A stretch of 64,000 nucleotides of DNA from a bacterium. Lineage in GTDB: Bacteria; SZUA-182; DTGQ01. Shown in pieces: positions 1-64,000 of this stretch. Below the pieces are notes generated by a model. The model had not been told where the DNA came from, ran no database searches, and worked only from the letters and a program-made list of their open reading frames with translations. The position numbers and the translations under genes were made by a program. The stretch is from assembly GCA_040755755.1 (NCBI GenBank), contig JBFLZW010000010.1, forward strand, positions 1 to 64,000, read 5' to 3'. Numbering within the stretch: position 1 is the stretch's first letter; each line of letters starts with the position of its first letter.

Positions 1-144
1 CTGCCGTTCCACCTTTAGCCCTCGATCCTGCAACTCTCGAGCCAAGACGATTTCGTACACGGTTTCAAGGAGCCCCGGACCAAGCTCGCGATGTACGGCA
101 ATGGCACAATCAACTATAATTGTCCCTCTGTCATTTTCGGTCAT
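1..144 (-). CDS. GxxExxY family protein, partial (N-terminus only)
   Basis: Reading the minus strand from an ATG at 142-144 gives 48 residues that run off the window edge without a stop. They contain the family signature: an ELGPG turn, then LLETVYE and LARELQDRGL followed by KVERQ. GxxExxY proteins are about 125 residues long and have been related to PD-(D/E)XK nucleases; their function is unknown. The gene starts inside a CTCTGCG-rich repeat (138-180) that recurs at 49940-50018, so the gene and the repeat seem to belong together. The family call is firm for a fragment of this length. The rest of the protein is outside the window. Confidence 0.8.
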   Translation of the reverse strand, partial: MTENDRGTIIVDCAIAVHRELGPGLLETVYEIVLARELQDRGLKVERQ

Positions 145-180
145 TCTCTGCGCCTCTGCGTCTCTGCGGCAGATCATTCC
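138..180. repeat. Half-palindrome repeat at the GxxExxY start
   Basis: The segment with tandem CTCTGCG/CTCTGCGTCTCTGCGG is nearly identical to the right arm of the palindrome at 49940-50018. Here it covers the GxxExxY start codon and its upstream region. Confidence 0.7.
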
Positions 181-397
181 CCCATTCACTCATACAGTGT
201 TATAGCGGGTTATTGTTAATTTTAACTTTGGTGAACTTTTCAGGGTGTTGAAAAATAGTCTAATGGAAGAATCAAATCGATATTAAGGATATGTACTGAT
301 CGGCAGTTTGCTGATTTGTGTACTACGGTAATGCTTTTTCGAATGGATTTGCTAGCGCGGATGGATTCGTCGGCGACAGGCGAGACGATGTATGTTT

Positions 398-658
398 CTA
401 ATTACTTTGGTTTCTATTAGTGGGCTTATTCGCTTTAATGCGCTCACCAACAATAGACAGGGCGGTACTCATATCTTTACCGATTATCGCCCAATCTGAC
501 CTGAGTGCCTCCGATGAGACAGTTACCGGATCTTTGAAATCATAGTGCGATGGCCCCGAGGTACAGCCAATATCGATCATTCTAGCTATTGAAAGCATGG
601 TAGAATTTTCAATCTCCTTATCAACATACCGTTCCCCTCTTTGTTGTAAATTTACCAT
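398..658 (-). CDS. Hypothetical protein, 86 residues
   Basis: An 86-residue open frame with no recognisable domain, signal peptide or membrane segment. Composition is mixed and protein-like, with few low-complexity stretches. The proposed ATG at 656-658 has no clear SD, which lowers confidence. It lies alone between the partial GxxExxY gene and the alcohol dehydrogenase, all on the minus strand, but the roughly 100 bp spacing and the intervening heptamer repeat argue against one operon. It could be a genuine small orphan gene or a chance frame. Confidence 0.35.
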   Translation of the reverse strand: MVNLQQRGERYVDKEIENSTMLSIARMIDIGCTSGPSHYDFKDPVTVSSEALRSDWAIIGKDMSTALSIVGERIKANKPTNRNQSN

Positions 659-720
659 AAGTGCTTAAAACCTGCAATATATTTCGGAATCAACCGGATA
701 TTCCCCTTTCTGGCCTTTTA

Positions 721-753
721 ACTACTAACCACTGACCACTAACCACTGACCAC
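721..753. repeat. TGACCAC-type heptamer repeat
   Basis: Tandem ACTGACCACT/ACTAACCACT units end one base before the stop codon of the minus-strand dehydrogenase gene (755). This is one of nine such arrays in the window. Confidence 0.85.
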
Positions 754-754
754 T

Positions 755-1972
755 TTACAACGCATCTCGCAATATCCCGGTCAGTTCCTCTGCGGTCAAG
801 GTGACGGGATTTCCTTTCATGCTGCTGGCCCGCTGGGCTTTGTCCACTGCTTCCGGAAAAACATCTTCGGTCAGGCCGAATTCCCGAAGCGGCGGCACCT
901 TTAAGGCTGCACAAAGCTCTTTCACCCACAGGATGCCGTCAGCGGCACGGGCTGAGGGGTTGCCGGTCAAAATCCTGGCTACCTCATCATATCTGGCCAG
1001 GGCAGGAGAGTCAGGCGTCCGGGCCGTGCAGGCCCGCACATTGGCTTCCATGACCAGCGGCAGCAGGCGGGCGCAGATCACTCCATGCGGTGCATGGATC
1101 ATGCCTCCCAGAGGTCCTGCCAGACCGTGCACTGCTCCGAGTTTGGCATTGGCCAGGGCCAGGCCGCCAAAGAGGCTGGCCAGGGCCATATCCTCCCGGC
1201 TGCCCTGTGCGCTGATGTCCATTGCCCGGGTATCCATTGCCGGGGTAGTATCCCGTGAGCGGATGGCCGCATCGGATGCCTCCTCGAAGGCCCGCAGCAG
1301 CGAGCGGCCTGCCCGCTGCATTCCCTCCCGGCAGAGGCCGTCAGTCAGGGGATTGGCCTTGAGGGAGACGAAAGGCTCCATGACCTGGGTCAGTGCATCC
1401 AGGCCGGTGCTGGCGGTTATGGCTGGCGGCATGCTGTAGGTCAGGGTGGGATCGATCACCGCCAGCCGGGCCATCATCAGGGGGCTTCGCATGCTGATCT
1501 TGACCCGGTGCTCAGGTGAGATCAGGACCGCGTTCCAGGCCACTTCGGCACCTGTTCCGGCAGTGGTCGGAATGGCGATGTAGGGAGCAGATGGCCGGGT
1601 GAGCGGCTGTCCGCGACCGATGATCTCAAGATAATCCATCAATTGGCCGCTGTTGGTCAAAAGAGCGGCAATCACCTTGCCTGTATCAAGAACGCTCCCG
1701 CCCCCAAGGCCGATCACCAGATCGCACCCGGCTTCGCGGGCGGCCCGCACACCGCCAAGAGCCAGGGCCGTGGTTGGCTCGCCGGGCACCTGAAAGGTGT
1801 GGACCTCCATATGCTGCTCACTCAGCCGGGAAAGGAGCGGCTGAGCGCGCTCCAGGCTCTGGCCGGTGACCACCAGGGCACGGCTTCCCATGCCCGCTGC
1901 CAGGGGAGCTGCCTCCAGCAGGGTACCAGGGCCGAAAATGATCCGGGTGGCTGTGGCAAACTCAAACCGCAT
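755..1972 (-). CDS. Iron-containing alcohol dehydrogenase
   Basis: A 405-residue group III dehydrogenase that should interconvert an alcohol and an aldehyde or ketone with NAD(P)H in the cytoplasm. The nucleotide-binding GGGS lies at residues 90-93 with D96 behind it. The metal-site region has D192 in a GLDALTQ motif, H282 in VHGLAG and H296 in HAPHG. The ligand position after DALT is usually His in FucO/AdhB-type enzymes but is Gln196 here, a variant that suggests a distinct subfamily or altered metal use. Residues 236-258 form a low-complexity insertion. It ends 2 bp from an ABM-fold monooxygenase gene transcribed first on the same strand, so the two probably form an operon. The substrate is unknown. 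Confidence 0.9.
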   Translation of the reverse strand: MRFEFATATRIIFGPGTLLEAAPLAAGMGSRALVVTGQSLERAQPLLSRLSEQHMEVHTFQVPGEPTTALALGGVRAAREAGCDLVIGLGGGSVLDTGKVIAALLTNSGQLMDYLEIIGRGQPLTRPSAPYIAIPTTAGTGAEVAWNAVLISPEHRVKISMRSPLMMARLAVIDPTLTYSMPPAITASTGLDALTQVMEPFVSLKANPLTDGLCREGMQRAGRSLLRAFEEASDAAIRSRDTTPAMDTRAMDISAQGSREDMALASLFGGLALANAKLGAVHGLAGPLGGMIHAPHGVICARLLPLVMEANVRACTARTPDSPALARYDEVARILTGNPSARAADGILWVKELCAALKVPPLREFGLTEDVFPEAVDKAQRASSMKGNPVTLTAEELTGILRDAL

Positions 1973-1974
1973 GG

Positions 1975-2283
1975 TCAGCCCCAGCCCCGATCATCAGGAA
2001 ACACATTCCCATATTTGATGCTGGTGCGCGGCTCGGCCATCATGCCAGCCACAGCATCGCGCCATTTTTGATAATGCGCGGTCTCCTTATGCCGGGCCGG
2101 ATCATCAGGTGTGCGGTAGACCTCCAGCAGGACAAAGCGCGTCGGATCATCCTGCTGCTGGATGAGATCAAAGCGGGCAATGCCGGGCTCTTTCAGGCTG
2201 CTGCGGGCATTTTCAATGGTGGCTGCCTTGAATGCCTCGACCTGATCAGGTTTGACATGGGCAAAAACATGGACTATATACAC
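1975..2283 (-). CDS. ABM-domain (antibiotic biosynthesis monooxygenase-like) protein
   Basis: A small ferredoxin-like fold protein of the ABM/LsrG type, about 102 residues from the preferred start. I chose GTG at 2281-2283 because AAGGAGAG sits about seven bases upstream. An ATG-initiated form from 2358 would add 25 poorly conserved residues. Recognisable pieces are the beta strand FAHVKP, the segment [16 protein letters not shown] followed by HYQKW, and a C-terminal strand ending in N-V-F-P. Such dimers act as monooxygenases or isomerases on small carbonyl compounds. Pairing with the downstream iron dehydrogenase suggests joint handling of a small oxygenated metabolite. Confidence 0.8.
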
Positions 2284-2653
2284 GGCTCTCTCCTTGGTTT
2301 GAAGGGAAAACACCTCAATGAGCTGATGATGCTCTTTTGATATCACCTGGTATACCACCTGCCTGACTGAGGTGCCAGAAGGTGATCACAATTCTGTAAG
2401 TTTAGCCGGATCACTCTCCGATAGTCAAGAGAGGAAAATGGCCGGGACAAAAATTTCTCAGGTAAGCTTTTTCAGCAAAGATTAAAAAGTGTGGAAAAAT
2501 CACAGGCGAATAGAGTATAATTTGTTTATCGCTCCCCTGGGGAAGCGGAAAGTGGTATAATCACTGGTGATGGTTGAAATTGGGAATCTAAGTGGTTCTC
2601 TCGTTCAGTGGATGAGTCAGCGGCCAAGCGCAGGGAGCGAAAACTCTTCAACT

Positions 2654-2688
2654 CCCTCACCCCTCTGGGGAGAGGGTTGGGGTGAGGG
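2654..2688. repeat. CCCTCACCCC palindrome
   Basis: CCCTCACCCCTCT pairs with AGAGGGTTGGGGTGAGGG across a four-base loop. It stands alone in the 2284-2766 gap, in which I see no gene. Confidence 0.6.
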
Positions 2689-2766
2689 GCTGGGTGGTTA
2701 ACACCTAACTGGCCGGACTCTTCCGCTGGTATTTACTTGGCGCGAGAACAACTTAAGGAGAAAGAG

Positions 2767-2982
2767 ATGAAAGGGTTACATCCATCAACAGTCTGTCCCT
2801 TATGTGGAGGCACGAAGACAGCAGGAAAGACAACCTTTACGGTCGATCTTGGTTTTGGTGTTGTTGTGGTCAGGGATGTCCCGGCAACTGTTTGTTCTCA
2901 GTGCGGGGCGGATTGGCTCAATGATGACATCGCTGCCGAGCTGGAAGTTCTGGTTGAGGAAGCCCGACGCATCGGCGTATAA
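2767..2982 (+). CDS. YgiT-type zinc finger protein (MqsA-like antitoxin half)
   Basis: About 71 residues from ATG 2767, which follows AAGGAGAAAGAG at SD distance; an in-frame TTG at 2737 is less likely. It has the CPLCGG and CSQCGADW zinc ribbon of the YgiT/MqsA N-terminal domain. These usually occur beside a DUF4258 or MqsR-type toxin and bind DNA or the toxin through the zinc domain. No toxin gene is visible upstream in 2284-2766, so this is an orphan or has a new partner. It precedes the thermonuclease gene by 32 bp in the same direction and could belong to that operon, possibly as its regulator. Confidence 0.75.
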   Translation: MKGLHPSTVCPLCGGTKTAGKTTFTVDLGFGVVVVRDVPATVCSQCGADWLNDDIAAELEVLVEEARRIGV

Positions 2983-3014
2983 CGAAATTAGCGTTGTAAG
3001 GTTAAGGCAAGAGA

Positions 3015-3584
3015 ATGAATAAAAAACGCAGCCACGACACATGGGTTCTTTGGCTCACGGGTGTCTTCGTTCTGGTTTCAATTGCAGTGTTCGCATTCGC
3101 CATCGTACGCAGTCAGAAGCGTAGCGAGGACATATCTATTAGCACGTCTTCTGTTCCGGGACCACGCTTGACCGAATTAGGTAAATTCCGGGTGGTGCGA
3201 GTTGTGGACGGTGACAGCTTGACTCTTGTCGGTTCTGATGGGATTGAACTCAGCGTTCGTCTTCGTGGAATTGACGCTCCTGAGCTTGGCCAACCCTACG
3301 GACTTGAATCCAAGGAGGCATTGCAAGGGTTGCTTGTCTCAGTACCTGTGACACTTAACGAACCCCAAAAGGGTAAATATGGACGTTATGTGGCAACCAT
3401 CTTCGCAGGTGAGATATGGGTAAATAAAGCAATGATTGCGGGCGGTCATGCTTGGTGTGACCAAGTGAATGCTTTCGATATCGTCTTATACACCGCAGAG
3501 CATGAGGCCAAACAGCGTAAGCTAGGCCTTTGGGGCACCCAAGACCCTGTTCCTCCCTGGGTGTGGAGGGCTGAACATAAATGA
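3015..3584 (+). CDS. Membrane-anchored thermonuclease-family (SNase) protein
   Basis: 189 residues with one N-terminal membrane segment at about 11-31 and a staphylococcal-nuclease fold outside. VVDGDSL sits at 63-69, and RLRGIDAPE gives R82 and E90, matching the catalytic Arg35 and Glu43 of the family. YGRYVA supplies the second arginine (R124). The C-terminal KLGLW is also typical. The family cleaves DNA or RNA with calcium. The anchor would place the nuclease on the outer or periplasmic face. It overlaps the next gene by 4 bp (ATGA), so translation is probably coupled to the two membrane proteins that follow. All catalytic positions look intact. Confidence 0.9.
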   Translation: MNKKRSHDTWVLWLTGVFVLVSIAVFAFAIVRSQKRSEDISISTSSVPGPRLTELGKFRVVRVVDGDSLTLVGSDGIELSVRLRGIDAPELGQPYGLESKEALQGLLVSVPVTLNEPQKGKYGRYVATIFAGEIWVNKAMIAGGHAWCDQVNAFDIVLYTAEHEAKQRKLGLWGTQDPVPPWVWRAEHK

Positions 3585-4756
3585 GTTATTATAGCAGAAA
3601 ATGGTATCCTCGACAGCGTCGTAACCGGCACTTCCGATCGTACTCCAATACATCGTGCTCATCCTCATCGTCATACGGGAGGTCGCTCTCTTTCGTACGA
3701 TCTGAGTTCTTCCAACTTGATCCATTGATTTTTGAACGATTCATGGATTTCTATGCTCGAAAGTACGGCGATGGACCGAAGCGTTATCTGCAACGAACGT
3801 ACCCACATTGGCGATCGGGAACGACTAACATGGCGAGTCAAACTGAGCGTCGTATACTGGTTTGTGTTCCCCCGTTCCTTGACAAAGTTAAGCAGTTTGA
3901 GTTGCTTTCCTTCCAAATTCCAGCGGTAATCCAACAGCAGAATTCCGAACTGAAAGTACGTAGCACTCGGATGCCGGAACTGGAGGCAACCTATCACAAC
4001 CTAGCGAAAAGCATTTTAGAACGCGAGTACAAGCTTGATTGGTTTGTGAATGAAGTCTTCCCCTCAGAGGAACTCGCCGAGTTCCTCAATGTATTTAAGT
4101 ACACCGCGATTGACTGCTTGCGGCAGTCGTTCACACAGGTTAGCGAAGATCTTTTGCTTTTGCACGATTTCCTTCCGAAGATAAACGCAAGTGTCGATAT
4201 ATCATATCACATCGCATTGCTCGATTGCACTCTCGATGTTGATGTGTACCCGCCACATGAGACCACGGGTTTGAACATCTCCATACCGGAACCTCGCCTT
4301 GTTACACAGTTTCGAGATCAATACAAAACGATTCTTCTCGATCACGCTCTTACCCAGTGTAAGGTGGTAGCCGCCGGGCATGCGAACCGTCAGATTGCCC
4401 TTGCGGATGTCCAGATGGTTGTTACCCAATTGGAGCGCACGAAGTCAGATCAGGAGTACGACTCGACGATCGAAGTTCAGGGGCACGGCGGAACGTTACG
4501 CTTACATCTAAAGAAGAGGAACTTGCTTCGCCTTCGGTATGCCATAGCGAAACAGACCGTCAAGTTGCTGATTGCTATTTGCATCAGTGGCTTGGTCGTT
4601 GTTTGGCTTTGCGTTAAGGGATATTGGCCTATTCTTATCTGTCTTGGCTTTATCTGTATCGGAAGCATCGGCTCCATATGGGGAAAATTTAATGAACTCA
4701 AAACAGAGGTAAAAGAATATGAGCGAAGACGAGCAACACGGCTTAAGACGCTTTGA
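3581..4756 (+). CDS. Unknown protein with two C-terminal membrane segments
   Basis: 391 residues with no family I recognise. The N-terminus is Arg/Tyr/Ser-rich with a run of serines near residues 26-31. The middle is a mixed alpha/beta soluble region, and two hydrophobic helices lie at about 329-345 and 349-366 before a charged tail. The start overlaps the thermonuclease stop by 4 bp and its own end overlaps the next gene by 38 bp. This tight packing makes a shared function with the membrane nuclease likely. It could be a scaffold, sensor or immunity component, but that is inference. Confidence 0.8.
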   Translation: MSYYSRKWYPRQRRNRHFRSYSNTSCSSSSSYGRSLSFVRSEFFQLDPLIFERFMDFYARKYGDGPKRYLQRTYPHWRSGTTNMASQTERRILVCVPPFLDKVKQFELLSFQIPAVIQQQNSELKVRSTRMPELEATYHNLAKSILEREYKLDWFVNEVFPSEELAEFLNVFKYTAIDCLRQSFTQVSEDLLLLHDFLPKINASVDISYHIALLDCTLDVDVYPPHETTGLNISIPEPRLVTQFRDQYKTILLDHALTQCKVVAAGHANRQIALADVQMVVTQLERTKSDQEYDSTIEVQGHGGTLRLHLKKRNLLRLRYAIAKQTVKLLIAICISGLVVVWLCVKGYWPILICLGFICIGSIGSIWGKFNELKTEVKEYERRRATRLKTL

Positions 4757-5096
4757 TATCAGAAATAATCTCCCGGCTGGATTTCATGAACTGACGAAAG
4801 AAGAACAACTCAATGTGCTCAAGAAGCTTCAAGAGCAAGACATTGAGTTGCGTGCTGAATGGCTGCGCAAGATCGGGAAGAGCGAAGTGGCTGAACACGA
4901 CCTTTCTGTTGGGATATCTGTCGTTCAACGCCTTGATCACGAGCGGAAGATATACTCACACCACCAGAAAGGCGAAACCGGTTCGGGAACTTACGATCTC
5001 AATATTAAAGGAGGAGACACGAAGTTTATTGTGCCCGTACTCGTCGTGATTGGGGTCATCATTTTAGGTATCATCCTGATCATAGCAATAAAATGA
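4719..5096 (+). CDS. Small tail-anchored membrane protein of unknown function
   Basis: 125 residues: a charged, largely helical cytoplasmic part followed by one very hydrophobic C-terminal helix (about 104-123) ending in Lys, the layout of a tail-anchored protein. The ATG at 4719 follows a GAGGT eight bases upstream and lies inside the preceding gene. It is the last gene of the overlapping three-gene unit with the anchored nuclease. No known domain is visible. Membrane targeting of all three products is the only shared feature I can see. Confidence 0.75.
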   Translation: MSEDEQHGLRRFDIRNNLPAGFHELTKEEQLNVLKKLQEQDIELRAEWLRKIGKSEVAEHDLSVGISVVQRLDHERKIYSHHQKGETGSGTYDLNIKGGDTKFIVPVLVVIGVIILGIILIIAIK

Positions 5097-5219
5097 TTAC
5101 ACCCAAACATTTTTCTGCATCTGTCTGATGTTTCGCTGCGCTCCATACCAGCAGGTGAGAAATATGTTGGACTTTTTAAAGGGAATTTGTATGAACCTGA
5201 TTCCAGAGCGAAAGCTTTC

Positions 5220-5567
5220 ATGAAAAATTTTACTGAGTGGCAAACTGACAAAACAGAAGAAAGAGCTCTTTTAGAGCATTGTAAGACGGTGATAAACCGC
5301 TTGTTACCAGGGGCAACGGTCATCTTATATGGAAGCCGGGCACGGGGTGAGGCAAAGTCAGAATCAGACTATGATCTATTGATCCTTGTAGACGGTGAAG
5401 TCTCATCGGATCTGGAAAACATGATAGGAAACGCTCTTTATGAAGTCGAGCTGGAGTGGGAGGTAGTTATCCCTGCATTTATTTTTGACCGCAAGAGCTG
5501 GGACCATAAGCAATTTAGAGCTTCGCCTTTCCACCAGAATGTCGATCGTGAAGGAGTTGTCCTTTGA
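5220..5567 (+). CDS. MNT-type nucleotidyltransferase (antitoxin half of a HEPN/MNT pair)
   Basis: A minimal nucleotidyltransferase with the active-site signature GSRARGEAKSESDYD, whose two aspartates coordinate metal. In HEPN/MNT modules this enzyme neutralises the HEPN RNase, in the MntA/HepT case by adding AMP to it. I start at ATG 5220; a TTG at 5187 would add 11 residues, and neither has a strong SD. It overlaps the HEPN remnant by 4 bp. The partner is truncated, so this copy may now be a solitary gene. A second, intact pair of the same kind lies at 61982-62688. Confidence 0.85.
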   Translation: MKNFTEWQTDKTEERALLEHCKTVINRLLPGATVILYGSRARGEAKSESDYDLLILVDGEVSSDLENMIGNALYEVELEWEVVIPAFIFDRKSWDHKQFRASPFHQNVDREGVVL

Positions 5568-5755
5568 AGCCTGAGCAGATAGAATTGATCTGTTATCGCC
5601 TGGAACGGGCGAGAGAATCTATGGATGAAGCACGACTCCTGTTGAACAACGGACATTTGAATACCTGTGTCAATCGGCTCTACTATATTAATATTAACCT
5701 CAAAAGAATAGGGATTATTAATATTAACCTCAAAAGAATGGGGATTATCCCTTAA
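5564..5755 (+). pseudogene. Truncated HEPN toxin-like gene
   Basis: The first 43 or so residues match the start of HEPN-domain partners: helices with RLERARES, LLLNNGH and then VNRLYY, the last aligning with VNRIYY in the intact copy at 62296. At that point the frame runs into two 30-bp repeats and stops after 63 residues. The rest of the domain, including the C-terminal catalytic part, is missing. It still has the 4-bp overlap with its MNT partner, so this looks like an inactivated toxin. A functional short peptide is possible but unlikely. Confidence 0.8.
5687..5746 (+). repeat. Two tandem 30-bp repeats
   Basis: Units 5687-5716 and 5717-5746 match at 29 of 30 positions (ATTAATATTAACCTCAAAAG core). 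They lie exactly where the HEPN frame loses similarity and mark the site of the rearrangement. Confidence 0.9.
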
Positions 5756-5781
5756 CTTCCATCAACTAAGGTAATCATCTT

Positions 5782-7974
5782 ATGATCGATCAGGCACAAA
5801 CCATTCTTAAAAACACATTCGGGTATGATGAATTCAGGCCTCTTCAACGAGAGATCATTCAGAATGTTCTCAAAAAAAACGATACCTTGGTCGTTATGCC
5901 GACCGGCGGAGGGAAATCGCTCTGCTATCAAATTCCCGCCCTCATTTTTCCGGGAATGACGGTGGTCGTCTCTCCCTTGATTTCGCTGATGAAGGATCAG
6001 GTCGAGCAATTGACGGAGCTTGGGGTTCAAGCCGCATTTTTAAACAGCTCGTTGTCGTGGGAGCTTTATCGGCAAACGGTCGGGCGAATCGTGAGAAATG
6101 AAGTCAGGCTGCTGTACCTTGCCCCTGAAACATTGTTCAAAGAAAAAACCCTGATACTCCTTTCATCAGTAAAGGTTGACTGCCTGACCATCGACGAGGC
6201 GCACTGTATTTCAGAATGGGGACATGACTTCCGGCCTGAATACCGCAAGCTTATCGAAATCAGGCGCCGGTTCCCCTCGGCAGTATGCATTGCCCTCACG
6301 GCAACGGCAACGCCACGGGTACGGGAAGATATCGCAGGCAACCTCGGATTTGACCGGGCGAATGAATTTATTGGCAGTTTTAACCGGAAGAACCTGGTCA
6401 TCCAAATCAAATCCAAAAATGATCCTCTTGCACAATCGCTCCAATTTTTGCAAAAATTCCCCAACCAGTCCGGTATCATATACTGCTTTTCCCGCAAACA
6501 GGTGGATGATCTGTACGAGGTATTGCAGGAACAGGGATTTTCCGTCAGGCCGTATCATGCGGGTTTATCGGAAACGGAGCGCAAGCAGAATCAGGAATTG
6601 TTTATCAGGGATGATGTGCAGATTATTGTCGCCACCATTGCTTTTGGCATGGGAATCAATAAGCCGAATGTCCGCTTTGTCATCCATTATGATCTTCCCA
6701 AAGATATCGAGACCTATTATCAGGAGATCGGAAGGGCAGGGCGCGATGGCTTACCGTCCCACTGCCTGCTGCTGTACGGCTATGGAGATGTCCAGAAAAT
6801 TAAATATTTTATCGCCCAGAAGAGCGAGCAGGAGCAGAAAGTTGCTACTCTGCACCTGAATGATTTGCTGCGGTTTATCGAAACCGATGCCTGCCGCCGC
6901 GTTCCCTTGCTTACCTATTTTGGCGAAGATTATTCTGCTCCGGCCTGCGATGCCTGCGATAATTGCCGGGAAGGAGAAAAGGAGCTGGTAGATATTACCA
7001 TCCCTGCCCAGAAATTTCTTTCCTGTGTCAAGCGGACCGGCGAGAGATTCGGCATTAACCATATCATCGATGTCCTGCGGGGATCACAATCGCAGAACGT
7101 ACTGAAATACCGGCACCAGAATTTATCGACCTATGGTATCGGCAAGGAGTATTCGAAGAGGCAGTGGTTCAATCTTGCCCGGCAATTTATCCAGCAGGGC
7201 CTGATGGTTCAGGATATGGAATTCGGCAGCTTGAAACTGACCGGGAAAACCTATGAGGTGTTTCAGGGCACCGAAAAGGTTATGGGGAGAATCGAACAAC
7301 AGGAGGCGGCTGACGGGCAGGTGAAAGGAGGTGCTGCCGAATACGACCAGGGTTTGTTTGAACTGTTGAGAGCAAAACGAAAGGAATTGGCCGATACGGC
7401 AAATGTCCCCCCGTATATCGTCTTCCCGGATAAAACTCTCATGGAAATAGCCACGTTTTTTCCGCATTCCAAGGAGAGTCTGCTGAATATACAAGGCATT
7501 GGACTAGCGAAATTTGAAAAATATGGCGGCATTTTTTTAGCTATCATTGAGCAATACTGCCAGGAACACGGTATTCAAGAGCGGCCAAAGTACACAGGCA
7601 GGCAAACCACCGGCACTTCAAAGCCGATATCAAAACGAAAGCATACTATCGTGGGAGAGGCATATAATGAAGGAAAATCCGTCGAAGAGCTTATGGAGGA
7701 ATTTGGTGTCAAACAGGATACGATTCTGGATCATCTCTCCAGGTACCTGCAGGAAGGACATCCGGTCCGGTCCGATGGTCTCCTGAAGCTTTCCACATTA
7801 TCCGCCGAACAGCAGGCCCTGGTGCTGAAAACCATCGACCAGGTCGGCACGGGATATCTCAAGCCTATCTTTGAGGCGCTGAATGAGGCGATCAGTTATA
7901 CCGAGATCAAGGTTCTTCACCTGTATTATATAACAGGCAAGCGTACGTCTTGCCAGGCGGCAGACGGCGAATAA
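5782..7974 (+). CDS. recQ: ATP-dependent DNA helicase RecQ
   Basis: A 730-residue 3'-5' helicase for recombination and fork repair. Walker A TGGGKS lies at 41-46 and DEAH at 138-141, followed by the RecQ-specific aromatic-rich loop CISEWGHDFRPEY. Motif VI reads QEIGRAGRDG. The zinc-binding region has four cysteines, one in ETDACRR and three in CDACDNC, followed by the winged-helix RQC part. An HRDC domain lies near 530-600 and a helix-turn-helix-like extension near 620-670. ATG 5782 has an AAGG upstream. A SWIM-domain gene follows after 26 bp. All helicase motifs appear intact. Confidence 0.96.
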   Translation: MIDQAQTILKNTFGYDEFRPLQREIIQNVLKKNDTLVVMPTGGGKSLCYQIPALIFPGMTVVVSPLISLMKDQVEQLTELGVQAAFLNSSLSWELYRQTVGRIVRNEVRLLYLAPETLFKEKTLILLSSVKVDCLTIDEAHCISEWGHDFRPEYRKLIEIRRRFPSAVCIALTATATPRVREDIAGNLGFDRANEFIGSFNRKNLVIQIKSKNDPLAQSLQFLQKFPNQSGIIYCFSRKQVDDLYEVLQEQGFSVRPYHAGLSETERKQNQELFIRDDVQIIVATIAFGMGINKPNVRFVIHYDLPKDIETYYQEIGRAGRDGLPSHCLLLYGYGDVQKIKYFIAQKSEQEQKVATLHLNDLLRFIETDACRRVPLLTYFGEDYSAPACDACDNCREGEKELVDITIPAQKFLSCVKRTGERFGINHIIDVLRGSQSQNVLKYRHQNLSTYGIGKEYSKRQWFNLARQFIQQGLMVQDMEFGSLKLTGKTYEVFQGTEKVMGRIEQQEAADGQVKGGAAEYDQGLFELLRAKRKELADTANVPPYIVFPDKTLMEIATFFPHSKESLLNIQGIGLAKFEKYGGIFLAIIEQYCQEHGIQERPKYTGRQTTGTSKPISKRKHTIVGEAYNEGKSVEELMEEFGVKQDTILDHLSRYLQEGHPVRSDGLLKLSTLSAEQQALVLKTIDQVGTGYLKPIFEALNEAISYTEIKVLHLYYITGKRTSCQAADGE

Positions 7975-8000
7975 CCTTTTGGTTGAAGGGGGGATTGACC

Positions 8001-9698
8001 ATGATGGAAATATTCACTTCAGGAGAGAAGGATACCTCATTAAAAGAGTTTCTGGAATACCTGTCCCCGGAAGATATCGAGGGATTGACCTACAGCAGGA
8101 TTATCGACCGGGGGAAGGGCTACTATCAGCAGGGCAATGTCAAGGCAGCGTCGGTGCGGGACAGGAGCGTTGAATGTGAAATAGAAAATGAAGTAGGTGT
8201 GCGCTATACGGTTCGCTTTGAGAAATCCGGCAGCACGGTAAGCGCTGACTGTACCTGCCCATTTGAAGGTGTGTGCAAGCATATTATCGCCTCGCTGCTG
8301 TTTATCATCCACAAAGGGATTTCCCGACGGCAGGAGACAGCAGAAGGCAGGGACCAGCAGATCAGGGATTATTTACTGTCGCGGCCAAAGGAAGAACTGG
8401 TGGCCCTGGTGATGGAACATGCTTCCGATTCTTTCCTGCAGGATCTGCGTCTCAAATTTGCTTCAAATTCTGAAATAATGAAACTTGTTTCCTCCATCCG
8501 CAAAAAAATCAGCAGGCTTTTCACCTCTGATATAGTTTATGATCCTGACGGCTTCGAAGAGGAGCTCATGAGGAATCTGGAACTGCTTCGCGGCGCATGG
8601 AATAAAGACCCGGATGAAATTTTTGCCATTCTTCTGCAGGTGCTGAATGATATTGACGAAGCCTATGAGGATGGAAAGCTTTATGATGATTATTCCGATC
8701 ATAACCTGGACGAGGGCAGGCTGAATACCTATATCGCCGATTTCCTCCGAAGCATGGACTCCGGCAGAAAGCTTCGGTTCCTTCGCCAGGTCCTTGATTT
8801 CTCATCCGGCAGCGGCTACTCTTTTCTTGATCCGCTCCTCCGGGAAGTGGGCTCGATCATCGTTACTGACCGGGAAAAGGAGGACTTTAAGTCTGACCTG
8901 TTCGCTCTCGAAGATTACGATGCCAAGCTCATCGAGTCATTATACGAAACCTACCGGGATTTTCTGACCGGCAGTGAAATGCAGCGGTTTTTTGAGAAAT
9001 TTGCCAGAGTCAGCTCGAAGATGACTCTGGCCGCTTCCCGGTATTACGCAGCCTGCGATGAGGAAGCAAAGGCCAAAAGTGCCCTGGAAAGTTATTTAGA
9101 CAAGCCGTACCCGTGGGATACTTTCGAGGTTTACGAAGAACGGCTGCGGCTGGCCTTTGCAACAACCGGCGATGATCCACGATCCTGGGCAGAGAAGCTG
9201 CTGCGGGCACATCCGACTGAAAAAGCGCTCAGTCTTATAGCTTCCCTTGTGCCGGAGAATGAGTTGCCTGATTTTGAAAAGCTTCTGTACCAGCTCAGCA
9301 ATTTAGCCTACGTCCATTATCTGGAGAATGCGGGACGGCTGGTGGAGGTCGTGGATATTTTCAACCGCAAAGAGATGAAGGAGCCGAAGGAGGCTGAATC
9401 CGGCGCGGTATACGGCCCTCGTTTCGGCAATACAATTACCCTGCATGATAAATACGAATTCTTTAAAAGGCACAAGTCCCGGTTTCCCCAGGATGCGGCC
9501 AGGGTATTTTTAGCTTATATTCAGGCAGAGTCGAACTATACCGGAGACACGCATTATTACGAAGTTGCAGAGGCACTGGCTCAGTTGCAGGCCGTCGATC
9601 AGGAGGAGAGCCGCCGGCAGCTCCTCTCTATCCGCCAGTTTTATAAGCGCCGCCGCAATCTGATGCAGATCCTGAGTGAACGTTTTGGGAATGCATGA
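8001..9698 (+). CDS. SWIM zinc finger domain protein
   Basis: About 565 residues from ATG 8001 (or 8004), which follow AAGGGGGGATT. The SWIM motif CxCx5CxH is formed by C84, C86, C92 and H94. The rest is a long, mainly helical acidic protein resembling solenoid-type SWIM proteins of bacteria. SWIM domains bind DNA or proteins and occur in helicase-associated and recombination proteins. Its position 26 bp after recQ suggests a shared transcript and perhaps a RecQ-linked role. No nuclease or ATPase motif is visible. Confidence 0.85.
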   Translation: MMEIFTSGEKDTSLKEFLEYLSPEDIEGLTYSRIIDRGKGYYQQGNVKAASVRDRSVECEIENEVGVRYTVRFEKSGSTVSADCTCPFEGVCKHIIASLLFIIHKGISRRQETAEGRDQQIRDYLLSRPKEELVALVMEHASDSFLQDLRLKFASNSEIMKLVSSIRKKISRLFTSDIVYDPDGFEEELMRNLELLRGAWNKDPDEIFAILLQVLNDIDEAYEDGKLYDDYSDHNLDEGRLNTYIADFLRSMDSGRKLRFLRQVLDFSSGSGYSFLDPLLREVGSIIVTDREKEDFKSDLFALEDYDAKLIESLYETYRDFLTGSEMQRFFEKFARVSSKMTLAASRYYAACDEEAKAKSALESYLDKPYPWDTFEVYEERLRLAFATTGDDPRSWAEKLLRAHPTEKALSLIASLVPENELPDFEKLLYQLSNLAYVHYLENAGRLVEVVDIFNRKEMKEPKEAESGAVYGPRFGNTITLHDKYEFFKRHKSRFPQDAARVFLAYIQAESNYTGDTHYYEVAEALAQLQAVDQEESRRQLLSIRQFYKRRRNLMQILSERFGNA

Positions 9699-9722
9699 AA
9701 AAGAGGGGTGAACGATTTTGCT

Positions 9723-10922
9723 ATGAACCATCATCCGACCACCACAGTCAGTCTGATCCGCTGTCCGGCCTACGAGGAGGAGAAGCTCTCCGCGGCCATC
9801 CGGGAGGCGATTGTCCTCCTTGGCGGTACGGGGCAGTTTATCAAGCCCCGGCAGAACGTCCTGGTCAAGGTCAATCACCTCTCGCCGCCTTCTCCGGCTG
9901 AGCGGGGGATCGTGACTCATCCCGCCTTCGTAGAGCAGGTTTTGCTGATCCTCAAGGAGAGCGGAGCCAGGATAAGGGTCGGGGATGATCTTGGTCCGGC
10001 CTCCGCCGCAGGTGATGGGTTCAGCATTTCCGGACTGCGCCAGGTCTGTGAGCGGCTTGGGGTTGAGCTGGTTAACTTTTGTCAGGAAGGGTTCCGGCAG
10101 GTTGCGATCCCGCAGGGAAGGGTGCTGAAGGAAACCCATCTGGCCAGGGCAGTCATGGAGGCAGATGTTGTGGTCAACCTGCCGAAATTCAAAACCCACT
10201 CTCTGGCCGTATTCACCGGCGGGGTCAAAAATATCTACGGCTGCCTGCCTCATGGACTCCGAGTCGGCTATCATGCCCGGTTCCGGGAAGAGGCTCAGTT
10301 CAATGGCCTCCTGGCTGATCTTTTCTCCGTGGTCCGGCCCGGACTCACCATCATGGATGCGGTGGTGGGTATGGAGGGGGATGGCCCGGCCAACGGAGAT
10401 AGCCGGAAGATCGGGCTGGTGCTGGCATCCTCCGATGCCGTGGCCCTTGACAGGGTGGCACTGGCTGTTGCCGGAATCGATCCGGACCAGGTGGTGTACC
10501 TCAATGATGCCGGGCAAAGAGGGCTGGGAGTCTACCAGTTGGACTCCATCCGGATACTGGGCGAGCGGCTTTCGGATGTCCATATCCCGGACTTCAAGAC
10601 CAGCCGTGTTTCATTGGGGATTATCAGAAAACGGGTGCCGGATTTTCTCTTCCACGCCATTTGCCGGCAACTGGGGTCGCGGCCCAGGGTGATCCCTGCC
10701 GCATGCCAGGGCTGCGGGGCCTGCGAGAAGGTCTGCCCGGCAGGGGCCATCACGGTTGCATCCGGCCTGGCCAGGATCAGCAGCCAGCAGTGTATTGCCT
10801 GCATGTGCTGCCATGAAGCCTGCCGCTTCGGGGCCATTCATCTCCACCGGAAGCTTTCGGGGAGGCTGATTTATGCCGGGCTGCACAGAATGCGCCAGTT
10901 GAGGCGTCGGATGTCAGCCTGA
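9723..10922 (+). CDS. DUF362 domain protein with C-terminal 2x[4Fe-4S] ferredoxin
   Basis: About 399 residues. The N-terminal two thirds match the DUF362 family: HLSPPSPAERGIVTHP, the LPKFKTH motif and the glycine-rich GGVKNIYGC. The C-terminus carries two cluster motifs, CQGCGACEKVCP and CIACMCCHEAC, so it can host two [4Fe-4S] centres, although the second is unusual in having CMCC. I chose ATG 9723, with GAGGGG upstream; a GTG at 9708 has no room for an SD. It follows the SWIM gene by 24 bp. The family is thought to transfer electrons, but the substrate is unknown. Confidence 0.9.
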   Translation: MNHHPTTTVSLIRCPAYEEEKLSAAIREAIVLLGGTGQFIKPRQNVLVKVNHLSPPSPAERGIVTHPAFVEQVLLILKESGARIRVGDDLGPASAAGDGFSISGLRQVCERLGVELVNFCQEGFRQVAIPQGRVLKETHLARAVMEADVVVNLPKFKTHSLAVFTGGVKNIYGCLPHGLRVGYHARFREEAQFNGLLADLFSVVRPGLTIMDAVVGMEGDGPANGDSRKIGLVLASSDAVALDRVALAVAGIDPDQVVYLNDAGQRGLGVYQLDSIRILGERLSDVHIPDFKTSRVSLGIIRKRVPDFLFHAICRQLGSRPRVIPAACQGCGACEKVCPAGAITVASGLARISSQQCIACMCCHEACRFGAIHLHRKLSGRLIYAGLHRMRQLRRRMSA

Positions 10923-10953
10923 ACCATGTGAAGGTGAGTGAAAAAGCGTTCTT

Positions 10954-11002
10954 AACCACGAAACACACGAAAGTGTTTTTCCCTCGTGTTTTTCGCGGGT
11001 AA
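10954..11002. repeat. Palindrome of the CACGAA/TTCGTG type
   Basis: ACCACGAAACACACGAAAG faces CTCGTGTTTTTCGCGGGT, an imperfect stem of about 16 bp. It belongs to the same general class as the palindromes at 18497, 49940 and 61671. Confidence 0.6.
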
Positions 11003-11156
11003 CATATTCGTTGAAACTCAGAGAGTATCAGAAGTCTGTTCAGCCTATCCCGATTTATCACCTTTTAATTGATATAGTATTCAGGAGTTACATCCTGTAT
11101 AATACATGTGGAGAGGATAGAATGCAATGTTTTCTATGAAAGGGTGAAATTATATC

Positions 11157-11432
11157 ATGCCTCGTACATATAAAGCGATTTTACGAGGGAACCGTATAGA
11201 GTGGAGCGATGATGCTCCTTCATGCCTGGCTCCGGAACACGCTGTCGCAGTTCAGGTTACAGTTTTGGATGAGGAGTCTTTGCCGACCGGATCCGGCCTG
11301 AATCAAGGGCAACGAATGGCTGCGGCCTTGGAACAGCTTGCCGCTATCCATGCATGTGCCGAAATGACCGATCCGGCAGCCTGGGAACGAGATATCAGAG
11401 AAGACCGGCCTCTTCCTGACCGAGACTCATAA
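11157..11432 (+). CDS. Antitoxin of a VapBC-like pair
   Basis: 91 residues, starting with a short beta-rich segment (YKAILRGNRIEW) and ending in an acidic helical part. It overlaps the PIN-domain gene by one base at a TAATG junction, the usual arrangement of an antitoxin before its toxin. Similar short proteins precede PIN toxins in cyanobacteria and other environmental bacteria. The N-terminal half probably forms a small DNA-binding or dimer domain and the C-terminus would wrap the toxin. The call rests on context and length, not on a firmly recognised family. ATG 11157 has an AAGGGTG upstream. Confidence 0.75.
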   Translation: MPRTYKAILRGNRIEWSDDAPSCLAPEHAVAVQVTVLDEESLPTGSGLNQGQRMAAALEQLAAIHACAEMTDPAAWERDIREDRPLPDRDS

Positions 11433-11806
11433 TGATGCTCATTGATAGTAACATCATTATTTATGCCACGAAACCAGAGCAGACAATGCTGCGGCAATTT
11501 ATCGCTCAGCATGCCCCAGCAGTATCAGCCATCAGCTATGTGGAGGTGCTCGGCTATCATCGGCTCAGCGAGCAAGATCGGCAGTATTTTGAATTATTTT
11601 TTGCCGCAGCTTCCGTGTTGGACATTTCTCAAGCTGTCCTGGAACATGCCGTGAAACTTCGTCAGCTCAGAAAAATGACTCTTGGTGATGCCCTCGTTGC
11701 CGGTACAGCATTGGCGCACGATCTTACTCTCGTCACTCGGAACGTGAAAGATTTCAATTGGATTCCAGCTTTATCCCTGCTCAATCCATTCGAATGTTAT
11801 AAATAA
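11432..11806 (+). CDS. vapC: PIN-domain ribonuclease toxin (VapC family)
   Basis: 124 residues with the acidic PIN active site: D5 in LIDSN, E38 in YVEVLG, D86 in LGDALVAG and N104/D107 in TRNVKDF. VapC proteins cut tRNA or rRNA at specific sites and are silenced by the antitoxin encoded just before, here with a one-base overlap. Length and residue spacing are normal, so this toxin appears functional. A ribbon-helix-helix gene begins 34 bp later and may be co-transcribed. Confidence 0.92.
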   Translation: MMLIDSNIIIYATKPEQTMLRQFIAQHAPAVSAISYVEVLGYHRLSEQDRQYFELFFAAASVLDISQAVLEHAVKLRQLRKMTLGDALVAGTALAHDLTLVTRNVKDFNWIPALSLLNPFECYK

Positions 11807-11840
11807 GAGCAGTGTTACTACTCTGGATTATGTTGGTAGT

Positions 11841-12212
11841 ATGAAAGTCAAGACGTCTATCACCCTATCGGAAGACCTATTGAGAGCCCTTGATCAGCGA
11901 TCACGATCAGGGCGGTACAAAAACCGTTCCGAGTTTATTGAGACCGCCGTACGGTCTTTTATTGCTGAGGCGATTCGCAATGAGCAGAATGCCAGAGACC
12001 TTGAGATCATCAATAGACATGCTGATGAGCTTAATGAGGAAGCAGAGGATGTTCTCTTTTATCAGATACCGTTAGACGGCGGATATCAACCGATAAGAGA
12101 AGGCTATCAGCCGAGGGAAAAGCAGGGGTATACACCGACAAGTGGCAGCTCCAGCAATTCCCCACCTAAACCACCAAAAGGTGGAACAGGTCAAAGCTCA
12201 GGCAAGAACTGA
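11841..12212 (+). CDS. Ribbon-helix-helix protein with GYxP-repeat, Pro/Gly-rich tail
   Basis: 123 residues. Residues 1-45 form a ribbon-helix-helix DNA-binding domain (KTSITLSEDLLRALD, then RSEFIETAVRSF), followed by a helix with IINRHADELNEEAEDVL as in antitoxins of about 80 residues. The protein does not stop there. A 45-residue extension contains GGYQP, EGYQP and QGYTP, a serine run, and PPKPPKGGTG. The tail looks disordered and has no counterpart I recognise in standard antitoxins. No toxin follows, since the next gene is convergent, but the VapBC pair precedes it by 34 bp. The DNA-binding half is secure; the role of the tail is unknown. Confidence 0.85.
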   Translation: MKVKTSITLSEDLLRALDQRSRSGRYKNRSEFIETAVRSFIAEAIRNEQNARDLEIINRHADELNEEAEDVLFYQIPLDGGYQPIREGYQPREKQGYTPTSGSSSNSPPKPPKGGTGQSSGKN

Positions 12213-12304
12213 TTTTCCCGGCAATTAAAGTTCCATGAGATTACAGAAAACTCTTCACTCGCCTTTAGACAGGAGGGCAGTATTTACCTTTCATTGCCTA
12301 TTGC

Positions 12305-14629
12305 CTATTTACCTCGCCACATCTCTTCCTGAACCATATTCACGATAGAGGTTTCCTCTCCGGGAATGGCGAAATCCCGTCCTGATGGCTTTTGGAAAAA
12401 GTAATAGGCAGAGAGCCACTTCCCGTTTCTCTGGTTCCGCTGGGTAATTGCCGAAACCTTTCCTGCCAGGTCGTGGAGAAGTTCAAAGGCGCTTTCGGGC
12501 AAGCCCGGAATCCGGGCTGCCTGCGAGGGGAGGGAAAAAAAGTTTACTCCCTGCCTGAACAACTGGAGCTGGAGCCGGAGTCCGGAATCGGGGGAGGAAG
12601 AGGGCAGGGTGATTGTCTGGGGTGCCTTGAGGTTCAGGACATAGATGCCTCCGGGGATGAGAGGAAAGGAGGGGCCGGAAACCGAATAGGCTTGAGAGGC
12701 TTGAGAGCTCAGGGTGATCGGGGAGTTCTGCGAGTCTCTGACCAGGGTGTTGGTGATCCACTGTCCGGTCTCCCGGTCATAGGCACTCAGTGAATGGACT
12801 GAATCCGGGGCGAAATAATGGAGCAGGAACTGGTGTGAATCCAGGGGCGGTTCTTGCCCAAAAGGGGGAGAAAAAAGATTCATCCCTGCCAGGAAGGAAA
12901 TGCTGGAGAAGGAAAGCGCAGCGGTAAAATCAGCTTTCAGGGTAAAGCTGGCCAGATCACCCTGCACAAACTCGGCTGTGTTGACGGGAATGGCTGTCAG
13001 CCCGTGAAATTCCCCCTGTTTTCCAAAACCCGGCAGGATTATTTCCCCTGAGCAGTTGGGATCCAGGGGGATATCGATTCTCTCGGTCAGGCCGTTTTGA
13101 GCGGTCAGGACCAGGGGACAGGACATCGGTGCGGTCCCATAGGTCCGGTTGAATTCGAGGTGCAGGGTTCCCACGCCTTCAGGTGCCTGAAACCGGAAGT
13201 AATGGGCTGCAAGGTGCTTCAGATTGCCGATCGGTCCTCCACGGTTCGGTTCATCGAAGTCCTGGCTGTTGAACAGGACCGGGTATCGCTCAAAGGAGGC
13301 GGCGTGCCAGACCTGGGGGTAGAATTCTCCTTCTTCAAATTCCCTGGTCAGGAGCTTGACTTTGAATTCCTCAATTTCCAGGTCCAGGCTGCTCTCGCGG
13401 GATGCAAGCTCGGCCTTGATTAAAGACAGGGCATCGGCCCGTCTCCCCTGCTGGCGGAGCCTTTTGCCCCGCTCGAATATGCTTCGCACGATGTTTGGCC
13501 CATATTTTTCAGCCAGGTATTTGACCCAGATCGAACCTCCATACTCCTGGTATTGGGCTCTCGAATGGGTGGCACTGCTGGCCTCGATCGGCAGGAAAGG
13601 CCAGTCGAACCAGCCGGACATCTTCCGGTCAAAGAAACCGGCCAATTCGCCGAGGCTGTTGTAGTAAGGTTCTCCGCTGTCCCAGCGGCCATTCAGGTTC
13701 AGGTCATCGTAAGGATTTCCCAGGTAGTGCAGGTAGTCGTTAACAGAGTCAAAAACCTCATCTTCCATCCAGACAGCGCTGTTTTCCTCCCACCACTGGT
13801 CACTCCAGTCGGTATACCCATACTGGATGGCGTGAAAAAGCTCATGAGCTACCGAAACTTTCATCGCTCCAAGGGCGCTTCCCTCGGGGTCCTGGTTCGG
13901 AGAAAGATCAGCTAACACGCTGTAATCATTGCTGATAACCATATAGGGATGACTATTGGGATCAACCGTGGAATACCCGTAAAAAGGAATACCCATGATA
14001 TAGCAATCGAGGCGGATGCTGCTGTCAGATGGACTGACGAGAGCAGGCGGGCTGTATCCAAGGGTCTCCACCTCCCTGGACCAGGCCGTTTCGAGGGCTT
14101 TGGCCACAGCCAGGACATAGGAGGGAACAGTCCGGACGAGACCGTCGGAGCCAATGATCGCATCCCCCTGCCTGTTATCTTCGGTATAATGGACCCGGCA
14201 ATGTCCATCCGCAGTAGTATAGGCCAAAACCAGCGCCTTGCCATAATAGTTATCCTGATAGGTGGCATCTGTCGGACGGTAAAGAATGAACCGGTTTTGC
14301 TCATCCAGCAGCTCAGGATGCCTGCGGGCTGTCTGAACAAGGGGGGTCGCGCAGCGGGGAAAGAAGGAAGGCGCTGCACCGGCAGAGGAATAGCGGCGCG
14401 AGTTGTCCCTGCGGTTAAACAGTACGGCGATCTCCTGGTTAAGCCAGGACCGCATCTGCGATTGGTCGATATCCTGCCTCTCCCTGTCACTGCCGGGAGA
14501 TTGGGCGCAACTATGATCTGACCGCAGCCAGAAGGAGAAAAAGAGGCAGAAGACGAGGAAAACAGAGCGTGCAGACAGAGAACGAGAAATGAGGCCACCT
14601 CGATTTCCCGCTCTAACTGTCATACCCAT
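12305..14629 (-). CDS. Secreted zinc metalloprotease, MXAN_6640-like
   Basis: About 774 residues with an N-terminal hydrophobic export segment (LVFCLFFSFWL) followed by C-A-Q. The catalytic motif HELFH lies near residue 265, followed some 15 residues later by WWEENSAVWMEDEV, whose glutamate should be the third zinc ligand. This arrangement matches the putative metalloproteases named after Myxococcus MXAN_6640. The C-terminal 300 residues are beta-rich and probably form attachment or jelly-roll domains. I prefer ATG 14629, with GAAGGG upstream, over an in-frame TTG at 14641. It is separated from tolC upstream by 95 bp, so an operon is possible. Confidence 0.88.
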   Translation of the reverse strand: MGMTVRAGNRGGLISRSLSARSVFLVFCLFFSFWLRSDHSCAQSPGSDRERQDIDQSQMRSWLNQEIAVLFNRRDNSRRYSSAGAAPSFFPRCATPLVQTARRHPELLDEQNRFILYRPTDATYQDNYYGKALVLAYTTADGHCRVHYTEDNRQGDAIIGSDGLVRTVPSYVLAVAKALETAWSREVETLGYSPPALVSPSDSSIRLDCYIMGIPFYGYSTVDPNSHPYMVISNDYSVLADLSPNQDPEGSALGAMKVSVAHELFHAIQYGYTDWSDQWWEENSAVWMEDEVFDSVNDYLHYLGNPYDDLNLNGRWDSGEPYYNSLGELAGFFDRKMSGWFDWPFLPIEASSATHSRAQYQEYGGSIWVKYLAEKYGPNIVRSIFERGKRLRQQGRRADALSLIKAELASRESSLDLEIEEFKVKLLTREFEEGEFYPQVWHAASFERYPVLFNSQDFDEPNRGGPIGNLKHLAAHYFRFQAPEGVGTLHLEFNRTYGTAPMSCPLVLTAQNGLTERIDIPLDPNCSGEIILPGFGKQGEFHGLTAIPVNTAEFVQGDLASFTLKADFTAALSFSSISFLAGMNLFSPPFGQEPPLDSHQFLLHYFAPDSVHSLSAYDRETGQWITNTLVRDSQNSPITLSSQASQAYSVSGPSFPLIPGGIYVLNLKAPQTITLPSSSPDSGLRLQLQLFRQGVNFFSLPSQAARIPGLPESAFELLHDLAGKVSAITQRNQRNGKWLSAYYFFQKPSGRDFAIPGEETSIVNMVQEEMWRGK

Positions 14630-14724
14630 AGATAACTGCAATTCCCTTCTTTATCTTCTTCCTTTAGGTAATACCATCTTATAACGATTTTGTCAAATGA
14701 TCTGAGAGGAGATTTTTCACTATT

Positions 14725-16050
14725 CTACCTGCATGGCTCCAGCTCATCTACCCCGACATCCTGTTTCAGCTTGGCAAAGATAATCAGCAGGCTGTAATTG
14801 GCATTCACAAAATCGGTCTTGGTTACAATCAGACTGAGGCTGGCATTGGTCCATTCGATGATGTCTCCCAATCCGACCTGATAGCGGGCACTGGCCATCT
14901 CAAGATTTGCTTCGGCAGCATCCCCCGCTTCTTTGAGAGAGTCCAGTTGAGAGAGCGTTTTCTGATAGTTGGTGATATCTTCCACCACGGTCAGGCGGGC
15001 ATCCCTGATGGTCTGCTCCAAAACCGCTTCGCTCTGCTGCACATTGGACCGTGCCTCCTTGAGCCGATAATAGGTTGACCCGCCGCTTGCCAGCGGGACA
15101 TCGACCTGAAGGCCGAAAATAATCCTGCTCTCCAGGGGAAAATCATCTCCTTCAGCCAGATAATTCACCTGCCCGGAAACTGTAGGCCAGTATTCGCTTT
15201 CCACGGTCTTGAGCGTCAATTGTGCCAGGCGTACATTCTCTTTAGCCTGGCGGATAAGGGGGTTGTGCCGGAGCATCAGCGGTAAGATATCCTCCAGCAC
15301 CGGAGCTGGCCTTGAGGCCCGGATCGTTTCAACAGGTTCATAGGTATCGGCGGGGTCAAGCCCGATTACCGTGCCCAGCGTCGCTTTCGCCATCGTGACT
15401 TCCGCCTGTGCCTGCTGCAATCTGCTGCGGGCATTGGCCAGATTCATCCGGGCGGTGGTCACATCGATCAGCGGGGCAAGCCCGCTCTCGTTTCTGACCT
15501 TGGCTTGTTGCAGTTGAAGCTCAAACTGACGGACAGATTCCCTGGCTACATCCAGGAGGTTGAGGGATTGAAAATATCCGTAAAATGCCCGCTCCACTTC
15601 ATAGATAATCCTTCTCCTGGTCATGGCCAGGCTCTCACCGCTCGCCTTCAGGCTGCTTTGGCTCTGCTGTACGGTGTAATACCGCTTCCCGAAATCGTAA
15701 ATATCCTGAGAGAGCGCAAGGCCAATTGTCCCCTGATTGACATCCTTCTCTTCCGTGATAGTCAGAGGGAGTCCCCCGAAAGTGGCAACTTCCTTCTGGG
15801 TATCGGACAGGATCCTGGTTTTCCGAACTCCACCGCTGGCGGTAATCTTCGGGAAATAACCTGACCGGGAAACGAGAACCCTGGCCCTGGCACTTTCCAC
15901 TTGAGCCTCATGAGATTTCAGGGTGACATTCTTTTTCACGGCCAGGTCAATCGCCTGCGGCAACGTGATCCGCCCCAGGTCTTCGGCCCAGAGCAGGGAG
16001 CACCGGAAAATCAGCAGCCAAGTCCCTAAAAACAGGAAATATTTTCTCAT
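14725..16050 (-). CDS. TolC-family outer-membrane efflux protein
   Basis: 441 residues with a signal peptide (residues 1-22, cleavage after WAE or nearby) and the two repeated OEP halves of TolC: long amphipathic helices separated by short beta segments (SGYFPKITASGGV and SEYWPTVSGQVNY). The second half ends near LKQDVG, as is usual. It would form a trimeric outer-membrane channel for type I secretion or RND/ABC efflux. No inner-membrane pump or adaptor gene is adjacent, so its partners must lie elsewhere. The upstream 16051-16208 gap carries one heptamer array. Confidence 0.93.
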   Translation of the reverse strand: MRKYFLFLGTWLLIFRCSLLWAEDLGRITLPQAIDLAVKKNVTLKSHEAQVESARARVLVSRSGYFPKITASGGVRKTRILSDTQKEVATFGGLPLTITEEKDVNQGTIGLALSQDIYDFGKRYYTVQQSQSSLKASGESLAMTRRRIIYEVERAFYGYFQSLNLLDVARESVRQFELQLQQAKVRNESGLAPLIDVTTARMNLANARSRLQQAQAEVTMAKATLGTVIGLDPADTYEPVETIRASRPAPVLEDILPLMLRHNPLIRQAKENVRLAQLTLKTVESEYWPTVSGQVNYLAEGDDFPLESRIIFGLQVDVPLASGGSTYYRLKEARSNVQQSEAVLEQTIRDARLTVVEDITNYQKTLSQLDSLKEAGDAAEANLEMASARYQVGLGDIIEWTNASLSLIVTKTDFVNANYSLLIIFAKLKQDVGVDELEPCR

Positions 16051-16147
16051 TGGATGTTAATCTGGATTCTCGTATTGAAATCAGGATTTGCAGTCCATGC
16101 ATCCTCTACTGATCGGTCAATGGAAATAAAAATGAGGCACTATCTAT

Positions 16148-16180
16148 CAGTGATTAGTGATCAGTGGTCAGTGAATCAGT
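16148..16180. repeat. TGACCAC-type heptamer repeat
   Basis: CAGTGATTAGTGATCAGTGGTCAGTG lies 28 bp from the stop codon of the minus-strand YgjP-like gene. Confidence 0.8.
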
Positions 16181-16208
16181 AAAAACTGACAGCTGATAAC
16201 TTTTTTCG

Positions 16209-16988
16209 TCAGATATCCAGCTGCGTGCCATTTTGGCGGAGCCAGGCTTTCCGGTCCCGGTAATCAGGGAGGATCGAGCCGACGAAGCTCCAGAATTTTG
16301 GGGAATGGTTTTTTATTTTCAGGTGGCAAAGCTCGTGGACGACCACATAGTCGATGACCGGCAGGGGTGAGAGAACGAGCCGCCAGTTGAAATGGAGGGC
16401 ATTTTTGGCTGTGCAGCTCCCCCAGCAGCTTTTCTGGTGGCGAACCCGGATGGTGAGTGGACCGACAGATACAACCGCAGCCGCTTTCCGGTAGATTTCG
16501 ATCCGCTGCCGGATGACCTCATCAGCCCGGGCCAGATACCAGCGGAGAAAAGCCGACCGGATAAAAGATACCTGTTCTTCCCGGCCAATTCTGGCCGGGA
16601 GGAAAACCCGGAATGCATCCCCGGCAAAGTCAATTCTGGGAAGAATACCGGTGCAGGAATGATGATCGTGCTCCTGCCGGATGATGCTTAAAGGATACTG
16701 CTTTCCCAGATACCAGAAATACTCACCCTCGATGAACCTTCTGGGAGCCCTGGCGGCAGCCCTGTCTTTCATCTGGTTTTGTTTCCTGATGATCCAGTCT
16801 GCCCGCCTGAGTACAATTCCCTGTAATTCCCCGATACTGAATCTGGGGTGTGCGGTAACGATAACTCCCCTGACCGGGTCAACGAGAATGCCGATAGTCT
16901 TGCGGACCCTTCGCCTGACGGAATATTCGATAACCTGATCGCCGAGTTTCACCCGATAAAGCCTGTCGTCCTGCTGGCTGATAGTCAT
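16209..16988 (-). CDS. YgjP-like (DUF45) metallopeptidase
   Basis: 259 residues. The metal site HELCH is at 218-222 with a third histidine at 228 in NHSPKFW. Preceding motifs K-S-C-W-G-S-C and L-H-F-N-W-R-L are diagnostic for YgjP/DUF45 peptidases. Members are cytoplasmic and often lie near restriction and repair genes; substrates are unknown. The start ATG overlaps the rmuC stop by 4 bp, so translation is coupled. All metal ligands are present. Confidence 0.93.
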   Translation of the reverse strand: MTISQQDDRLYRVKLGDQVIEYSVRRRVRKTIGILVDPVRGVIVTAHPRFSIGELQGIVLRRADWIIRKQNQMKDRAAARAPRRFIEGEYFWYLGKQYPLSIIRQEHDHHSCTGILPRIDFAGDAFRVFLPARIGREEQVSFIRSAFLRWYLARADEVIRQRIEIYRKAAAVVSVGPLTIRVRHQKSCWGSCTAKNALHFNWRLVLSPLPVIDYVVVHELCHLKIKNHSPKFWSFVGSILPDYRDRKAWLRQNGTQLDI

Positions 16989-17863
16989 TCTCCTTCAGAG
17001 AGTTTGGAAACCCGGTCGAATTCCTCTCTGAGCCTCTGATAGGCGGTATCCAGCTCTTCCGCTTTCTTTCCGGCATTTCGCAGATGGGTCTCGTAGAATA
17101 CCCGCCATTTCTCATCGATTTCCCGAAATCCCCGCGAAATCTTCCAGAGGTTTTCCCTGACCATCTCTGCCTCCTCGGAAAGCTTTTTGGCGTGGACTCC
17201 CGCTTTGATCAACTCAACCTTATGCGAAAGGGTCAGCGGAGAAACAGTCTGAACTCCCTTTTTGGCGAAATCGCGAAGCATTTCGTAGTGCTCATTGACC
17301 AGACAGTAATAAACCCCTTCCGATGGAATGTAAGCGAAAGCAAATTCGGCAGATCCTCTGTCCGGGCAGACGTAATCATCCAGGATTTTTTTCAGATGCG
17401 CCTGAGCATCCCTGGCAAACTGCTTCCTGAATGGCTCTCTTTCCGAAGGATTTTCCTTTTCAAGGGCTTTGCGGTAGTTATCGAGAGGGAACTTCGAGTC
17501 GATGCAGATAATTCCCACGGTCGATCTGATATAGGCATCGGGGATTTTTCCATCCAGGATTTTTTTCCGGATGCCGAACATATCCGGAGGCAGTTGATCA
17601 GCAAGGATCGTTTCCAGACTCAGCTCACCCAAAGACGAGCGCTCCGTTGATACGCGAAGCATCTGCTCCAGGGACTTGTAATTGTCCCGGATATCGCGGG
17701 CGTAAATGGTGAGCATGCCAACCTTGTCATCGATACCCAGCTTCACCCAGGCTTTCGATATGGCAGACTCCACATCCCCGCTCCTGTTGCCTCTCAGGGA
17801 TAAGAAGACCAGGATAAGCACCAGTATCAGGATCAGGCTCAGTAAGACTTCAGTCACTGCCAC
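16985..17863 (-). CDS. rmuC: RmuC-family DNA recombination protein
   Basis: 292 residues with an N-terminal membrane helix (6-23) and the RmuC domain. Diagnostic parts are the G-E-L-x-L-E-x-I-L segment near residues 78-88 and IDSKFPLDNY. E. coli RmuC is about 475 residues with a long coiled coil between the anchor and the nuclease-like core. This version is shorter because most of the coiled coil is absent. The family limits recombination between short inverted repeats and has a PD-(D/E)XK-like fold. It is coupled to the following YgjP-like gene by an ATGA overlap. Confidence 0.88.
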   Translation of the reverse strand: MAVTEVLLSLILILVLILVFLSLRGNRSGDVESAISKAWVKLGIDDKVGMLTIYARDIRDNYKSLEQMLRVSTERSSLGELSLETILADQLPPDMFGIRKKILDGKIPDAYIRSTVGIICIDSKFPLDNYRKALEKENPSEREPFRKQFARDAQAHLKKILDDYVCPDRGSAEFAFAYIPSEGVYYCLVNEHYEMLRDFAKKGVQTVSPLTLSHKVELIKAGVHAKKLSEEAEMVRENLWKISRGFREIDEKWRVFYETHLRNAGKKAEELDTAYQRLREEFDRVSKLSEGE

Positions 17864-18030
17864 TTCCTTGTTTATGATTTCAGGAGAAAAACATGGATAT
17901 TTATCATGGCCACTATTATAACCGTGGCGCTATCCTATTGCAATTATAAACTTTACGGCGGGCCCGTTTCTTTATTTATTTGGTTTAGGGAAAAGATATT
18001 GTCTGGGGGGAAGGCGGAGGCAACAAAAAA

Positions 18031-18086
18031 CGGCTAATGGTTTCTTATCCCCTCCTCCGCGAGGATAAAAAACAAACCATTAGCCG
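18031..18086. repeat. Long hairpin with 13-bp perfect stem
   Basis: CGGCTAATGGTTT (18031-18043) is the exact complement of AAACCATTAGCCG (18074-18086). The inner ATCC/GGAT can extend the pairing. No T-tract follows, so it is not a simple terminator. Confidence 0.75.
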
Positions 18087-18496
18087 AGCGTCAAAAACCC
18101 TATACCCATTATTTCTATCGGCAGCTCGGTTCTCCATCTTCGGAAAATTGATGCTTTATATTATCTCCTGTGTTTTTTTTGATCTTTTCGGCATGCCCGG
18201 CTGGCTGTCATTACTCGTCTGGGATAACCTGGAGAGCATTGCCTGATTTTATGACCGGGTAAAATGTAGCTGCCGTCTTTCCTTTCAACCGATCATTACA
18301 GCAAGACCCCAGGTAATTCAGAATCTTCAGCCTTTTTGAACGGTTCTGGAAGGTCGCGGGTTATGGGTAACTTCCGGCTGCCCCCTAACAAGAGGCGGCT
18401 GGAAGGTGATCTGTGAAAAGCGGCTGAGCGGAACGCGGGAGAAAGGCAGAAGAAGAATGGATTGCCTGGGGTCGCTTTTTTCGCAACCGGTAACTC

Positions 18497-18541
18497 CAGA
18501 GGCACAGAGATTTTCACTCCGTGCTTTTCTCTGTGCCTCTG
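18497..18541. repeat. AGAGGCACAGAGA palindrome
   Basis: CAGAGGCACAGAGA and TCTCTGTGCCTCTG are a perfect 14-bp inverted repeat around a 17-base loop. The composition matches the element at 61671-61801. It lies 26 bp beyond the serC stop codon and may also act as its terminator. Confidence 0.8.
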
Positions 18542-18566
18542 TATCTTGGGTGGTAGCCTTTATTTT

Positions 18567-19649
18567 TTAGCTGTTTCTGGCCTCAAAATCCCGCATGAAG
18601 TTACACAACGCCTTAACACCCTCTTCCGGCATGGCATTGTAGATAGAAGCCCGCATTCCTCCAACCGACCGGTGCCCCTTCAGTTGCACCAGGCCGTGGG
18701 CCTTGGCTTCTTTCAGGAACTGTTCATCCAGGTCCGGCTTTTTCAGGGTGAATGGCACGTTCATCCGGGAGCGGTTCTCTCTGGCTACCGGCGACTGATA
18801 CAGGGAACTGGCATCGATCAGGTCGTAGAGCATTTTTGCCTTGCGGATGTTTTTCTGCTCCATTGTTTCCAGTCCTCCCTGGCTGATCAGCCACTGAAAC
18901 ACCAGACCGGCGATGTAGATGGCATAGGTTGGCGGCGTGTTATACATCGAGTCATTCTCGGCCTGGGTCTTATAGTCGAAAATCGTGGGTGTGCAGGGAA
19001 GCACATCCCCCATCAGGTCTTCCCGGACAATAACTACAGTCAGACCTGCCGGCCCGATATTTTTCTGAGCACCGGCGTAAATAACACCATATTTGGATAC
19101 ATCGATTGGCCGCGAGAGAATGTTGGATGACATGTCGCAGGCCAGCGGTACATCACCTGCATCCGGCACCCAGTTGAATTCGACGCCGCCGATCGTCTCG
19201 TTCGAGGTGTAATGCAGGTAGGCGGCATCTTTGTTCAACCGCCATGTATCCAGAGCTGGTACATAGGTAAAGTTGGCATCCGCGCTGGTGGCTGCAACGT
19301 TTACCTCGCAGTATTTCTTGGCCTCGGCTATGGCTTTTTTGGACCACTGGCCGGTGTTGACATAGTCAGCCTTCTTTCTGCCCCGCAAAAGATTCATCGG
19401 CACGGCAGCGAACTGGGCGGTTGCTCCTCCCTGAAGGAAGAGTATCCTGTAATTGGCCGGAACATTCATCAGGCTGCGAAGATCGGCTTCCGCCTGGGCT
19501 GCGATGCTGATAAACTCCTTACCCCGGTGACTCATCTCCATGACTGACATGCCACTGCCATGCCAGTCAAGAGCTTCCTCACCCGCCTTCTTCAAAACTT
19601 CCTCCGGCAGAACTGCCGGACCAGCACTGAAATTATAGATTCGGCTCAT
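18567..19649 (-). CDS. serC: Phosphoserine aminotransferase
   Basis: 360 residues, the usual SerC length (362 in E. coli). It converts 3-phosphohydroxypyruvate and glutamate to phosphoserine in serine synthesis, and also acts in the pyridoxal phosphate pathway. The start MSRIYNFSAGPA is typical, and the ATG at 19647-19649 follows AAGGAGCAACAACC. The in-frame upstream extension is therefore not coding. The PLP lysine is K196 in AGAQKNIGPAG. The phosphate-binding SNETIGG and C-terminal GGMRASIYNAM are intact. The nitrite/sulfite reductase gene is divergent from it. Confidence 0.97.
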   Translation of the reverse strand: MSRIYNFSAGPAVLPEEVLKKAGEEALDWHGSGMSVMEMSHRGKEFISIAAQAEADLRSLMNVPANYRILFLQGGATAQFAAVPMNLLRGRKKADYVNTGQWSKKAIAEAKKYCEVNVAATSADANFTYVPALDTWRLNKDAAYLHYTSNETIGGVEFNWVPDAGDVPLACDMSSNILSRPIDVSKYGVIYAGAQKNIGPAGLTVVIVREDLMGDVLPCTPTIFDYKTQAENDSMYNTPPTYAIYIAGLVFQWLISQGGLETMEQKNIRKAKMLYDLIDASSLYQSPVARENRSRMNVPFTLKKPDLDEQFLKEAKAHGLVQLKGHRSVGGMRASIYNAMPEEGVKALCNFMRDFEARNS

Positions 19650-19905
19650 GGTTGTTGCTCCTTCCTGAAAAAATGACCTGGTTACGGTTGGTCTGGGTAT
19701 TCTCTGAAACTGGTCTGATAAAGATTTAAAAGCCTTGGTATCCGGCTTATGCAGGATGCGCGGTTGCCCGATATGCAAGGTTGCATATTCTGATATGGTG
19801 CAGGCTCTCTATTTATATCGTAAGGCAGTCTCGACTGTCAAGAAATCCTTACGCTTGTTCCGATTTTAGTTCAACAGAAGTATCCCTGGAAAGGAGCGTC
19901 AGGGT

Positions 19906-21480
19906 TTGGCGGCAGTCAACCGGATGGAAATAATCAAACGGGAAAAAGACGGGCTCAAAGCCATTGATGACCTCTACCGGTGCGCCAAAGAGGGCTTTGA
20001 ATCCATAACCGCTGATGATTTTGCCCGCTTCAGGTGGTATGGGGTCTATCAGCAGCGGCCAAAAACCGGCCACTTTATGCTGAGGGTTAATGTGCCGGGC
20101 GGCCACTACAGCTCGCAGCAGATGAGAGTGCTGGCAACAATCAGCAGGGAATACGGCCGTGGCTTTTCGGATATCACCACCCGCCAGGCATACGAGTTTC
20201 ACTGGCTGAGCATTCAGGATATACCCGATATCCTGGAGAGATTGCAGGTTGCGGGCCTGAGCACCATCGGCGCAGGAGGGGATACCCTGCGCAACGTTAC
20301 CGGATGTCCGGTAGCCGGACGTGACCGCAGGGAAGTTTTTAATGCCCGGTTGGATGCACAGCTTGTCAGCGGGTATTTTCGCGGCCATAGAGACTATTCG
20401 AACTTGCCGCGCAAGTTCAAACTCTCCATTTCCGCCTGCGGGATCAATTGCTGCCTGGCACAGATTAACTGCATTGCATTTGTCGGTGTTCCGCACGGCC
20501 CCGGCAACTTCGACCGGCAAGGCTATAACCTTTACCTGGGCGGCGGGCTTTCCCGGTCTCCTCATCTGGCCAGGCCGGTGGATATTTTTGTAAGCCGCGA
20601 TCAGGTGCTCGAAGTGGCCGTGGCTGTGGCCGAAATCTTTCGTGATTATGGCCATCGGGAGGACCGCAGCCGCAGTCGCCTGAAATTCATGATGGACGAC
20701 TGGGGACTGGAGAGGTTCAGGGAGGAGATCGCCCGGCGCATCTCGTTTATCCCCCCTCCTGCGAGCCCCCATCAACTGGCCGAATGCGGCCATGACCACC
20801 TTGGCGTCTTTCAGCAGAAGGAGCCTGGCCGCAGCTTCATCGGCATCCCCATACCTGTTGGCCGCATCAGTGCAAAGCAGATGCTGGCCCTGGCAGACAT
20901 CGCCGACCGGTACGGCAGCAGCCATCTTGCCAATACCTGTTATCAGAACCTGGTCATTCCGGATGTCCTGGAGAGCCATCTGCCGGAAGCCATCGATGAT
21001 ATCCGCGCAGCCGGGCTGACCGTGGAAGAGCTTTCGGTCAGCGGCGACTGCGTGGTCTGCATCGGCAGGGAATTCTGCAATCTGGCCATTACGGAAACCA
21101 AGACCCTGATGAAAAGAATAATCGCCTTTCTCGAAGAAAACCTCACCTGGGACCAGCATATCAGGATACATATGAATGGCTGCCCGAATGCCTGCGGCCA
21201 TCACCAGACGGCAGACATCGGACTTCTGGGCACTACGGCCAGGGGCGGCCAGGAGAGGATTGAGGCTTATGATTTTTTCGTCTGCGGCCACCTGGGTGAA
21301 GATGCCGCCTTTGCCCGCAAGATTGCTTCCGGGATAGCCGCAGATAAACTGCCCCAGGTCATAGCCAGCCTGGTGAGAGCCTACCAGACCACACGCCGCC
21401 ATAAGGGACAGACATTCCGCTCCTGGTGCAGTGAACGCCGGGATGGGGAAATCGCCAGTCTGCTTGGCAATGGGGAGTAA
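19906..21480 (+). CDS. Siroheme [4Fe-4S] nitrite/sulfite reductase, ferredoxin type
   Basis: 524 residues. The cluster-siroheme cysteines are C385 and C391 (CIGREFC) and C426 and C430 (NGCPNACG). The N-terminal NirA/CysI half has the expected strand (HFMLRVNVPGG) and the TTRQAYEFHW motif. It reduces nitrite to ammonia or sulfite to sulfide with six electrons from ferredoxin. Sequence alone does not decide the substrate. The start is probably TTG 19906, because AAGGAG lies nine bases upstream, while the first ATG (19924) is too far from it. A heptamer repeat begins three bases after the stop. Confidence 0.92.
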   Translation: MAAVNRMEIIKREKDGLKAIDDLYRCAKEGFESITADDFARFRWYGVYQQRPKTGHFMLRVNVPGGHYSSQQMRVLATISREYGRGFSDITTRQAYEFHWLSIQDIPDILERLQVAGLSTIGAGGDTLRNVTGCPVAGRDRREVFNARLDAQLVSGYFRGHRDYSNLPRKFKLSISACGINCCLAQINCIAFVGVPHGPGNFDRQGYNLYLGGGLSRSPHLARPVDIFVSRDQVLEVAVAVAEIFRDYGHREDRSRSRLKFMMDDWGLERFREEIARRISFIPPPASPHQLAECGHDHLGVFQQKEPGRSFIGIPIPVGRISAKQMLALADIADRYGSSHLANTCYQNLVIPDVLESHLPEAIDDIRAAGLTVEELSVSGDCVVCIGREFCNLAITETKTLMKRIIAFLEENLTWDQHIRIHMNGCPNACGHHQTADIGLLGTTARGGQERIEAYDFFVCGHLGEDAAFARKIASGIAADKLPQVIASLVRAYQTTRRHKGQTFRSWCSERRDGEIASLLGNGE

Positions 21481-21482
21481 AG

Positions 21483-21515
21483 ACAGTGGTCAGTGGCCAG
21501 TGGTCAGTGGACAGT
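21483..21515. repeat. TGACCAC-type heptamer repeat
   Basis: CAGTGGTCAGTGGCCAGTGG units begin three bases after the reductase stop codon. The rest of the 21516-21867 gap shows no gene; one short open frame there is unconvincing. Confidence 0.85.
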
Positions 21516-21867
21516 AAAGATAATAGTCAGTCTGCACTCAGGAATTGCTCAGCAAAGCCTGCGCAAATATTACGTAACGAGTCAACCTGTACAGCCGTCT
21601 TACGAGGCAGGAAATAAGCAAAGGCCCCCCTATTCAAGCAAGATGACGGCAATCTTGTGTATCCGCCATAATCTTGCCTGTCTAATTATCACTTTATCAT
21701 TATTATTTTATCACTTTATCAATTTTCAAGAGAATCTGACTGGATATTTTCCCCTGCCAGGGGGGCTGAAGAGGGAGGTGATGCCTTGAGCGACTATTAG
21801 AACACGTTTAAAGTGCAGTCCTGAAGTAAACTCTTACCAGCAAATGACTTTTTAAGGGGGATTAGAG

Positions 21868-22491
21868 ATGTTGAGAGAAAAGATCACCGCACGTAAGAAG
21901 CATTTGATAGTATTCGTGGCAGCAGCTTGCACCGGGATAATCCTGCTTGGCATTCCGCCAGCATGCATGGCCGGCGGGCATGGCGGCATGGGCAGCATGG
22001 GTGGGGGAGGAGGCTGCTGCGGCCAGGATACCTATTATACCTATGATTCGTATTATTCATACCCCTGGTATAACCAGAACGGACGGACTGGAACCATCGT
22101 TGGTACTTATCCGGGCTATATATCTTCCCCGGTATATTCTTATCCGACCTATTCATCCCTATTGCCTTCCTCGTATTCCGGTCTGTATACTTTTAATCAG
22201 CCATACGGATATGGTAATACTTTTGTAACTCCCCTATGGGGGAATACCGCATATACCTATCCCTTTGGGCAGGTAAACAGCAAGGAGTATACTGTCGAGC
22301 AGAGCCGCACTGTTTATGTGCCGGGAGGTGAAGTTACAACCACAGTTTCGGAGGGTACGGAAGTAAGCACGATTCCGCAGTATACACCTTACACACTTTA
22401 TAATACCTATACTTATCGACCGTATACACTGAATCCGTATTCTCCGCTTGGATCGGGCAATTGGAATTATACAGGGTTTGGGTGGTATTAA
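21868..22491 (+). CDS. Secreted Tyr/Gly/Ser-rich protein
   Basis: 207 residues beginning with a signal peptide (basic start, hydrophobic 13-31). Next come a glycine/methionine-rich stretch with two adjacent cysteines and many tyrosines in short repeats such as YYTYDSYYS and PYTLYNTYTY. TTAAGGGGG upstream of ATG 21868 supports the start. I recognise no domain. Composition resembles surface or matrix proteins that become cross-linked, but that is inference. The next gene, 135 bp on, is also secreted and has a similar Tyr/Ser/Pro-rich N-terminus, so they may act together. Confidence 0.75.
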   Translation: MLREKITARKKHLIVFVAAACTGIILLGIPPACMAGGHGGMGSMGGGGGCCGQDTYYTYDSYYSYPWYNQNGRTGTIVGTYPGYISSPVYSYPTYSSLLPSSYSGLYTFNQPYGYGNTFVTPLWGNTAYTYPFGQVNSKEYTVEQSRTVYVPGGEVTTTVSEGTEVSTIPQYTPYTLYNTYTYRPYTLNPYSPLGSGNWNYTGFGWY

Positions 22492-22626
22492 AATGCTGGA
22501 CAGGGTAATTGCCCAGCCAGTTGGGCGGGGGATAGCTTTCAAGGCTATCCCCTTTGAGAGAGCTGACTTGAGGTCATTTTCAGAAAGTTATCCACCATGC
22601 CAGCTTCTTTTAAGGAGGAGAGTAAG

Positions 22627-25560
22627 ATGAAAAGAAGTAACAGAGCATTAGTGTCTTTAGTATCTTTCATTATTTTTCTGCTGCTGGGCTTTTCGCTGTT
22701 TCCAGGAACCTCTGCGGCACTGTTTTATAAAGGATCGCTCTATACGACCACAGGAGGTTCCGTTCCTTATAACTATAATCTGAGTTACGATACATTTGGC
22801 ACCAGTTGGGCTGTCAGTAATACCTGGTCCGGTTCCAGTGCGCCGTTCTCATCCACATCCTTTGTTTCATCCCCATTCACTCCCTTCTCTACGGGCTCAA
22901 GCTCCTCCTGGGGCTATAACCCGGCAGGTTCATGGCCAGCCATCAATCTGACCATCAATCTCTCATGGCCTTCTGCCACGCCTTCCTATTTTTCTCCCGC
23001 TTATTCCCCCGCCTATCCGGTGGTGCAGTCTCCCGTGAATCAGTTTTCCTTTGGCAATGATCAATATCTCCCCTGGTCCCGGACTGCGGCTTCGGTGATT
23101 ACCCCAGGAGGATGGGGAAGCAGTTTCTGGTCTCAGCCCATCACTTTCCCCTCCGACCAGCAAAACCAGAAGGTGGTAAAACTGGATTATCAGGTTAAAA
23201 CCGATCAGGCCGAGTATGAGGCGGGAGAGACGGTTGAGATCACTTTTACCGTAACCAACGCGGACACCGTGCCGGTGACCCTCAATTTTACTTCCGGCAG
23301 GCAGTTCGATGTTACCATCACCAGTGCCGGAAAATCCAAGGTCTGGCAGATGTCCTCGGGTTCGGCCTATACCATGGCCCTTGGCACTCTTCAACTGGCC
23401 AGGGGAGAGAGCAAAGAGTTTCACGCCCGCTGGAACCAGAAAAACGATCAGGGCCAGTCAGTGGCCGCCGGTACGTATACGGTTGAGGCATTCCTGACCT
23501 CCAGCGACAAGAATTACGGGAAGAGCGCCACAACCCGGATAACGATTCTTCCGGCAGTGACAGCATCGGCGGACACATTGCCCAGATTTTCCAGTTGCCA
23601 GAAATTACGGGAGAAATTGAATGAGATAACCAACACTGCCAAGAGCGGGCCGTACTATGCGTATGGAGGGTTTGCAACTGGTATGGCTGTCGATGCCGTA
23701 AGGGTAGCTGCTGCCTTTGCTCCCCAGGCCGAGAGCGGGGCAGGCGGGGCGAATGATTATTCGACCACCAATATCCAGGTAGCCGGTGTGGATGAATCCG
23801 ATCAGATCAAGAACGATGGTTCTTATATTTATATGGTGAAGGGAAAGAGTGTCAGGATTATCAAGGCTTACCCTGCCAACGGGATGAAGGAGCTGCCCAG
23901 GATCGACTATGCAGACTCCACTTTTACTCCCGACCAGTTATTCGTCGATGGGAATACCCTGATTGTCATTGGCCGCGACTACTCTCCCGTGCGGGTTGAA
24001 GAAAGCAGCGGCGGCGGTCCGCTGAAGGCTGAGGTCATGACCACGGCTGCAATCCGTGTCCCTGCCATTTATCCCCCTTATATCCCGAACACCTCACTGA
24101 CCAGGGTCATTATTTACGATATAACCAACCGCAGCAGCGTGAAAGAGCGCAGAAACGTCAAGTTTGAAGCTGACTATCTGCAATCGAGAAAGGTGGATGA
24201 TACCCTCTATCTGATCATGAATCAGTATCCTCCGTATATCCCGATGGACACGAAAGCTTCTGAGGATACTCCCCAGACCCTGCTTCCCAAGTATGCCGAT
24301 TCCACGGAGGCTTCCCGTGATCAGGCCATCTGTGACTGCGAGCGGGTGTCCTATTTCCCTGGTTCCACGGAATCCCGCTATCTTATCGTGGCCGCAATTC
24401 CGGTCGATGATCCTGACGGCGAGATCGGCAAAGAGGTTATTCTGGGGTCAAGCCAGAACGTTTACTCATCCATAAGCAATTTATATGTTGCCCAGACCAG
24501 CTATACGGATGAGGAAAGCGGGGAGTCCATCCGGTATTATTCATCCAATCCCGATACTCTGGTTTACAAGTTCAGCTTCGATGCTGAAAAGATCAGCTAT
24601 GCAGGCAGGGGCAAAGTGCCGGGAACGATCCTCAATCAGTTCTCCATGGATGAGTATGACGACTACTTCAGGATAGCCACTACCAAGGGGCAGACCTGGG
24701 ACGAGGAAAACCTTTCCAGCAATAATCTCTATGTTCTGGATAAGGATATGAAACAGGTGGGAAGCATCGAGGGTATCGCCCGCGGGGAGAGCATCAAATC
24801 GGTCAGGTTTATGGGCGAGAAAGCCTATATGGTGACCTTCGTTCAGGTTGACCCGCTGTTTGTCATCTCACTGAAAGATCCCAAAAAGCCTAAGATCCTT
24901 GGAGAGTTGAAGATCCCCGGCTACAGTGAATACCTGCACCCCTACGACGAGGACCACCTGATCGGCTTTGGCCGGGAGGTTGACGCCAGCATCGACGCCG
25001 ACAAGATTCATACACCCGGTGCGGTCTACTATACAGCCCTTTTGGGCATGAAGATTTCCCTGTTCGATGTGTCTGACGTTGCACATCCAAAGGAATTGCA
25101 CAAGGAGGTTATCGGCTTCCGCAACACTGACTCTGAGCTGCTGAGGGACCATAAAGCCCTGTTATTCAGCAAGGCAAAGAATTTCATGGCCTTCCCCATT
25201 ACGGTTACGGAAGAGGTCGAAGATTCAGCCAGCAGTTACGACAATTATAAATATACCTTCCAGGGAGCGTACTTCTACAACATTGACTTAAAGACCGGAT
25301 TCGAGAAAAAAGCCGCCATCACCCACTATGACGATCAGGAGGAGTTTACAAAAGCAGGCTACTACTACTATGGCAATGAGGATGACATCAAGAGGATCAT
25401 CTACATCGGCGATCATTTCTATACCATATCCGAAAGCAAGATCAAGGCTGTTGACATGCGGACCTATAAGGAAGACAATTTGATCCTCCTGGAGAAAAGC
25501 ACTGACGATACCCCAACCTATTCAGGCGGGTATAAGACAATTCTTTTCAAAGGCGAATGA
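22627..25560 (+). CDS. Secreted beta-propeller protein with BsuPI-like domain
   Basis: 977 residues from ATG 22627 behind AAGGAGGAGAGT. A signal peptide (1-28) is followed by a Ser/Tyr/Pro-rich segment to about 180. Then comes a BsuPI-type intracellular-proteinase-inhibitor fold (residues about 190-300, with YEAGETVEITFTVTN and V-E-A-F-L-T). The last 600 residues match the Beta_propel family: GVDESDQIKNDGSYIYMV, then VRFMGEKAYMVTF and LKIPGYSEYLHPYDEDHLIG. These proteins are exported and of unknown function, probably binding or structural. A strong terminator follows 23 bp after the stop. Confidence 0.9.
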   Translation: MKRSNRALVSLVSFIIFLLLGFSLFPGTSAALFYKGSLYTTTGGSVPYNYNLSYDTFGTSWAVSNTWSGSSAPFSSTSFVSSPFTPFSTGSSSSWGYNPAGSWPAINLTINLSWPSATPSYFSPAYSPAYPVVQSPVNQFSFGNDQYLPWSRTAASVITPGGWGSSFWSQPITFPSDQQNQKVVKLDYQVKTDQAEYEAGETVEITFTVTNADTVPVTLNFTSGRQFDVTITSAGKSKVWQMSSGSAYTMALGTLQLARGESKEFHARWNQKNDQGQSVAAGTYTVEAFLTSSDKNYGKSATTRITILPAVTASADTLPRFSSCQKLREKLNEITNTAKSGPYYAYGGFATGMAVDAVRVAAAFAPQAESGAGGANDYSTTNIQVAGVDESDQIKNDGSYIYMVKGKSVRIIKAYPANGMKELPRIDYADSTFTPDQLFVDGNTLIVIGRDYSPVRVEESSGGGPLKAEVMTTAAIRVPAIYPPYIPNTSLTRVIIYDITNRSSVKERRNVKFEADYLQSRKVDDTLYLIMNQYPPYIPMDTKASEDTPQTLLPKYADSTEASRDQAICDCERVSYFPGSTESRYLIVAAIPVDDPDGEIGKEVILGSSQNVYSSISNLYVAQTSYTDEESGESIRYYSSNPDTLVYKFSFDAEKISYAGRGKVPGTILNQFSMDEYDDYFRIATTKGQTWDEENLSSNNLYVLDKDMKQVGSIEGIARGESIKSVRFMGEKAYMVTFVQVDPLFVISLKDPKKPKILGELKIPGYSEYLHPYDEDHLIGFGREVDASIDADKIHTPGAVYYTALLGMKISLFDVSDVAHPKELHKEVIGFRNTDSELLRDHKALLFSKAKNFMAFPITVTEEVEDSASSYDNYKYTFQGAYFYNIDLKTGFEKKAAITHYDDQEEFTKAGYYYYGNEDDIKRIIYIGDHFYTISESKIKAVDMRTYKEDNLILLEKSTDDTPTYSGGYKTILFKGE

Positions 25561-25582
25561 CCGGGAAAGGCATGGAGACATG

Positions 25583-25619
25583 AAAAGCCAGGGACTTTAT
25601 CGGTCCCTGGCTTTTTCTT
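25583..25619 (+). terminator. Rho-independent terminator
   Basis: AAAAGCCAGGGAC and GTCCCTGGCTTTTT form a 13-bp stem with a six-base loop and a T-tract, ending the beta-propeller transcript. Confidence 0.92.
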
Positions 25620-25677
25620 ATGACCCGGTTATCTTGAGAAATACCGATGCCCGGATTGGGCTTTCAGATTCACCTGG

Positions 25678-26319
25678 CTAGGATTTCTTTCTGCTGATAA
25701 ATCCAAGTCCCAAAATTCCAACGCCAAGAAGAAGAACCGTGGCCGGCTCGGGTACAGGAGGATTACCCTTCTCATTTATAAAAGATTCACTTTTACCGTC
25801 GGCAAAAGCCTGGACGTGAATACCGATCCGCAGATCACCACTATACAAATCGGCCAAGACATTATCATAGGTTTTAGAATTTTCAAGATTGAACACTATT
25901 CCTAAAGATTCGTTCGGATTAACACCCATCGAGGAGATAGGATTATCCGAATCAGCGGAAAAGTCTGCATCGAAATTATAAGGTGCTCCCCCTGGTAAGT
26001 TTGAAGGATTGGCACCTTGCGAAAATTGAACGAGGCCTTGGGTATTGATGATATTTGCTATCCCCAAGAGAGAATCACCATCAAAATACACATCAGTAAT
26101 AGAACACGCCGCCGGTCCTGTGTTTCCAAAGGTAAATAAAACTTGTTGGCTGCCATTGTCTGTTACATTGACCCAAAGCTGCGCTTCTCCTATAGCAGGG
26201 TCTACCGTCGAGTTGGCACTAATGGCATCAAAACCAAATTGAGTGGCATAGCTTGGTGTGGTAGTAAACAAAAAAATTGAAATTATCAATAAAAATATTA
26301 ATTTTTTAGTATGTTCCAT
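25678..26319 (-). CDS. PEP-CTERM sorting domain protein
   Basis: 213 residues: a signal peptide (1-25), a beta-rich extracellular domain with no further match, and a C-terminal PVPEPATVLLLGVG segment, hydrophobic helix and RKKS end. This is the PEP-CTERM signal recognised by exosortase, which cuts and sorts such proteins in exopolysaccharide-producing Gram-negative bacteria. No exosortase gene is in the window. ATG 26317-26319 follows AAGGAGATC. The 380-bp upstream region contains a well-spaced sigma-54-type promoter, in line with PEP-CTERM genes in other species. Confidence 0.95.
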   Translation of the reverse strand: MEHTKKLIFLLIISIFLFTTTPSYATQFGFDAISANSTVDPAIGEAQLWVNVTDNGSQQVLFTFGNTGPAACSITDVYFDGDSLLGIANIINTQGLVQFSQGANPSNLPGGAPYNFDADFSADSDNPISSMGVNPNESLGIVFNLENSKTYDNVLADLYSGDLRIGIHVQAFADGKSESFINEKGNPPVPEPATVLLLGVGILGLGFISRKKS

Positions 26320-26426
26320 TTTTTTTGATCTCCTTAGTAACTCTCTTGATTCTTACCGTATTTCCCGCTTTTCCACCTCCATTCTCCATTAATTTTTATC
26401 GATGAGGAGCAGTCAGAGCTATATAA

Positions 26427-26443
26427 TGCATTTCAGATGCCAA
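26427..26443 (-). promoter_or_regulatory. Candidate sigma-54 promoter for the PEP-CTERM gene
   Basis: On the minus strand TTGGCATCTGAAATGCA has the invariant GG and GC of the -24/-12 elements at the exact spacing. It lies about 108 bases upstream of the start codon. The flanks only partly match the consensus. Confidence 0.65.
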
Positions 26444-26517
26444 AATATAAGTTATTGATATTTATAAATATTAATCATGTATTGAATGTATATTGAACAT
26501 GCCTATGCTCATAAAAC

Positions 26518-26534
26518 TGTAGCCATAAGCTACA
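26518..26534. promoter_or_regulatory. Candidate activator site (palindrome TGTAGC-N5-GCTACA)
   Basis: A perfect six-base inverted repeat lies about 75 bp upstream of the sigma-54-type promoter, the usual distance for an enhancer-binding protein. Confidence 0.45.
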
Positions 26535-26701
26535 ATTGTTTTTGAAATTTGTGCCCGCTTTACTTCTTAAGATATTGATATTTTTTATGAAGTGTTTAGT
26601 TTCTTCTTTGTCTGAATGCACTACACTTGACAATCCGGCCCATTTGTTAGAAGATGAACAAACAAGGAGAAAACCATAAAAACTGAAAAAAGGAGATTGT
26701 C

Positions 26702-27412
26702 ATGCTGCTTATGGGACATCGCGGGGCCGCGGCTCTTGAGCCTGAAAATACCCTGCTGTCAATCAGCCGGGCTTTGGAAATCGGTGTCAATGCGGTAGAG
26801 ATTGATGTTCATCTGACCAGAGACCGGGAGCTTGCAGTCATCCATGACGCTACCCTTGACCGTACTACCAATGGAACCGGACTGGTAGGCAACTACACGC
26901 TTTCACAGATTAAAAAATTCGATGCCGGTAAGGGCGAGCGCATACCCAGCCTGCAGGAAGTAATCGATCTTGTCCGTGGCAGGGCCAGTCTGATCGTTGA
27001 ATTGAAAGAGGAGGGCACCGAGCAGGGAGTGGTCGAACTGATCAGGAAGAGCGAACTTCATGACAGCGTTTACGTCATTTCCTTCTGGCATACCCTGGTC
27101 AAGAGGGTAAAGGAGATGGACAGCCGCCTGAAGACAGGCGTCCTTCTGGTTGGCTGCCCGGTAGACACCTGCCTGGCCAAAAGTGCGTCCGCAGACGCAC
27201 TGGTCATGAACTATGCCTTCGTCAACAAAGGCATAGTTGACGCGGCCCACCGGGAAGCAATAAAGGTTTTCATCTGGAATATCGATCGTCCTGAAATGTT
27301 GAAACCGTATGCGGAAATGGGAGTCGATGGCATCGGAAGCAACGACCCCAGAATACTGGTCGATTACTTTTCAGGCAGGCACAGCGGGGCACAGGTTTTT
27401 ACTGACCACTGA
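26702..27412 (+). CDS. Glycerophosphodiester phosphodiesterase
   Basis: 236 residues of the GDPD TIM barrel, hydrolysing glycerophosphodiesters to glycerol-3-phosphate and an alcohol. Active-site motifs are visible: HRGAAALEPENT (catalytic His and Glu), EIDVHLTRD (metal-binding Glu/Asp) and VIHDATLDRTTNG (second His). No signal peptide is present, so it is cytoplasmic. ATG 26702 follows AAAGGAGATTGTC. The last codons and the stop (TDH-stop) are supplied by a heptamer repeat, so the original C-terminus may have been altered. Confidence 0.95.
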   Translation: MLLMGHRGAAALEPENTLLSISRALEIGVNAVEIDVHLTRDRELAVIHDATLDRTTNGTGLVGNYTLSQIKKFDAGKGERIPSLQEVIDLVRGRASLIVELKEEGTEQGVVELIRKSELHDSVYVISFWHTLVKRVKEMDSRLKTGVLLVGCPVDTCLAKSASADALVMNYAFVNKGIVDAAHREAIKVFIWNIDRPEMLKPYAEMGVDGIGSNDPRILVDYFSGRHSGAQVFTDH

Positions 27413-27419
27413 TCACTAA
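27401..27419. repeat. TGACCAC-type heptamer repeat forming a stop codon
   Basis: ACTGACCACTGATCACTAAT contains the glycerophosphodiesterase stop (27410-27412). It reaches the stop of the convergent kinase gene (27416). Confidence 0.85.
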
Positions 27420-30256
27420 TAAGGCTTTTCCCCTTCCTGGATGATTCGGGACAGCGTCTCGCTCAACTCCTTGATTTCATAAGGTTTGGCTACCACACCT
27501 CTGAATCCGTGTTCCTGGTATTCGGCCATGACGGGATCATCGGCATAGCCGCTCGAAACAATCGCTTTCACTCCAGGATCGATTTCGTGGAGTCTCTGAA
27601 TGACTTCTTCGCCTCCCATGCCTCCGGGTATGGTCAGGTCAAGGATGACAGCCGCAAAAGCCCGCCCTGTCTCTCTGGCTCTTTTGTAGAGCTCTACCGC
27701 TTCATCACCTTCTTTGGCAAGCACAACCTCATAGCCGAGGCCGGTCAGCATCCTGCCAACCATATCTCTTACCAGCTTCTGATCATCCATGAACAGGATT
27801 CTACCCTCGCCGCTTTGCATCACTCTCCTGGGCCTTTCCTCCTCAGCCGGGACCTTTCCCGCCACGGCAGGAAGGTAAATATGAAATGTGGTTCCCGCTC
27901 CTGCCCTGGACTCAACCGTAATGTGCCCTTCATGTTTTTTGACAATGGAATAGGTAATGGCCAGGCCAAGGCCACTTCCTTTTTGCTTGGTGGTAAAATA
28001 CGGATCGAATATCTTCCGCAGATGTTCCTTCCGGATACCGACTCCATGGTCTTTTACCGATATTTTGACATATCTTCCCTCTTTGAGAGGGAGATTATCC
28101 TCTCCTCTGACCATTATATTTTCAGCATGTATCTCGATTATCCCGCCTTCGGGCATAGCCTGGTTGCCATTGATAACCAGATTGTTGATGACCTGGGTGA
28201 TCTGCCCTGCATCGACTTCGGCTGGCCAGAGGTCTTCCGGAAGGGTAAATTCACACCGTGCCCTGGTGCCGCTCACGGCGAAAATGGCCGTATCCTTGAT
28301 CAACGCCGGAAGACGCACCGGTTTTCTGACCGGCTTTCCTTGCCGGCTAAAGGTAAGGAGCTGCTGGGTCAGGCTTCTGGCCTGCATGGCTGCCTTTTGG
28401 ATTTCTTCCACGATTCCAAAAAGACCATATCCTGACCGGGCGTTCTCCTGAACCAGGGACAAGTTACCAGTGATAGCGGTCAACAGGTTGTTAAAATCAT
28501 GGGCGATGCCGCCGGCAAGAACTCCGAGGGACTCGATTTTTTGAAGCCTCTCCAGCTCTTCCTCCCTCTGCTTGTGCTCGGTGATGTCGTGGATAATAAC
28601 CATAGCCACGGCCTTCCCCTGATAATGGATGAGACTTGCGGAAACTTCCACGTCCTTGATTATTCCACCCTTACAGAGAGCCTTTGTCTCGAAGACGGGA
28701 GGAAATTCTCCACTGGCCAGACCTGACAGGTATATTTGGATAGCTTCTTCTTTCAGTTCCGGGACAACAAAGTCGAAAATAGGCTTACCGACCAGTTCTT
28801 CGACTGCATAGCCGGTCAGTTCCGCAGATGCCCTGTTGGCGAACTTAATGATTCCCTCATCGATAATTCCTACGACATCCTTGGACTGCTCGACCAGGGT
28901 CGAATATTTTTCTTCCGATTCACGAAGCAGCTCATCTGCCTGCCTGCGTTCGGTAATATCCCGGAAATTCTCGATTACCCCGATCAATTCTCCATCAGGG
29001 TTGCGCAGAGGTTCGACCGTCAGATCACAGAATGCTTTCCTGCCGCTAATACATCCTATTTCGAGATCGCCCTTATACTGCTTTATCTGTCCGCTATGGA
29101 TCAAAGTGAGCGGGCAGCGGGAGGTATCATCACAAAAAGGACAGCGGAGCACCTGGCAGCAGTTTTTCCCTTCTATCTCGCTCCTGCTTATGCCAAAAAG
29201 CTTGCAGAACGTATCATTGACCCGACGCACATTGAATTCATTATCAGTTATACACATACCATCAACTGCGGCATTGAATATCTGATTCAGTTCCGTGTAA
29301 GCAATACGGGTTTCATCCTCGGCCCGCTTGCGGTCACTGATGTCGATCATGCTGCCGAGAATCTCTAACGGATTTCCCTTCCTGTCCCGTAACAGCTTCA
29401 TCTCATCATGTATCCACCGGTAGCTTCCATCCTTGTGCTGAAAGCGGTATTCGAGAGCCTGATGATCCGTTTCGAACACCTGGTGCGCGTCAGTAAGGGC
29501 CCGCTGCCTGTCATCGGGATGAATGTGATCAGCCCAGAAGTTTGTATCCTCCGTGATTTCCCAGGGCTCATAGCCGGTCTGTAACTTCATGTTATCACTG
29601 ATAAAAGTAGTTTTGAAGTCGCCGGATGGCTTGCAGCTATAGATAACCGCCGGGCTGGAGTTGAGCAGATGATGGAGGCGCTCCCGGCTCAGGGTGATTT
29701 CCCTCTCAGCCTGCTGTCTGCCGGTGATCTGCTGCTGAAGCTGTTCACCGGTTGCGGCCAGTTGGGCAGTGCGCTGTTGAACAAGCTGCTCAAGATGCTG
29801 ACGGTATTGCCTCACCTTCTCCTCAGCCTTTCTCCGCGCGGTTATATCAATAATTATCCCGTCAATGGAGAGAGGCTTTCCATCTGCCCCGTAAATCGGC
29901 TTTCCCCGTTCGATGAAATGCCGTATCTCTCCTTCCTTGGTCCTCAAACGGTATTCAACCTCGAAAGGCTGATTACGGATAACGGCCTGCCTGATCGTAT
30001 CCACCACTTTGGGCCGGTCTTCAGGCAGGATAAGAGGTTCGATAGAGCATAACTCACCTCTCGAAAGCTCTTCGGCCTTGAATCCGGTCATTGGCTGGAG
30101 CATATCGTTGAGAAACTGCATCCGGTTGTTCTCCCTGATGTATAGCCGGTAGACAATACCAGGGAGATTTTGGGCGAGTGTCCGAAAAGATTCTTCGTCT
30201 TCAGGCATGACCTTTCTTTTTGCCTGCCACCATCGGGATTTTCCTTCTTCCGTCAT
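27416..30256 (-). CDS. Four-PAS hybrid sensor histidine kinase/response regulator
   Basis: 946 residues without a transmembrane segment, so a cytoplasmic sensor. Four PAS domains lie at about 24-145, 190-315, 325-440 and 450-570; the first and second end in DITARRKAEEK and DISDRKRAE. The third is cysteine-rich (CCQVLRCPFC). The dimerisation helix has H in GGIAHDFNNLL, followed by an ATPase domain with N, G1 (DHGVGI) and G2 (GSGLGL) boxes. A C-terminal receiver has its Asp in VILDLTIPGG. Such kinases often sense redox state or small ligands. No output-regulator gene is adjacent. Confidence 0.94.
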   Translation of the reverse strand: MTEEGKSRWWQAKRKVMPEDEESFRTLAQNLPGIVYRLYIRENNRMQFLNDMLQPMTGFKAEELSRGELCSIEPLILPEDRPKVVDTIRQAVIRNQPFEVEYRLRTKEGEIRHFIERGKPIYGADGKPLSIDGIIIDITARRKAEEKVRQYRQHLEQLVQQRTAQLAATGEQLQQQITGRQQAEREITLSRERLHHLLNSSPAVIYSCKPSGDFKTTFISDNMKLQTGYEPWEITEDTNFWADHIHPDDRQRALTDAHQVFETDHQALEYRFQHKDGSYRWIHDEMKLLRDRKGNPLEILGSMIDISDRKRAEDETRIAYTELNQIFNAAVDGMCITDNEFNVRRVNDTFCKLFGISRSEIEGKNCCQVLRCPFCDDTSRCPLTLIHSGQIKQYKGDLEIGCISGRKAFCDLTVEPLRNPDGELIGVIENFRDITERRQADELLRESEEKYSTLVEQSKDVVGIIDEGIIKFANRASAELTGYAVEELVGKPIFDFVVPELKEEAIQIYLSGLASGEFPPVFETKALCKGGIIKDVEVSASLIHYQGKAVAMVIIHDITEHKQREEELERLQKIESLGVLAGGIAHDFNNLLTAITGNLSLVQENARSGYGLFGIVEEIQKAAMQARSLTQQLLTFSRQGKPVRKPVRLPALIKDTAIFAVSGTRARCEFTLPEDLWPAEVDAGQITQVINNLVINGNQAMPEGGIIEIHAENIMVRGEDNLPLKEGRYVKISVKDHGVGIRKEHLRKIFDPYFTTKQKGSGLGLAITYSIVKKHEGHITVESRAGAGTTFHIYLPAVAGKVPAEEERPRRVMQSGEGRILFMDDQKLVRDMVGRMLTGLGYEVVLAKEGDEAVELYKRARETGRAFAAVILDLTIPGGMGGEEVIQRLHEIDPGVKAIVSSGYADDPVMAEYQEHGFRGVVAKPYEIKELSETLSRIIQEGEKPY

Positions 30257-30428
30257 AATACCTTACCTTAGTACATCATAGGTTTATTACATATTTACTT
30301 TTGCACGAATTTAACCTTCAATTATAACCCTATTATACATCGAAGAAATAGTGCTGTCACCTGGTTTTTAATTCCTATCCCATTGAAATAATTAATTAAT
30401 CATAAACAGCACAACTGCCAAAAATGAG

Positions 30429-30475
30429 TGGCCAGAGGCCACTGGCTGCTTGCTTTTACTGGCCACTGACCACTT
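30429..30475. repeat. Heptamer repeat with GTGGCCAGAGGCCAC palindrome
   Basis: The segment ends five bases before the stop codon of the minus-strand helicase gene. The upstream interval 30257-30428 shows no gene. Confidence 0.75.
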
Positions 30476-30479
30476 CTTT

Positions 30480-33455
30480 TTACTTCACCAGAGTCAGTTC
30501 CAGGGGAAGGCGGACGCGGCCATGGTTTTTCTTCTCGTAGAGGAGATAACCGTGTTCGAGGATATGGTCAAAAAGGCGGGCGGTCAGCTCAACATCCGTC
30601 CGGCAGTAGCGCTCGATTTCTTCGATTTTTCCCTCTTTCCACCACCGGAGGGCATCGAGGCCATCACCGCATTTCGAGGTGCCGAAGGTGGCTGAAACAA
30701 TAGCCTGGAGGCTGAGGCGAAAACCGGAGCGTTGATAAATTTCTTCAAGGATGTCGAGGCTTGGCAGGCTGGCGAGGTTATGGCTGGTATAAGCTTGCAG
30801 TACGGTATAGTCAAAGCGCTTCTGGTTAAAACCCACCACCAGTTCCGCATCAGAAAGCCGCTTCACCAGATCCTTCACCTTGTTTTCCGGATAGGTATGA
30901 TACCGGCAGGTGCGGCGCTCGAAGAGGACGCCAAGAGAAATCCGCATCAGGTGGGCATTGTGCCAGCCTCCCACTTCCTGGGCCGAGAGCTGAGTTTCCA
31001 GATCAAAGACCACGATATCCCGGCCTTCGGCCAAAGGCAGCCTGCTCTTGTAAGGCGAAGGAAGCTCACTGGCCGTGAAGCCATCAGAAGCCTCCAGCGT
31101 TCCCTCCCATCCGCGAGCAGCAGTCTCAGTGGGCTCAGGCTCATCAGGGGGCGCTGCCTGCCGTCTGGCGCACTTTGGGGCTTTGGGTTTGACAATCAAT
31201 TCCTTCCTGCCGGTCAGATGCTGGAGCAGGCGAAGGCAGCCAGCCTTGTCAAGGGGTGAGTTCCCGTTCCCGCATTTGGGAGAATGAATGCAGGAAGGAC
31301 ATCCTTCCTGGCAGGCACATCCTTCGACCAGAACCAATACCTTGCTCAGAAGCTCATCCATCACCTGGTAGACCCTGGCGCTCAGTCCCACACCGCCCGG
31401 ATGACCGTCGTAGAAAAATACGGCTGCACCGCTTGTCTGGGGATGACTGGTGAAGCTGATCCCTCCGACATCGGTGCGGTCGCAGAGGGCAAAGAGCGGA
31501 AACAGGGCCAGGCTTGCATGTTCAATGGCATGCAGGGAGCCCATCAGGTGATATTTCTCCTCGGTCAGGCCCTCCACAGCCGGAGCGGATGGCTGGATCC
31601 ACAGGCCGACAGTCTCGAATGTTACTGGCGGAAGGTCCAGTTCCTGCTCACTGATTTTATCCCGGTTGGCAGTCCTTCGCTTCTCGTAGCCGATCACCAT
31701 CTCAGTGACTTTCAGCCGTCCCAGCCGGGCTGTAAAGCGGCTGTTTTCCCGGCAGTCGAGGATTTCGAGAATCTCGGTCTCCTTCCGGGTGCGGGCTACG
31801 GTATAGTAATTGATTTCACCGGCTCTGCTTACCAGGATATGCCGGGTGCCAAAATCGAGGTGTCTGACCAGATAGTTCTGCCCGGCATGAAGGTAGACCG
31901 CACCAGGATGGGCTTCGGTGAGTGCCGAAAGTCCGCTGACCTGGCCGATGAGCCTGCGGTTTTCCTCCTCCAGAATGGCATAGGCTGAGCCTGCACCCCG
32001 GATATCCACCTCACGCTGGGGCTGCCTGCGATTGCTGAACCACACTGCACCGTCTGCCGCCTCGACCAGATCCCTGGTCCGGGTCAATTCCCCGATGATC
32101 CGTTCATAGGCTTCCATGGGATAAACCCGATCATCGGGCCGAAGTGGCACTTCCTGGGCCGCACAGACGAGGTGGCTTTTCACGATACAGGGATTAGCCG
32201 CATCGACCACCCCGGCCTCTGCGCTGCGCTGGAACAAGTCCTGCGGATGGCGCATGAAATACTGGTCCAGGGCATCCGGCTGGGCAATCAGAAAAATGGC
32301 TGACTCCCGGCCTCCTCGTCCCACCCGGCCAGCCCGCTGCCAGGTTGCAGTAATCGTGCCGGGATAGCCGACCAGGATGCAGACATCAAGGCCGCCGATA
32401 TCGATTCCCAGCTCCAGGGCACTGGTGGAAATCACGCCGTACAGTGCCCCGGACTGAAGCCGGTGCTCGATTTCGCGGCGCTCCTCCGGCAGGTAGCCGG
32501 AGCGGTAAGCGCTGATGCGGCCGGACAGACCTGGATTTGAGGCCAGGGTCCACTGGTGGATCAATTCGGTAATCTTGCGCGCTTTGGTGAAGAGGATCGT
32601 CTTCAGGCCGGCCTTGACTGCTTCGGTAAAAAGGCTCGTGGCCACGGTATAGAGGCTCGTGGCCGCAGGATTAACCAGGAAAATATGCCGGGCAGCCGAA
32701 GGCGCTCCATTTTCATCCACCAGGCTGAAGGGCAGCCCGGTCAGTTGCCCGGCCAGGTCAGCGGGGTTGGCGATGGTTGCCGAGGTGGCCAGAAACTGCA
32801 GCCTGGCCTGATGAAAATCTGCCACCCGGCGAAGCCGCCGGATAATCTGCAGCACGTGGCTGCCAAAAACACCCTTGTAGGAGTGGAGCTCATCGATGAC
32901 CACAAAGCGAAGGTTCCTGAACATGGCCTCCCACTGGGCATGGAAAGGCAGAATAGCCTGATGCAGCATGTCAGGATTGGTCAGAACGAGATTCGGCGGA
33001 CTCCTGCGGATCCTGGTGCGAACATGCGGGGGAGTGTCGCCGTCATACAAGACGGCCAGTGATTCGGACAACCCAAGAAGGCCGGCCATCTTCTGAAGCC
33101 GCTTGAGCTGGTCCTGGGCCAGGGCCTTGAGTGGAAAGAGCAAAAGAGCACGCGCTTGCGGCTCCCGCAGGACCTCTTCAAGCACTGGCAGGGTATAACT
33201 CAGGGTCTTTCCGCTGGCTGTGGGGGTGACGGTGACCACATGCCTGCCCTCGCGGGCAAGGTGAAGGCCTTCGGCCTGATGCAGATAAAGGCTCCTGGTC
33301 CCATCGGCAGAGAGGGCCTCCTCCAGCAACTTGGGCAGCGGAGGATCAGGCCGGGCAAAACGCGGGCCTCTGCCCGCCAGTATCTCATGGTGAACAATGT
33401 CCCTGGCCAGGCGGCGGTCACGCAGGATATCGGAGAGAAAACTTTTCAGATCCAC
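30480..33455 (-). CDS. MrfA-like DEAD/DEAH helicase fused to an MrfB-like exonuclease domain
   Basis: About 990 residues. The N-terminal helicase has Walker A TPTASGKT, a DELH motif II, SATIANP and motif VI QRAGRVGRGG, and resembles YprA/MrfA with DUF1998. A cysteine cluster follows (CACQEGCPSCIHSPKC). The C-terminal 190 residues carry a DEDD-type RNase H-like domain: DLET, a later Asp in GFNQKRFDYTVL and the Asp of RYCRTDVELTARLF. In Bacillus subtilis these are two proteins, MrfA and MrfB, acting in mitomycin C repair; here they are one chain. I prefer a GTG at 33453-33455 (VDLKSFL); a TTG at 33534-33536 would add 27 residues. Confidence 0.9.
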   Translation of the reverse strand: MDLKSFLSDILRDRRLARDIVHHEILAGRGPRFARPDPPLPKLLEEALSADGTRSLYLHQAEGLHLAREGRHVVTVTPTASGKTLSYTLPVLEEVLREPQARALLLFPLKALAQDQLKRLQKMAGLLGLSESLAVLYDGDTPPHVRTRIRRSPPNLVLTNPDMLHQAILPFHAQWEAMFRNLRFVVIDELHSYKGVFGSHVLQIIRRLRRVADFHQARLQFLATSATIANPADLAGQLTGLPFSLVDENGAPSAARHIFLVNPAATSLYTVATSLFTEAVKAGLKTILFTKARKITELIHQWTLASNPGLSGRISAYRSGYLPEERREIEHRLQSGALYGVISTSALELGIDIGGLDVCILVGYPGTITATWQRAGRVGRGGRESAIFLIAQPDALDQYFMRHPQDLFQRSAEAGVVDAANPCIVKSHLVCAAQEVPLRPDDRVYPMEAYERIIGELTRTRDLVEAADGAVWFSNRRQPQREVDIRGAGSAYAILEEENRRLIGQVSGLSALTEAHPGAVYLHAGQNYLVRHLDFGTRHILVSRAGEINYYTVARTRKETEILEILDCRENSRFTARLGRLKVTEMVIGYEKRRTANRDKISEQELDLPPVTFETVGLWIQPSAPAVEGLTEEKYHLMGSLHAIEHASLALFPLFALCDRTDVGGISFTSHPQTSGAAVFFYDGHPGGVGLSARVYQVMDELLSKVLVLVEGCACQEGCPSCIHSPKCGNGNSPLDKAGCLRLLQHLTGRKELIVKPKAPKCARRQAAPPDEPEPTETAARGWEGTLEASDGFTASELPSPYKSRLPLAEGRDIVVFDLETQLSAQEVGGWHNAHLMRISLGVLFERRTCRYHTYPENKVKDLVKRLSDAELVVGFNQKRFDYTVLQAYTSHNLASLPSLDILEEIYQRSGFRLSLQAIVSATFGTSKCGDGLDALRWWKEGKIEEIERYCRTDVELTARLFDHILEHGYLLYEKKNHGRVRLPLELTLVK

Positions 33456-33695
33456 AGGCAAATTTCCGGTACTTTTATGTCTCTTCGAGGCTCTATCGCG
33501 AAGAGAATGGTACTCTACATTACCTGATGCCGTCAAACAAATAATTCACCCCAAGATACGAGGTTGATTTGAACAGATATGGCTATAAAACAGCGTAAGG
33601 GCTCATGAGAAATAGAGTCTATCATGGAGTAGTTGCTTTTTTTCCGCTTCGCATGCAATTGCCCCAGCTTTGGTCGAGTATGGAGGTATTCGTTA

Positions 33696-33929
33696 ATGAG
33701 TCTGCCAAAAGAAAAAGAAGCATCCAAGTCACCTGCTGAAACCGTAATCGGCTGGGTGCTCGTTTTTTTCAGTTGTATGGTAATGACTTTTGGCTACAAC
33801 AATGGTCAGATTGATGTCGCTTTCTGGATGGGAGTGGCTATGGTACCTGTTGGAATCATTTGCATCGTGCTTGGAAAGCAGAAGCAGAAAGGCCCGAAGA
33901 TCTGCTCAACCGGTAAGGAAGCTCACTGA
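33696..33929 (+). CDS. Small two-helix membrane protein
   Basis: 77 residues from ATG 33696, which follows GGAGG at nine bases; the longer frame from 33633 lacks such a site. A charged N-terminus precedes two hydrophobic helices (about 18-34 and 43-59) and a lysine-rich tail. I recognise no family. It lies divergently from the helicase gene and 120 bp before the paired ABM-like genes. Confidence 0.65.
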   Translation: MSLPKEKEASKSPAETVIGWVLVFFSCMVMTFGYNNGQIDVAFWMGVAMVPVGIICIVLGKQKQKGPKICSTGKEAH

Positions 33930-34050
33930 AAAACAGTATTCCGCCCTGCATCGCTAAGCCGCTGACTTTATGATTTTTTTTACTACCTCCTTAGTGATAA
34001 GAAGAGTTATAATAGAGATAGGTCAAAGATAAAAGGAGGTGCAAAAAGCC

Positions 34051-34347
34051 ATGTATTTCATCATGAGGTTTGATATCCTCCCTGGGAAACTGAGTGAGGT
34101 GGATTCATACCTTGATAAGGATTTACTGCCCTACTGGCTTTCTCACGCTGAAGTCCGGTCGGTTCAGGTGTTCGAAGACAAATTCATCGGGTGGCCTGAG
34201 CGAACAGTGATGATCGAGATTGATGACCTGTGCGCTTTGGAGCGAATTCTGTCCTCACCTGAGACGAAACATATGAAGGAGCAATTTACCTGCTACGCCG
34301 CAGATATCCAGACCCAGATTATGGATAAGGTTGCTCAGAAACCATAG
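34051..34347 (+). CDS. ABM-like dimeric alpha/beta-barrel protein, first copy
   Basis: 98 residues from ATG 34051, ten bases after AAGGAGGT. The start MYFIMRFDILPGK, followed by helix, strand and IGWPER, fits the ferredoxin-like fold of ABM/NIPSNAP-type proteins. It is about 60 percent identical by eye to the next gene (34527-34829), so the two arose by duplication. The upstream regions also share a GAGTTATAAT motif and a CCTCCTT stretch. The function is unknown; members often bind or modify small aromatic or carbonyl compounds. It has its own terminator. Confidence 0.8.
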   Translation: MYFIMRFDILPGKLSEVDSYLDKDLLPYWLSHAEVRSVQVFEDKFIGWPERTVMIEIDDLCALERILSSPETKHMKEQFTCYAADIQTQIMDKVAQKP

Positions 34348-34364
34348 TAATTTCCCCGGGGGGC

Positions 34365-34402
34365 AAAGGGTATCTCTCCAAATGAGAGGTGCCCTTTTTG
34401 TT
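34365..34402 (+). terminator. Rho-independent terminator
   Basis: AAAGGGTATCTCTC pairs with GAGAGGTGCCCTTT (two G-U pairs) over a five-base loop, followed by a T-tract. Confidence 0.85.
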
Positions 34403-34526
34403 TTCTGAACATAGAGAGCATCCATCTGTTTTTATATCATTTTTCTTGCCTCCTTTCCTTGATGGGAGTTATAATTGAGTATGGAAGGAGTTATATGAAA
34501 GAGTCATATGAAGGAGGTGTATGACA

Positions 34527-34829
34527 ATGCAATTTGTCATCAGATTTGATATCCTCCCTGGTAAGACCCATGAACTGGATACTTACCTCGAGCAAGAGAT
34601 GATTCCCTACTGGACTTCTCACAATGAGGTCCGCTGTGTCGAACTGTACGAGGATTCATTTATCGGCTGGCCTGAAAGAATGCTGGTGGTGGAAGTTGAC
34701 GATCTGTCCTGCCTGCAGCGGATACTGGCTTCACCTGAAACCCGGCAGATGAAAGAGCATTTCACTTCGTATGCCACTGACATCCAGACTCAAATCGTCG
34801 AGAGAGTTTTCCGGGGACCATCGTCCTAA
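34527..34829 (+). CDS. ABM-like dimeric alpha/beta-barrel protein, second copy
   Basis: 100 residues. AAGGAGGT lies eight bases before ATG 34527, so the ATG at 34521 is too close to be used. Shared blocks with the first copy are RFDILPGK, FIGWPER and the DIQTQI segment near the C-terminus. The two proteins could form a heterodimer as well as homodimers. The gene has its own promoter-like TATAAT (GAGTTATAAT at about 34466-34475) and a hairpin after the stop, so each copy seems to be an independent transcript. Confidence 0.8.
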   Translation: MQFVIRFDILPGKTHELDTYLEQEMIPYWTSHNEVRCVELYEDSFIGWPERMLVVEVDDLSCLQRILASPETRQMKEHFTSYATDIQTQIVERVFRGPSS

Positions 34830-34852
34830 GCGATTGGCTGCCAGGAAGTAGA

Positions 34853-34887
34853 GCAAGGGTATTTCTCCGGCTGAGAAATACCCTTGC
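34853..34887 (+). terminator. Terminator-like hairpin
   Basis: GCAAGGGTATTTCTC and GAGAAATACCCTTGC form a perfect 15-bp stem with a five-base loop. No T-tract follows, so it may be bidirectional or serve RNA stability. Confidence 0.7.
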
Positions 34888-35034
34888 CGTACTTTCGGTG
34901 CTTTCGGTAACCCGAATTGATAATAAAATTGTTGCACAGGCACTCATGATTATGGTACATTCTGTTCGCTGGTTAACTATTGGTAGATAAAAGCCTTCGG
35001 ACTTTTCAGACCGCCTGGAAGTCGCACACAGAAA

Positions 35035-36114
35035 ATGGAAATCCCCCTGCGGTCAAGAGAAGGTCAAAATTTTCACTATAAGGGAGGAAAGAAGATTATC
35101 TCAGGCAGGCAAAAGCAGGGAATTGCCTTGGTGATAGCCGTATCCGCTTTCTTTCTTTTCTTTTTATTCCCTTATGCACCACAGCAAGCCCGGGGAGAAA
35201 TCTGCAATCAGATTGTAGCTATTGTCAATCAGGAAATTTTGACCCAAAAAGAGCTTCAGTCCATGATAGAGTCGTTCCGCACCGAGATATACCCCTCTCT
35301 TGCCGATCCCAATTTCGATTCTCACCGAATGGGAGAGGAAGCACTGTGGGCATTGATCGATGAAAGACTGCAATTACAGGAAGCCGAACGGGAGGATATT
35401 ACTGTTCGTCCTGAAGAGATCGATGAAAGTATCCGGGAGATACGGGTAAAAAACAGATTGAACAGCGATCAGGATCTTGAGAGAGTCATCGCCAGCCAGC
35501 ATATGACTATGGAATCCCTGCGCCAAAAGATCAAGACAGGAATTATGCTGATGAAACTTCAGGATCGGGCTGTGCGCTCGAAAGTTCAGCTTTCCGATGC
35601 CGAGATTACCGACTACTTTACCCGGCAGAATAATGGGGGAACCGAGAGTATCCGCATCAGCCATATCCTGTTCTCTCTGCCCGAAAATGCTGACCCGGCA
35701 GCAGTAGCCCGGATTCGGGACGAAGCGCAGCGGGTTCGGGAAGAGGTGCACAAGGGCAGGGAATTTTCCCAGGCTGCCAGGCAATACTCGCAGGATCCGG
35801 ATTCTGCACAGCGGGGAGGGGATTTGGGCTACCTGAGATTGGACCAGATGAGCCTCCCTTTCCAGCAGGAAGTTGCCCGTCTGCAAACCGGCCAGATCAG
35901 TCAGCCGGTCAGGACCCCGTTCGGTTTTCATCTGATTCAGATTACCGACCGAAAAGCCAACCAGCTCGTCAAAGGGTCGGAGTTATGGAACGAAATCAAG
36001 GCGGAGCTCCTCAGCCAAAAGGCACAAAAGATCTATCAGCAATGGCGTGAAGAGCTTCGGAAACAGTCATACATCGAGATTAAAGCAGGGAAGCCGGAAG
36101 CAAATGGTCAGTGA
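35035..36114 (+). CDS. SurA-like periplasmic peptidyl-prolyl isomerase
   Basis: 359 residues with an export signal (hydrophobic 30-47, cleavage near A-R-G-E). The SurA N-terminal chaperone domain follows: IVAIVNQEILTQKEL, a long helical part and LIDERLQLQEAE. One parvulin domain lies at about 205-305: ISHILFSLP, YSQDPDSAQRGGDLGY and TPFGFHLIQI. E. coli SurA has two parvulin domains; this has one. It should help fold outer-membrane proteins. The start 35035 has only a weak SD. The last codons and stop overlap a heptamer repeat. Confidence 0.92.
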   Translation: MEIPLRSREGQNFHYKGGKKIISGRQKQGIALVIAVSAFFLFFLFPYAPQQARGEICNQIVAIVNQEILTQKELQSMIESFRTEIYPSLADPNFDSHRMGEEALWALIDERLQLQEAEREDITVRPEEIDESIREIRVKNRLNSDQDLERVIASQHMTMESLRQKIKTGIMLMKLQDRAVRSKVQLSDAEITDYFTRQNNGGTESIRISHILFSLPENADPAAVARIRDEAQRVREEVHKGREFSQAARQYSQDPDSAQRGGDLGYLRLDQMSLPFQQEVARLQTGQISQPVRTPFGFHLIQITDRKANQLVKGSELWNEIKAELLSQKAQKIYQQWREELRKQSYIEIKAGKPEANGQ

Positions 36115-36134
36115 TCAGTGGTCAGTGGCCAGTA
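36106..36134. repeat. TGACCAC-type heptamer repeat over a stop codon
   Basis: GTCAGTGATCAGTGGTCAGT includes the SurA-like gene's stop TGA at 36112-36114. Confidence 0.85.
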
Positions 36135-36181
36135 AAAGCAGGTGATCGGTTTTCAGTATTCCTGTCTTCTCCCAAAATCGT

Positions 36182-36460
36182 ATGCGCCTGGATCTTTTCT
36201 TAAAGCTGAGTCGATTGATTAAACGCCGGAACATGGCCAAAGAATATTGCGGGCATAATCTGGTGGAGGTAAACCATCAGCCTGCCAAGGCAGCCAAAGA
36301 GGTCCGGATCGGTGATGAGATCACCCTGAAATTCTGGAACCGGACAGTGACGGTCATGGTCCTTGGCATCCCCCACAAAGGAATGAAGGCAGGAGAAGCT
36401 GCGAGCTTGTATAAGGTATTATCCGAATTCCGGAAGGAGGAATCCAATGGGATTTTTTAA
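36182..36460 (+). CDS. S4-domain RNA-binding protein (Hsp15/RqcP-like)
   Basis: 92 residues made almost entirely of one S4 domain: MRLDLFLKLSRLIKRR, then the loop EYCGHNLVEVNHQPAK and IGDEITLKF. Hsp15 (HslR) and RqcP are stand-alone S4 proteins that bind 50S subunits carrying stalled peptidyl-tRNA. Size and sequence fit, though the exact subfamily is uncertain. The stop overlaps the next gene by 14 bp. Confidence 0.88.
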   Translation: MRLDLFLKLSRLIKRRNMAKEYCGHNLVEVNHQPAKAAKEVRIGDEITLKFWNRTVTVMVLGIPHKGMKAGEAASLYKVLSEFRKEESNGIF

Positions 36461-37013
36461 AATAAGGGAAGGACAGGGAGAGAATAGAATGCTGAAAGGG
36501 AAAAAGGCACTGTTCATTATTGCTCATCAGAATTTCCGGGACGAGGAGTACGCAGAGCCACGACAGGCTCTGGAAAAGAAAGGCGTTCAGGTTACTGTGG
36601 CCTCCTCGTCCCTGAAAAAGGCCAAAGGCATGCTCGGTATGATCGTTCAGCCGGACATGCTTATCGATCAGGTGAAAACAAGCGAGTATGATCTGGTGGT
36701 TTTTGTGGGAGGTTCAGGAAGCAGTGAATATTGGAAAAGTGCTCAGGCTCATCGGATTGCCCGAAGTGCCCTGGAGGAGAACAGGATTGTGGCTGCCATC
36801 TGCATTGCTCCGGTAATCCTGGCCGAGGCAGGACTTCTTGAGGGGCGGAAGGCAACGGTTTTCTCCTCCCCGGAGGAGATCGGGCTTCTGAAGGCGAGGG
36901 GAGCTGTCTATATGAGGGAGCCGGTAGTAAGAGATGGCAGAATCATTACCGCCTCCGGGCCCGATGCGGCTGATTCATTTGCCGAGAGGATCATTCAGGC
37001 CCTTTCGGATTAA
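36447..37013 (+). CDS. DJ-1/PfpI family protein
   Basis: 188 residues. The fold starts KKALFIIAHQNFRDEEY and has the nucleophile-elbow cysteine in AAICIAPVILAEAGLL, with G-G-S-G-S near residue 90. Members act as glyoxalases, deglycases, chaperones or proteases; the exact activity cannot be read from sequence. The ATG at 36447 has AAGGAGGA six bases upstream and lies within the S4 gene. A second ATG at 36489 is a weaker alternative. A MITE starts eight bases after the stop. Confidence 0.92.
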   Translation: MGFFKIREGQGENRMLKGKKALFIIAHQNFRDEEYAEPRQALEKKGVQVTVASSSLKKAKGMLGMIVQPDMLIDQVKTSEYDLVVFVGGSGSSEYWKSAQAHRIARSALEENRIVAAICIAPVILAEAGLLEGRKATVFSSPEEIGLLKARGAVYMREPVVRDGRIITASGPDAADSFAERIIQALSD

Positions 37014-37021
37014 TAAGTGGG

Positions 37022-37159
37022 CAGATGTCCCCATCCTGTATGGGAACTTCTACTATTCTCCTCCCCCCTTGAGGCAGGGAGCTCCTGTGGCAGGGGAGGT
37101 TGGGTAGGGGTGATGGTTGTTTTCACCTTCCTCATCGATAAAAGAAGGGGGAACATCTG
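37022..37159 (+). mobile_element. MITE-like element, left copy
   Basis: 138 bp with terminal inverted repeats CAGATGTCCCC and GGGGGAACATCTG, and no coding capacity. The same element occurs in reverse orientation at 38276-38397. The two copies bracket the HNH gene. Confidence 0.8.
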
Positions 37160-37225
37160 GGATAATTTTTCGGTAGGGAGCTTTGTAAATATTGCCTTTA
37201 TTTTTATGGTAGTGGTAATTATACA

Positions 37226-38263
37226 ATGCCATATGATCCACAATATTCCTGGCAATCGCAAGTTCAGGTATGGGCTCACTCAAAGAAAAAACTCTCTCCA
37301 GATTTGACTGAACAGCTATGCCACTTTTTTAGCCTGGCCTTTGACTACACACATTGTCCAGATCGTGCCTGGTTTGGCGTTCACAAATCTATGGTAAGTC
37401 TGGTTATCGGAGGGATTTATTTAGCTGCAATCAATTGGGCTAATGCTAATGATAAGGGAATTTGGCTACTTGTCGATCGACCTGACTTTTCTGTTTCAGG
37501 AGTCAGCTTCTCGCCTGTCGCATCCACTAAGACTTTTGATGTGCCGCTAACTTGGGCACACCTCTGGCCACTCAATAATCTTAATGAGCTGATTTCAGCT
37601 CCGGGAGTATGGAAATCCTATGCGGATGCAACGAAAAGGGTTCTTCAAGCTCCTATCGCTTATGGCCGAGAGAATAGGCAACTTCAATATGGTAAGATAC
37701 GTTTATCGGATTTCTGGCACCATCGATCCAACCAAAGTATCGCACATCCTAATGAAGTTCCCAACCTTATTAGATATTCACCCCAAAATCAATTAGTTGA
37801 TGTTTTAGCTAAGACAGTGGATAGTAATGAGGAATTTGATGAATTAAGTAAGGTAGTAAATAATAGTTTCATTTCTGAAACGGTAAAAGAAAGTCTTATT
37901 CGTAGTCGTAAAGGTCAAGGCCGTTTTAGAGACGATTTAATGAAGTATTGGAAAAGACGTTGCTCAGTTACTGGATGTCAAGAGGAAAGGATGCTAAGAG
38001 CGTCCCATATCAAGCCTTGGAAAGATTGTAATAATGACGAGCGGTTGGATTTATTTAATGGCCTTTTACTTATTCCAAATCTTGATACCGCCTTTGATCA
38101 AGCACTAATTACATTTGATGATAATGGATTAATTATGATTTCCTCTCTAATTCAAAAAGAGGCAAAACTATTAGGTATTAGTGAAAGTATGAAAGTAAAG
38201 CTTGATGATAGGCATAAAAAATACCTTGAATATCATCGAGAACAATTATTCAAAAGACAATAA
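37226..38263 (+). CDS. HNH endonuclease
   Basis: 345 residues with a C-terminal HNH domain: VTGCQEERMLRASHIKPW, then N-x-L-D-L-F-N-G-L-L-L and LDTAFDQ, which match the HNH_2 type seen in stand-alone nucleases and restriction enzymes. The N-terminal 200 residues are not recognised and may read DNA. AT content is higher than in neighbouring genes and the start (ATG 37226) has no clear SD, both in line with transfer. No methyltransferase is adjacent, so it may be a solitary or modification-dependent nuclease. It is flanked by inverted MITE copies. Confidence 0.88.
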   Translation: MPYDPQYSWQSQVQVWAHSKKKLSPDLTEQLCHFFSLAFDYTHCPDRAWFGVHKSMVSLVIGGIYLAAINWANANDKGIWLLVDRPDFSVSGVSFSPVASTKTFDVPLTWAHLWPLNNLNELISAPGVWKSYADATKRVLQAPIAYGRENRQLQYGKIRLSDFWHHRSNQSIAHPNEVPNLIRYSPQNQLVDVLAKTVDSNEEFDELSKVVNNSFISETVKESLIRSRKGQGRFRDDLMKYWKRRCSVTGCQEERMLRASHIKPWKDCNNDERLDLFNGLLLIPNLDTAFDQALITFDDNGLIMISSLIQKEAKLLGISESMKVKLDDRHKKYLEYHREQLFKRQ

Positions 38264-38275
38264 TAGGCACCAGAT

Positions 38276-38397
38276 AGATGTTTCCCATTTCCTTCTTCTC
38301 CATGAGGATGGTGAAAATAACCATCACCCCCATCCAACATCCCCCATCAAGGGGGAGGAGAATAGTGGAGGCTCCCATACAAGATAGGGAACATCTG
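38276..38397 (-). mobile_element. MITE-like element, right copy (inverted)
   Basis: The reverse complement matches the left copy through its core (CTATTCTCCTCCCCC, GGGGTGATGGTT and TTTTCACC) and has the same ACATCTG end. It begins 13 bp after the HNH stop codon. Confidence 0.8.
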
Positions 38398-38581
38398 TTA
38401 GTCAGATATCCTGATGGTAAATATCCTAAAAATCAGGTATCATATATTTATGATATCTGGTTTCTCTCGATCTTGAAGAAATTGAGAAGCTAATTCTTTT
38501 TGTAGATGCGGATAAAAAATTATCAGTTAAATATAAAAAATTCTCCCCAAAAAATTATGGTACTTATTAAGGAGGATACTT

Positions 38582-38770
38582 ATGGCGGTTGTTAAGGAAG
38601 AAGTAATTAAAATGATTCAAAATATGCCAAAAGATACTTCTATTGAAGATATCATGGCAGAATTATATTTTCGATACCAGGTAGATGAAGGACTGAAACA
38701 ACTAGACGAAGATAAGGGGATTCCTCATGAAGAAGTGGAAAAACGGATGGAAAGATGGCTAAAAATATAA
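38582..38770 (+). CDS. Antitoxin-like protein of a ParE-type pair
   Basis: 62 residues, acidic and mostly helical, beginning MAVVKEEVIKMIQNMP and ending EEVEKRMERWL. AAGGAGG seven bases before ATG 38582 gives a good start. It overlaps by 16 bp the ParE-type toxin remnant that follows, the usual layout of such modules. Short antitoxins with a D-I-M-A-E-L-Y-F-R-Y core commonly accompany RelE/ParE toxins. The toxin is disrupted, so this gene may no longer serve its original role. Confidence 0.8.
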   Translation: MAVVKEEVIKMIQNMPKDTSIEDIMAELYFRYQVDEGLKQLDEDKGIPHEEVEKRMERWLKI

Positions 38771-38947
38771 GATGGTCTCCAAGGGCTGCTGATAGCCTTG
38801 AAGAAATATGTGATTTCATTGCTAAAGATTCAGAATATTACGCATCAATGTTTGCAAAGAAAATTACTGTACTTGTCAAGGATATTGCATTATTTCCTCA
38901 AGCAGGTTGTAATTTCTCATCGTGCAAAACTGTTAAATAAAGAATAA
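38755..38947 (+). pseudogene. RelE/ParE-family toxin gene with internal deletion and frameshift
   Basis: The first 50 residues match ParE toxins (IRWSPRAADSLEEICDFIA and L-F-P-Q-A-G), but the frame then ends at residue 61; intact toxins are about 95-100 long. In the next frame the bases continue as VVISHRAKLLNKE and a stop at 38947. This resembles the normal ParE C-terminus (strand, then H-x-x-R). About 30 codons of the middle are missing, so a deletion joined the two ends out of frame. Confidence 0.8.
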
Positions 38948-39021
38948 AATTATTATTTTATCTAGCATCTACTTAACAAATATGGTTTTTCGGCCACTGC
39001 GCAGGCTAACGCCTTGCGCCG

Positions 39022-39048
39022 CTGGCCACTGACCACTGACCACTGATA
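39022..39048. repeat. TGACCAC-type heptamer repeat
   Basis: CTGGCCACTGACCACTGACC lies 14 bp before the rsmB start, one of the few copies that does not touch a stop codon. Confidence 0.8.
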
Positions 39049-39061
39049 ACTTAACACGATT

Positions 39062-40495
39062 ATGCCAGTATTCAAAGCTCAACAACCAGCCCATAGCAAG
39101 GCTCGAAGATCACCGAAGGTGAAAGGCTCGGAGCGTGATGTCCGAAATCTCGGTACCGCCAGAGGCCTTTCGGTCGGGATTCTGATCCGGGCGGATGAGG
39201 AATCCGCCTACCTCGATATTCTGCTGGCCGAAGCACTGAAGGGTTCTTCCCTCTCTCTCCGGGACAGACATCTGGTTACTGCCATTACCTATGGTGTCCT
39301 GCGCTACCGGAATCAACTGGACTGGTGGATCGAGCAGGTAGCCAGCCGTCCGGTGGCTGAAATGCCTGCCGCGGTCAAAGCCATTCTGCGCTCCGGTGTA
39401 TATCAGCTCCTTTTCCTGAGCCGGGTGCCGCCTTCGGCAGCGATCAACGAGGCGGTCAATCTGACCTATAACTATGGCAGGCGGGGAGTGGCCGGTTTCG
39501 TAAACGCCATTCTTCGCCAGCTCCACAGGAGGAAGGCAGCGATCAGGTTTCCTGCCGAGAGCACGGATCCTGTCCGGCACATCGCCCTGGTCTATGCCCA
39601 TCCCGAATGGATGGTAAGGCGGTGGATACAGCACCTGGGCCGTGAGGGATGCAAGGCGCTGTGTCAGGCCAATAACCGGCAGCCCCGTCTGACAATCCGT
39701 CTGAATACCCTGAAAATGCCCGTTGAGCAGGCAATACTGTCGCTGGCTCAGGAGCTTCAGGATTTACAGCCTTCAGGAATAGTGCCTGAAGGGTGGTATC
39801 TGGAGGGTCCACGGCCGCTGATCGAGTCTTCCGCTTTTCGGGAAGGGTACTTCGAGATTCAGGGGTTAAGCTCCATGCTGGCAGTGCGGGCTCTTGCTCC
39901 CCGGCCTGAAGAGAAGGTTCTGGATGCCTGCGCCGGAAGAGGTGGAAAAACGACCTTTCTGGCTCAACTCATGGATAACCGGGGATTTCTGCTGGCCCTT
40001 GATCCTTCGTTCCGGAAACTGGGACTTCTGCGGGAGAACAGCCGCAGGCTGGGGGCCGGTATTATCCGGGAGGTTTGCGCTGATGCCCGCTTCAGCCCTG
40101 TGCGGAGCCGATTTGACCGGCTTTTGCTCGATGTACCCTGCTCATCGCTGGGAATTATCCGAAGGCACCCTGAGATCAAGTGGATCAGGACTGAGTCTGA
40201 CCTGGCCAGCCTTTCCTCCCTGCAACTTGGTATTCTTGAGCAGGGTTCATGTCTGGTGGCTGAAAAGGGTGTTATGCTGTACAGCGCCTGCACACTTGAA
40301 CCCGAAGAGACGAGTCTGGTGGTGAACCGGTTTCTCGACCAGCACCCGGCCTTTATCCGGGACGATGTGCGGCCATACCTGCCGGAGCCTCTCCGTGATG
40401 CCGCAGGAGAGGATGGATATGTGCGGATTTATCCGCATCGATATGCTGATCTGGATGGTTTTTTTATCGCCAGATTGAAAAAGCGGCAGTCATAG
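39062..40495 (+). CDS. rsmB: 16S rRNA (cytosine-967-C5) methyltransferase
   Basis: 477 residues. An N-terminal NusB-like RNA-binding domain (about 33-175, with RDRHLVTAITYGVLRYR) is followed by a SAM-dependent methyltransferase. The SAM loop is LDACAGRGGKT; catalytic cysteines lie in DVPCSSLG and YSACTLEPEE, the arrangement of RsmB/Sun enzymes that methylate C967. Length is a little above E. coli (429) owing to a basic N-terminal extension of about 30 residues. The start has no strong SD. It heads a four-gene run with a PASTA protein, rpe and a TPR protein. Confidence 0.96.
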   Translation: MPVFKAQQPAHSKARRSPKVKGSERDVRNLGTARGLSVGILIRADEESAYLDILLAEALKGSSLSLRDRHLVTAITYGVLRYRNQLDWWIEQVASRPVAEMPAAVKAILRSGVYQLLFLSRVPPSAAINEAVNLTYNYGRRGVAGFVNAILRQLHRRKAAIRFPAESTDPVRHIALVYAHPEWMVRRWIQHLGREGCKALCQANNRQPRLTIRLNTLKMPVEQAILSLAQELQDLQPSGIVPEGWYLEGPRPLIESSAFREGYFEIQGLSSMLAVRALAPRPEEKVLDACAGRGGKTTFLAQLMDNRGFLLALDPSFRKLGLLRENSRRLGAGIIREVCADARFSPVRSRFDRLLLDVPCSSLGIIRRHPEIKWIRTESDLASLSSLQLGILEQGSCLVAEKGVMLYSACTLEPEETSLVVNRFLDQHPAFIRDDVRPYLPEPLRDAAGEDGYVRIYPHRYADLDGFFIARLKKRQS

Positions 40496-40546
40496 GCTCG
40501 AAAAAATGGCTATTATTCCACGGTGAACATAAAGGAACGCTAACCA

Positions 40547-41506
40547 ATGTCAATCAGAGGGTTTTTCCTGGGTTTCCTGAAATTGCTGGTATTTGTCAGC
40601 GGGCTTTTTATTCTGGGATTCTTGAGCGCCCTGATTACCATAAACCTGGTAATGCAAAAAGAGCAGGTCAAGGTTCCTCCCCTGATCGGCAAGGATGTGG
40701 TGGATGCGCTGGAGATACTGAACTCTCTGGGACTCAATCTGGTTGTGGAAAGCCGTGAATTTCATCAGACAATGCCGACCAATACAATTATTTCTCAAAG
40801 TCCTGCCGGAGGGAAACTGCTGAAGAGCGGACGGGATATCAAGGTAGCTCTGAGCAAGGGGACGCAGATGGTCATCATCCCGGATGTCAAGGGGGAGCCG
40901 CTGGTGCGCGCTCAGAGCATTCTGCAGGAAAACAACCTCAAGACCGGATACCTGGCCAAGATCTACCGCCGGAACATTGAGGAGAATATCATCATCAGTC
41001 AGGACCCGCCTGCCGGCGACAAGATACGGCGGGGCGGATTGGTAAGCCTTCTGGTAAGCCAGGGCCAGGAGCCTGTCCATTACTGCATGCCCGAACTGAT
41101 CGGAAAGAGTTTGACCGAGGCGGAACAGACTATCCAGGGCCTTCACCTGGCGATTGGAAATATTGACTACGAGTTTCACACTGAATTGAAGCCGGATGTG
41201 ATCATTGCCCAGTTTCCTGAAAATGGGTATCGGGTTCTCCAGGGCGAAAAGGTCAATCTCAGGGTCAGTAAGGATAAATCCATCGAGGATGAGATTGGCA
41301 CCTATAAGGTTCTCCAGTACACGGTTCCAGCGGGATCGGGCCGCAAAAGGGTACGGATCGTTCTGCGGGATGATCAGGGAGTGAAGGAAATCTTCCATGA
41401 GGAAAAAAATCCCGGCGATCAAATCGAGCTTCTGGTAAAAGCGACCCCAAAAGCTGTGGCCCTGATCTATGTGGATGACAATTTTATAAAGGAGGAACAA
41501 TTCTGA
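40547..41506 (+). CDS. Membrane-anchored protein with three PASTA domains
   Basis: 319 residues: one N-terminal membrane helix (about 10-36) and three PASTA repeats at about 43-105, 110-172 and 176-243. Each has the pattern I-G-K/x-x-x-x-A, G-L-x-L and Q-x-P-x-x-G-x-x-x-x-x-G. PASTA domains bind peptidoglycan or beta-lactams; in Gram-positive bacteria they sit on Ser/Thr kinases or PBPs, but no kinase or PBP domain exists here. It would be an envelope protein facing the periplasm. It overlaps rpe by one base at the TGATG. Confidence 0.93.
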   Translation: MSIRGFFLGFLKLLVFVSGLFILGFLSALITINLVMQKEQVKVPPLIGKDVVDALEILNSLGLNLVVESREFHQTMPTNTIISQSPAGGKLLKSGRDIKVALSKGTQMVIIPDVKGEPLVRAQSILQENNLKTGYLAKIYRRNIEENIIISQDPPAGDKIRRGGLVSLLVSQGQEPVHYCMPELIGKSLTEAEQTIQGLHLAIGNIDYEFHTELKPDVIIAQFPENGYRVLQGEKVNLRVSKDKSIEDEIGTYKVLQYTVPAGSGRKRVRIVLRDDQGVKEIFHEEKNPGDQIELLVKATPKAVALIYVDDNFIKEEQF

Positions 41507-42192
41507 TGAACAAGACCCGACCGGTCCGGATTGCACCTTCTCTGCTGTCGGCCAATTTTGCATCGCTGGCTGATGAAATTCGGAAAGTGGAAGAGGGTGG
41601 AGCGGATCTGCTGCATATTGATGTTATGGACGGGCACTTTGTGCCGAATATTACCATCGGTCCTCCGGTGGTTCAATCTTTAAAAGCGGTGACCAGAATT
41701 CCGCTGGATGTGCATCTCATGATCGAGCATCCGGATGCGTACTGTGAAGATTTCCGGCAGGCAGGGGCTGATATCCTGACTATTCACTGGGAAGCGTGTC
41801 ATCATCTGCATCGAAGCATCCAGGTCATCAAAGAAAAGGGAATGAAGGCCGGGGTGGCCATTAATCCATCGACTCCTGTCCATGCCCTGGATTGCGTGCT
41901 GCCTGACGTTGATCAGGTTGTTGTCATGTCGGTCAATCCGGGATTCGGCGGGCAGCAGTTTATTCCCTTTGCACTCTCGAAAATCAGAGCCCTGCGTGAC
42001 ATGATCATCCGGGCTGAGCTTGATGACAGGGTCGATATCCTGGTTGATGGGGGGATCAAGCTGGATAATTGCCTGAGTGTGACCCAGGCGGGAGCCAACA
42101 TCATTGTCTTAGGCTCCGGAATTTTCCACACCCCTGATCCTGTGGCCACCGTAAAGAAGATCAGAGGACTGATAGAGACGGGATTGCCATGA
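41506..42192 (+). CDS. rpe: Ribulose-phosphate 3-epimerase
   Basis: 228 residues of a metal-dependent TIM barrel interconverting ribulose-5-phosphate and xylulose-5-phosphate in the pentose phosphate pathway. Motifs are APSLLSANF, HIDVMDGHFVPNIT, VMSVNPGFGGQ and VDGGI, and the catalytic aspartates lie in the second and the last of these. Length is normal. The start overlaps the PASTA stop by one base, and its own end overlaps the TPR gene by four. Confidence 0.97.
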   Translation: MNKTRPVRIAPSLLSANFASLADEIRKVEEGGADLLHIDVMDGHFVPNITIGPPVVQSLKAVTRIPLDVHLMIEHPDAYCEDFRQAGADILTIHWEACHHLHRSIQVIKEKGMKAGVAINPSTPVHALDCVLPDVDQVVVMSVNPGFGGQQFIPFALSKIRALRDMIIRAELDDRVDILVDGGIKLDNCLSVTQAGANIIVLGSGIFHTPDPVATVKKIRGLIETGLP

Positions 42193-43640
42193 AAAGTTCC
42201 TTGGTCGTGAAATTCGTATACCTGGCTTTGTGTGCCGGGTCGATGGTTTTCTTTTTAGCAGGCATATCATCCGGACAGGAGAAACTTTCTACCCTGGATA
42301 CAGCAGGTCCAAACCGGGAAGCCCTGGCTGCCAGACAGGCCGGTGATTCCTTCTCGAAACAGGGAGACATTCAGAAGGCAGTCGAGGCCTATGAGCAGGC
42401 ACTGCGGGCTTATCCGGACTACGCTGACGTGTATTATCTGCTCGGCCTGATCTACGATCTGCAGCAGGGAAACCTTGAAAAAGCCATAGCCTGTTATCAG
42501 AAATTTCTGGAGCTGGCCCCCAATGCGACAGAGGCCAGGGATGTTCGTTTATTACTTGAAAGTGCCCAACAGGCCACGTCTTCACCCTCCCCGACTGCAC
42601 AGCCTCCTTCGATCTCACAGACTCTTCCGGCTTCTGTGCCTCCTTCATCTTCACAGTCCGCCCCGGCCCCGCAGCCTCCCTCCACTCCCCCGTCTCCTGC
42701 CCCGCCGATACAGCCGGTCAAGACACCTGATACGGAAAGAAAGGATTCCGACAATATTGGCCGCACAACCGAAGCCGAGCTGAAAACTGCCGATAAAATA
42801 ATTACTGGCGATAAGGCGATGAAGTCAGATGACGTCTATAAGAAAGATGATACCCGTAAGACAGCGAAGATGGTTGATATCCAGGAAATTGATGCCAGGG
42901 TGAAACAAAAACCATCTCAGTCGGGAAAGGTCAGGCACCCATCAGAATTTGCGCCATCCGAGCAGTTCGTTTCCCGGACAATTAACGAGAGGGTTTTAAA
43001 ATATACCATTAAGCTCGCAGTCTGGCAGCGGGAGGGGTTCATTCAAAAGTTTAATGAACTGGCTCTGGCCAGGGGATCTTCGCTGACGAACAATATCGCC
43101 GAAGCACGGGCCAAGCTGCGTGAGGAAAGGCAAAAAATCACCGATTTTATCGATTATCCAAAGGAAGCTGAGACCATCCTGCTGCGGCAGCTCGTCAACG
43201 ACTTTATGAAAGAGTGGGGCATTGATCTTCCCCAGTTACCGCAGAAGGTGGACATCCAGAGGGCTGTCCCTTCCATTCAGGTATTGAGTATCGAGGAAGA
43301 TAAAAAATACGTTCGACTCTCTCTGGAAGCCAGGATTGATGTTCAAAACCTGAAAGAGCAGCTCACGAAGCTGGGATATCAGTTTACTCCTGCCAGGGTT
43401 CAGTTGCAGTGCTCCAATTTGTACGGGGAATTCAAGGATCGATTTTTTGCTGCTATTCAGAGAAAATCGGAGTATATTAAAAGCCAATCCGAGGGGCTCT
43501 ATGAGGTTTACGTACCAGCCGAGCTTCTTGCTTCCGAGCTGAGTAAGATGGTGATCGGAACGTACGGGATTCGGCTTGACAGTGTAGGCAAAGATGTCAT
43601 CACCTTTACTGCCGAACCCGTGGAAAAAGGGGTGCAATAA
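42189..43640 (+). CDS. Exported TPR protein with Pro/Ser-rich linker and unknown C-terminal domain
   Basis: 483 residues. A signal peptide (1-28) is followed by two TPR-like repeats at about 45-115 (AVEAYEQALRAYPDYADVYY and AIACYQKFLELAPNATEAR). A linker of nearly 60 residues rich in proline and serine comes next, then a helical C-terminal domain of about 220 residues that I do not recognise. It probably works at the cell envelope. It is coupled to rpe by an ATGA overlap and ends the operon just before the cold-shock promoter. Confidence 0.85.
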   Translation: MKSSLVVKFVYLALCAGSMVFFLAGISSGQEKLSTLDTAGPNREALAARQAGDSFSKQGDIQKAVEAYEQALRAYPDYADVYYLLGLIYDLQQGNLEKAIACYQKFLELAPNATEARDVRLLLESAQQATSSPSPTAQPPSISQTLPASVPPSSSQSAPAPQPPSTPPSPAPPIQPVKTPDTERKDSDNIGRTTEAELKTADKIITGDKAMKSDDVYKKDDTRKTAKMVDIQEIDARVKQKPSQSGKVRHPSEFAPSEQFVSRTINERVLKYTIKLAVWQREGFIQKFNELALARGSSLTNNIAEARAKLREERQKITDFIDYPKEAETILLRQLVNDFMKEWGIDLPQLPQKVDIQRAVPSIQVLSIEEDKKYVRLSLEARIDVQNLKEQLTKLGYQFTPARVQLQCSNLYGEFKDRFFAAIQRKSEYIKSQSEGLYEVYVPAELLASELSKMVIGTYGIRLDSVGKDVITFTAEPVEKGVQ

Positions 43641-43645
43641 TTTCC

Positions 43646-43674
43646 TTGACGCAATTTTGTTTTTGGGGTATAAT
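43646..43674 (+). promoter_or_regulatory. Strong sigma-70-type promoter for the cold-shock gene
   Basis: TTGACG (43646-43651) and TATAAT (43669-43674) are separated by exactly 17 bp. Transcription would start near 43681, six bases beyond the TPR gene's end region. Confidence 0.85.
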
Positions 43675-43680
43675 AAGAAA

Positions 43681-43897
43681 TTAACTGTAAATAAAATTTT
43701 TGCTATCCTTCCGGATAGCGAGAAGGAGTTATTTACCCAGATAGATCAAAGAATTACTCCAGGGAGGAAGTTTATCTCCCTTGAGAGAGCATTAAGTTGT
43801 GGATAGGTTATCTGGACTTTGGAGGCCTATAGCTTTTCCTGAGCTTTACAGAGATATCCCAACTTAAGAAACATGTAAGAAAGGAGGGATATTTAGT
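43681..43897 (+). promoter_or_regulatory. Long 5' leader of the cold-shock gene
   Basis: About 217 bases lie between the promoter and the start codon. They contain small hairpins (GCTATCC-TTCC-GGATAGC at 43702-43719, and AGGGAG with CTCCCT). Long structured leaders are typical of cspA mRNAs and act in cold-dependent control. Confidence 0.6.
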
Positions 43898-44101
43898 ATG
43901 GCTCAAGGACGAGTGAAATGGTTCAATGACCAGAAAGGCTTTGGTTTCATCAAGATTGCAGGTGAAGATAAGGATGTGTTTGTACATTATACAGCGATTG
44001 CCGGGTCAGGCTTCAAAAGCCTCCAGGAAAATCAGCTTGTCGAATTCGACATCCAGCAAGGTCCTAAAGGATCCCAGGCAGTTAATGTACGGCCACAGTA
44101 A
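43898..44101 (+). CDS. Cold-shock protein, CspA family
   Basis: 67 residues of a single OB-fold RNA chaperone. RNP-1 is KGFGFI and RNP-2 is VFVHY, both intact. It begins [10 protein letters not shown] as normal and has AAAGGAGGGATATT before the ATG. These proteins melt RNA secondary structure. The strong promoter, long leader and two downstream terminators suggest a highly expressed single-gene unit. Which csp paralogue it is cannot be told from the window. Confidence 0.97.
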
Positions 44102-44123
44102 TCATTCCTGGTGAAGGTATGAG

Positions 44124-44157
44124 AGAGGGAGGTTCCTCACGGTTCCTCCCTCTTTTG
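44124..44157 (+). terminator. Rho-independent terminator of the cold-shock gene
   Basis: AGAGGGAGG and CCTCCCTCT form a nine-bp stem followed by TTTT. Confidence 0.88.
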
Positions 44158-44203
44158 CTATCCGGGGGTTTACTATAACAGCCTGAATAGCTGCTTATAA
44201 AAC

Positions 44204-44237
44204 AAAGGCCATCAATATGTTATTGATGGCCTTTTTG
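44204..44237. terminator. Bidirectional terminator
   Basis: AAAGGCCATCAATA and TATTGATGGCCTTT pair perfectly over three bases, with T-runs on both strands. It separates the cold-shock gene from the convergent small secreted-protein gene. Confidence 0.88.
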
Positions 44238-44251
44238 TGCTCAGTAATGTC

Positions 44252-44563
44252 TTACTTTGAGCGTGTTAACGGGAAGCCAAGCTTTTCAAGGATCTCGTTT
44301 CTTATACCTTTCCTTTTCTCCATGTTAGCCTTTACATCATCAAGTGATGTAGGGAATGAGTAATCTTCAACCCATTGGGGAAAACTGTCAATGATAAATT
44401 GCGCGGTGCTCTTGATTGAACTCATTGTCTGTTGCAGGAACGCCTTGACCGGTCTTTGCCCCTCTTCCTCCTCGGCGGCATAAGACACCCTGCCGAAAAC
44501 CGGGCAGCACATAAAACTGTACGTCAGGAAAAGAACCAGGAAAAACTGAAACTTCTTTTTCAT
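44252..44563 (-). CDS. Small secreted protein of unknown function
   Basis: 103 residues with a clear signal peptide (basic MKKK, hydrophobic 6-18, possible cleavage after SYA). The mature part is acidic at first and then helical, with no recognisable domain. AAAAGGAGG lies upstream of ATG 44561-44563, which supports the start. It is transcribed toward the cold-shock gene and shares the bidirectional terminator with it. The gene stands alone, so context gives no hint of its role. Confidence 0.75.
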   Translation of the reverse strand: MKKKFQFFLVLFLTYSFMCCPVFGRVSYAAEEEEGQRPVKAFLQQTMSSIKSTAQFIIDSFPQWVEDYSFPTSLDDVKANMEKRKGIRNEILEKLGFPLTRSK

Positions 44564-44903
44564 TTGTCTATCCTCCTTTTAGACTTGTACTGTTGTTGGT
44601 TAATAAAAATAAGGGATCATTTTGCCTACTATTTCGGATTAATATAAAAAAAGCCGTTACACAGCAATAAGGTGATTAAAATGGACTTGTATACCCTGCG
44701 GTCAAGTTCCACTGAACTATTACTGTCCGCACCGTAAGCCTTTTTCCGGAAATCACCCGATATGGAAAGCAGAGATAGCAGGAGAGATGTGGAGAGGGAG
44801 AAAGCAGGAAAAACTACCGGGAAGGGAAAGGCTGCCTTTTGCAGAACAGGGAAAGGTCCTTTCCCTTCCTGAAGATCGGCAGGATGAAGGAGTAGATGCA
44901 ATT

Positions 44904-46106
44904 ATGAATAACAAGAGCAGGAGCATGAGCGGTCTATGGTTATTGGCATGTCTCTGTATCCTTTCCCTGGCCTGCACGGCAGCGAGAACTGCTGTGGCCG
45001 CGGACCTGTCCAGCAAGGAAAGGCTGGGCAAGCTCATCTATTTCGATGAGCGGCTCTCTGAGCCAAAGGGACAGTCCTGTTCAGCTTGCCATTTTCCGGA
45101 AAATGGTTTTAACGGCGCAGGAGACCCCAATATCGCCGTCTATGAAGGTGCGGTATCCGGCCGGTTCGGTTTTCGCAATCCCCCAAGCTCTGCTTATGCC
45201 TCCTTCAGCCCGCCGTTCCACTTTGGCAGGGAAGAAGGCGAATATATCGGAGGCCAGTTCTGGGACGGCCGGGCAAAAGACCTTGTGGAACAGGCGAAAG
45301 GGCCGTTCCTGAACCCGGTGGAGCAGAATAACCCAAGCGGAGAAGAGGTAGCCAGGAAGGTCTGCCAATCCCCGTATGCTGATCTCTTCAAAGAGGTATA
45401 TGGGCCGAATGCCTGCGATGATCTCACCAGGGCTTACGATTATATAGCCGATGCCATTGCCGCCTATGAGTCCTCCTTTGAGTCGAACCGCTTCAGCTCA
45501 AAGTATGACTGGTACCTTAAAGATCCGGCCCGGTATCCCTTAAGCGAGCAGGAGGCGCGCGGTCGTTTGCTCTTCGAGACCAAAGGCAACTGCTTCTCCT
45601 GCCATCCGAATACGGCGGGGCCTTACTGCGACCAGCCCCTGTTCACCGACTATACCTATGATAATCTCGGTCTGCCGAAGAATCCCGATAATCCCTGGTA
45701 CCGCATGTCTCCTTCTCTTAACCCCGATGGAGAAAACTTTATCGATTACGGGCTCGGAGATACAGTGAAAGATCCTGCCGAAAATGGAAAATTCAAGGTA
45801 CCGACTCTCAGAAACGTTGCCGTTGCACCTCCCTATGGGCATAATGGTCTCTTCAAGACCCTGGAGGAGGTCGTCCATTTCTACAACACGGCCGGTATTC
45901 CGGGTATGTGGCCTTCTCCGGAAGTGCCGGAAAATGTCAATAGAAGCAAAATAGGCGACCTCGGCCTGAGCGAAGAGGAAGAAAAAGACCTGGTTGCCTT
46001 CCTGAAAACCCTGACAGACGGCTACGAACCAACAGACAGGATACAGGAAGGGGAGGGCGGGAAAAAATTACCAGGGATCAGCCTTGAGCGGCAAAGGTTG
46101 CATTGA
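44904..46106 (+). CDS. Di-heme cytochrome c peroxidase (CcpA/MauG family)
   Basis: About 400 residues from ATG 44904, which follows GAAGGAG. It has a signal peptide and two heme-binding motifs, CSACH (about residue 55) and CFSCH (about 230). The order of the parts, with L-G-K-L-I-Y-F-D at the start and P-T-L-R-N-V-A-V near the second heme, is that of bacterial di-heme peroxidases. They reduce hydrogen peroxide to water in the periplasm using cytochrome c. The enzyme suggests exposure to oxygen or peroxide. Its 3' end overlaps the convergent secretin gene by 29 bp. Confidence 0.93.
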   Translation: MNNKSRSMSGLWLLACLCILSLACTAARTAVAADLSSKERLGKLIYFDERLSEPKGQSCSACHFPENGFNGAGDPNIAVYEGAVSGRFGFRNPPSSAYASFSPPFHFGREEGEYIGGQFWDGRAKDLVEQAKGPFLNPVEQNNPSGEEVARKVCQSPYADLFKEVYGPNACDDLTRAYDYIADAIAAYESSFESNRFSSKYDWYLKDPARYPLSEQEARGRLLFETKGNCFSCHPNTAGPYCDQPLFTDYTYDNLGLPKNPDNPWYRMSPSLNPDGENFIDYGLGDTVKDPAENGKFKVPTLRNVAVAPPYGHNGLFKTLEEVVHFYNTAGIPGMWPSPEVPENVNRSKIGDLGLSEEEEKDLVAFLKTLTDGYEPTDRIQEGEGGKKLPGISLERQRLH

Positions 46107-47709
46107 CTATGCGGGGGGTAATTAAAATAAGTACCTCCGAGTCCTCGGTTATTTTATCCTTCTTGCTGAAAATAAGATTGAGAATTGGTATATAACCCAA
46201 GATCGGTACCCGGGTGATCTTGTCGATCTCCCGTTTCTTCAGGAATCCTCCGATGGTGATAGTTTCCTGGTCATTAACCACGACGGTTGTAGTAACCGAG
46301 CGCTTGTTAATCAGGGGAAGACCATTGGCACCTGTCTCGACAAAATCACTCACCTCGGCCGGTTTTATCTTCACGGTAATGGTATTGTCTTCTGAAACAA
46401 AGGGGATGATATTGAGGGTGATCCCGGCCTTTATGGTCTGTACCGTCGTATATGAATAGGTGACCGGGCCGCTGGTGAGGGACACATACTGCTCAAGGCC
46501 GATATTGATGGTGGCCTCCTCCCCATCCATAGTGGTCACGTGCGGTGTAGCTCTGAGCGTGGCCTGGCCTTTCGCAACCAGTTCCTGGAGCTTGGCCGTT
46601 ATCTGATCGGTTACGACGGATGATGAATTGAGGTAGCCGAAAGTTACCCCCAGCTCCTGCATGGACCCGGAAAATTTGCCCGATTGACCTGACCAGTCAA
46701 TACCGAGGTTCTTCTTGGCTTCCGATGAAAGGTCCACAATGATGGCCTCAAGCCTTACCTGCTTGGGCAGGGTATCGACCTTGCGGATGTCGGCGAGTAT
46801 TCTCTCCACCATCTCCGGGGATGCGGTAATGGTGAGCACGTTCCGCTCCTCATTCACCTGAATGGCTGAAGCAAAGGATGGTGAGATGAGCTTTACCAGT
46901 TCCCTGGCCTTGAGGAACTTTGGTTTGACGTATTCAGTCCGGCTTAAGTAATTGAATAGAGGGCTGCGGGAATCAGCCGAGCCGATGAGGTAGTAACCAT
47001 TCATCTTCCTGAAGGTATACCCTCCTGCGCTCAGTATTATCTTGAGTACCTCCTCAAGCGGCAGGTTTTTGTACCGGACGGAAATAAAACCCTGTACCGT
47101 ATCATCGGTAATCAGGCTGATGCCGGTCTCGGTAGCGATATTTCTGATGATTTCCCGCAGGTCGGTATCGTAAAATTCATTGCTCAGGAGTTTTTCCGGT
47201 GTGCTGGAAGAAGAGCCTGCTGTATTGGATGCCGGCTGAGATGCAGGTGTATCTGCCCTGGGGAGGGCTCCGGTTGTCGAGGGCCGATCGTTTTCTCCGG
47301 TAATCTCCTCAATCCTGGTTATATAATTCTGGGCCAGTTCAGTCAGGCTGCTGTTGGGATAATTTTCGGTAATTTCGAGGAATTTTGCTCTGGCTTCTTC
47401 ATATCTTTGCTTTTGATACAGCTCTTTGCCTTTTTTAAAAACCGTATAGTCGCTCGATCTCCAGATTCCCCTCAGAATACCGCCGGATTGGGCCGGGGAA
47501 TGGTGAGCATTCGATGGAGAGCCGCTGGATCGTGATTGAAAATTGACTGACCGCGGGCTGGATTGATACTTGGGGTCGGCAAGGTTTCGATAAGCACAAC
47601 CGGAGAGAGATATCATAGATATCATAAAGGAGAGAGAAAGGTACAAGGTAATGCGCAGGGTATTGGGGAGAGAGAAAAATGGAGAACCTAATTTGCCGCT
47701 TCTGTCCAT
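46078..47709 (-). CDS. Secretin-like outer-membrane lipoprotein (GspD/PilQ superfamily)
   Basis: 543 residues. A lipobox LSGC puts the lipidated cysteine at C38. TPR-like helices (about 88-135, KGKELYQKQRYEEARAKF) and a Ser/Thr/Pro linker precede an STN/N0 domain (about 175-240: L-R-E-I-I-R-N-I-A-T). An N1-type domain and the secretin core follow, with a V-P-I-L-G-Y-I-P motif and V-L-I-L-I-T-P-R at the end. Secretins form gated outer-membrane rings for type II/III secretion or type IV pili. No ATPase, platform or pseudopilin gene is adjacent; instead it ends a cluster of secreted Ig-like genes. The start has GGAG eight bases upstream. Confidence 0.9.
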   Translation of the reverse strand: MDRSGKLGSPFFSLPNTLRITLYLSLSFMISMISLSGCAYRNLADPKYQSSPRSVNFQSRSSGSPSNAHHSPAQSGGILRGIWRSSDYTVFKKGKELYQKQRYEEARAKFLEITENYPNSSLTELAQNYITRIEEITGENDRPSTTGALPRADTPASQPASNTAGSSSSTPEKLLSNEFYDTDLREIIRNIATETGISLITDDTVQGFISVRYKNLPLEEVLKIILSAGGYTFRKMNGYYLIGSADSRSPLFNYLSRTEYVKPKFLKARELVKLISPSFASAIQVNEERNVLTITASPEMVERILADIRKVDTLPKQVRLEAIIVDLSSEAKKNLGIDWSGQSGKFSGSMQELGVTFGYLNSSSVVTDQITAKLQELVAKGQATLRATPHVTTMDGEEATINIGLEQYVSLTSGPVTYSYTTVQTIKAGITLNIIPFVSEDNTITVKIKPAEVSDFVETGANGLPLINKRSVTTTVVVNDQETITIGGFLKKREIDKITRVPILGYIPILNLIFSKKDKITEDSEVLILITPRIVNATFAAQG

Positions 47710-48269
47710 AGTGTAAACTCCATGCTGCTGATATTGTTGCTGTTTTTGTCACTGACTGTGGCTATGATCCGGGTGGAATATTTCTTCTTTCTCATCGAGG
47801 GTTGTTTACCCGATGGCCGGTATGCCTTGACATAGATATTCATCTCGCACGTTTTTGATTGGATTTCTTCGACGGAGGAGCACAGGTTTTTTCCGCTCAT
47901 CCACCGCCGCCGAGGCCCTTGAATATCCGGCGGGGGTGAGCCTGAGGGCGCAATGGCGTAGAATGTGGGAAGATAATCCGCTGCTTCGCTGGAAAGATTT
48001 CCATCAGGAGTTTCTGACCTGAAGCTTATGGTTAGGGGGGGATTATTGGTTTCTCCCGACAGAATAATAGGTATGGTACTGGTGTATACTCCGGGAGATA
48101 TGACAGTATCGAGCTGGAGGGTATCCTGGGTAAGGTGGGCAGCCAGCATTGGCCGCACAGTACCCGTAACCGCCAGGTGTCTGGTATTCAATGCCTGGCC
48201 GCAGGTTGCAGATCGGGCTCCAATAATCAACAAAAACGGAACAATGGTACTAACAATAAGAGTTTTCAT
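47688..48269 (-). CDS. Secreted protein of the secretin-linked family
   Basis: 193 residues with a signal peptide (1-24) and a beta-rich mature part. Near residue 59 it has S-P-G-V-Y-T-S-T-I-P-I-I, close to the P-G-V-Y-E-G-N-I of the 305-residue protein in the same cluster. It overlaps the upstream gene by one base and the downstream secretin by 22 bp, so all three are translated as a unit. I recognise no catalogued family. A role as subunit or adaptor for the secretin is inferred from position only. Confidence 0.78.
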   Translation of the reverse strand: MKTLIVSTIVPFLLIIGARSATCGQALNTRHLAVTGTVRPMLAAHLTQDTLQLDTVISPGVYTSTIPIILSGETNNPPLTISFRSETPDGNLSSEAADYLPTFYAIAPSGSPPPDIQGPRRRWMSGKNLCSSVEEIQSKTCEMNIYVKAYRPSGKQPSMRKKKYSTRIIATVSDKNSNNISSMEFTLWTEAAN

Positions 48270-49912
48270 TATTTAACGGTAAAATTTATCTTGGCTGTTG
48301 CTTTTTCTTTCCCGCCGTAATCGGTCTCGGCAAGGGCCAGGTATTTTCCGGGGATGAGCTTTCTGCCTGTGGTTGCTGTCATTCTTCCCGTTGTTTGCGG
48401 AAGAATGGCCCTGGCTTCAAGTTTAAGATCTATCTGTTCAACCTCATGGTTATACATATCCCTGATGATGACTCTGCCTTTTGGCACAAGGTGCAGCGGG
48501 CTTTTATTCCTGAGCTCCAGAGCAAACTCTGCCTTCCCCCCTGTGCCGTTCGATCGTTTGAACGTAGCTACCTCGGCTGTTGACTCAACCTGCCCCGGGA
48601 TAGCAGTAATCACCTCAACCTGCTTTTTTTCAATCCGCTGTGCTCCGGTATTTCCGGTTCCTTCAATAACAACCAGCGAATATTTATCTCCAGGCTGGGC
48701 CGAAGCAGGCAGGGTAATCGTAAACGGTATACTCTGAGAGAGCCTCGGTCCGATGGTATAATTCATCTCTTGCAGCGCTATCCAGTTTGAAGATGAATAG
48801 GGTGTCGAGCCCTTCTCCTTGACAATGGTTCGTCCATCAGGGCTGTATCCAAGATCTTTCACCGAGAGGGTTATCGTAATCGGCTCCTGGGTAAGATTCG
48901 TGACGGTAAAGACTGAAGACCTCACCCCACCGGCCTGACCCTTGATCTCGATGTTTGTCGGTCTTACTTCGAAGGATTGATTATCAGCCGGCACCCTGGA
49001 GGCGAAAGCCGGGTCTTTGGTAATGGCTATCTTTTGCCTGGCCGAAAGGCTTCGCCTGCCGTATTTTAAGGCAACCATGGCTGTATATTCACCAGGGGCG
49101 AGCGGTTTATTTACTTTCCCCAAAAAAGCCACCCGTGCACCAGGGAAAATTTTTTGGTTTTCATCTTTTTTCCGGTTGAGATCCTTTGATTTCTGTTCTT
49201 CCTTTTCCCTCACTTTCTTTTTTCTCTCAAGCGATTCGGTAGTGAGATGGACACTGGTGACGATCCTGCCTGCGGCATCCTGCAGGGTCACCTGTCCTGT
49301 GGCCGTGAAAACAGCCTCTGATTTATTCACCATAACCGCTTCTATGGCAGGTGAGCCGTCTTCGAGCTTTTTTATCCCGATTCTATCCAGTTCCGCCTGC
49401 TCTATGACCGGTTTTCCCCTGACTTTCAGATGAAGGGTAACGGCATACCTCACCCGGATGGTTATCCCTTTGACCTTTTTCTCCGAGCCGGTTTCAACCA
49501 TTATGGCCGCTGTTTTACTCCCCGAGCTGGTGGCGGGAACCAAAATTTCACCTTTGACCTGGACAATTTCTCCAGCAGGTATGGTGATCTCGGATTTTGC
49601 CAGTTTAATCCATTGGGCACATGAATAGGGATTTTTGCCGACCTCGACAAAATCCATGCTTCCATCCTCTTTTTGCAGAGCATCGAACAGGGTGAGATGG
49701 ACAACGGCATCTTCGTTCGGCGAAGTAGAATAGATTTCAATTTCGAATTCACCCTTTTTATTCGGGGAAAGCTCAAGATCCAAAGTCAGCGGTTTTACCC
49801 CGATACTTCCCGCAGCCTGAGATAATGCAGGATATATCAGGGAAAGGAGGCACAGAAGCAGCAGGAGATAGAGGCTGTATTGTGCATGCCGAAAGGTAGT
49901 TTTTCCTGTCAT
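48269..49912 (-). CDS. Exported tandem Ig-like, chaperone-like protein
   Basis: 547 residues with a signal peptide (1-33). Two homologous halves each start with a strand like S-I-G-V-K-P or S-F-E-V-R-P and carry a P-Y-S-S/C segment followed by a W-I-x-L. They also share a late P-A-T/S-x-x-S/P-G-x-K strand before I-M-V-E or V-V-I-E. Between them lie a further Ig-like segment and a strongly charged Lys/Glu stretch near 230-255. The layout is reminiscent of DUF916-type or pilus-chaperone folds, but no exact family is visible. The start ATG has AAAGG upstream. It is coupled to the next gene by a one-base overlap. Confidence 0.8.
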   Translation of the reverse strand: MTGKTTFRHAQYSLYLLLLLCLLSLIYPALSQAAGSIGVKPLTLDLELSPNKKGEFEIEIYSTSPNEDAVVHLTLFDALQKEDGSMDFVEVGKNPYSCAQWIKLAKSEITIPAGEIVQVKGEILVPATSSGSKTAAIMVETGSEKKVKGITIRVRYAVTLHLKVRGKPVIEQAELDRIGIKKLEDGSPAIEAVMVNKSEAVFTATGQVTLQDAAGRIVTSVHLTTESLERKKKVREKEEQKSKDLNRKKDENQKIFPGARVAFLGKVNKPLAPGEYTAMVALKYGRRSLSARQKIAITKDPAFASRVPADNQSFEVRPTNIEIKGQAGGVRSSVFTVTNLTQEPITITLSVKDLGYSPDGRTIVKEKGSTPYSSSNWIALQEMNYTIGPRLSQSIPFTITLPASAQPGDKYSLVVIEGTGNTGAQRIEKKQVEVITAIPGQVESTAEVATFKRSNGTGGKAEFALELRNKSPLHLVPKGRVIIRDMYNHEVEQIDLKLEARAILPQTTGRMTATTGRKLIPGKYLALAETDYGGKEKATAKINFTVK

Positions 49913-49939
49913 AAGGACCTTTACAAATCGTGGTATTTC

Positions 49940-50012
49940 TCCCGCGGAGACGCTGAGACGCAGAGGATATTATTTTCAGTCATTCTCTGCGCCTCTTGCG
50001 TCTCTGCGGGAG
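49940..50012. repeat. Complete palindrome related to the GxxExxY start region
   Basis: CTCCCGCGGAGACGCTGAGA faces TCTTGCGTCTCTGCGGGAG. The right arm matches 138-180, including an in-place minus-strand ATG ACT GAA AAT. It sits in the 180-bp gap upstream of the tandem Ig gene. Confidence 0.85.
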
Positions 50013-50092
50013 ATCATTCTTCCATCCTTAATAGAAATAAGGAAGCGGGGAGGAGAACTTTCCCCTTCCCCCCTTTCAAATCCCAATTTTAC

Positions 50093-50626
50093 CTAAAGTG
50101 CTGACACCGTTAACGTAATACCGGCGGCATAATCTCCAGCCTGCTGATCGGAAATCTGATCACCTGTCCTTGCCCAACCAAGTATCGAATAGTCCTCAAC
50201 GGTACATGCTCCCTGGCTGCTGAAAAGTGCTCCCACCGGTGCCCAGGTATCGTCCCGGTTCGTATAGCCAAGATCACTGACTTCGTCCTGAACGAGGTAC
50301 TTGGTCTGGAGAGTCGATTGCCCATTCGATGCCGCCAGGTCATCCGCTTTGAATTCAAGGTTGACTATCGTGTTGGTTTCGACCCTGAATATCGAATGAT
50401 TTTTCGGCCCTATCGTCTGGTTGGCCTGTCCGGTAAATGCTCCGAAATTCATATGCTGGGCCACGATATCAATTTGAGCATACTCTGCAACTGTCCCGTT
50501 AACAATGATGTTCTCCACATCAGACTGGGCGAAAGCAGACGAACCGCAAAGCACGACAACTCCTGTCACTACCACAGCAGCAGCGAGGAGAGATAGTAAC
50601 GGTACTCTTTTCTTAACCTGTTTCAT
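50093..50626 (-). CDS. Secreted subunit-like protein A of the secretin cluster
   Basis: 177 residues with a signal peptide (1-33, cleavage after AFA). The mature protein is beta-rich and ends in Q-A-G-D-Y-A-A-G-I-T-L-T-V. It is alignable with the 144-residue neighbour across most of its length: both have a T-V-x-E-Y-A-x-I start, an H-x-E/V-T-N strand and the same A-G-x-Y end. An extra 35 residues contain two cysteine-free loops and one cysteine. AAGGAG precedes the ATG. It looks like a polymer-forming or surface subunit, but that is inference. Confidence 0.8.
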   Translation of the reverse strand: MKQVKKRVPLLSLLAAAVVVTGVVVLCGSSAFAQSDVENIIVNGTVAEYAQIDIVAQHMNFGAFTGQANQTIGPKNHSIFRVETNTIVNLEFKADDLAASNGQSTLQTKYLVQDEVSDLGYTNRDDTWAPVGALFSSQGACTVEDYSILGWARTGDQISDQQAGDYAAGITLTVSAL

Positions 50627-50659
50627 GTATTTCTCTCCTTATCGATCAAGGTCGATATC

Positions 50660-51094
50660 TTACCCGGCCACTGTTATGGTAATTACGGAGCCGTATTCAC
50701 CAGCTTCCTGAGCGGAAATAGCACCGGTTGTTCCCGTGATGGTAACTGAATGGTCCCCGTTGTGCTGGACATCGACATCAATGCTTGATGTACCATCGAT
50801 AGTAACCTCTGTAGTAATAGTACCGCCATTCATATGGGTCAGCGGAGTTGCAGTTACTGATACCGTAGCCGCACAGTTTGTCTCGACATGAATGATGTTC
50901 GTATCGGACAACGATTCATTCGCCGCACCGGAAAAAGCGAGTTCCATCGCTGATAAATCACCAGTGATTTCAGCATATTCCAATACGGTAGCTGTGACAT
51001 TGATTGTCTTGCTATCCAGGTCTACAGCCTTTGACATTCCCGAAAAACCAACTAAGACGATTGCAGCCAGTAATGCAATTACATATTTTTTCAT
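50660..51094 (-). CDS. Secreted subunit-like protein B of the secretin cluster
   Basis: 144 residues with a signal peptide (1-23, cleavage after SKA). The mature 120 residues are nearly all predicted beta strand, rich in Thr, Val and Ile and low in charge, as in pilins and coat proteins. The end reads Q-E-A-G-E-Y-G-S-V-I-T-I-T-V. It is a paralogue of the following 177-residue protein, 33 bp downstream. The ATG is preceded by GAGG. It is probably the major or minor form of one structural subunit. Confidence 0.8.
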   Translation of the reverse strand: MKKYVIALLAAIVLVGFSGMSKAVDLDSKTINVTATVLEYAEITGDLSAMELAFSGAANESLSDTNIIHVETNCAATVSVTATPLTHMNGGTITTEVTIDGTSSIDVDVQHNGDHSVTITGTTGAISAQEAGEYGSVITITVAG

Positions 51095-51248
51095 AGTTTA
51101 TTCCTCTTAGGTAAGATAGTTATTTTAAAAAACTGATATTATTGTTGATTCGCGCAGCATGACAAATTTGAAATTCCTGAATAACCTTGATCTTTCTCAT
51201 CCACCTCCTTTCTCAGCCGGTACGGAAGGCTTTTTGTTGGGCAGAATT

Positions 51249-52166
51249 TCATAGCTCAGGTATACAGGTAATAACAATCTCCCCCCGATAGTCTCCTGCC
51301 GCGTCCTGTAATCCGGTCTTTAATCTGAAACTAAGCTCAGTGGTAACGGTTTTTTCCTTATTATCAGGCTGATGTCCTGATGGCTGTTCGAGAATCACCA
51401 CATCCGATTCGAGGCTGTAATAATTTCCATTGCCCGGGTTCACCGAGAGCCTGTCAGCGGAAATATTACTGTACTTGCCCACAAGGGAAGTGGCATGTGC
51501 CTTGACAATAAATCCATCTTTTGATTTGACCGTAAGAAGAATGGTACTGTCAGCATCGCATTCCTTCCGGGACCGCATACCGGAAAAATGGATCTCCTGA
51601 GATGATAAGGTCACATTGACCATAGTCTCCTTGGTAACCTCCTCCATCTTGGAGGAGGGGGCAAATTCGGCCCCTGGCACCGGCGCATCGATAATTAACC
51701 TTACGTGGATGGTCGGGATTGTCATGTCCATATCGACTGAGTAGATATTCCCCTCATAAACGCCCGGTTTTTCATGGCCGGTAGCCATGTACCTGAACTG
51801 TATGGCCGCCACATCGAGAGGAGGGGGCTCTCCCCCATCACCTTTTCCGACAAGCCTTGGCAACTCAAGGCTTTCAAATCCATTGGTGTATGGAGTTTTC
51901 ATCAGCAGCCGATCAGGCATTATGTTCCCTGACGGACCGGTTACTATACCGGCCAGATAGCTGAAAACCCATCCTCCGGTGCCTGACTGAAGAACAACCC
52001 GCACGGCTGATATATCAGGTTCAATCATGCCCGTCTGGCCGCTGATAAAATGGAAGCTGATAAGGTCATGAGAGACGGTTATCTTGATACCCGGTTCTGT
52101 CGAACACCAGGCGGTTGACATTGTCAAACAAAGATAAAGCACAACGCCGGGGATTTTCAGGCGCAT
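51249..52166 (-). CDS. Secreted two-domain protein heading the secretin cluster
   Basis: 305 residues with a signal peptide (1-21). Two similar beta domains, about 27-160 and 180-305, each have I-S-F/H-F-S-G, G-x-I-x-x-D-R-L and a G-x-Y-x-G-x-I strand; the last one ends A-G-D-Y-R-G-E-I-V-I-T. This signature is shared with the two subunit-like proteins. It may be the tip, base or adhesin of the same assembly. AAAAAGGATTATTC precedes the ATG. The gene is the promoter-proximal member of a minus-strand series down to the secretin. Confidence 0.8.
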   Translation of the reverse strand: MRLKIPGVVLYLCLTMSTAWCSTEPGIKITVSHDLISFHFISGQTGMIEPDISAVRVVLQSGTGGWVFSYLAGIVTGPSGNIMPDRLLMKTPYTNGFESLELPRLVGKGDGGEPPPLDVAAIQFRYMATGHEKPGVYEGNIYSVDMDMTIPTIHVRLIIDAPVPGAEFAPSSKMEEVTKETMVNVTLSSQEIHFSGMRSRKECDADSTILLTVKSKDGFIVKAHATSLVGKYSNISADRLSVNPGNGNYYSLESDVVILEQPSGHQPDNKEKTVTTELSFRLKTGLQDAAGDYRGEIVITCIPEL

Positions 52167-52826
52167 GAATAATCCTTTTTCTTGATTCCAATTGTTGAAG
52201 ATCTTAGATGGAAAAACTTTGGGACAGGAGTTTTTTAAATAATGAAAAATAAAGACAGGACCTTTCCGAGGTGAAAGAATGGGACAACGATGTCAGAGGG
52301 TCCTTTTTGATTGACTCTAACTTACTGTTTTGTTATTCTCGGTTGGAAAAAAGTTTCCTGATTTTTATTCCAACCTTATAACTAATATTCAGCCGTTCCT
52401 GCCTCCTCCAGGTTATTTATTCATATTTTTATGGCTGGATTTGGTTATGGTAGAGACTCATTATTTTACTGCCGGGTTTTGCTTTCAAGTAATTTGGGTA
52501 ATATTAATGCAAAATTCATTCCATTATTAGATATTCTTTTATTGAAATAAGATACTCGGTATGTTACTACTTTAATTTCAGCAGGATGCCAGGCTGAGGA
52601 TTATAATTGCCTTGTGACTGCTTACTGGTTATAATATAATATTCTTTTTATATTTGCACATTTTATGCAGCAGATTGCACATATTATGAAAAATATTTCA
52701 TATTTAATTAACCAGTATTTCCAGAGGGGATATTGGTACGCCATTACTCCAGATATTCCTGGAACTTTCCTGCTTATTATGGACCCTGAACAGTTTTCAG
52801 AATCCTGAAAGGAGGTACCTATCTGC
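52167..52826. other. AT-rich intergenic region between divergent genes
   Basis: This 660-bp stretch separates the divergent secretin cluster and AICAR transformylase gene, so it should carry both promoters. I see no convincing gene in it; the short frames present have no SD and no protein-like composition. No clear consensus promoter was identified. Confidence 0.6.
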
Positions 52827-54113
52827 ATGGCAGATTATCGGCAAGCTTACAGAACTATCATGGATGATCATTTTCCTGAAACCATGACCATTACTTTCGG
52901 CAACCAGACTCTGGTTTATCAGAAACGGACCTGGAAGATTCTCGACGAGGGAGAATTGATCGAAAAGGGTTTGCGCTATGGAGAAAACCCAGGCCAGGAA
53001 GCGGCCTTATACGAATTGGTCAACGGGAATCTGGTGCTCGGAGAGTGCAAGTTTATCGACCCTCAAAAGGGCCTGGTCAGTGCGCTGAGTGAGGAAAATT
53101 TGCTGCAATTCGGCAAACACCCCGGCAAAACCAACCTGACTGATGTTGACAATGCTCTGAATATCCTGCGATATATCAACCGGAAACCAGCCGCCTGCAT
53201 CATGAAGCATAATAATCCCAGCGGTGCGGCTTACGGAGAGACAATTGCCGAGGCCTATGCCAGGGCCAACATGGCTGACCGGATCGCGGCCTTCGGCGGA
53301 TGTGCGGCTTTTAACCGGCCGGTTGACAAATCCTTGGCCGAAGAGATTGGCCGTAATTACCTTGAGGTGGTTGTAGCCCCTGAGTATGAAGAGGGCAGTG
53401 TGGAGATCCTCAGACAATGGAAGAACCTGCGGATTATCCGGCTTGACCGTATCGACCTTCTGGAACAATACCGGAACCTGCGGTTTGTGGACTTCAAGAG
53501 TCTGATCGATGGCGGCATCATTGTTCAGCAGTCTCCTCTGAATATCATCTATTCCAGGGATGACTTAAAGCCGGCCGCATCCAGGTATCAGGGAAAAGAA
53601 TACCGGATCGAACGTCTGCCCACGGAACGGGAATATGATGACATGCTTTTTGGCTGGGGAGTGGAGCAGGGGATTACCTCCAACTCGGTCATTTATGTCA
53701 AGGATGGAGTAACCGTGGGGATCGGTACCGGAGAGCAGGACCGGGTGGGAGTCGCTGAAATAGCCATTTTCAAGGCCTACACCAAGTATGCGGATGCCCT
53801 GTGCTTTCAAAAGCATGCTGTCCCCTACAAAACCCTGGAAATGGAAATTGCCGGCGGGAAGCGGCCGGTCAGCGATAAGGAAGAAATTGACCGGCAGGTG
53901 AGAGCGGAAAAAGGGAACCTGATCGGATCAGTGATGGTCTCCGATGCCTTCTTCCCCTTCCGGGATGGTGTGGATGTTGCCATCCGCGAGGGAATCTCAG
54001 GCATTGTGCAGCCCGGAGGATCCCTGCGGGATTTTGAAGCCATTCAGGCCTGCAACGAGGCCAGGCCGCAGGTGACCATGGTCTATACCGGGCAGCGGGC
54101 TTTCAAGCATTAG
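52827..54113 (+). CDS. AICAR transformylase without the IMP cyclohydrolase domain
   Basis: 428 residues covering only the transformylase part of PurH, which adds the formyl group from formyl-tetrahydrofolate to AICAR, the penultimate purine step. Visible motifs are RYGENPGQEAALY, the catalytic KHNNPSGAA, and SDAFFPFRDGVD. The MGS-like cyclohydrolase domain (about 150 residues in E. coli PurH) is absent. AAAGGAGG lies 11 bases before ATG 52827. IMP cyclohydrolase must come from another gene. Confidence 0.93.
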   Translation: MADYRQAYRTIMDDHFPETMTITFGNQTLVYQKRTWKILDEGELIEKGLRYGENPGQEAALYELVNGNLVLGECKFIDPQKGLVSALSEENLLQFGKHPGKTNLTDVDNALNILRYINRKPAACIMKHNNPSGAAYGETIAEAYARANMADRIAAFGGCAAFNRPVDKSLAEEIGRNYLEVVVAPEYEEGSVEILRQWKNLRIIRLDRIDLLEQYRNLRFVDFKSLIDGGIIVQQSPLNIIYSRDDLKPAASRYQGKEYRIERLPTEREYDDMLFGWGVEQGITSNSVIYVKDGVTVGIGTGEQDRVGVAEIAIFKAYTKYADALCFQKHAVPYKTLEMEIAGGKRPVSDKEEIDRQVRAEKGNLIGSVMVSDAFFPFRDGVDVAIREGISGIVQPGGSLRDFEAIQACNEARPQVTMVYTGQRAFKH

Positions 54114-54166
54114 ACCACCTGGGGGATGGATCATAAGCCGAAAAACTCTGGGCAGGCAATCCGAGG

Positions 54167-54190
54167 CAGGCCGCTCTTGACAGCGGCCTG
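54167..54190 (+). terminator. Hairpin after the AICAR transformylase gene
   Basis: CAGGCCGCT and AGCGGCCTG form a nine-bp GC-rich stem with a six-base loop. No T-tract follows, so termination is uncertain. Confidence 0.5.
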
Positions 54191-54277
54191 TGAGGGGCAA
54201 TATAATAAGTTAGATATTTCCTATGGCTTATATGATGTATTTACCTTTTATTAAAATTGGAAAGTATGGAGACAGTG

Positions 54278-54832
54278 ATGCTGCCTAAAAGTCTGAGACT
54301 GAATTACCAGGATTACATCCTTTTTCCTGATGACGGGAAGCGGCATGAAATCATTGAAGGAGAGCATTATATGGCCCCGTCCCCGAATGTCCGGCACCAG
54401 AGTATTTCCAGAAACCTGGAATTCGTTATTAACCAATATGTTGAAGAGCACGATCTAGGTAAAGTATTTGATGCCCCGATGGATGTGATTCTGTCGGACG
54501 AGAACATTGTCCAGCCTGATATTCTCTTTATCTCAAAGAAGAATTACGGAATTATTACAACTCAGAATATTCAGGGAGCACCGGATTTACTCATTGAAAT
54601 TCTGTCGGAATCGTCTCGGAGACTGGACCGGCTCATCAAAATGAAGACCTATGGCAAGTTTGGGGTGGAGGAATACTGGCTGGTTGACCCGGCTATCGAT
54701 CAGGTTGAGATATTCAGAATGAAAAAGACCGGCCTGAAGCTGCTGAAAACTTACCAGGGATGTCAGGAACTGGTATCCCCTCTTTTCCCCGGCCTGAAGA
54801 TTGATCTCAAGAAGGTGTTCGAGGAATTTTAA
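54278..54832 (+). CDS. Uma2 family endonuclease-like protein (DUF820)
   Basis: 184 residues of the Uma2/DUF820 family, a PD-(D/E)XK-like fold common in cyanobacteria and other bacteria with large accessory genomes. Motifs include YEIIEG-like HEIIEGEHYM, the DAPMDVIL strand, VQPDILFIS, and E-I-L-S-E-S-S-R-R-L-D with YGKFGVEEYWLVDP. The catalytic D, E and K positions look intact. The ATG at 54278 has GGAGA upstream; earlier in-frame starts at 54257 and 54266 lack an SD. It is not in an operon. Confidence 0.9.
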   Translation: MLPKSLRLNYQDYILFPDDGKRHEIIEGEHYMAPSPNVRHQSISRNLEFVINQYVEEHDLGKVFDAPMDVILSDENIVQPDILFISKKNYGIITTQNIQGAPDLLIEILSESSRRLDRLIKMKTYGKFGVEEYWLVDPAIDQVEIFRMKKTGLKLLKTYQGCQELVSPLFPGLKIDLKKVFEEF

Positions 54833-54876
54833 CTCCTTCCGGCCACTCTGCCTTCTGGCCATTGATCACTTGCTTT

Positions 54877-55683
54877 TCACTTGATAAGTCGCCGGTGCAT
54901 TCTCACCAATGCCAGAGGGAAGAAAATGAGTGTAAAAATCAGGAGGTAGGCAACATTCCAGAGCAGGCCGGGACTGATCAGTCCGAAGCTCAAAGACCTC
55001 GTAAGCTTCACCAGGTGGGTCAGGGGAAAAAAGAGAGAAAGCCTTTGACCCCAGCGGGGCAGATTATCGATCGGAAAGAAGGTCTCACTGAAAAGAAACA
55101 TGGGAGTTATGAGCAGGAATACGGGAATGTTGAATATTTCAATATTTGGTATGATACTGGTGATGAACATGCCGAGAGATCCGAAAGCAAAGCCGCCGAA
55201 GAAGGACAGCGGCAGGATGAGAATGCCCTGCGGATAGCGAATGAAGCCGAGCAGGCTGATTACCGTCAGCATGATCAGGGTGGCGATGGCTGATTTGGTC
55301 GCACCCCACATGATTTCTCCGGTAATGATTTCTTCCAGGGAGAGAGGCGTGGCCAGCATGGCGTCAAAGGTTTTTTGATAGTACATTCTTACGAAAGAAG
55401 TGTAGGTATTTTCAAAGAAGGCATTATACATGATATTGACTGCAATCAATGCCGGAGCAATAAAGCTGATATACGAGACCTGAGAGCCGTGATAGGGAAC
55501 CTCTCCGACCAATGAGCTTAATCCGACCCCAAAGGCCAGTAAGTAGAAAAGCGGTTCGAGAAGCGGCGGGAGGAAGCTGACTTTCCAGGTTTTTCGGTAA
55601 ACGTCCCAGTTTCGCTGCCAGACCCGGATAAACCGTCTTGAGATATTGAAGGGTGATACTGCCATCATCATTCTCTGTCTCAT
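54877..55683 (-). CDS. ABC-2 type transporter permease
   Basis: 268 residues with six predicted membrane helices, of the NodJ/ABC-2 type. The cytoplasmic N-terminus and the loop M-Y-Y-Q-K-T-F-D-A-M-L-A-T-P-L are characteristic. It forms an exporter with the ATPase encoded immediately upstream (20-bp gap). Substrates of this family include lipo-oligosaccharides, polysaccharides and drugs. None can be assigned here. The start is probably the first ATG (55681-55683); another ATG lies a few codons later. Confidence 0.92.
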   Translation of the reverse strand: MRQRMMMAVSPFNISRRFIRVWQRNWDVYRKTWKVSFLPPLLEPLFYLLAFGVGLSSLVGEVPYHGSQVSYISFIAPALIAVNIMYNAFFENTYTSFVRMYYQKTFDAMLATPLSLEEIITGEIMWGATKSAIATLIMLTVISLLGFIRYPQGILILPLSFFGGFAFGSLGMFITSIIPNIEIFNIPVFLLITPMFLFSETFFPIDNLPRWGQRLSLFFPLTHLVKLTRSLSFGLISPGLLWNVAYLLIFTLIFFPLALVRMHRRLIK

Positions 55684-55702
55684 TCTTTTCAGCCCTCTGA
55701 TT

Positions 55703-56620
55703 TTATTCTCTCAACTCCCTGCCGGTCAATTTGAGAAACACATCTTCCAGAGTAGCCATGCGCAGGATGCAGTTCTCTTTGGTATAATTATCGCATATCC
55801 GGTGGAACAGTTTGTCACTCTCCCTGCACTGGCTGTAGACGATCAGGCGATGGCCCAGATCTTCATGTTCCAGGTTCTGGGCCTGGACAAAGGTTCGCAA
55901 TTCATGGCTTGGGCCATCGACTTCGATAACAGCATGGCCCACGTGGTTGCGGATAAGCTCACCGGGCTTGCCCTGCACCAGGATCCGGCCATGATCCATG
56001 ATAATCAGCCGGTCGCAGAGGCGTGAGGCTTCCTCCATATAGTGGGTGGTCAGCAGAATGGAAAGACCTTTTGATCTGAGCTCTTCCATCCGTGCCCAAA
56101 CCTGATGACGGGATTGAGGATCAAGGCCAGTGGTAGGCTCATCGAGAATTAAAAGGTCCGGGTCATTGATCAGGGCGCGGGCCAGAACCAGCCTGCGCTT
56201 CATTCCACCTGAAAGCTCGACCACTTCAGCGTCCTGCCGGTGATCGAGAGCGATAAACTCAAGGAGACTGAGAGCTTTGGCGCGGGCCAGCTTCCCGGGA
56301 ATATTGAAATACCGGGCAAAGGTTTCCAGGTTTTCCAGCACACTCAGGTCCGGATCGAGGCTGTCCTCCTGCTGGCAGACCCCGATACGGGCTCTGATCT
56401 CACGCCATTTTTGGGTTATGTCGAGGCCGAAGACCTTCAATCTGCCGCTGGTTATGGGAGAAAACCCATAGGTCATGCGAATCGTCGATGTCTTTCCGGC
56501 CCCATTGGGGCCAAGTATGCCGAAACACTCCCCAGGATAGACCTGAAAGGAAATACCGTCAACAGCTACAAGACTATCGAATGCCTTTCTCAAATTTTCC
56601 GCTTCAATAATGTAGTGCAC
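55703..56620 (-). CDS. ABC transporter ATP-binding protein (NodI/ABC-2 exporter)
   Basis: 305 residues. Walker A GPNGAGKT (about 39-46), Q-loop CQQEDSLDPDLSV, signature LSGGMKRR, Walker B LLILDEPTTGLD and switch histidine in LLTTHYMEEA are all present. The C-terminal 80 residues form a regulatory extension as in NodI or DrrA. It energises the permease encoded next. The region upstream (56621-57241) contains no clear promoter that I could define. Confidence 0.95.
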   Translation of the reverse strand: MHYIIEAENLRKAFDSLVAVDGISFQVYPGECFGILGPNGAGKTSTIRMTYGFSPITSGRLKVFGLDITQKWREIRARIGVCQQEDSLDPDLSVLENLETFARYFNIPGKLARAKALSLLEFIALDHRQDAEVVELSGGMKRRLVLARALINDPDLLILDEPTTGLDPQSRHQVWARMEELRSKGLSILLTTHYMEEASRLCDRLIIMDHGRILVQGKPGELIRNHVGHAVIEVDGPSHELRTFVQAQNLEHEDLGHRLIVYSQCRESDKLFHRICDNYTKENCILRMATLEDVFLKLTGRELRE

Positions 56621-57241
56621 GCGACGTTCCTTTAGGATCGTCTCTCCCGTTCAAAGATGATTAAGGAAAAAAATTTTTTACCCCTGAGCTTTATAAGCTA
56701 TCAAATTTATCGTATCTTTATTGCAAAATACCGCCGATCATAATGGATTTGAAAAATTCTGTCCTCCAGAAATCCCCTATTATTATGGCGAGAGAGAAAA
56801 AGTTTAGCATACAACGGCAGAAATAGCTATCCAGGTTACGAATGTATGCTCTATTCAAGGAAATTCGGCGATGAAATGCTGTATAAAGGTTTCTGTTGCA
56901 CTATAATAATGAACTGAATTTTTGAATTTGACGCGCTTATTTAAAGTTAGTATATTGTTAATAATAGAAATATGCGCTTGTATATTGGTCAATTACCTGT
57001 TCCCGGAGGTTCTCGACAAAACATCTTACATGTATCCCAAATTAAAGGAGATAGAATCTACAAAAAAGGTATCAATTTCCGGTTTATTTTTATCATTATC
57101 AACCACAATATTTATGGCACTAACGAGTTAGGAGGTAAAACTATCGTACTTGAAAAATCCATAAGCGAATTATGTTAAGCTGCCCCAGCATCAGCGAATA
57201 TCCTCTCTATGTATAGGTTTTTGAGTGGGAAGGAAGGGAAA
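56621..57241. other. Intergenic region between divergent genes
   Basis: A 620-bp AT-rich gap between the ABC exporter and the multiheme cytochrome. A 69-codon plus-strand frame at 56922-57131 could encode two membrane helices, but its TTG start has no SD, so I do not call it a gene. Nothing else is recognisable. Confidence 0.5.
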
Positions 57242-59569
57242 ATGAAAACCATGAAAAAAATGTTAGTCATGTATGCATCCTGTGGGCTGGTAGCACTATT
57301 GGCAGGAGTATTGACCACGTATATTCCTTCTGAGGCGACTGTTCATGATACCCACCTGAGGAAGAGTGGTTCCCTGGATCCAAGAGACCCTCGTGGGGCG
57401 AATCTTACCTGTACTGACTGCCACCAGGCACATGGCTGCTCGAATGGTGCCCCGGGCATGCTGAAAGATTGTTTACCATTAGCTCAAACTACCATCTGTG
57501 ACCCCTGCCATAGTCCGGGCGGTGCCTTCGATGGCGCGAATGATCCCGTGATTGGAGCCAAGGCTCATTGGCGGGATGGAGGGGTGTATGATTCGGGCCA
57601 GGGACGGCAGGTATTAAAGCCCGGCCTGGAAAACTGGTGTGCCGGCTGCCACGATGATGGCAATGCAACCTGTCTCGGGGTGTCGGCTCCGAACGTAATG
57701 GGGGATAATGCCACCTACGGCTATAATATCACCGGCCATAAGATTGCCTGCACTTCCTGCCACAATGCAGCCGGGAGGCACATGGATGGTCAGGCCAGAA
57801 CCTACACCCATGACTCGAATCCCTGGGATACCGACGATTCTCAGAACTACCAGAATGGGTATCGGCTTGCAGCGCGGATGATCATCCCCTTATTCACCGG
57901 CCCTCAGGCAGGAACCGTTCAGGACCGGTACGCTCTCTGCTATGGGTGCCATGATTTTGCCAAACTTTTGGGAGCAACCTCACCCTATCAGACCAATTTT
58001 CAGGACGATTCGATCAACCGTCATGTGTACCACTTAAGCTCAGGGCGCACGGCCTGGGATTCTGACTGGGATTATTTACAGGTGCCGGATGAGATCATTA
58101 TCGACAATACGGGTGCGGCCTTTTCGGGTGAAGGATGGCAGATAGACAATACCCTCACCGGGTATTATGGAACCGATTATGCCTGGCATCTTGCAGGCAG
58201 TGGAAGCTGCACGGCGGCCTGGACTCCGCAGATTCCCATGAATAGAGCCTACAAGGTCTATGTCCGCTGGCCTGTTTCCTCGAGCTGGGCCAGCGATGCA
58301 CAGTATACCATTGTCTATAATGGCGGAAGCATCGTACAAACCCTCAATCAGCAAATCGGCGGAGGAATGTGGAATCTCCTTGGCTCTTTCTCCTTTATTC
58401 AGGGGACCTCCGGATATGTCCAGCTTTCAGATCTGGCCAGCGGCCCTGTGGCTGCCGATGCGGTCAGGTTCGGCGACCCTATTATGGATTCCCGGATCAG
58501 TTGCCCGGCCTGTCATAATGTGCATGGATCTTCCGATCCGGCCATGATTCGCCACGGGGAGCTTATCAGCACCCCCGGCACTCAGGACAAGTCGCCAGCC
58601 TTGAGCTTTCGCTGGTACAAGGAGGATGGCTATACTCCAACCATTTTTGGCGATGAGAGCCGCTTTGGCGATATGCCTGTCCTGGGTGGTGTCGGAGGCG
58701 GAAACCTGGAAGACAGCAAGGTCTGTGCCGGATGCCATGCCGGACCGGCACCGATCAAATATGACCGGGTTTATCAGACCGTGGCCATGCCGCAAGGGTC
58801 CTGGGCCAAACCTTCTCTTCCTCCTTCGGTGCGGCTTTTGACTCCCGGACCGGGCAGCAGTGAGGTAGCAGTGGACACTAATCTCAGCTTCCTCCTCCTT
58901 TCCAATGGAGAGAATGACCTTGATCTGACCTCTGTTACCATATCCCTGACGGGTACACTTTCTTACTCCCAGACATATCATTTCGGGGACAGCCCGCTGG
59001 TGATTACTCCGGTATCCGGCAGATCTCAGTGTTATACGGTGGTCGTAAATCCCGAGTGCAATTTCGGCGATCAGGAAACAATCACCGTGACAATATCGGC
59101 TCAGGATATAGCTGGCCACAGCCTGACATCTCCCTCCTGGTCTTTTGAGGCGGGGATATCGTCTCCTGTTATCTGGAGGAGCCCAATGGGAGTGCATTCG
59201 GAAAGTCTCTTCTACTCCCCGGAACGGTTGATCGATGATCATCCGGAGACGGAAAATGTTGAATCTCCTTTCCCTGATCACTGGGTGATCTATGATTTGG
59301 GACAGAGCTGTCAGGTAGGCCAGATCCGTCTTCTCCTTTCATCTTCCAGTGTTCGGCTGTGGACGATCTGGGTGGGTGATGATCCCGCTGCCTTTGGATC
59401 TGCGGTCAAGACGGATTGGCCGGCAGCAGTGACAGGCGATCCGCCCGAACTTCCTCAGTGGGTGAGTACTTCTTTTCCTCCCGTACAGGGAAGATACCTG
59501 AAAATCTTCACTGGAAGAGGGTATTTATCCAAAGACACCATCAGGGAAATAGATTTTGCTGAAAACTAA
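57242..59569 (+). CDS. Secreted seven-heme cytochrome c with golvesin-like, Ig-like and F5/8C-like domains
   Basis: 775 residues from ATG 57242, behind GGAAGGAAGGGAAA. After a signal peptide come five CXXCH motifs: CTDCH, CDPCH, CAGCH, CTSCH and CYGCH. A beta-rich domain of about 130 residues (GYYGTDYAWH through ADAVRFGD) matches the golvesin C-terminal type and is inserted before two more hemes (CPACH and CAGCH). The C-terminal 240 residues hold an Ig-like domain and a discoidin-like one ending W-x-x-T/S-x-F-P-P-V-Q-G-R-Y-L-K-I. It is probably an extracellular electron-transfer protein with carbohydrate-binding modules. No other heme gene is adjacent. Confidence 0.9.
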   Translation: MKTMKKMLVMYASCGLVALLAGVLTTYIPSEATVHDTHLRKSGSLDPRDPRGANLTCTDCHQAHGCSNGAPGMLKDCLPLAQTTICDPCHSPGGAFDGANDPVIGAKAHWRDGGVYDSGQGRQVLKPGLENWCAGCHDDGNATCLGVSAPNVMGDNATYGYNITGHKIACTSCHNAAGRHMDGQARTYTHDSNPWDTDDSQNYQNGYRLAARMIIPLFTGPQAGTVQDRYALCYGCHDFAKLLGATSPYQTNFQDDSINRHVYHLSSGRTAWDSDWDYLQVPDEIIIDNTGAAFSGEGWQIDNTLTGYYGTDYAWHLAGSGSCTAAWTPQIPMNRAYKVYVRWPVSSSWASDAQYTIVYNGGSIVQTLNQQIGGGMWNLLGSFSFIQGTSGYVQLSDLASGPVAADAVRFGDPIMDSRISCPACHNVHGSSDPAMIRHGELISTPGTQDKSPALSFRWYKEDGYTPTIFGDESRFGDMPVLGGVGGGNLEDSKVCAGCHAGPAPIKYDRVYQTVAMPQGSWAKPSLPPSVRLLTPGPGSSEVAVDTNLSFLLLSNGENDLDLTSVTISLTGTLSYSQTYHFGDSPLVITPVSGRSQCYTVVVNPECNFGDQETITVTISAQDIAGHSLTSPSWSFEAGISSPVIWRSPMGVHSESLFYSPERLIDDHPETENVESPFPDHWVIYDLGQSCQVGQIRLLLSSSSVRLWTIWVGDDPAAFGSAVKTDWPAAVTGDPPELPQWVSTSFPPVQGRYLKIFTGRGYLSKDTIREIDFAEN

Positions 59570-59613
59570 GCCTAAATAGGGTATTATTACCAATAACAGA
59601 AGGAGAATCGCTC

Positions 59614-60393
59614 ATGAAATGGTTTATAATGCGAAATATCGTAAGCAGCATGGTTATCGTGCTGATAGGGCTTTCATCCCTGGAAGCTGCCACCATCGTC
59701 GTTCCCTCTCCGGGCAGGAACACCATTCAGGAGGCAATCAATCAGGCGCAGGAAGGAGACACCATTGTGATCTCCCCCGGAAGGTATCAGGAAAACCTGA
59801 TCATTGACGGGAAATCTATCAATCTTGAGAGTAAAAATCCCGGAAAAGCCGCCATACTCGATGGAGGAAATAAAGGCCCCTGCCTTATCCTCAAAAACGG
59901 CAGCAGCGGGAAAATTCAGGGTCTGATCATCCAGAACGGGAATGCAGGGGGCAATAAAGGCGAAGGAGGAGGTATCGCCTGCTACCAGTCCAATCCGAAA
60001 ATAGTCCGGAATACCTTCAGAAATAATGTAGCTGATCAGGGACTGGGAGGGGGAATTTTCTGCTGCCAGTCAGCTCCGGTCATTGATAAGAACGCGTTTT
60101 ACAACAATCGGGCAGAGCAGGGCGAGGGATCGGGGATTTTCGCTTTCCGATCAACGCCGGTCATCCGTTACAATACCTTTGTCGAAAACCAGGCCGAGCA
60201 GGGCGAAGGCGGAGCGATTTCCCTCCTTGAATCAACCGGGCAAATCAATGACAACTCCTTCATGAACAACCTGGCTAATCAGGGAAAAGATGTTTATTTG
60301 CAGCATTCAAAGGGGAATATGAAAAATAATCTGCATGGAAACGGCACAGACCCCTACAAGGAGGCTGTTTTTCTGAATCAATCCACCTGGTAA
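59614..60393 (+). CDS. Secreted right-handed parallel beta-helix protein
   Basis: 259 residues with a signal peptide (1-25) and an opening T-I-Q-E-A-I-N-Q-A-Q-E-G-D-T-I typical of the NosD/DUF1565 class. Coils repeat about every 25-30 residues with motifs like N-A-F-Y-N-N-R-A-E-Q-G-E-G and N-T-F-V-E-N-Q-A-E-Q-G-E-G. It is a single-domain protein shorter than most beta-helix enzymes. It could bind or cut polysaccharide. AGAAGGAGAATC precedes ATG 59614, and the gene may share a transcript with the multiheme gene 44 bp upstream. Confidence 0.88.
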   Translation: MKWFIMRNIVSSMVIVLIGLSSLEAATIVVPSPGRNTIQEAINQAQEGDTIVISPGRYQENLIIDGKSINLESKNPGKAAILDGGNKGPCLILKNGSSGKIQGLIIQNGNAGGNKGEGGGIACYQSNPKIVRNTFRNNVADQGLGGGIFCCQSAPVIDKNAFYNNRAEQGEGSGIFAFRSTPVIRYNTFVENQAEQGEGGAISLLESTGQINDNSFMNNLANQGKDVYLQHSKGNMKNNLHGNGTDPYKEAVFLNQSTW

Positions 60394-60433
60394 TTAACAC
60401 AAGGGTTATTCACCGGATTGTTGTCATTTTTAC

Positions 60434-60489
60434 CATCTCCTCTTTCGTAGTTACGAATTTACCTTACCACGGGAGAGGAGATTTTTTTT
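60434..60489 (+). terminator. Rho-independent terminator
   Basis: ATCTCCTCT and AGAGGAGAT pair across a 31-base loop and are followed by eight or more T residues. Confidence 0.75.
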
Positions 60490-60577
60490 ATACCTTTCTC
60501 CGGTGTAGCTCTGCTGGATGGCGGAGCCGATCCGGAAGAGAGGGAGAAAATCATACGTTAAGGAGGAGATACAGGTT

Positions 60578-61624
60578 ATGGAAGTCGATACGCTGCTTGA
60601 AGAGCTTATCATGGTGCCTGGTGTAAGCGGGTATGAAGAGCCGATCAGGAAAAGGATCAGGGAATTGACCGAAGACTGCCTTGACCGGCTGGAAATTGAT
60701 GCCCTTGGTAATCTCATCGGTACCAGGGAGGGGCAGGGAAAAGGCCATATCGCCTTTTTTGCCCACATGGACGAGCTTGGTCTGGTGGCAGCTAATATTA
60801 CTCCGGAAGGATTTATCCGCTTTAAAAAGATGGGTGGTATTGACGACCGCATCCTCGCATCGAGGCAGATGAGGCTTTTTACCTCACAGGGTGTTGAAAT
60901 TCCGGGAGTCGTAGCCTGGGTTCCACCGCATATGGCCATTGAGGGGCAAAAAGAGCTGGATAAGGTAGTCCCCTGGCAGAATCTGGTTATCGATGTCGGA
61001 GCCCGCAACGCGGAAGAGGTCAGGGCGATGGGAATAAAGATCGGTGATCCGATCGTCTTTGCCAAGCAGCTATCCAGGCTGGCCAATAACCTTGTGGCTT
61101 CACGGGGTATCGATAACCGGGCTGGCTGTGCGGCCCTGATCACGGTGATCCGGAGCATGAAGGGTATTCAGCCTGGGCCGAAGATCAGTTGTGTCTTTAC
61201 CACGCAGGAGGAAAGCGGCCTGCGGGGGGCTGCCGTGGCCGGAAGCCGGATCAGGCCTGACAGCGCTTTTATCATCGACACTGCCAGTGCTCCTGATTTT
61301 CCCGGTGTGCCGGATATCTACCGGGGGCAGTTTCAGATAGGCAAGGGGCCGTTATTACGGCTTGTCGATAGCCGGATGGTGACCCATCAGGGCTTGCGGG
61401 AGTATGTTGAAAAAATCGCTTCGGAAAAGAATATCCCCCTGCAACTGGGAGTAGTCGGAGGATCAACCGATGCGGCAGCCGTGCAACTGGCCGCAGACGG
61501 GATACCGGCTCTTGCGGTCTGCATTCCGTGCCGGTATACTCATGCCACGGTTGAAACGCTCTCGCTTGATGATCTTCGGACAACAGTCGATCTGATGAAG
61601 GAGATTATTGATAAATACCACTAA
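60578..61624 (+). CDS. M42 family metallopeptidase (glutamyl aminopeptidase/FrvX type)
   Basis: 348 residues from ATG 60578, ten bases after AAGGAGGAG. An upstream in-frame extension to 60518 is unlikely. The binuclear metal site is visible: AHMDELG (His), GIDNRAGC (bridging Asp), TTQEESG (catalytic Glu and ligand Glu), IIDTAS (Asp) and RYTHA (His). M42 enzymes are cytoplasmic dodecamers that remove N-terminal residues from peptides. All ligands and the length are normal. The gene is monocistronic. Confidence 0.94.
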   Translation: MEVDTLLEELIMVPGVSGYEEPIRKRIRELTEDCLDRLEIDALGNLIGTREGQGKGHIAFFAHMDELGLVAANITPEGFIRFKKMGGIDDRILASRQMRLFTSQGVEIPGVVAWVPPHMAIEGQKELDKVVPWQNLVIDVGARNAEEVRAMGIKIGDPIVFAKQLSRLANNLVASRGIDNRAGCAALITVIRSMKGIQPGPKISCVFTTQEESGLRGAAVAGSRIRPDSAFIIDTASAPDFPGVPDIYRGQFQIGKGPLLRLVDSRMVTHQGLREYVEKIASEKNIPLQLGVVGGSTDAAAVQLAADGIPALAVCIPCRYTHATVETLSLDDLRTTVDLMKEIIDKYH

Positions 61625-61670
61625 GGAATTATAGTATGTCTTGGAAAAAATTTAAAAACTATGTATAATA

Positions 61671-61801
61671 GTAACTACTTAGGCACAAAGGGACAAAGGC
61701 ACAGAGGCACAAAGTTACCTTTGGTTATTTTGTGCTCAACTGTCCCATTACAGTGCTCAATATGCATTGTATCTTTTTCCCCTTTGTGCCTGTGTAGTTA
61801 C
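61671..61801. mobile_element. Palindromic MITE-like element, GTAACTAC...GTAGTTAC
   Basis: 131 bp with long inverted ends: GTAACTACTTAGGCACAAAGGG faces CCCTTTGTGCCTGTGTAGTTAC with about 20 of 22 matches. The inside has GGCACA/AGGCAC repeats like those at 18497-18541. It has no coding capacity. It lies between the M42 peptidase and the intact MNT/HEPN pair. Confidence 0.75.
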
Positions 61802-61981
61802 GTATAATAAATTCGCTCATATATGGTAGCCATCACACTGTTTGGATCTGATGCCTTTAGCGAAGTGAAAATCCTATAGAGGGGAGAAATATTACTGTGT
61901 TGTCTTACCAATATGAGCGAATAAATTATAAAAGTCACTGTATAAAAATGGAATGCACTATGGTGATAAGGAATTGTCAAA

Positions 61982-62299
61982 ATGCTTAACCAGCAAGCTC
62001 TGCATGAGCTTAAGGAGTTGCTTGTCAAAAACTTCCCGGACTATATTGATAGAGTGATCCTTTTTGGTTCACGTGCCCGGGGAAAGGCACACAGGTATTC
62101 TGATTATGATATCCTTGTCATTTTAAAGAAAGCCTATGACTGGAAGCTCAAGGACGAGATCTACGACAAAACCTGGGAGATCGATTATAAGTATGATATT
62201 TTGACAGATATTAAACTCATTTCAAGTGAAGAATTAAAAACTATTAAAGGAAAACAGCCATTCATTTTGGATGCACTGGAAACAGGGCTTGTCCTATGA
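61982..62299 (+). CDS. MNT nucleotidyltransferase antitoxin (intact pair)
   Basis: 105 residues with GSRARGKAHRYSDYD, the metal-binding Asp pair and a C-terminal ligand region. AAGGAATTGTC precedes ATG 61982. It overlaps its HEPN partner by 4 bp. By analogy with MntA it would modify and silence the HEPN RNase. It is a more distant relative of the copy at 5220-5567 and differs outside the active site. Confidence 0.93.
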   Translation: MLNQQALHELKELLVKNFPDYIDRVILFGSRARGKAHRYSDYDILVILKKAYDWKLKDEIYDKTWEIDYKYDILTDIKLISSEELKTIKGKQPFILDALETGLVL

Positions 62300-62688
62300 C
62301 CTTAACGAATGAAGATCGAGAGGTATTAATCACCAACTATGTAAACAAAAGCAGGGAAACCGTTGGGAAGGTAGAGTTCCTGATTGAACACAATGAATTA
62401 TCCCTGGCTGTAAACCGTATCTATTATGGGATTTATTACATTCTCTCGGCATTAGCGGTCAAATATCAATTCAAGACAGCTAAACATGCACAGTTAATTG
62501 GCTGGTTTAATAAACAATTCGTGAAAGAGGGTATTGTTGATAGCAGGTATGGCAAGTTAATAAGGAAAGCATTTGAAAACAGGATGGAAGGTGATTATAG
62601 CCTATTTTTTGACTTATCCAAAGAGGAAGTGGAGCAATCTTTTGGAGAGATGAAAGAAGTAATAGCTGAAATCCAGAGGTTGATTTGA
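62296..62688 (+). CDS. HEPN-domain toxin (intact partner of the MNT gene)
   Basis: 130 residues, all helical. Motifs LVNRIYYG-like AVNRIYYGIYYILSALA and a later RMEGDY fit HEPN proteins of the type paired with MNT. In such pairs the HEPN dimer is an RNase. The start overlaps the MNT stop by ATGA. Unlike the copy at 5564 it is full length and shows no disruption. Whether the catalytic R-x4-6-H motif is kept in this subfamily is not certain: the corresponding region reads R-x-E-G-D-Y. Confidence 0.9.
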   Translation: MTLTNEDREVLITNYVNKSRETVGKVEFLIEHNELSLAVNRIYYGIYYILSALAVKYQFKTAKHAQLIGWFNKQFVKEGIVDSRYGKLIRKAFENRMEGDYSLFFDLSKEEVEQSFGEMKEVIAEIQRLI

Positions 62689-62749
62689 GGCAATCACCAT
62701 GATCCCCCCAATATTGTCTCACCCACTCCTGCAAGTCAGGAATTCGTCC

Positions 62750-63289
62750 ATGAATTATCGAAAAAATATCCTTCTGACCGGACGTCCCGGGATCGGGAAA
62801 ACAACCCTGATCCATAAGATCCTCTCGATTATCAACGGGAAAGGCAGGGAAGGGAATGCCGCGGGATTCTTCACTGAAGAGATCAGAGAGGGAGGGGCAA
62901 GGAAGGGGTTTCGGATTAAGACTCTTTCCGGCGATGCAGCCTTGTTGTCTCATGTCACGATAAAGTCTCCGTATCGTGTGGGAAAATATGGGATAAATCT
63001 GGAAGAATTCGAGCGGGTGGCTATTCCATCGATCGACATCAGCCAGGAGGGAACAGCAATTATCGTGATCGATGAAATCGGCAAAATGGAGTGCTTTTCA
63101 CCGGTTTTTCAGCAGAAAACCGTTGAGGCTTTAAATTCAGGGAAAAGAGTATTAGCCACCATCGCTTTGAAGGGGGATGGTTTTATCAGCTCCCTTAAAA
63201 AACGCCCCGATGTGACTCTGATCCAGGTAACCGAGGCCAACCGCAACCAGCTTCCCGGTGTTCTGGCTGAGGAATTAACGCGATTGTAA
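62750..63289 (+). CDS. THEP1-like nucleoside-triphosphatase
   Basis: 179 residues from ATG 62750. Walker A GRPGIGKTT (about 10-18) and Walker B AIIVIDEIGKME (about 102-113) with K-G-F-R-I-K and G-K-Y-G-I-N identify the NTPase_1/THEP1 family, cancer-related NTPase homologues found mainly in archaea and thermophiles. They hydrolyse NTPs; the biological role is unclear. The upstream in-frame start at 62699 is possible. A heptamer repeat lies between this gene and the convergent GlpM-like gene. Confidence 0.9.
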   Translation: MNYRKNILLTGRPGIGKTTLIHKILSIINGKGREGNAAGFFTEEIREGGARKGFRIKTLSGDAALLSHVTIKSPYRVGKYGINLEEFERVAIPSIDISQEGTAIIVIDEIGKMECFSPVFQQKTVEALNSGKRVLATIALKGDGFISSLKKRPDVTLIQVTEANRNQLPGVLAEELTRL

Positions 63290-63314
63290 AAAAGTTTTCG
63301 ATCATCAGTTTTTT

Positions 63315-63348
63315 TCCACTGACCACTGATCACTGGCCACTGACCACC
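63315..63348. repeat. TGACCAC-type heptamer repeat
   Basis: CCACTGACCACTGATCACTG and GGCCACTGACCACC end two bases before the stop codon of the minus-strand GlpM-like gene. Confidence 0.85.
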
Positions 63349-63350
63349 GC

Positions 63351-63710
63351 TCAAAGCCCCAGCCAGTGTCTATATCGGAAAAAGGCCAAGATAGCAATAG
63401 TCCATATCATCAGTGCAAGAAGTATAGCTATATTCGCGTTGAGAGAGGTTTTCCTCAACAGGAAGTAGAGAGGAATGAGATAAGCGAACATAAGCGGCAG
63501 AAATACTATATCGCTCCTGATCGTATCCGTCAGAGCATCGTGGCCGCTCTCATTGCCCACGATGAATGAACTGGTCAGGGTAACGATTGGCGCGGCCAGG
63601 AGAATCCCGGCCAGGGTAGTATCACCTTTATGGGCCAGATATGATACCCCGACAACAATACTGCCTCCTGCTAAAAACTTCACCACATACTCCAGAACCG
63701 GAATTTCCAT
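63351..63710 (-). CDS. GlpM-like (DUF3147) inner-membrane protein
   Basis: 119 residues with four membrane helices. The pattern T-T-L-A-G-I-L-L-A-A-P-I-V-T-L followed by a loop N-E-S-G-H-D-A-L-T-D-T-I resembles GlpM of E. coli. GlpM is needed for normal growth on glycerol in Pseudomonas, but its mechanism is unknown. No glycerol gene is adjacent. The start ATG (63708-63710) has a weak SD. It is convergent with the NTPase gene. Confidence 0.75.
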   Translation of the reverse strand: MEIPVLEYVVKFLAGGSIVVGVSYLAHKGDTTLAGILLAAPIVTLTSSFIVGNESGHDALTDTIRSDIVFLPLMFAYLIPLYFLLRKTSLNANIAILLALMIWTIAILAFFRYRHWLGL

Positions 63711-63819
63711 CTTCTGATACCCTCGTATGGTTCAAAGTTGTAACAAACCTGTGAAAGGGCTGGGGCTCTTTCCTGGTACACGGTATACTTTATGTTTCGG
63801 TTATTGGCCAATGGAGGGT

Positions 63820-64000
63820 TTAGTTTGGCCTTTCAGACAATAATTGTGCGGTGATGGTCGGTAAGTTACTTAAGTCGCCCTTATCGATAAATTTGTCAAT
63901 TATACCGCTTCCGATAGACGACTTGACTTCATCTTCGACAAAATGGGGGGGATATCCTGAGATAAGGACAATCATCGTATTGGGATTAACTCTTTTTATC
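63820..64000 (-). CDS. Response-regulator receiver domain, partial
   Basis: The minus strand is open for 59 codons from the window edge to a TAA at 63820-63822. It reads as the C-terminal half of a CheY-like receiver: T-M-I-V-L-I-S-G-Y, the threonine/serine switch strand, then G-I-I-D-K-F-I-D-K-G-D-L, where a lysine and aspartate match the usual K-P or K-x end. The phosphorylated Asp and the N-terminus lie beyond the window. No output domain follows, so it is a single-domain regulator or the end of a hybrid protein. Confidence 0.75.
   Translation of the reverse strand, partial: IKRVNPNTMIVLISGYPPHFVEDEVKSSIGSGIIDKFIDKGDLSNLPTITAQLLSERPN

What the first reader, a model, noticed from the sequence alone, without database searches (positions are those of the whole stretch)
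46078..52166. Secretin-like lipoprotein clustered with a tandem Ig chaperone-like protein and a family of secreted subunits
Seen: six minus-strand genes, all with export signals, lie in one series. The last three overlap (one and 22 bases). Three proteins end in the same strand, A-G-D/E-Y-x-x-x-I-T/V-x-T (177, 144 and 305 residues), and the 305- and 193-residue ones contain P-G-V-Y variants. The 305- and 547-residue proteins each have two internally similar halves. Known: secretins normally go with an ATPase and platform proteins, and chaperone-like Ig proteins with an usher. Neither set is here. Inference: this could be a new surface-structure assembly locus that uses a secretin in place of an usher.
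Basis: partly seen in the sequence, partly recalled or inferred. Interest (0 to 1): 0.8.

Follow-up and report, generated by a model that had tools for sequence, protein, structure and literature searches.

The report
Secretin replaces usher in pilus locus
Six neighbouring genes appear to build a surface fibre from the pilin-type subunits and periplasmic chaperone normally served by an 'usher' pore, but here the outer-membrane gate is a secretin from a separate branch of that family, a combination I found in ten of the searched genomes and in no held paper.

Summary
All six minus-strand genes (46078-52166) are at the stated coordinates, and orthologues of all six lie in the same order in a genome whose chaperone is only about 42% identical (L033). 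The 547-aa protein is two fused WxLIP/alternative-type chaperone units. The 144- and 177-aa proteins are chaperone-usher-type pilins: the AlphaFold2 model of the 144-aa one (pLDDT 89) matches CfaB, PapG, Csu and Fim pilins in the PDB. The 305-aa protein is two pilin domains in one chain. The 543-aa protein is a self-lipidated secretin.

The decisive evidence is comparative. Across 55 sampled genomes, single-unit relatives of the chaperone are typically followed by a roughly 900-aa outer-membrane protein; the one modelled has FimD/PapC as its top 16 PDB fold matches. Fused two-unit relatives are followed by a secretin instead (12 loci), never by an usher-like gene. The 13 linked secretins form one clade (99/97) apart from the T2SS, type IV pilus and Tad secretins of the same genomes. 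No usher (PF00577) is in the genome, and no secretion ATPase or platform gene is on the window's 163.6-kb contig.

Fibre assembly itself is inferred, not shown.

The parts
51249..52166 (-). 305-aa exported protein made of two fused pilin-like domains; candidate tip or adhesin subunit
   Evidence: Halves homologous to each other (hhalign 99.0%, E 2.5e-18) and each to the subunit family (E 4e-7 and 4e-14); C-terminal A-G-D-Y strand; orthologues first in order in L033, L022, L037, L021
50660..51094 (-). 144-aa exported pilin-like subunit with N-terminal extension (donor-strand candidate) and C-terminal A-G-E-Y strand
   Evidence: AlphaFold2 pLDDT 89; Foldseek top hits CfaB E 5e-6, then PapG pilin domain, Csu, FimG; family profile hits CfaB E 9e-4
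50093..50626 (-). 177-aa exported pilin-like subunit, paralogue of the 144-aa protein
   Evidence: Family alignments A4 and A3 match by hhalign 98.9%, E 3.5e-17, signal peptides included; orthologues in L018, L033, L021
48269..49912 (-). 547-aa periplasmic tandem chaperone: two WxLIP/alternative-chaperone units (about residues 30-305 and 306-547)
   Evidence: PF06030 E 1.3e-9, PF11797 E 4.9e-6; profile hits solved WxLIP 9i1y E 3e-9; units homologous E 3.7e-27; single-unit homologues match EcpB/EcpE E 1.6e-7
47688..48269 (-). 193-aa exported accessory protein of unknown fold, its gene overlapping those of the chaperone and secretin
   Evidence: Orthologues in L018 (49%) and L033 (28%) in the same position; overlaps chaperone gene by 1 base and secretin gene by 22; not assigned to the subunit family
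46078..47709 (-). 543-aa secretin lipoprotein: lipobox, short TPR/BamD-like stretch, N0, one N1-type domain, secretin domain
   Evidence: PF00263 E 4e-38, N0 and Secretin_N weaker; below the curated cut-offs of PilQ, GspD, SctC, MshL and HofQ; in a clade of 13 chaperone-linked secretins, support 99/97

Best explanation
The locus encodes a surface-fibre assembly pathway in which a dedicated secretin does the job of the outer-membrane usher. Sec exports all parts. In the periplasm the fused two-unit chaperone binds the 144- and 177-aa pilins, and perhaps the two-domain 305-aa protein as tip, by lending them a missing strand. At a secretin ring (a lipoprotein, so probably self-targeting) the N-terminal extension of one subunit replaces the chaperone strand in the next, and the growing fibre passes out through the pore. 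Folding energy of strand exchange would drive this, as in chaperone-usher pili, so no dedicated ATPase is needed. Shown by computation: families, folds, conserved order, replacement of usher by secretin, and separate secretin ancestry. Inferred: strand exchange, tip role of the 305-aa protein, fibre formation, energy source, and why the chaperone is doubled (possibly one unit holds the incoming subunit and the other the last assembled one or the secretin, making up for the usher's missing plug and C-terminal domains).
For: Subunit fold = chaperone-usher pilin (profile hit to CfaB). Tandem chaperone homologous to WxLIP; its single-unit relatives to EcpB/EcpE and, weakly, to PapD-type chaperones, with reversed-sequence controls null for the PapD-type comparison. 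Single-unit chaperone loci: 39 followed by an ORF of at least 690 aa on the same strand, 0 by a secretin; members match E. coli ushers (92.6%, E 4e-7; 96.1%, E 3e-9; reversed controls null), and a model of one has FimD/PapC as its 16 best PDB matches, E 1e-19. Two-unit chaperone loci: secretin adjacent in 12, usher in none. The 13 linked secretins are monophyletic, 99/97 and in all 200 bootstrap trees, against 23 other secretins of the same genomes. No PF00577 usher in the genome; no PF00437 ATPase or PF00482 platform on the 163.6-kb contig.
Against: No experiment, and no complex could be modelled. Secretins normally work with an ATPase, and the genome has 12 PF00437 matches and 12 PF00482 matches elsewhere that could act in trans. 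In the G054/G330 lineage, type IV pilus pilB/pilT/pilC genes lie about 7-10 kb from the locus, on the opposite strand. One two-unit chaperone (L020, a 7.9-kb contig) has no secretin beside it; in L073 the secretin is two genes away on the other strand; the G007 copy is split by a frameshift or stop. The usher model has low confidence (pLDDT 61). The 193-aa protein is unexplained.
Confidence: 0.7

Rival explanations
1. A type II-like secretion branch: the secretin exports already folded beta-sandwich proteins one by one (an S-layer or surface coat), driven by an ATPase and pseudopilus encoded elsewhere in the genome.
For: The genome holds ATPases and platforms at other loci; secretins usually work with them; G054-type genomes have pilBTC nearby.
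Against: These secretins form their own clade, apart from the genome's T2SS/T4P/Tad secretins, have only N0 plus one N1-type domain, and come with a strand-donor type chaperone and pilin-fold subunits, which T2SS substrates do not need.
Confidence: 0.15
2. A non-fibrous envelope complex: the chaperone and subunits form a periplasmic or surface scaffold around the secretin, like the WxL/WxLIP cell-surface complexes of Gram-positive bacteria, without polymerisation.
For: Homology of the chaperone to WxLIP, which is reported to pair with WxL proteins on the surface (PMC10599100).
Against: No WxL domain (PF13731) was found in the subunits; the chaperone has no C-terminal membrane helix; the subunit fold and N-terminal extension resemble polymerising pilins, and the sister loci carry usher-type proteins.
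Confidence: 0.1
3. Chance neighbours: a stray secretin beside a usual chaperone-usher remnant, with no functional link.
For: Some loci are broken or lack the secretin (G007, L020).
Against: Ten genomes have the pair within 0.7-2.8 kb, where random placement gives about 0.5-2% per genome; one clade of secretins; overlapping genes in the window.
Confidence: 0.04

Closest known systems
Chaperone-usher pathway, alternative (alpha) branch: CFA/I (CfaB), E. coli common pilus (EcpA-EcpE)
   Same: Pilin fold and profile; chaperone family related to EcpB/EcpE; a two-domain tip-like subunit; several small exported subunits in one operon
   Different: No usher; a secretin occupies its place; the chaperone is two fused units
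WxL / WxLIP surface-protein clusters of Firmicutes (DUF916-DUF3324)
   Same: The chaperone is homologous to WxLIP (PF06030/PF11797; PDB 9i1y); small beta-rich partners in the same operon
   Different: Two fused units, no membrane anchor, no WxL domains, and an outer-membrane pore is present
Secretins of type II secretion, type IV pili and Tad (GspD, PilQ, RcpA)
   Same: Secretin core with N0/N1 domains and a secretin signature (VPILGYIPILNLIF)
   Different: Below all curated cut-offs for named classes; own clade; no ATPase or platform in the locus or on the contig
Usher-containing sister loci found here (e.g. L100, L024, L102, L077)
   Same: Same chaperone family (one unit) and same subunit family, same order
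   Different: A roughly 900-aa usher-like barrel follows the chaperone instead of a secretin

Membership tests
Chaperone-usher pilus system | Outer-membrane usher (PF00577 or fold equivalent) in the locus or genome | tested here: not met
   No PF00577 in G000 or the other secretin-type genomes; no large barrel ORF in the locus
Chaperone-usher pilus system | Pilin subunits with the strand-exchange Ig-like fold | tested here: met
   AlphaFold2 model of the 144-aa subunit; Foldseek CfaB, PapG, Csu, FimG
Chaperone-usher pilus system | Two-domain periplasmic chaperone of the PapD superfamily | tested here: inconclusive
   No PF00345 hit; single-unit relatives match EcpB/EcpE E 1.6e-7 and PapD-type E 1.8e-4, but the window's own tandem family alone does not reach significance
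Chaperone-usher pilus system | Donor-strand exchange and fibre formation | not testable with these tools
   Needs complex prediction or experiment
Type II secretion / type IV pilus / Tad | Secretin of the named class above its curated cut-off | tested here: not met
   Best PilQ 174 bits against a cut-off of 284; GspD 163 against 351
Type II secretion / type IV pilus / Tad | Assembly ATPase (PF00437) and platform protein (PF00482) in the locus | tested here: not met
   None on contig C10, 163.6 kb; in G054/G330 pilBTC lie about 7-10 kb away
Type II secretion / type IV pilus / Tad | Subunits with class III (prepilin) signal | tested here: not met
   By inspection the subunits have ordinary Sec signal peptides; no dedicated program was run
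WxL/WxLIP cluster | WxLIP-type two-Ig protein | tested here: met
   PF06030 above cut-off (38.6 against 27.3), PF11797 just below (27.0 against 28.9)
WxL/WxLIP cluster | WxL-domain proteins and a C-terminal membrane helix on WxLIP | tested here: not met
   No WxL Pfam match in any subunit; the chaperone ends without a hydrophobic C-terminal helix (by inspection)

The most novel reading that the evidence does not exclude
A new way of putting strand-exchanged pili on a diderm surface: a chaperone-secretin pathway that arose once by exchange of the usher for a secretin together with doubling of the chaperone, and that is spread over several distant lineages. To my knowledge it would be the first secretin that extrudes a donor-strand fibre without an ATPase.
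Probability: 0.6. Interest if true: 0.9.

Novelty: new variant of a known kind. Interest (0 to 1): 0.8.

Why it matters
Secretins and ushers are treated as the gates of unrelated machines: secretins with ATPase-driven type IV filament systems, ushers with ATP-free strand-exchange pili. Here the two gates occupy the same slot beside the same chaperone and subunit families. That makes it testable which parts of an usher are truly needed for strand exchange (plug, N- and C-terminal domains), whether a secretin can work without an ATPase, and how the Gram-positive WxL/WxLIP complexes relate to Gram-negative pili. It also reveals a widely spread, apparently unannotated surface system in little-studied bacteria.

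Tried and rejected
Ordinary GspD/PilQ/Tad secretin: rejected by NCBIfam cut-offs and the tree. Usher hidden in the genome: PF00577 absent. ATPase or platform nearby: none on the contig. The 193-aa protein as a fourth subunit: not supported once signal peptides were removed (hhalign 3%). Mapping a subunit-anchoring arginine from EcpB/CsuC (PMC4654587) onto the chaperone: ambiguous. PDB profile searches with the 177-aa and 305-aa families found nothing significant. The window's own tandem units do not match PapD-type or Ecp chaperones on their own. Literature searches for a secretin paired with an usher-type chaperone, WxL or DUF916 found nothing relevant; only open-licence PMC papers are held. 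The usher-type model is of low confidence, so its support rests on Foldseek ranking and sequence profiles, not on detailed geometry.
Full report
What is there. The six minus-strand ORFs exist exactly as described. Upstream of them is a long intergenic region; downstream the secretin gene runs convergently into a di-haem cytochrome c peroxidase gene (44787-46106, overlap 29 bases). The window is bases 1-64000 of contig C10 (163.6 kb) of a 5.26-Mb draft genome with 7 secretins.

The secretin. PF00263 E 4e-38 with weaker N0, STN and Secretin_N matches; lipobox LSGC by inspection and a short TPR/BamD-like stretch. It scores far below the curated cut-offs for PilQ, GspD, SctC, MshL and HofQ. In a maximum-likelihood tree of 36 secretins, the 13 encoded beside chaperones of this family form one clade (99/97, all 200 bootstrap trees), excluding 23 other secretins of the same genomes; for the window genome these include a T2SS/type IV pilus-type cluster (L025) and a Tad-type cluster (L026). 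Long-branched rows (L134, L146) and low fill for L021 are caveats.

The Ig protein. It matches the WxL-interacting protein family (PF06030 1.3e-9, PF11797 4.9e-6), and its profile finds the solved WxLIP 9i1y/9i25 at 3e-9. Its two halves are homologous units (E 3.7e-27). Single-unit relatives align with the E. coli alternative chaperones EcpB/EcpE (93.9%, E 1.6e-7, 173 columns) and, less well, with nine PapD-type chaperones (48.7%, E 1.8e-4, 204 columns); a reversed-sequence control for the PapD set was null. The window's tandem family alone does not reach significance against either, so the chaperone reading passes through the single-unit family. WxLIP is reported to bind its WxL partner, with a beta strand predicted to insert into it (PMC10599100).

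The subunits. The 144-aa protein modelled at pLDDT 89. Its best PDB matches are the CFA/I major pilin CfaB (E 5e-6), followed by the PapG pilin domain, Csu, FimG, FimF and PapE; an independent sequence profile also ranks CfaB first (E 9e-4). The 177-aa protein is its paralogue and the 305-aa protein is two such domains in tandem.

The comparison that decides. A profile of the Ig protein found relatives in 55 of 386 sampled genomes. I read the neighbourhood of nearly all. Single-unit proteins (mostly 250-400 aa) are preceded by small subunits and usually followed by an ORF of 690-1600 aa: 39 cases, and never by a secretin. Thirty-one of the 41 such large ORFs found beside chaperones are linked to one another by BLAST. 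Subsets match E. coli ushers by profile (E 4e-7 and 3e-9; reversed controls null). A model of L100 (pLDDT 61) shows about 6 strands, a plug-like sandwich, about 19 strands and two C-terminal sandwiches, the usher layout, and its 16 best PDB matches are all FimD or PapC (E down to 1e-19). Two-unit proteins (519-580 aa) are followed by, or next to, a secretin: window, L018, L021, L022, L033, L036, L037, L071, L072, L074, L080, L089; in L073 it is two genes away on the other strand; L019 and L087 end at contig edges; L020 is the one exception, on a 7.9-kb contig. None is followed by an usher-type ORF (one protein over 500 aa, L086, is followed by one but holds a single unit). The Fisher test on the automatic counts gives p about 5e-9, which ignores relatedness. 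Thus chaperone doubling and replacement of the usher by a secretin go together.

Energy and partners. PF00437 and PF00482 occur 12 times each in the genome, but not on contig C10, and PF00577 is absent. In G054/G330 a pilB-pilT-pilC group lies about 7-10 kb away, so help in trans cannot be excluded.

Mechanism. The best-supported reading is a chaperone-secretin pathway: strand-lending chaperone, pilins with N-terminal extensions, two-domain tip-like protein, and secretin as gate. The families, folds, order and replacement are shown by computation; strand exchange, polymerisation, the role of the second chaperone unit and independence of ATP are inference. Rivals (ATPase in trans, non-fibrous complex, chance) are less likely but not all excluded.

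Novelty. The parts are of known kinds and the combination is not described in the literature I could search, so I file it as a new variant of the chaperone-usher kind that fails that family's defining feature, the usher.

Noticed in passing
window 49925-50025 (between the 177- and 547-aa genes): A roughly 95-bp near-palindromic repeat (REP/BIME-like) with dozens of dispersed copies in the genome at 75-95% identity, on both strands and at several contig ends.
   Followed up: partly
L022:4682-6484, L037:12874-14676, L074:2109-3911: A 600-aa protein directly after the secretin: N0/N1-like secretin start, a degraded secretin region and a further beta-rich C-terminal part; perhaps a partner or cap of the secretin in that lineage.
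   Followed up: partly
L072:7062-8252 and L073:11214-12491: In two other lineages a 396-425-aa exported protein that may end in an outer-membrane strand follows the chaperone-linked secretin; not analysed further.
   Followed up: no
L100:9502-12543, L024:9487-12489, L102:5292-8051 and about 28 linked ORFs: A widespread, divergent usher-like family, not flagged by PF00577 in the members scanned, with Cu-amine-oxidase-N-like or Ig-like N-termini and CarboxypepD/SdrD_B C-terminal domains, paired with single-unit WxLIP-like chaperones.
   Followed up: partly
L021:6838-8295 (G007): The secretin gene of this relative is split by a frameshift or stop; sequencing error or pseudogene not decided.
   Followed up: no
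window 57209-59569: A 786-aa protein with a golvesin C-terminal domain and c-type haem motifs (Cytochrome_C7, doubled CXXCH).
   Followed up: no
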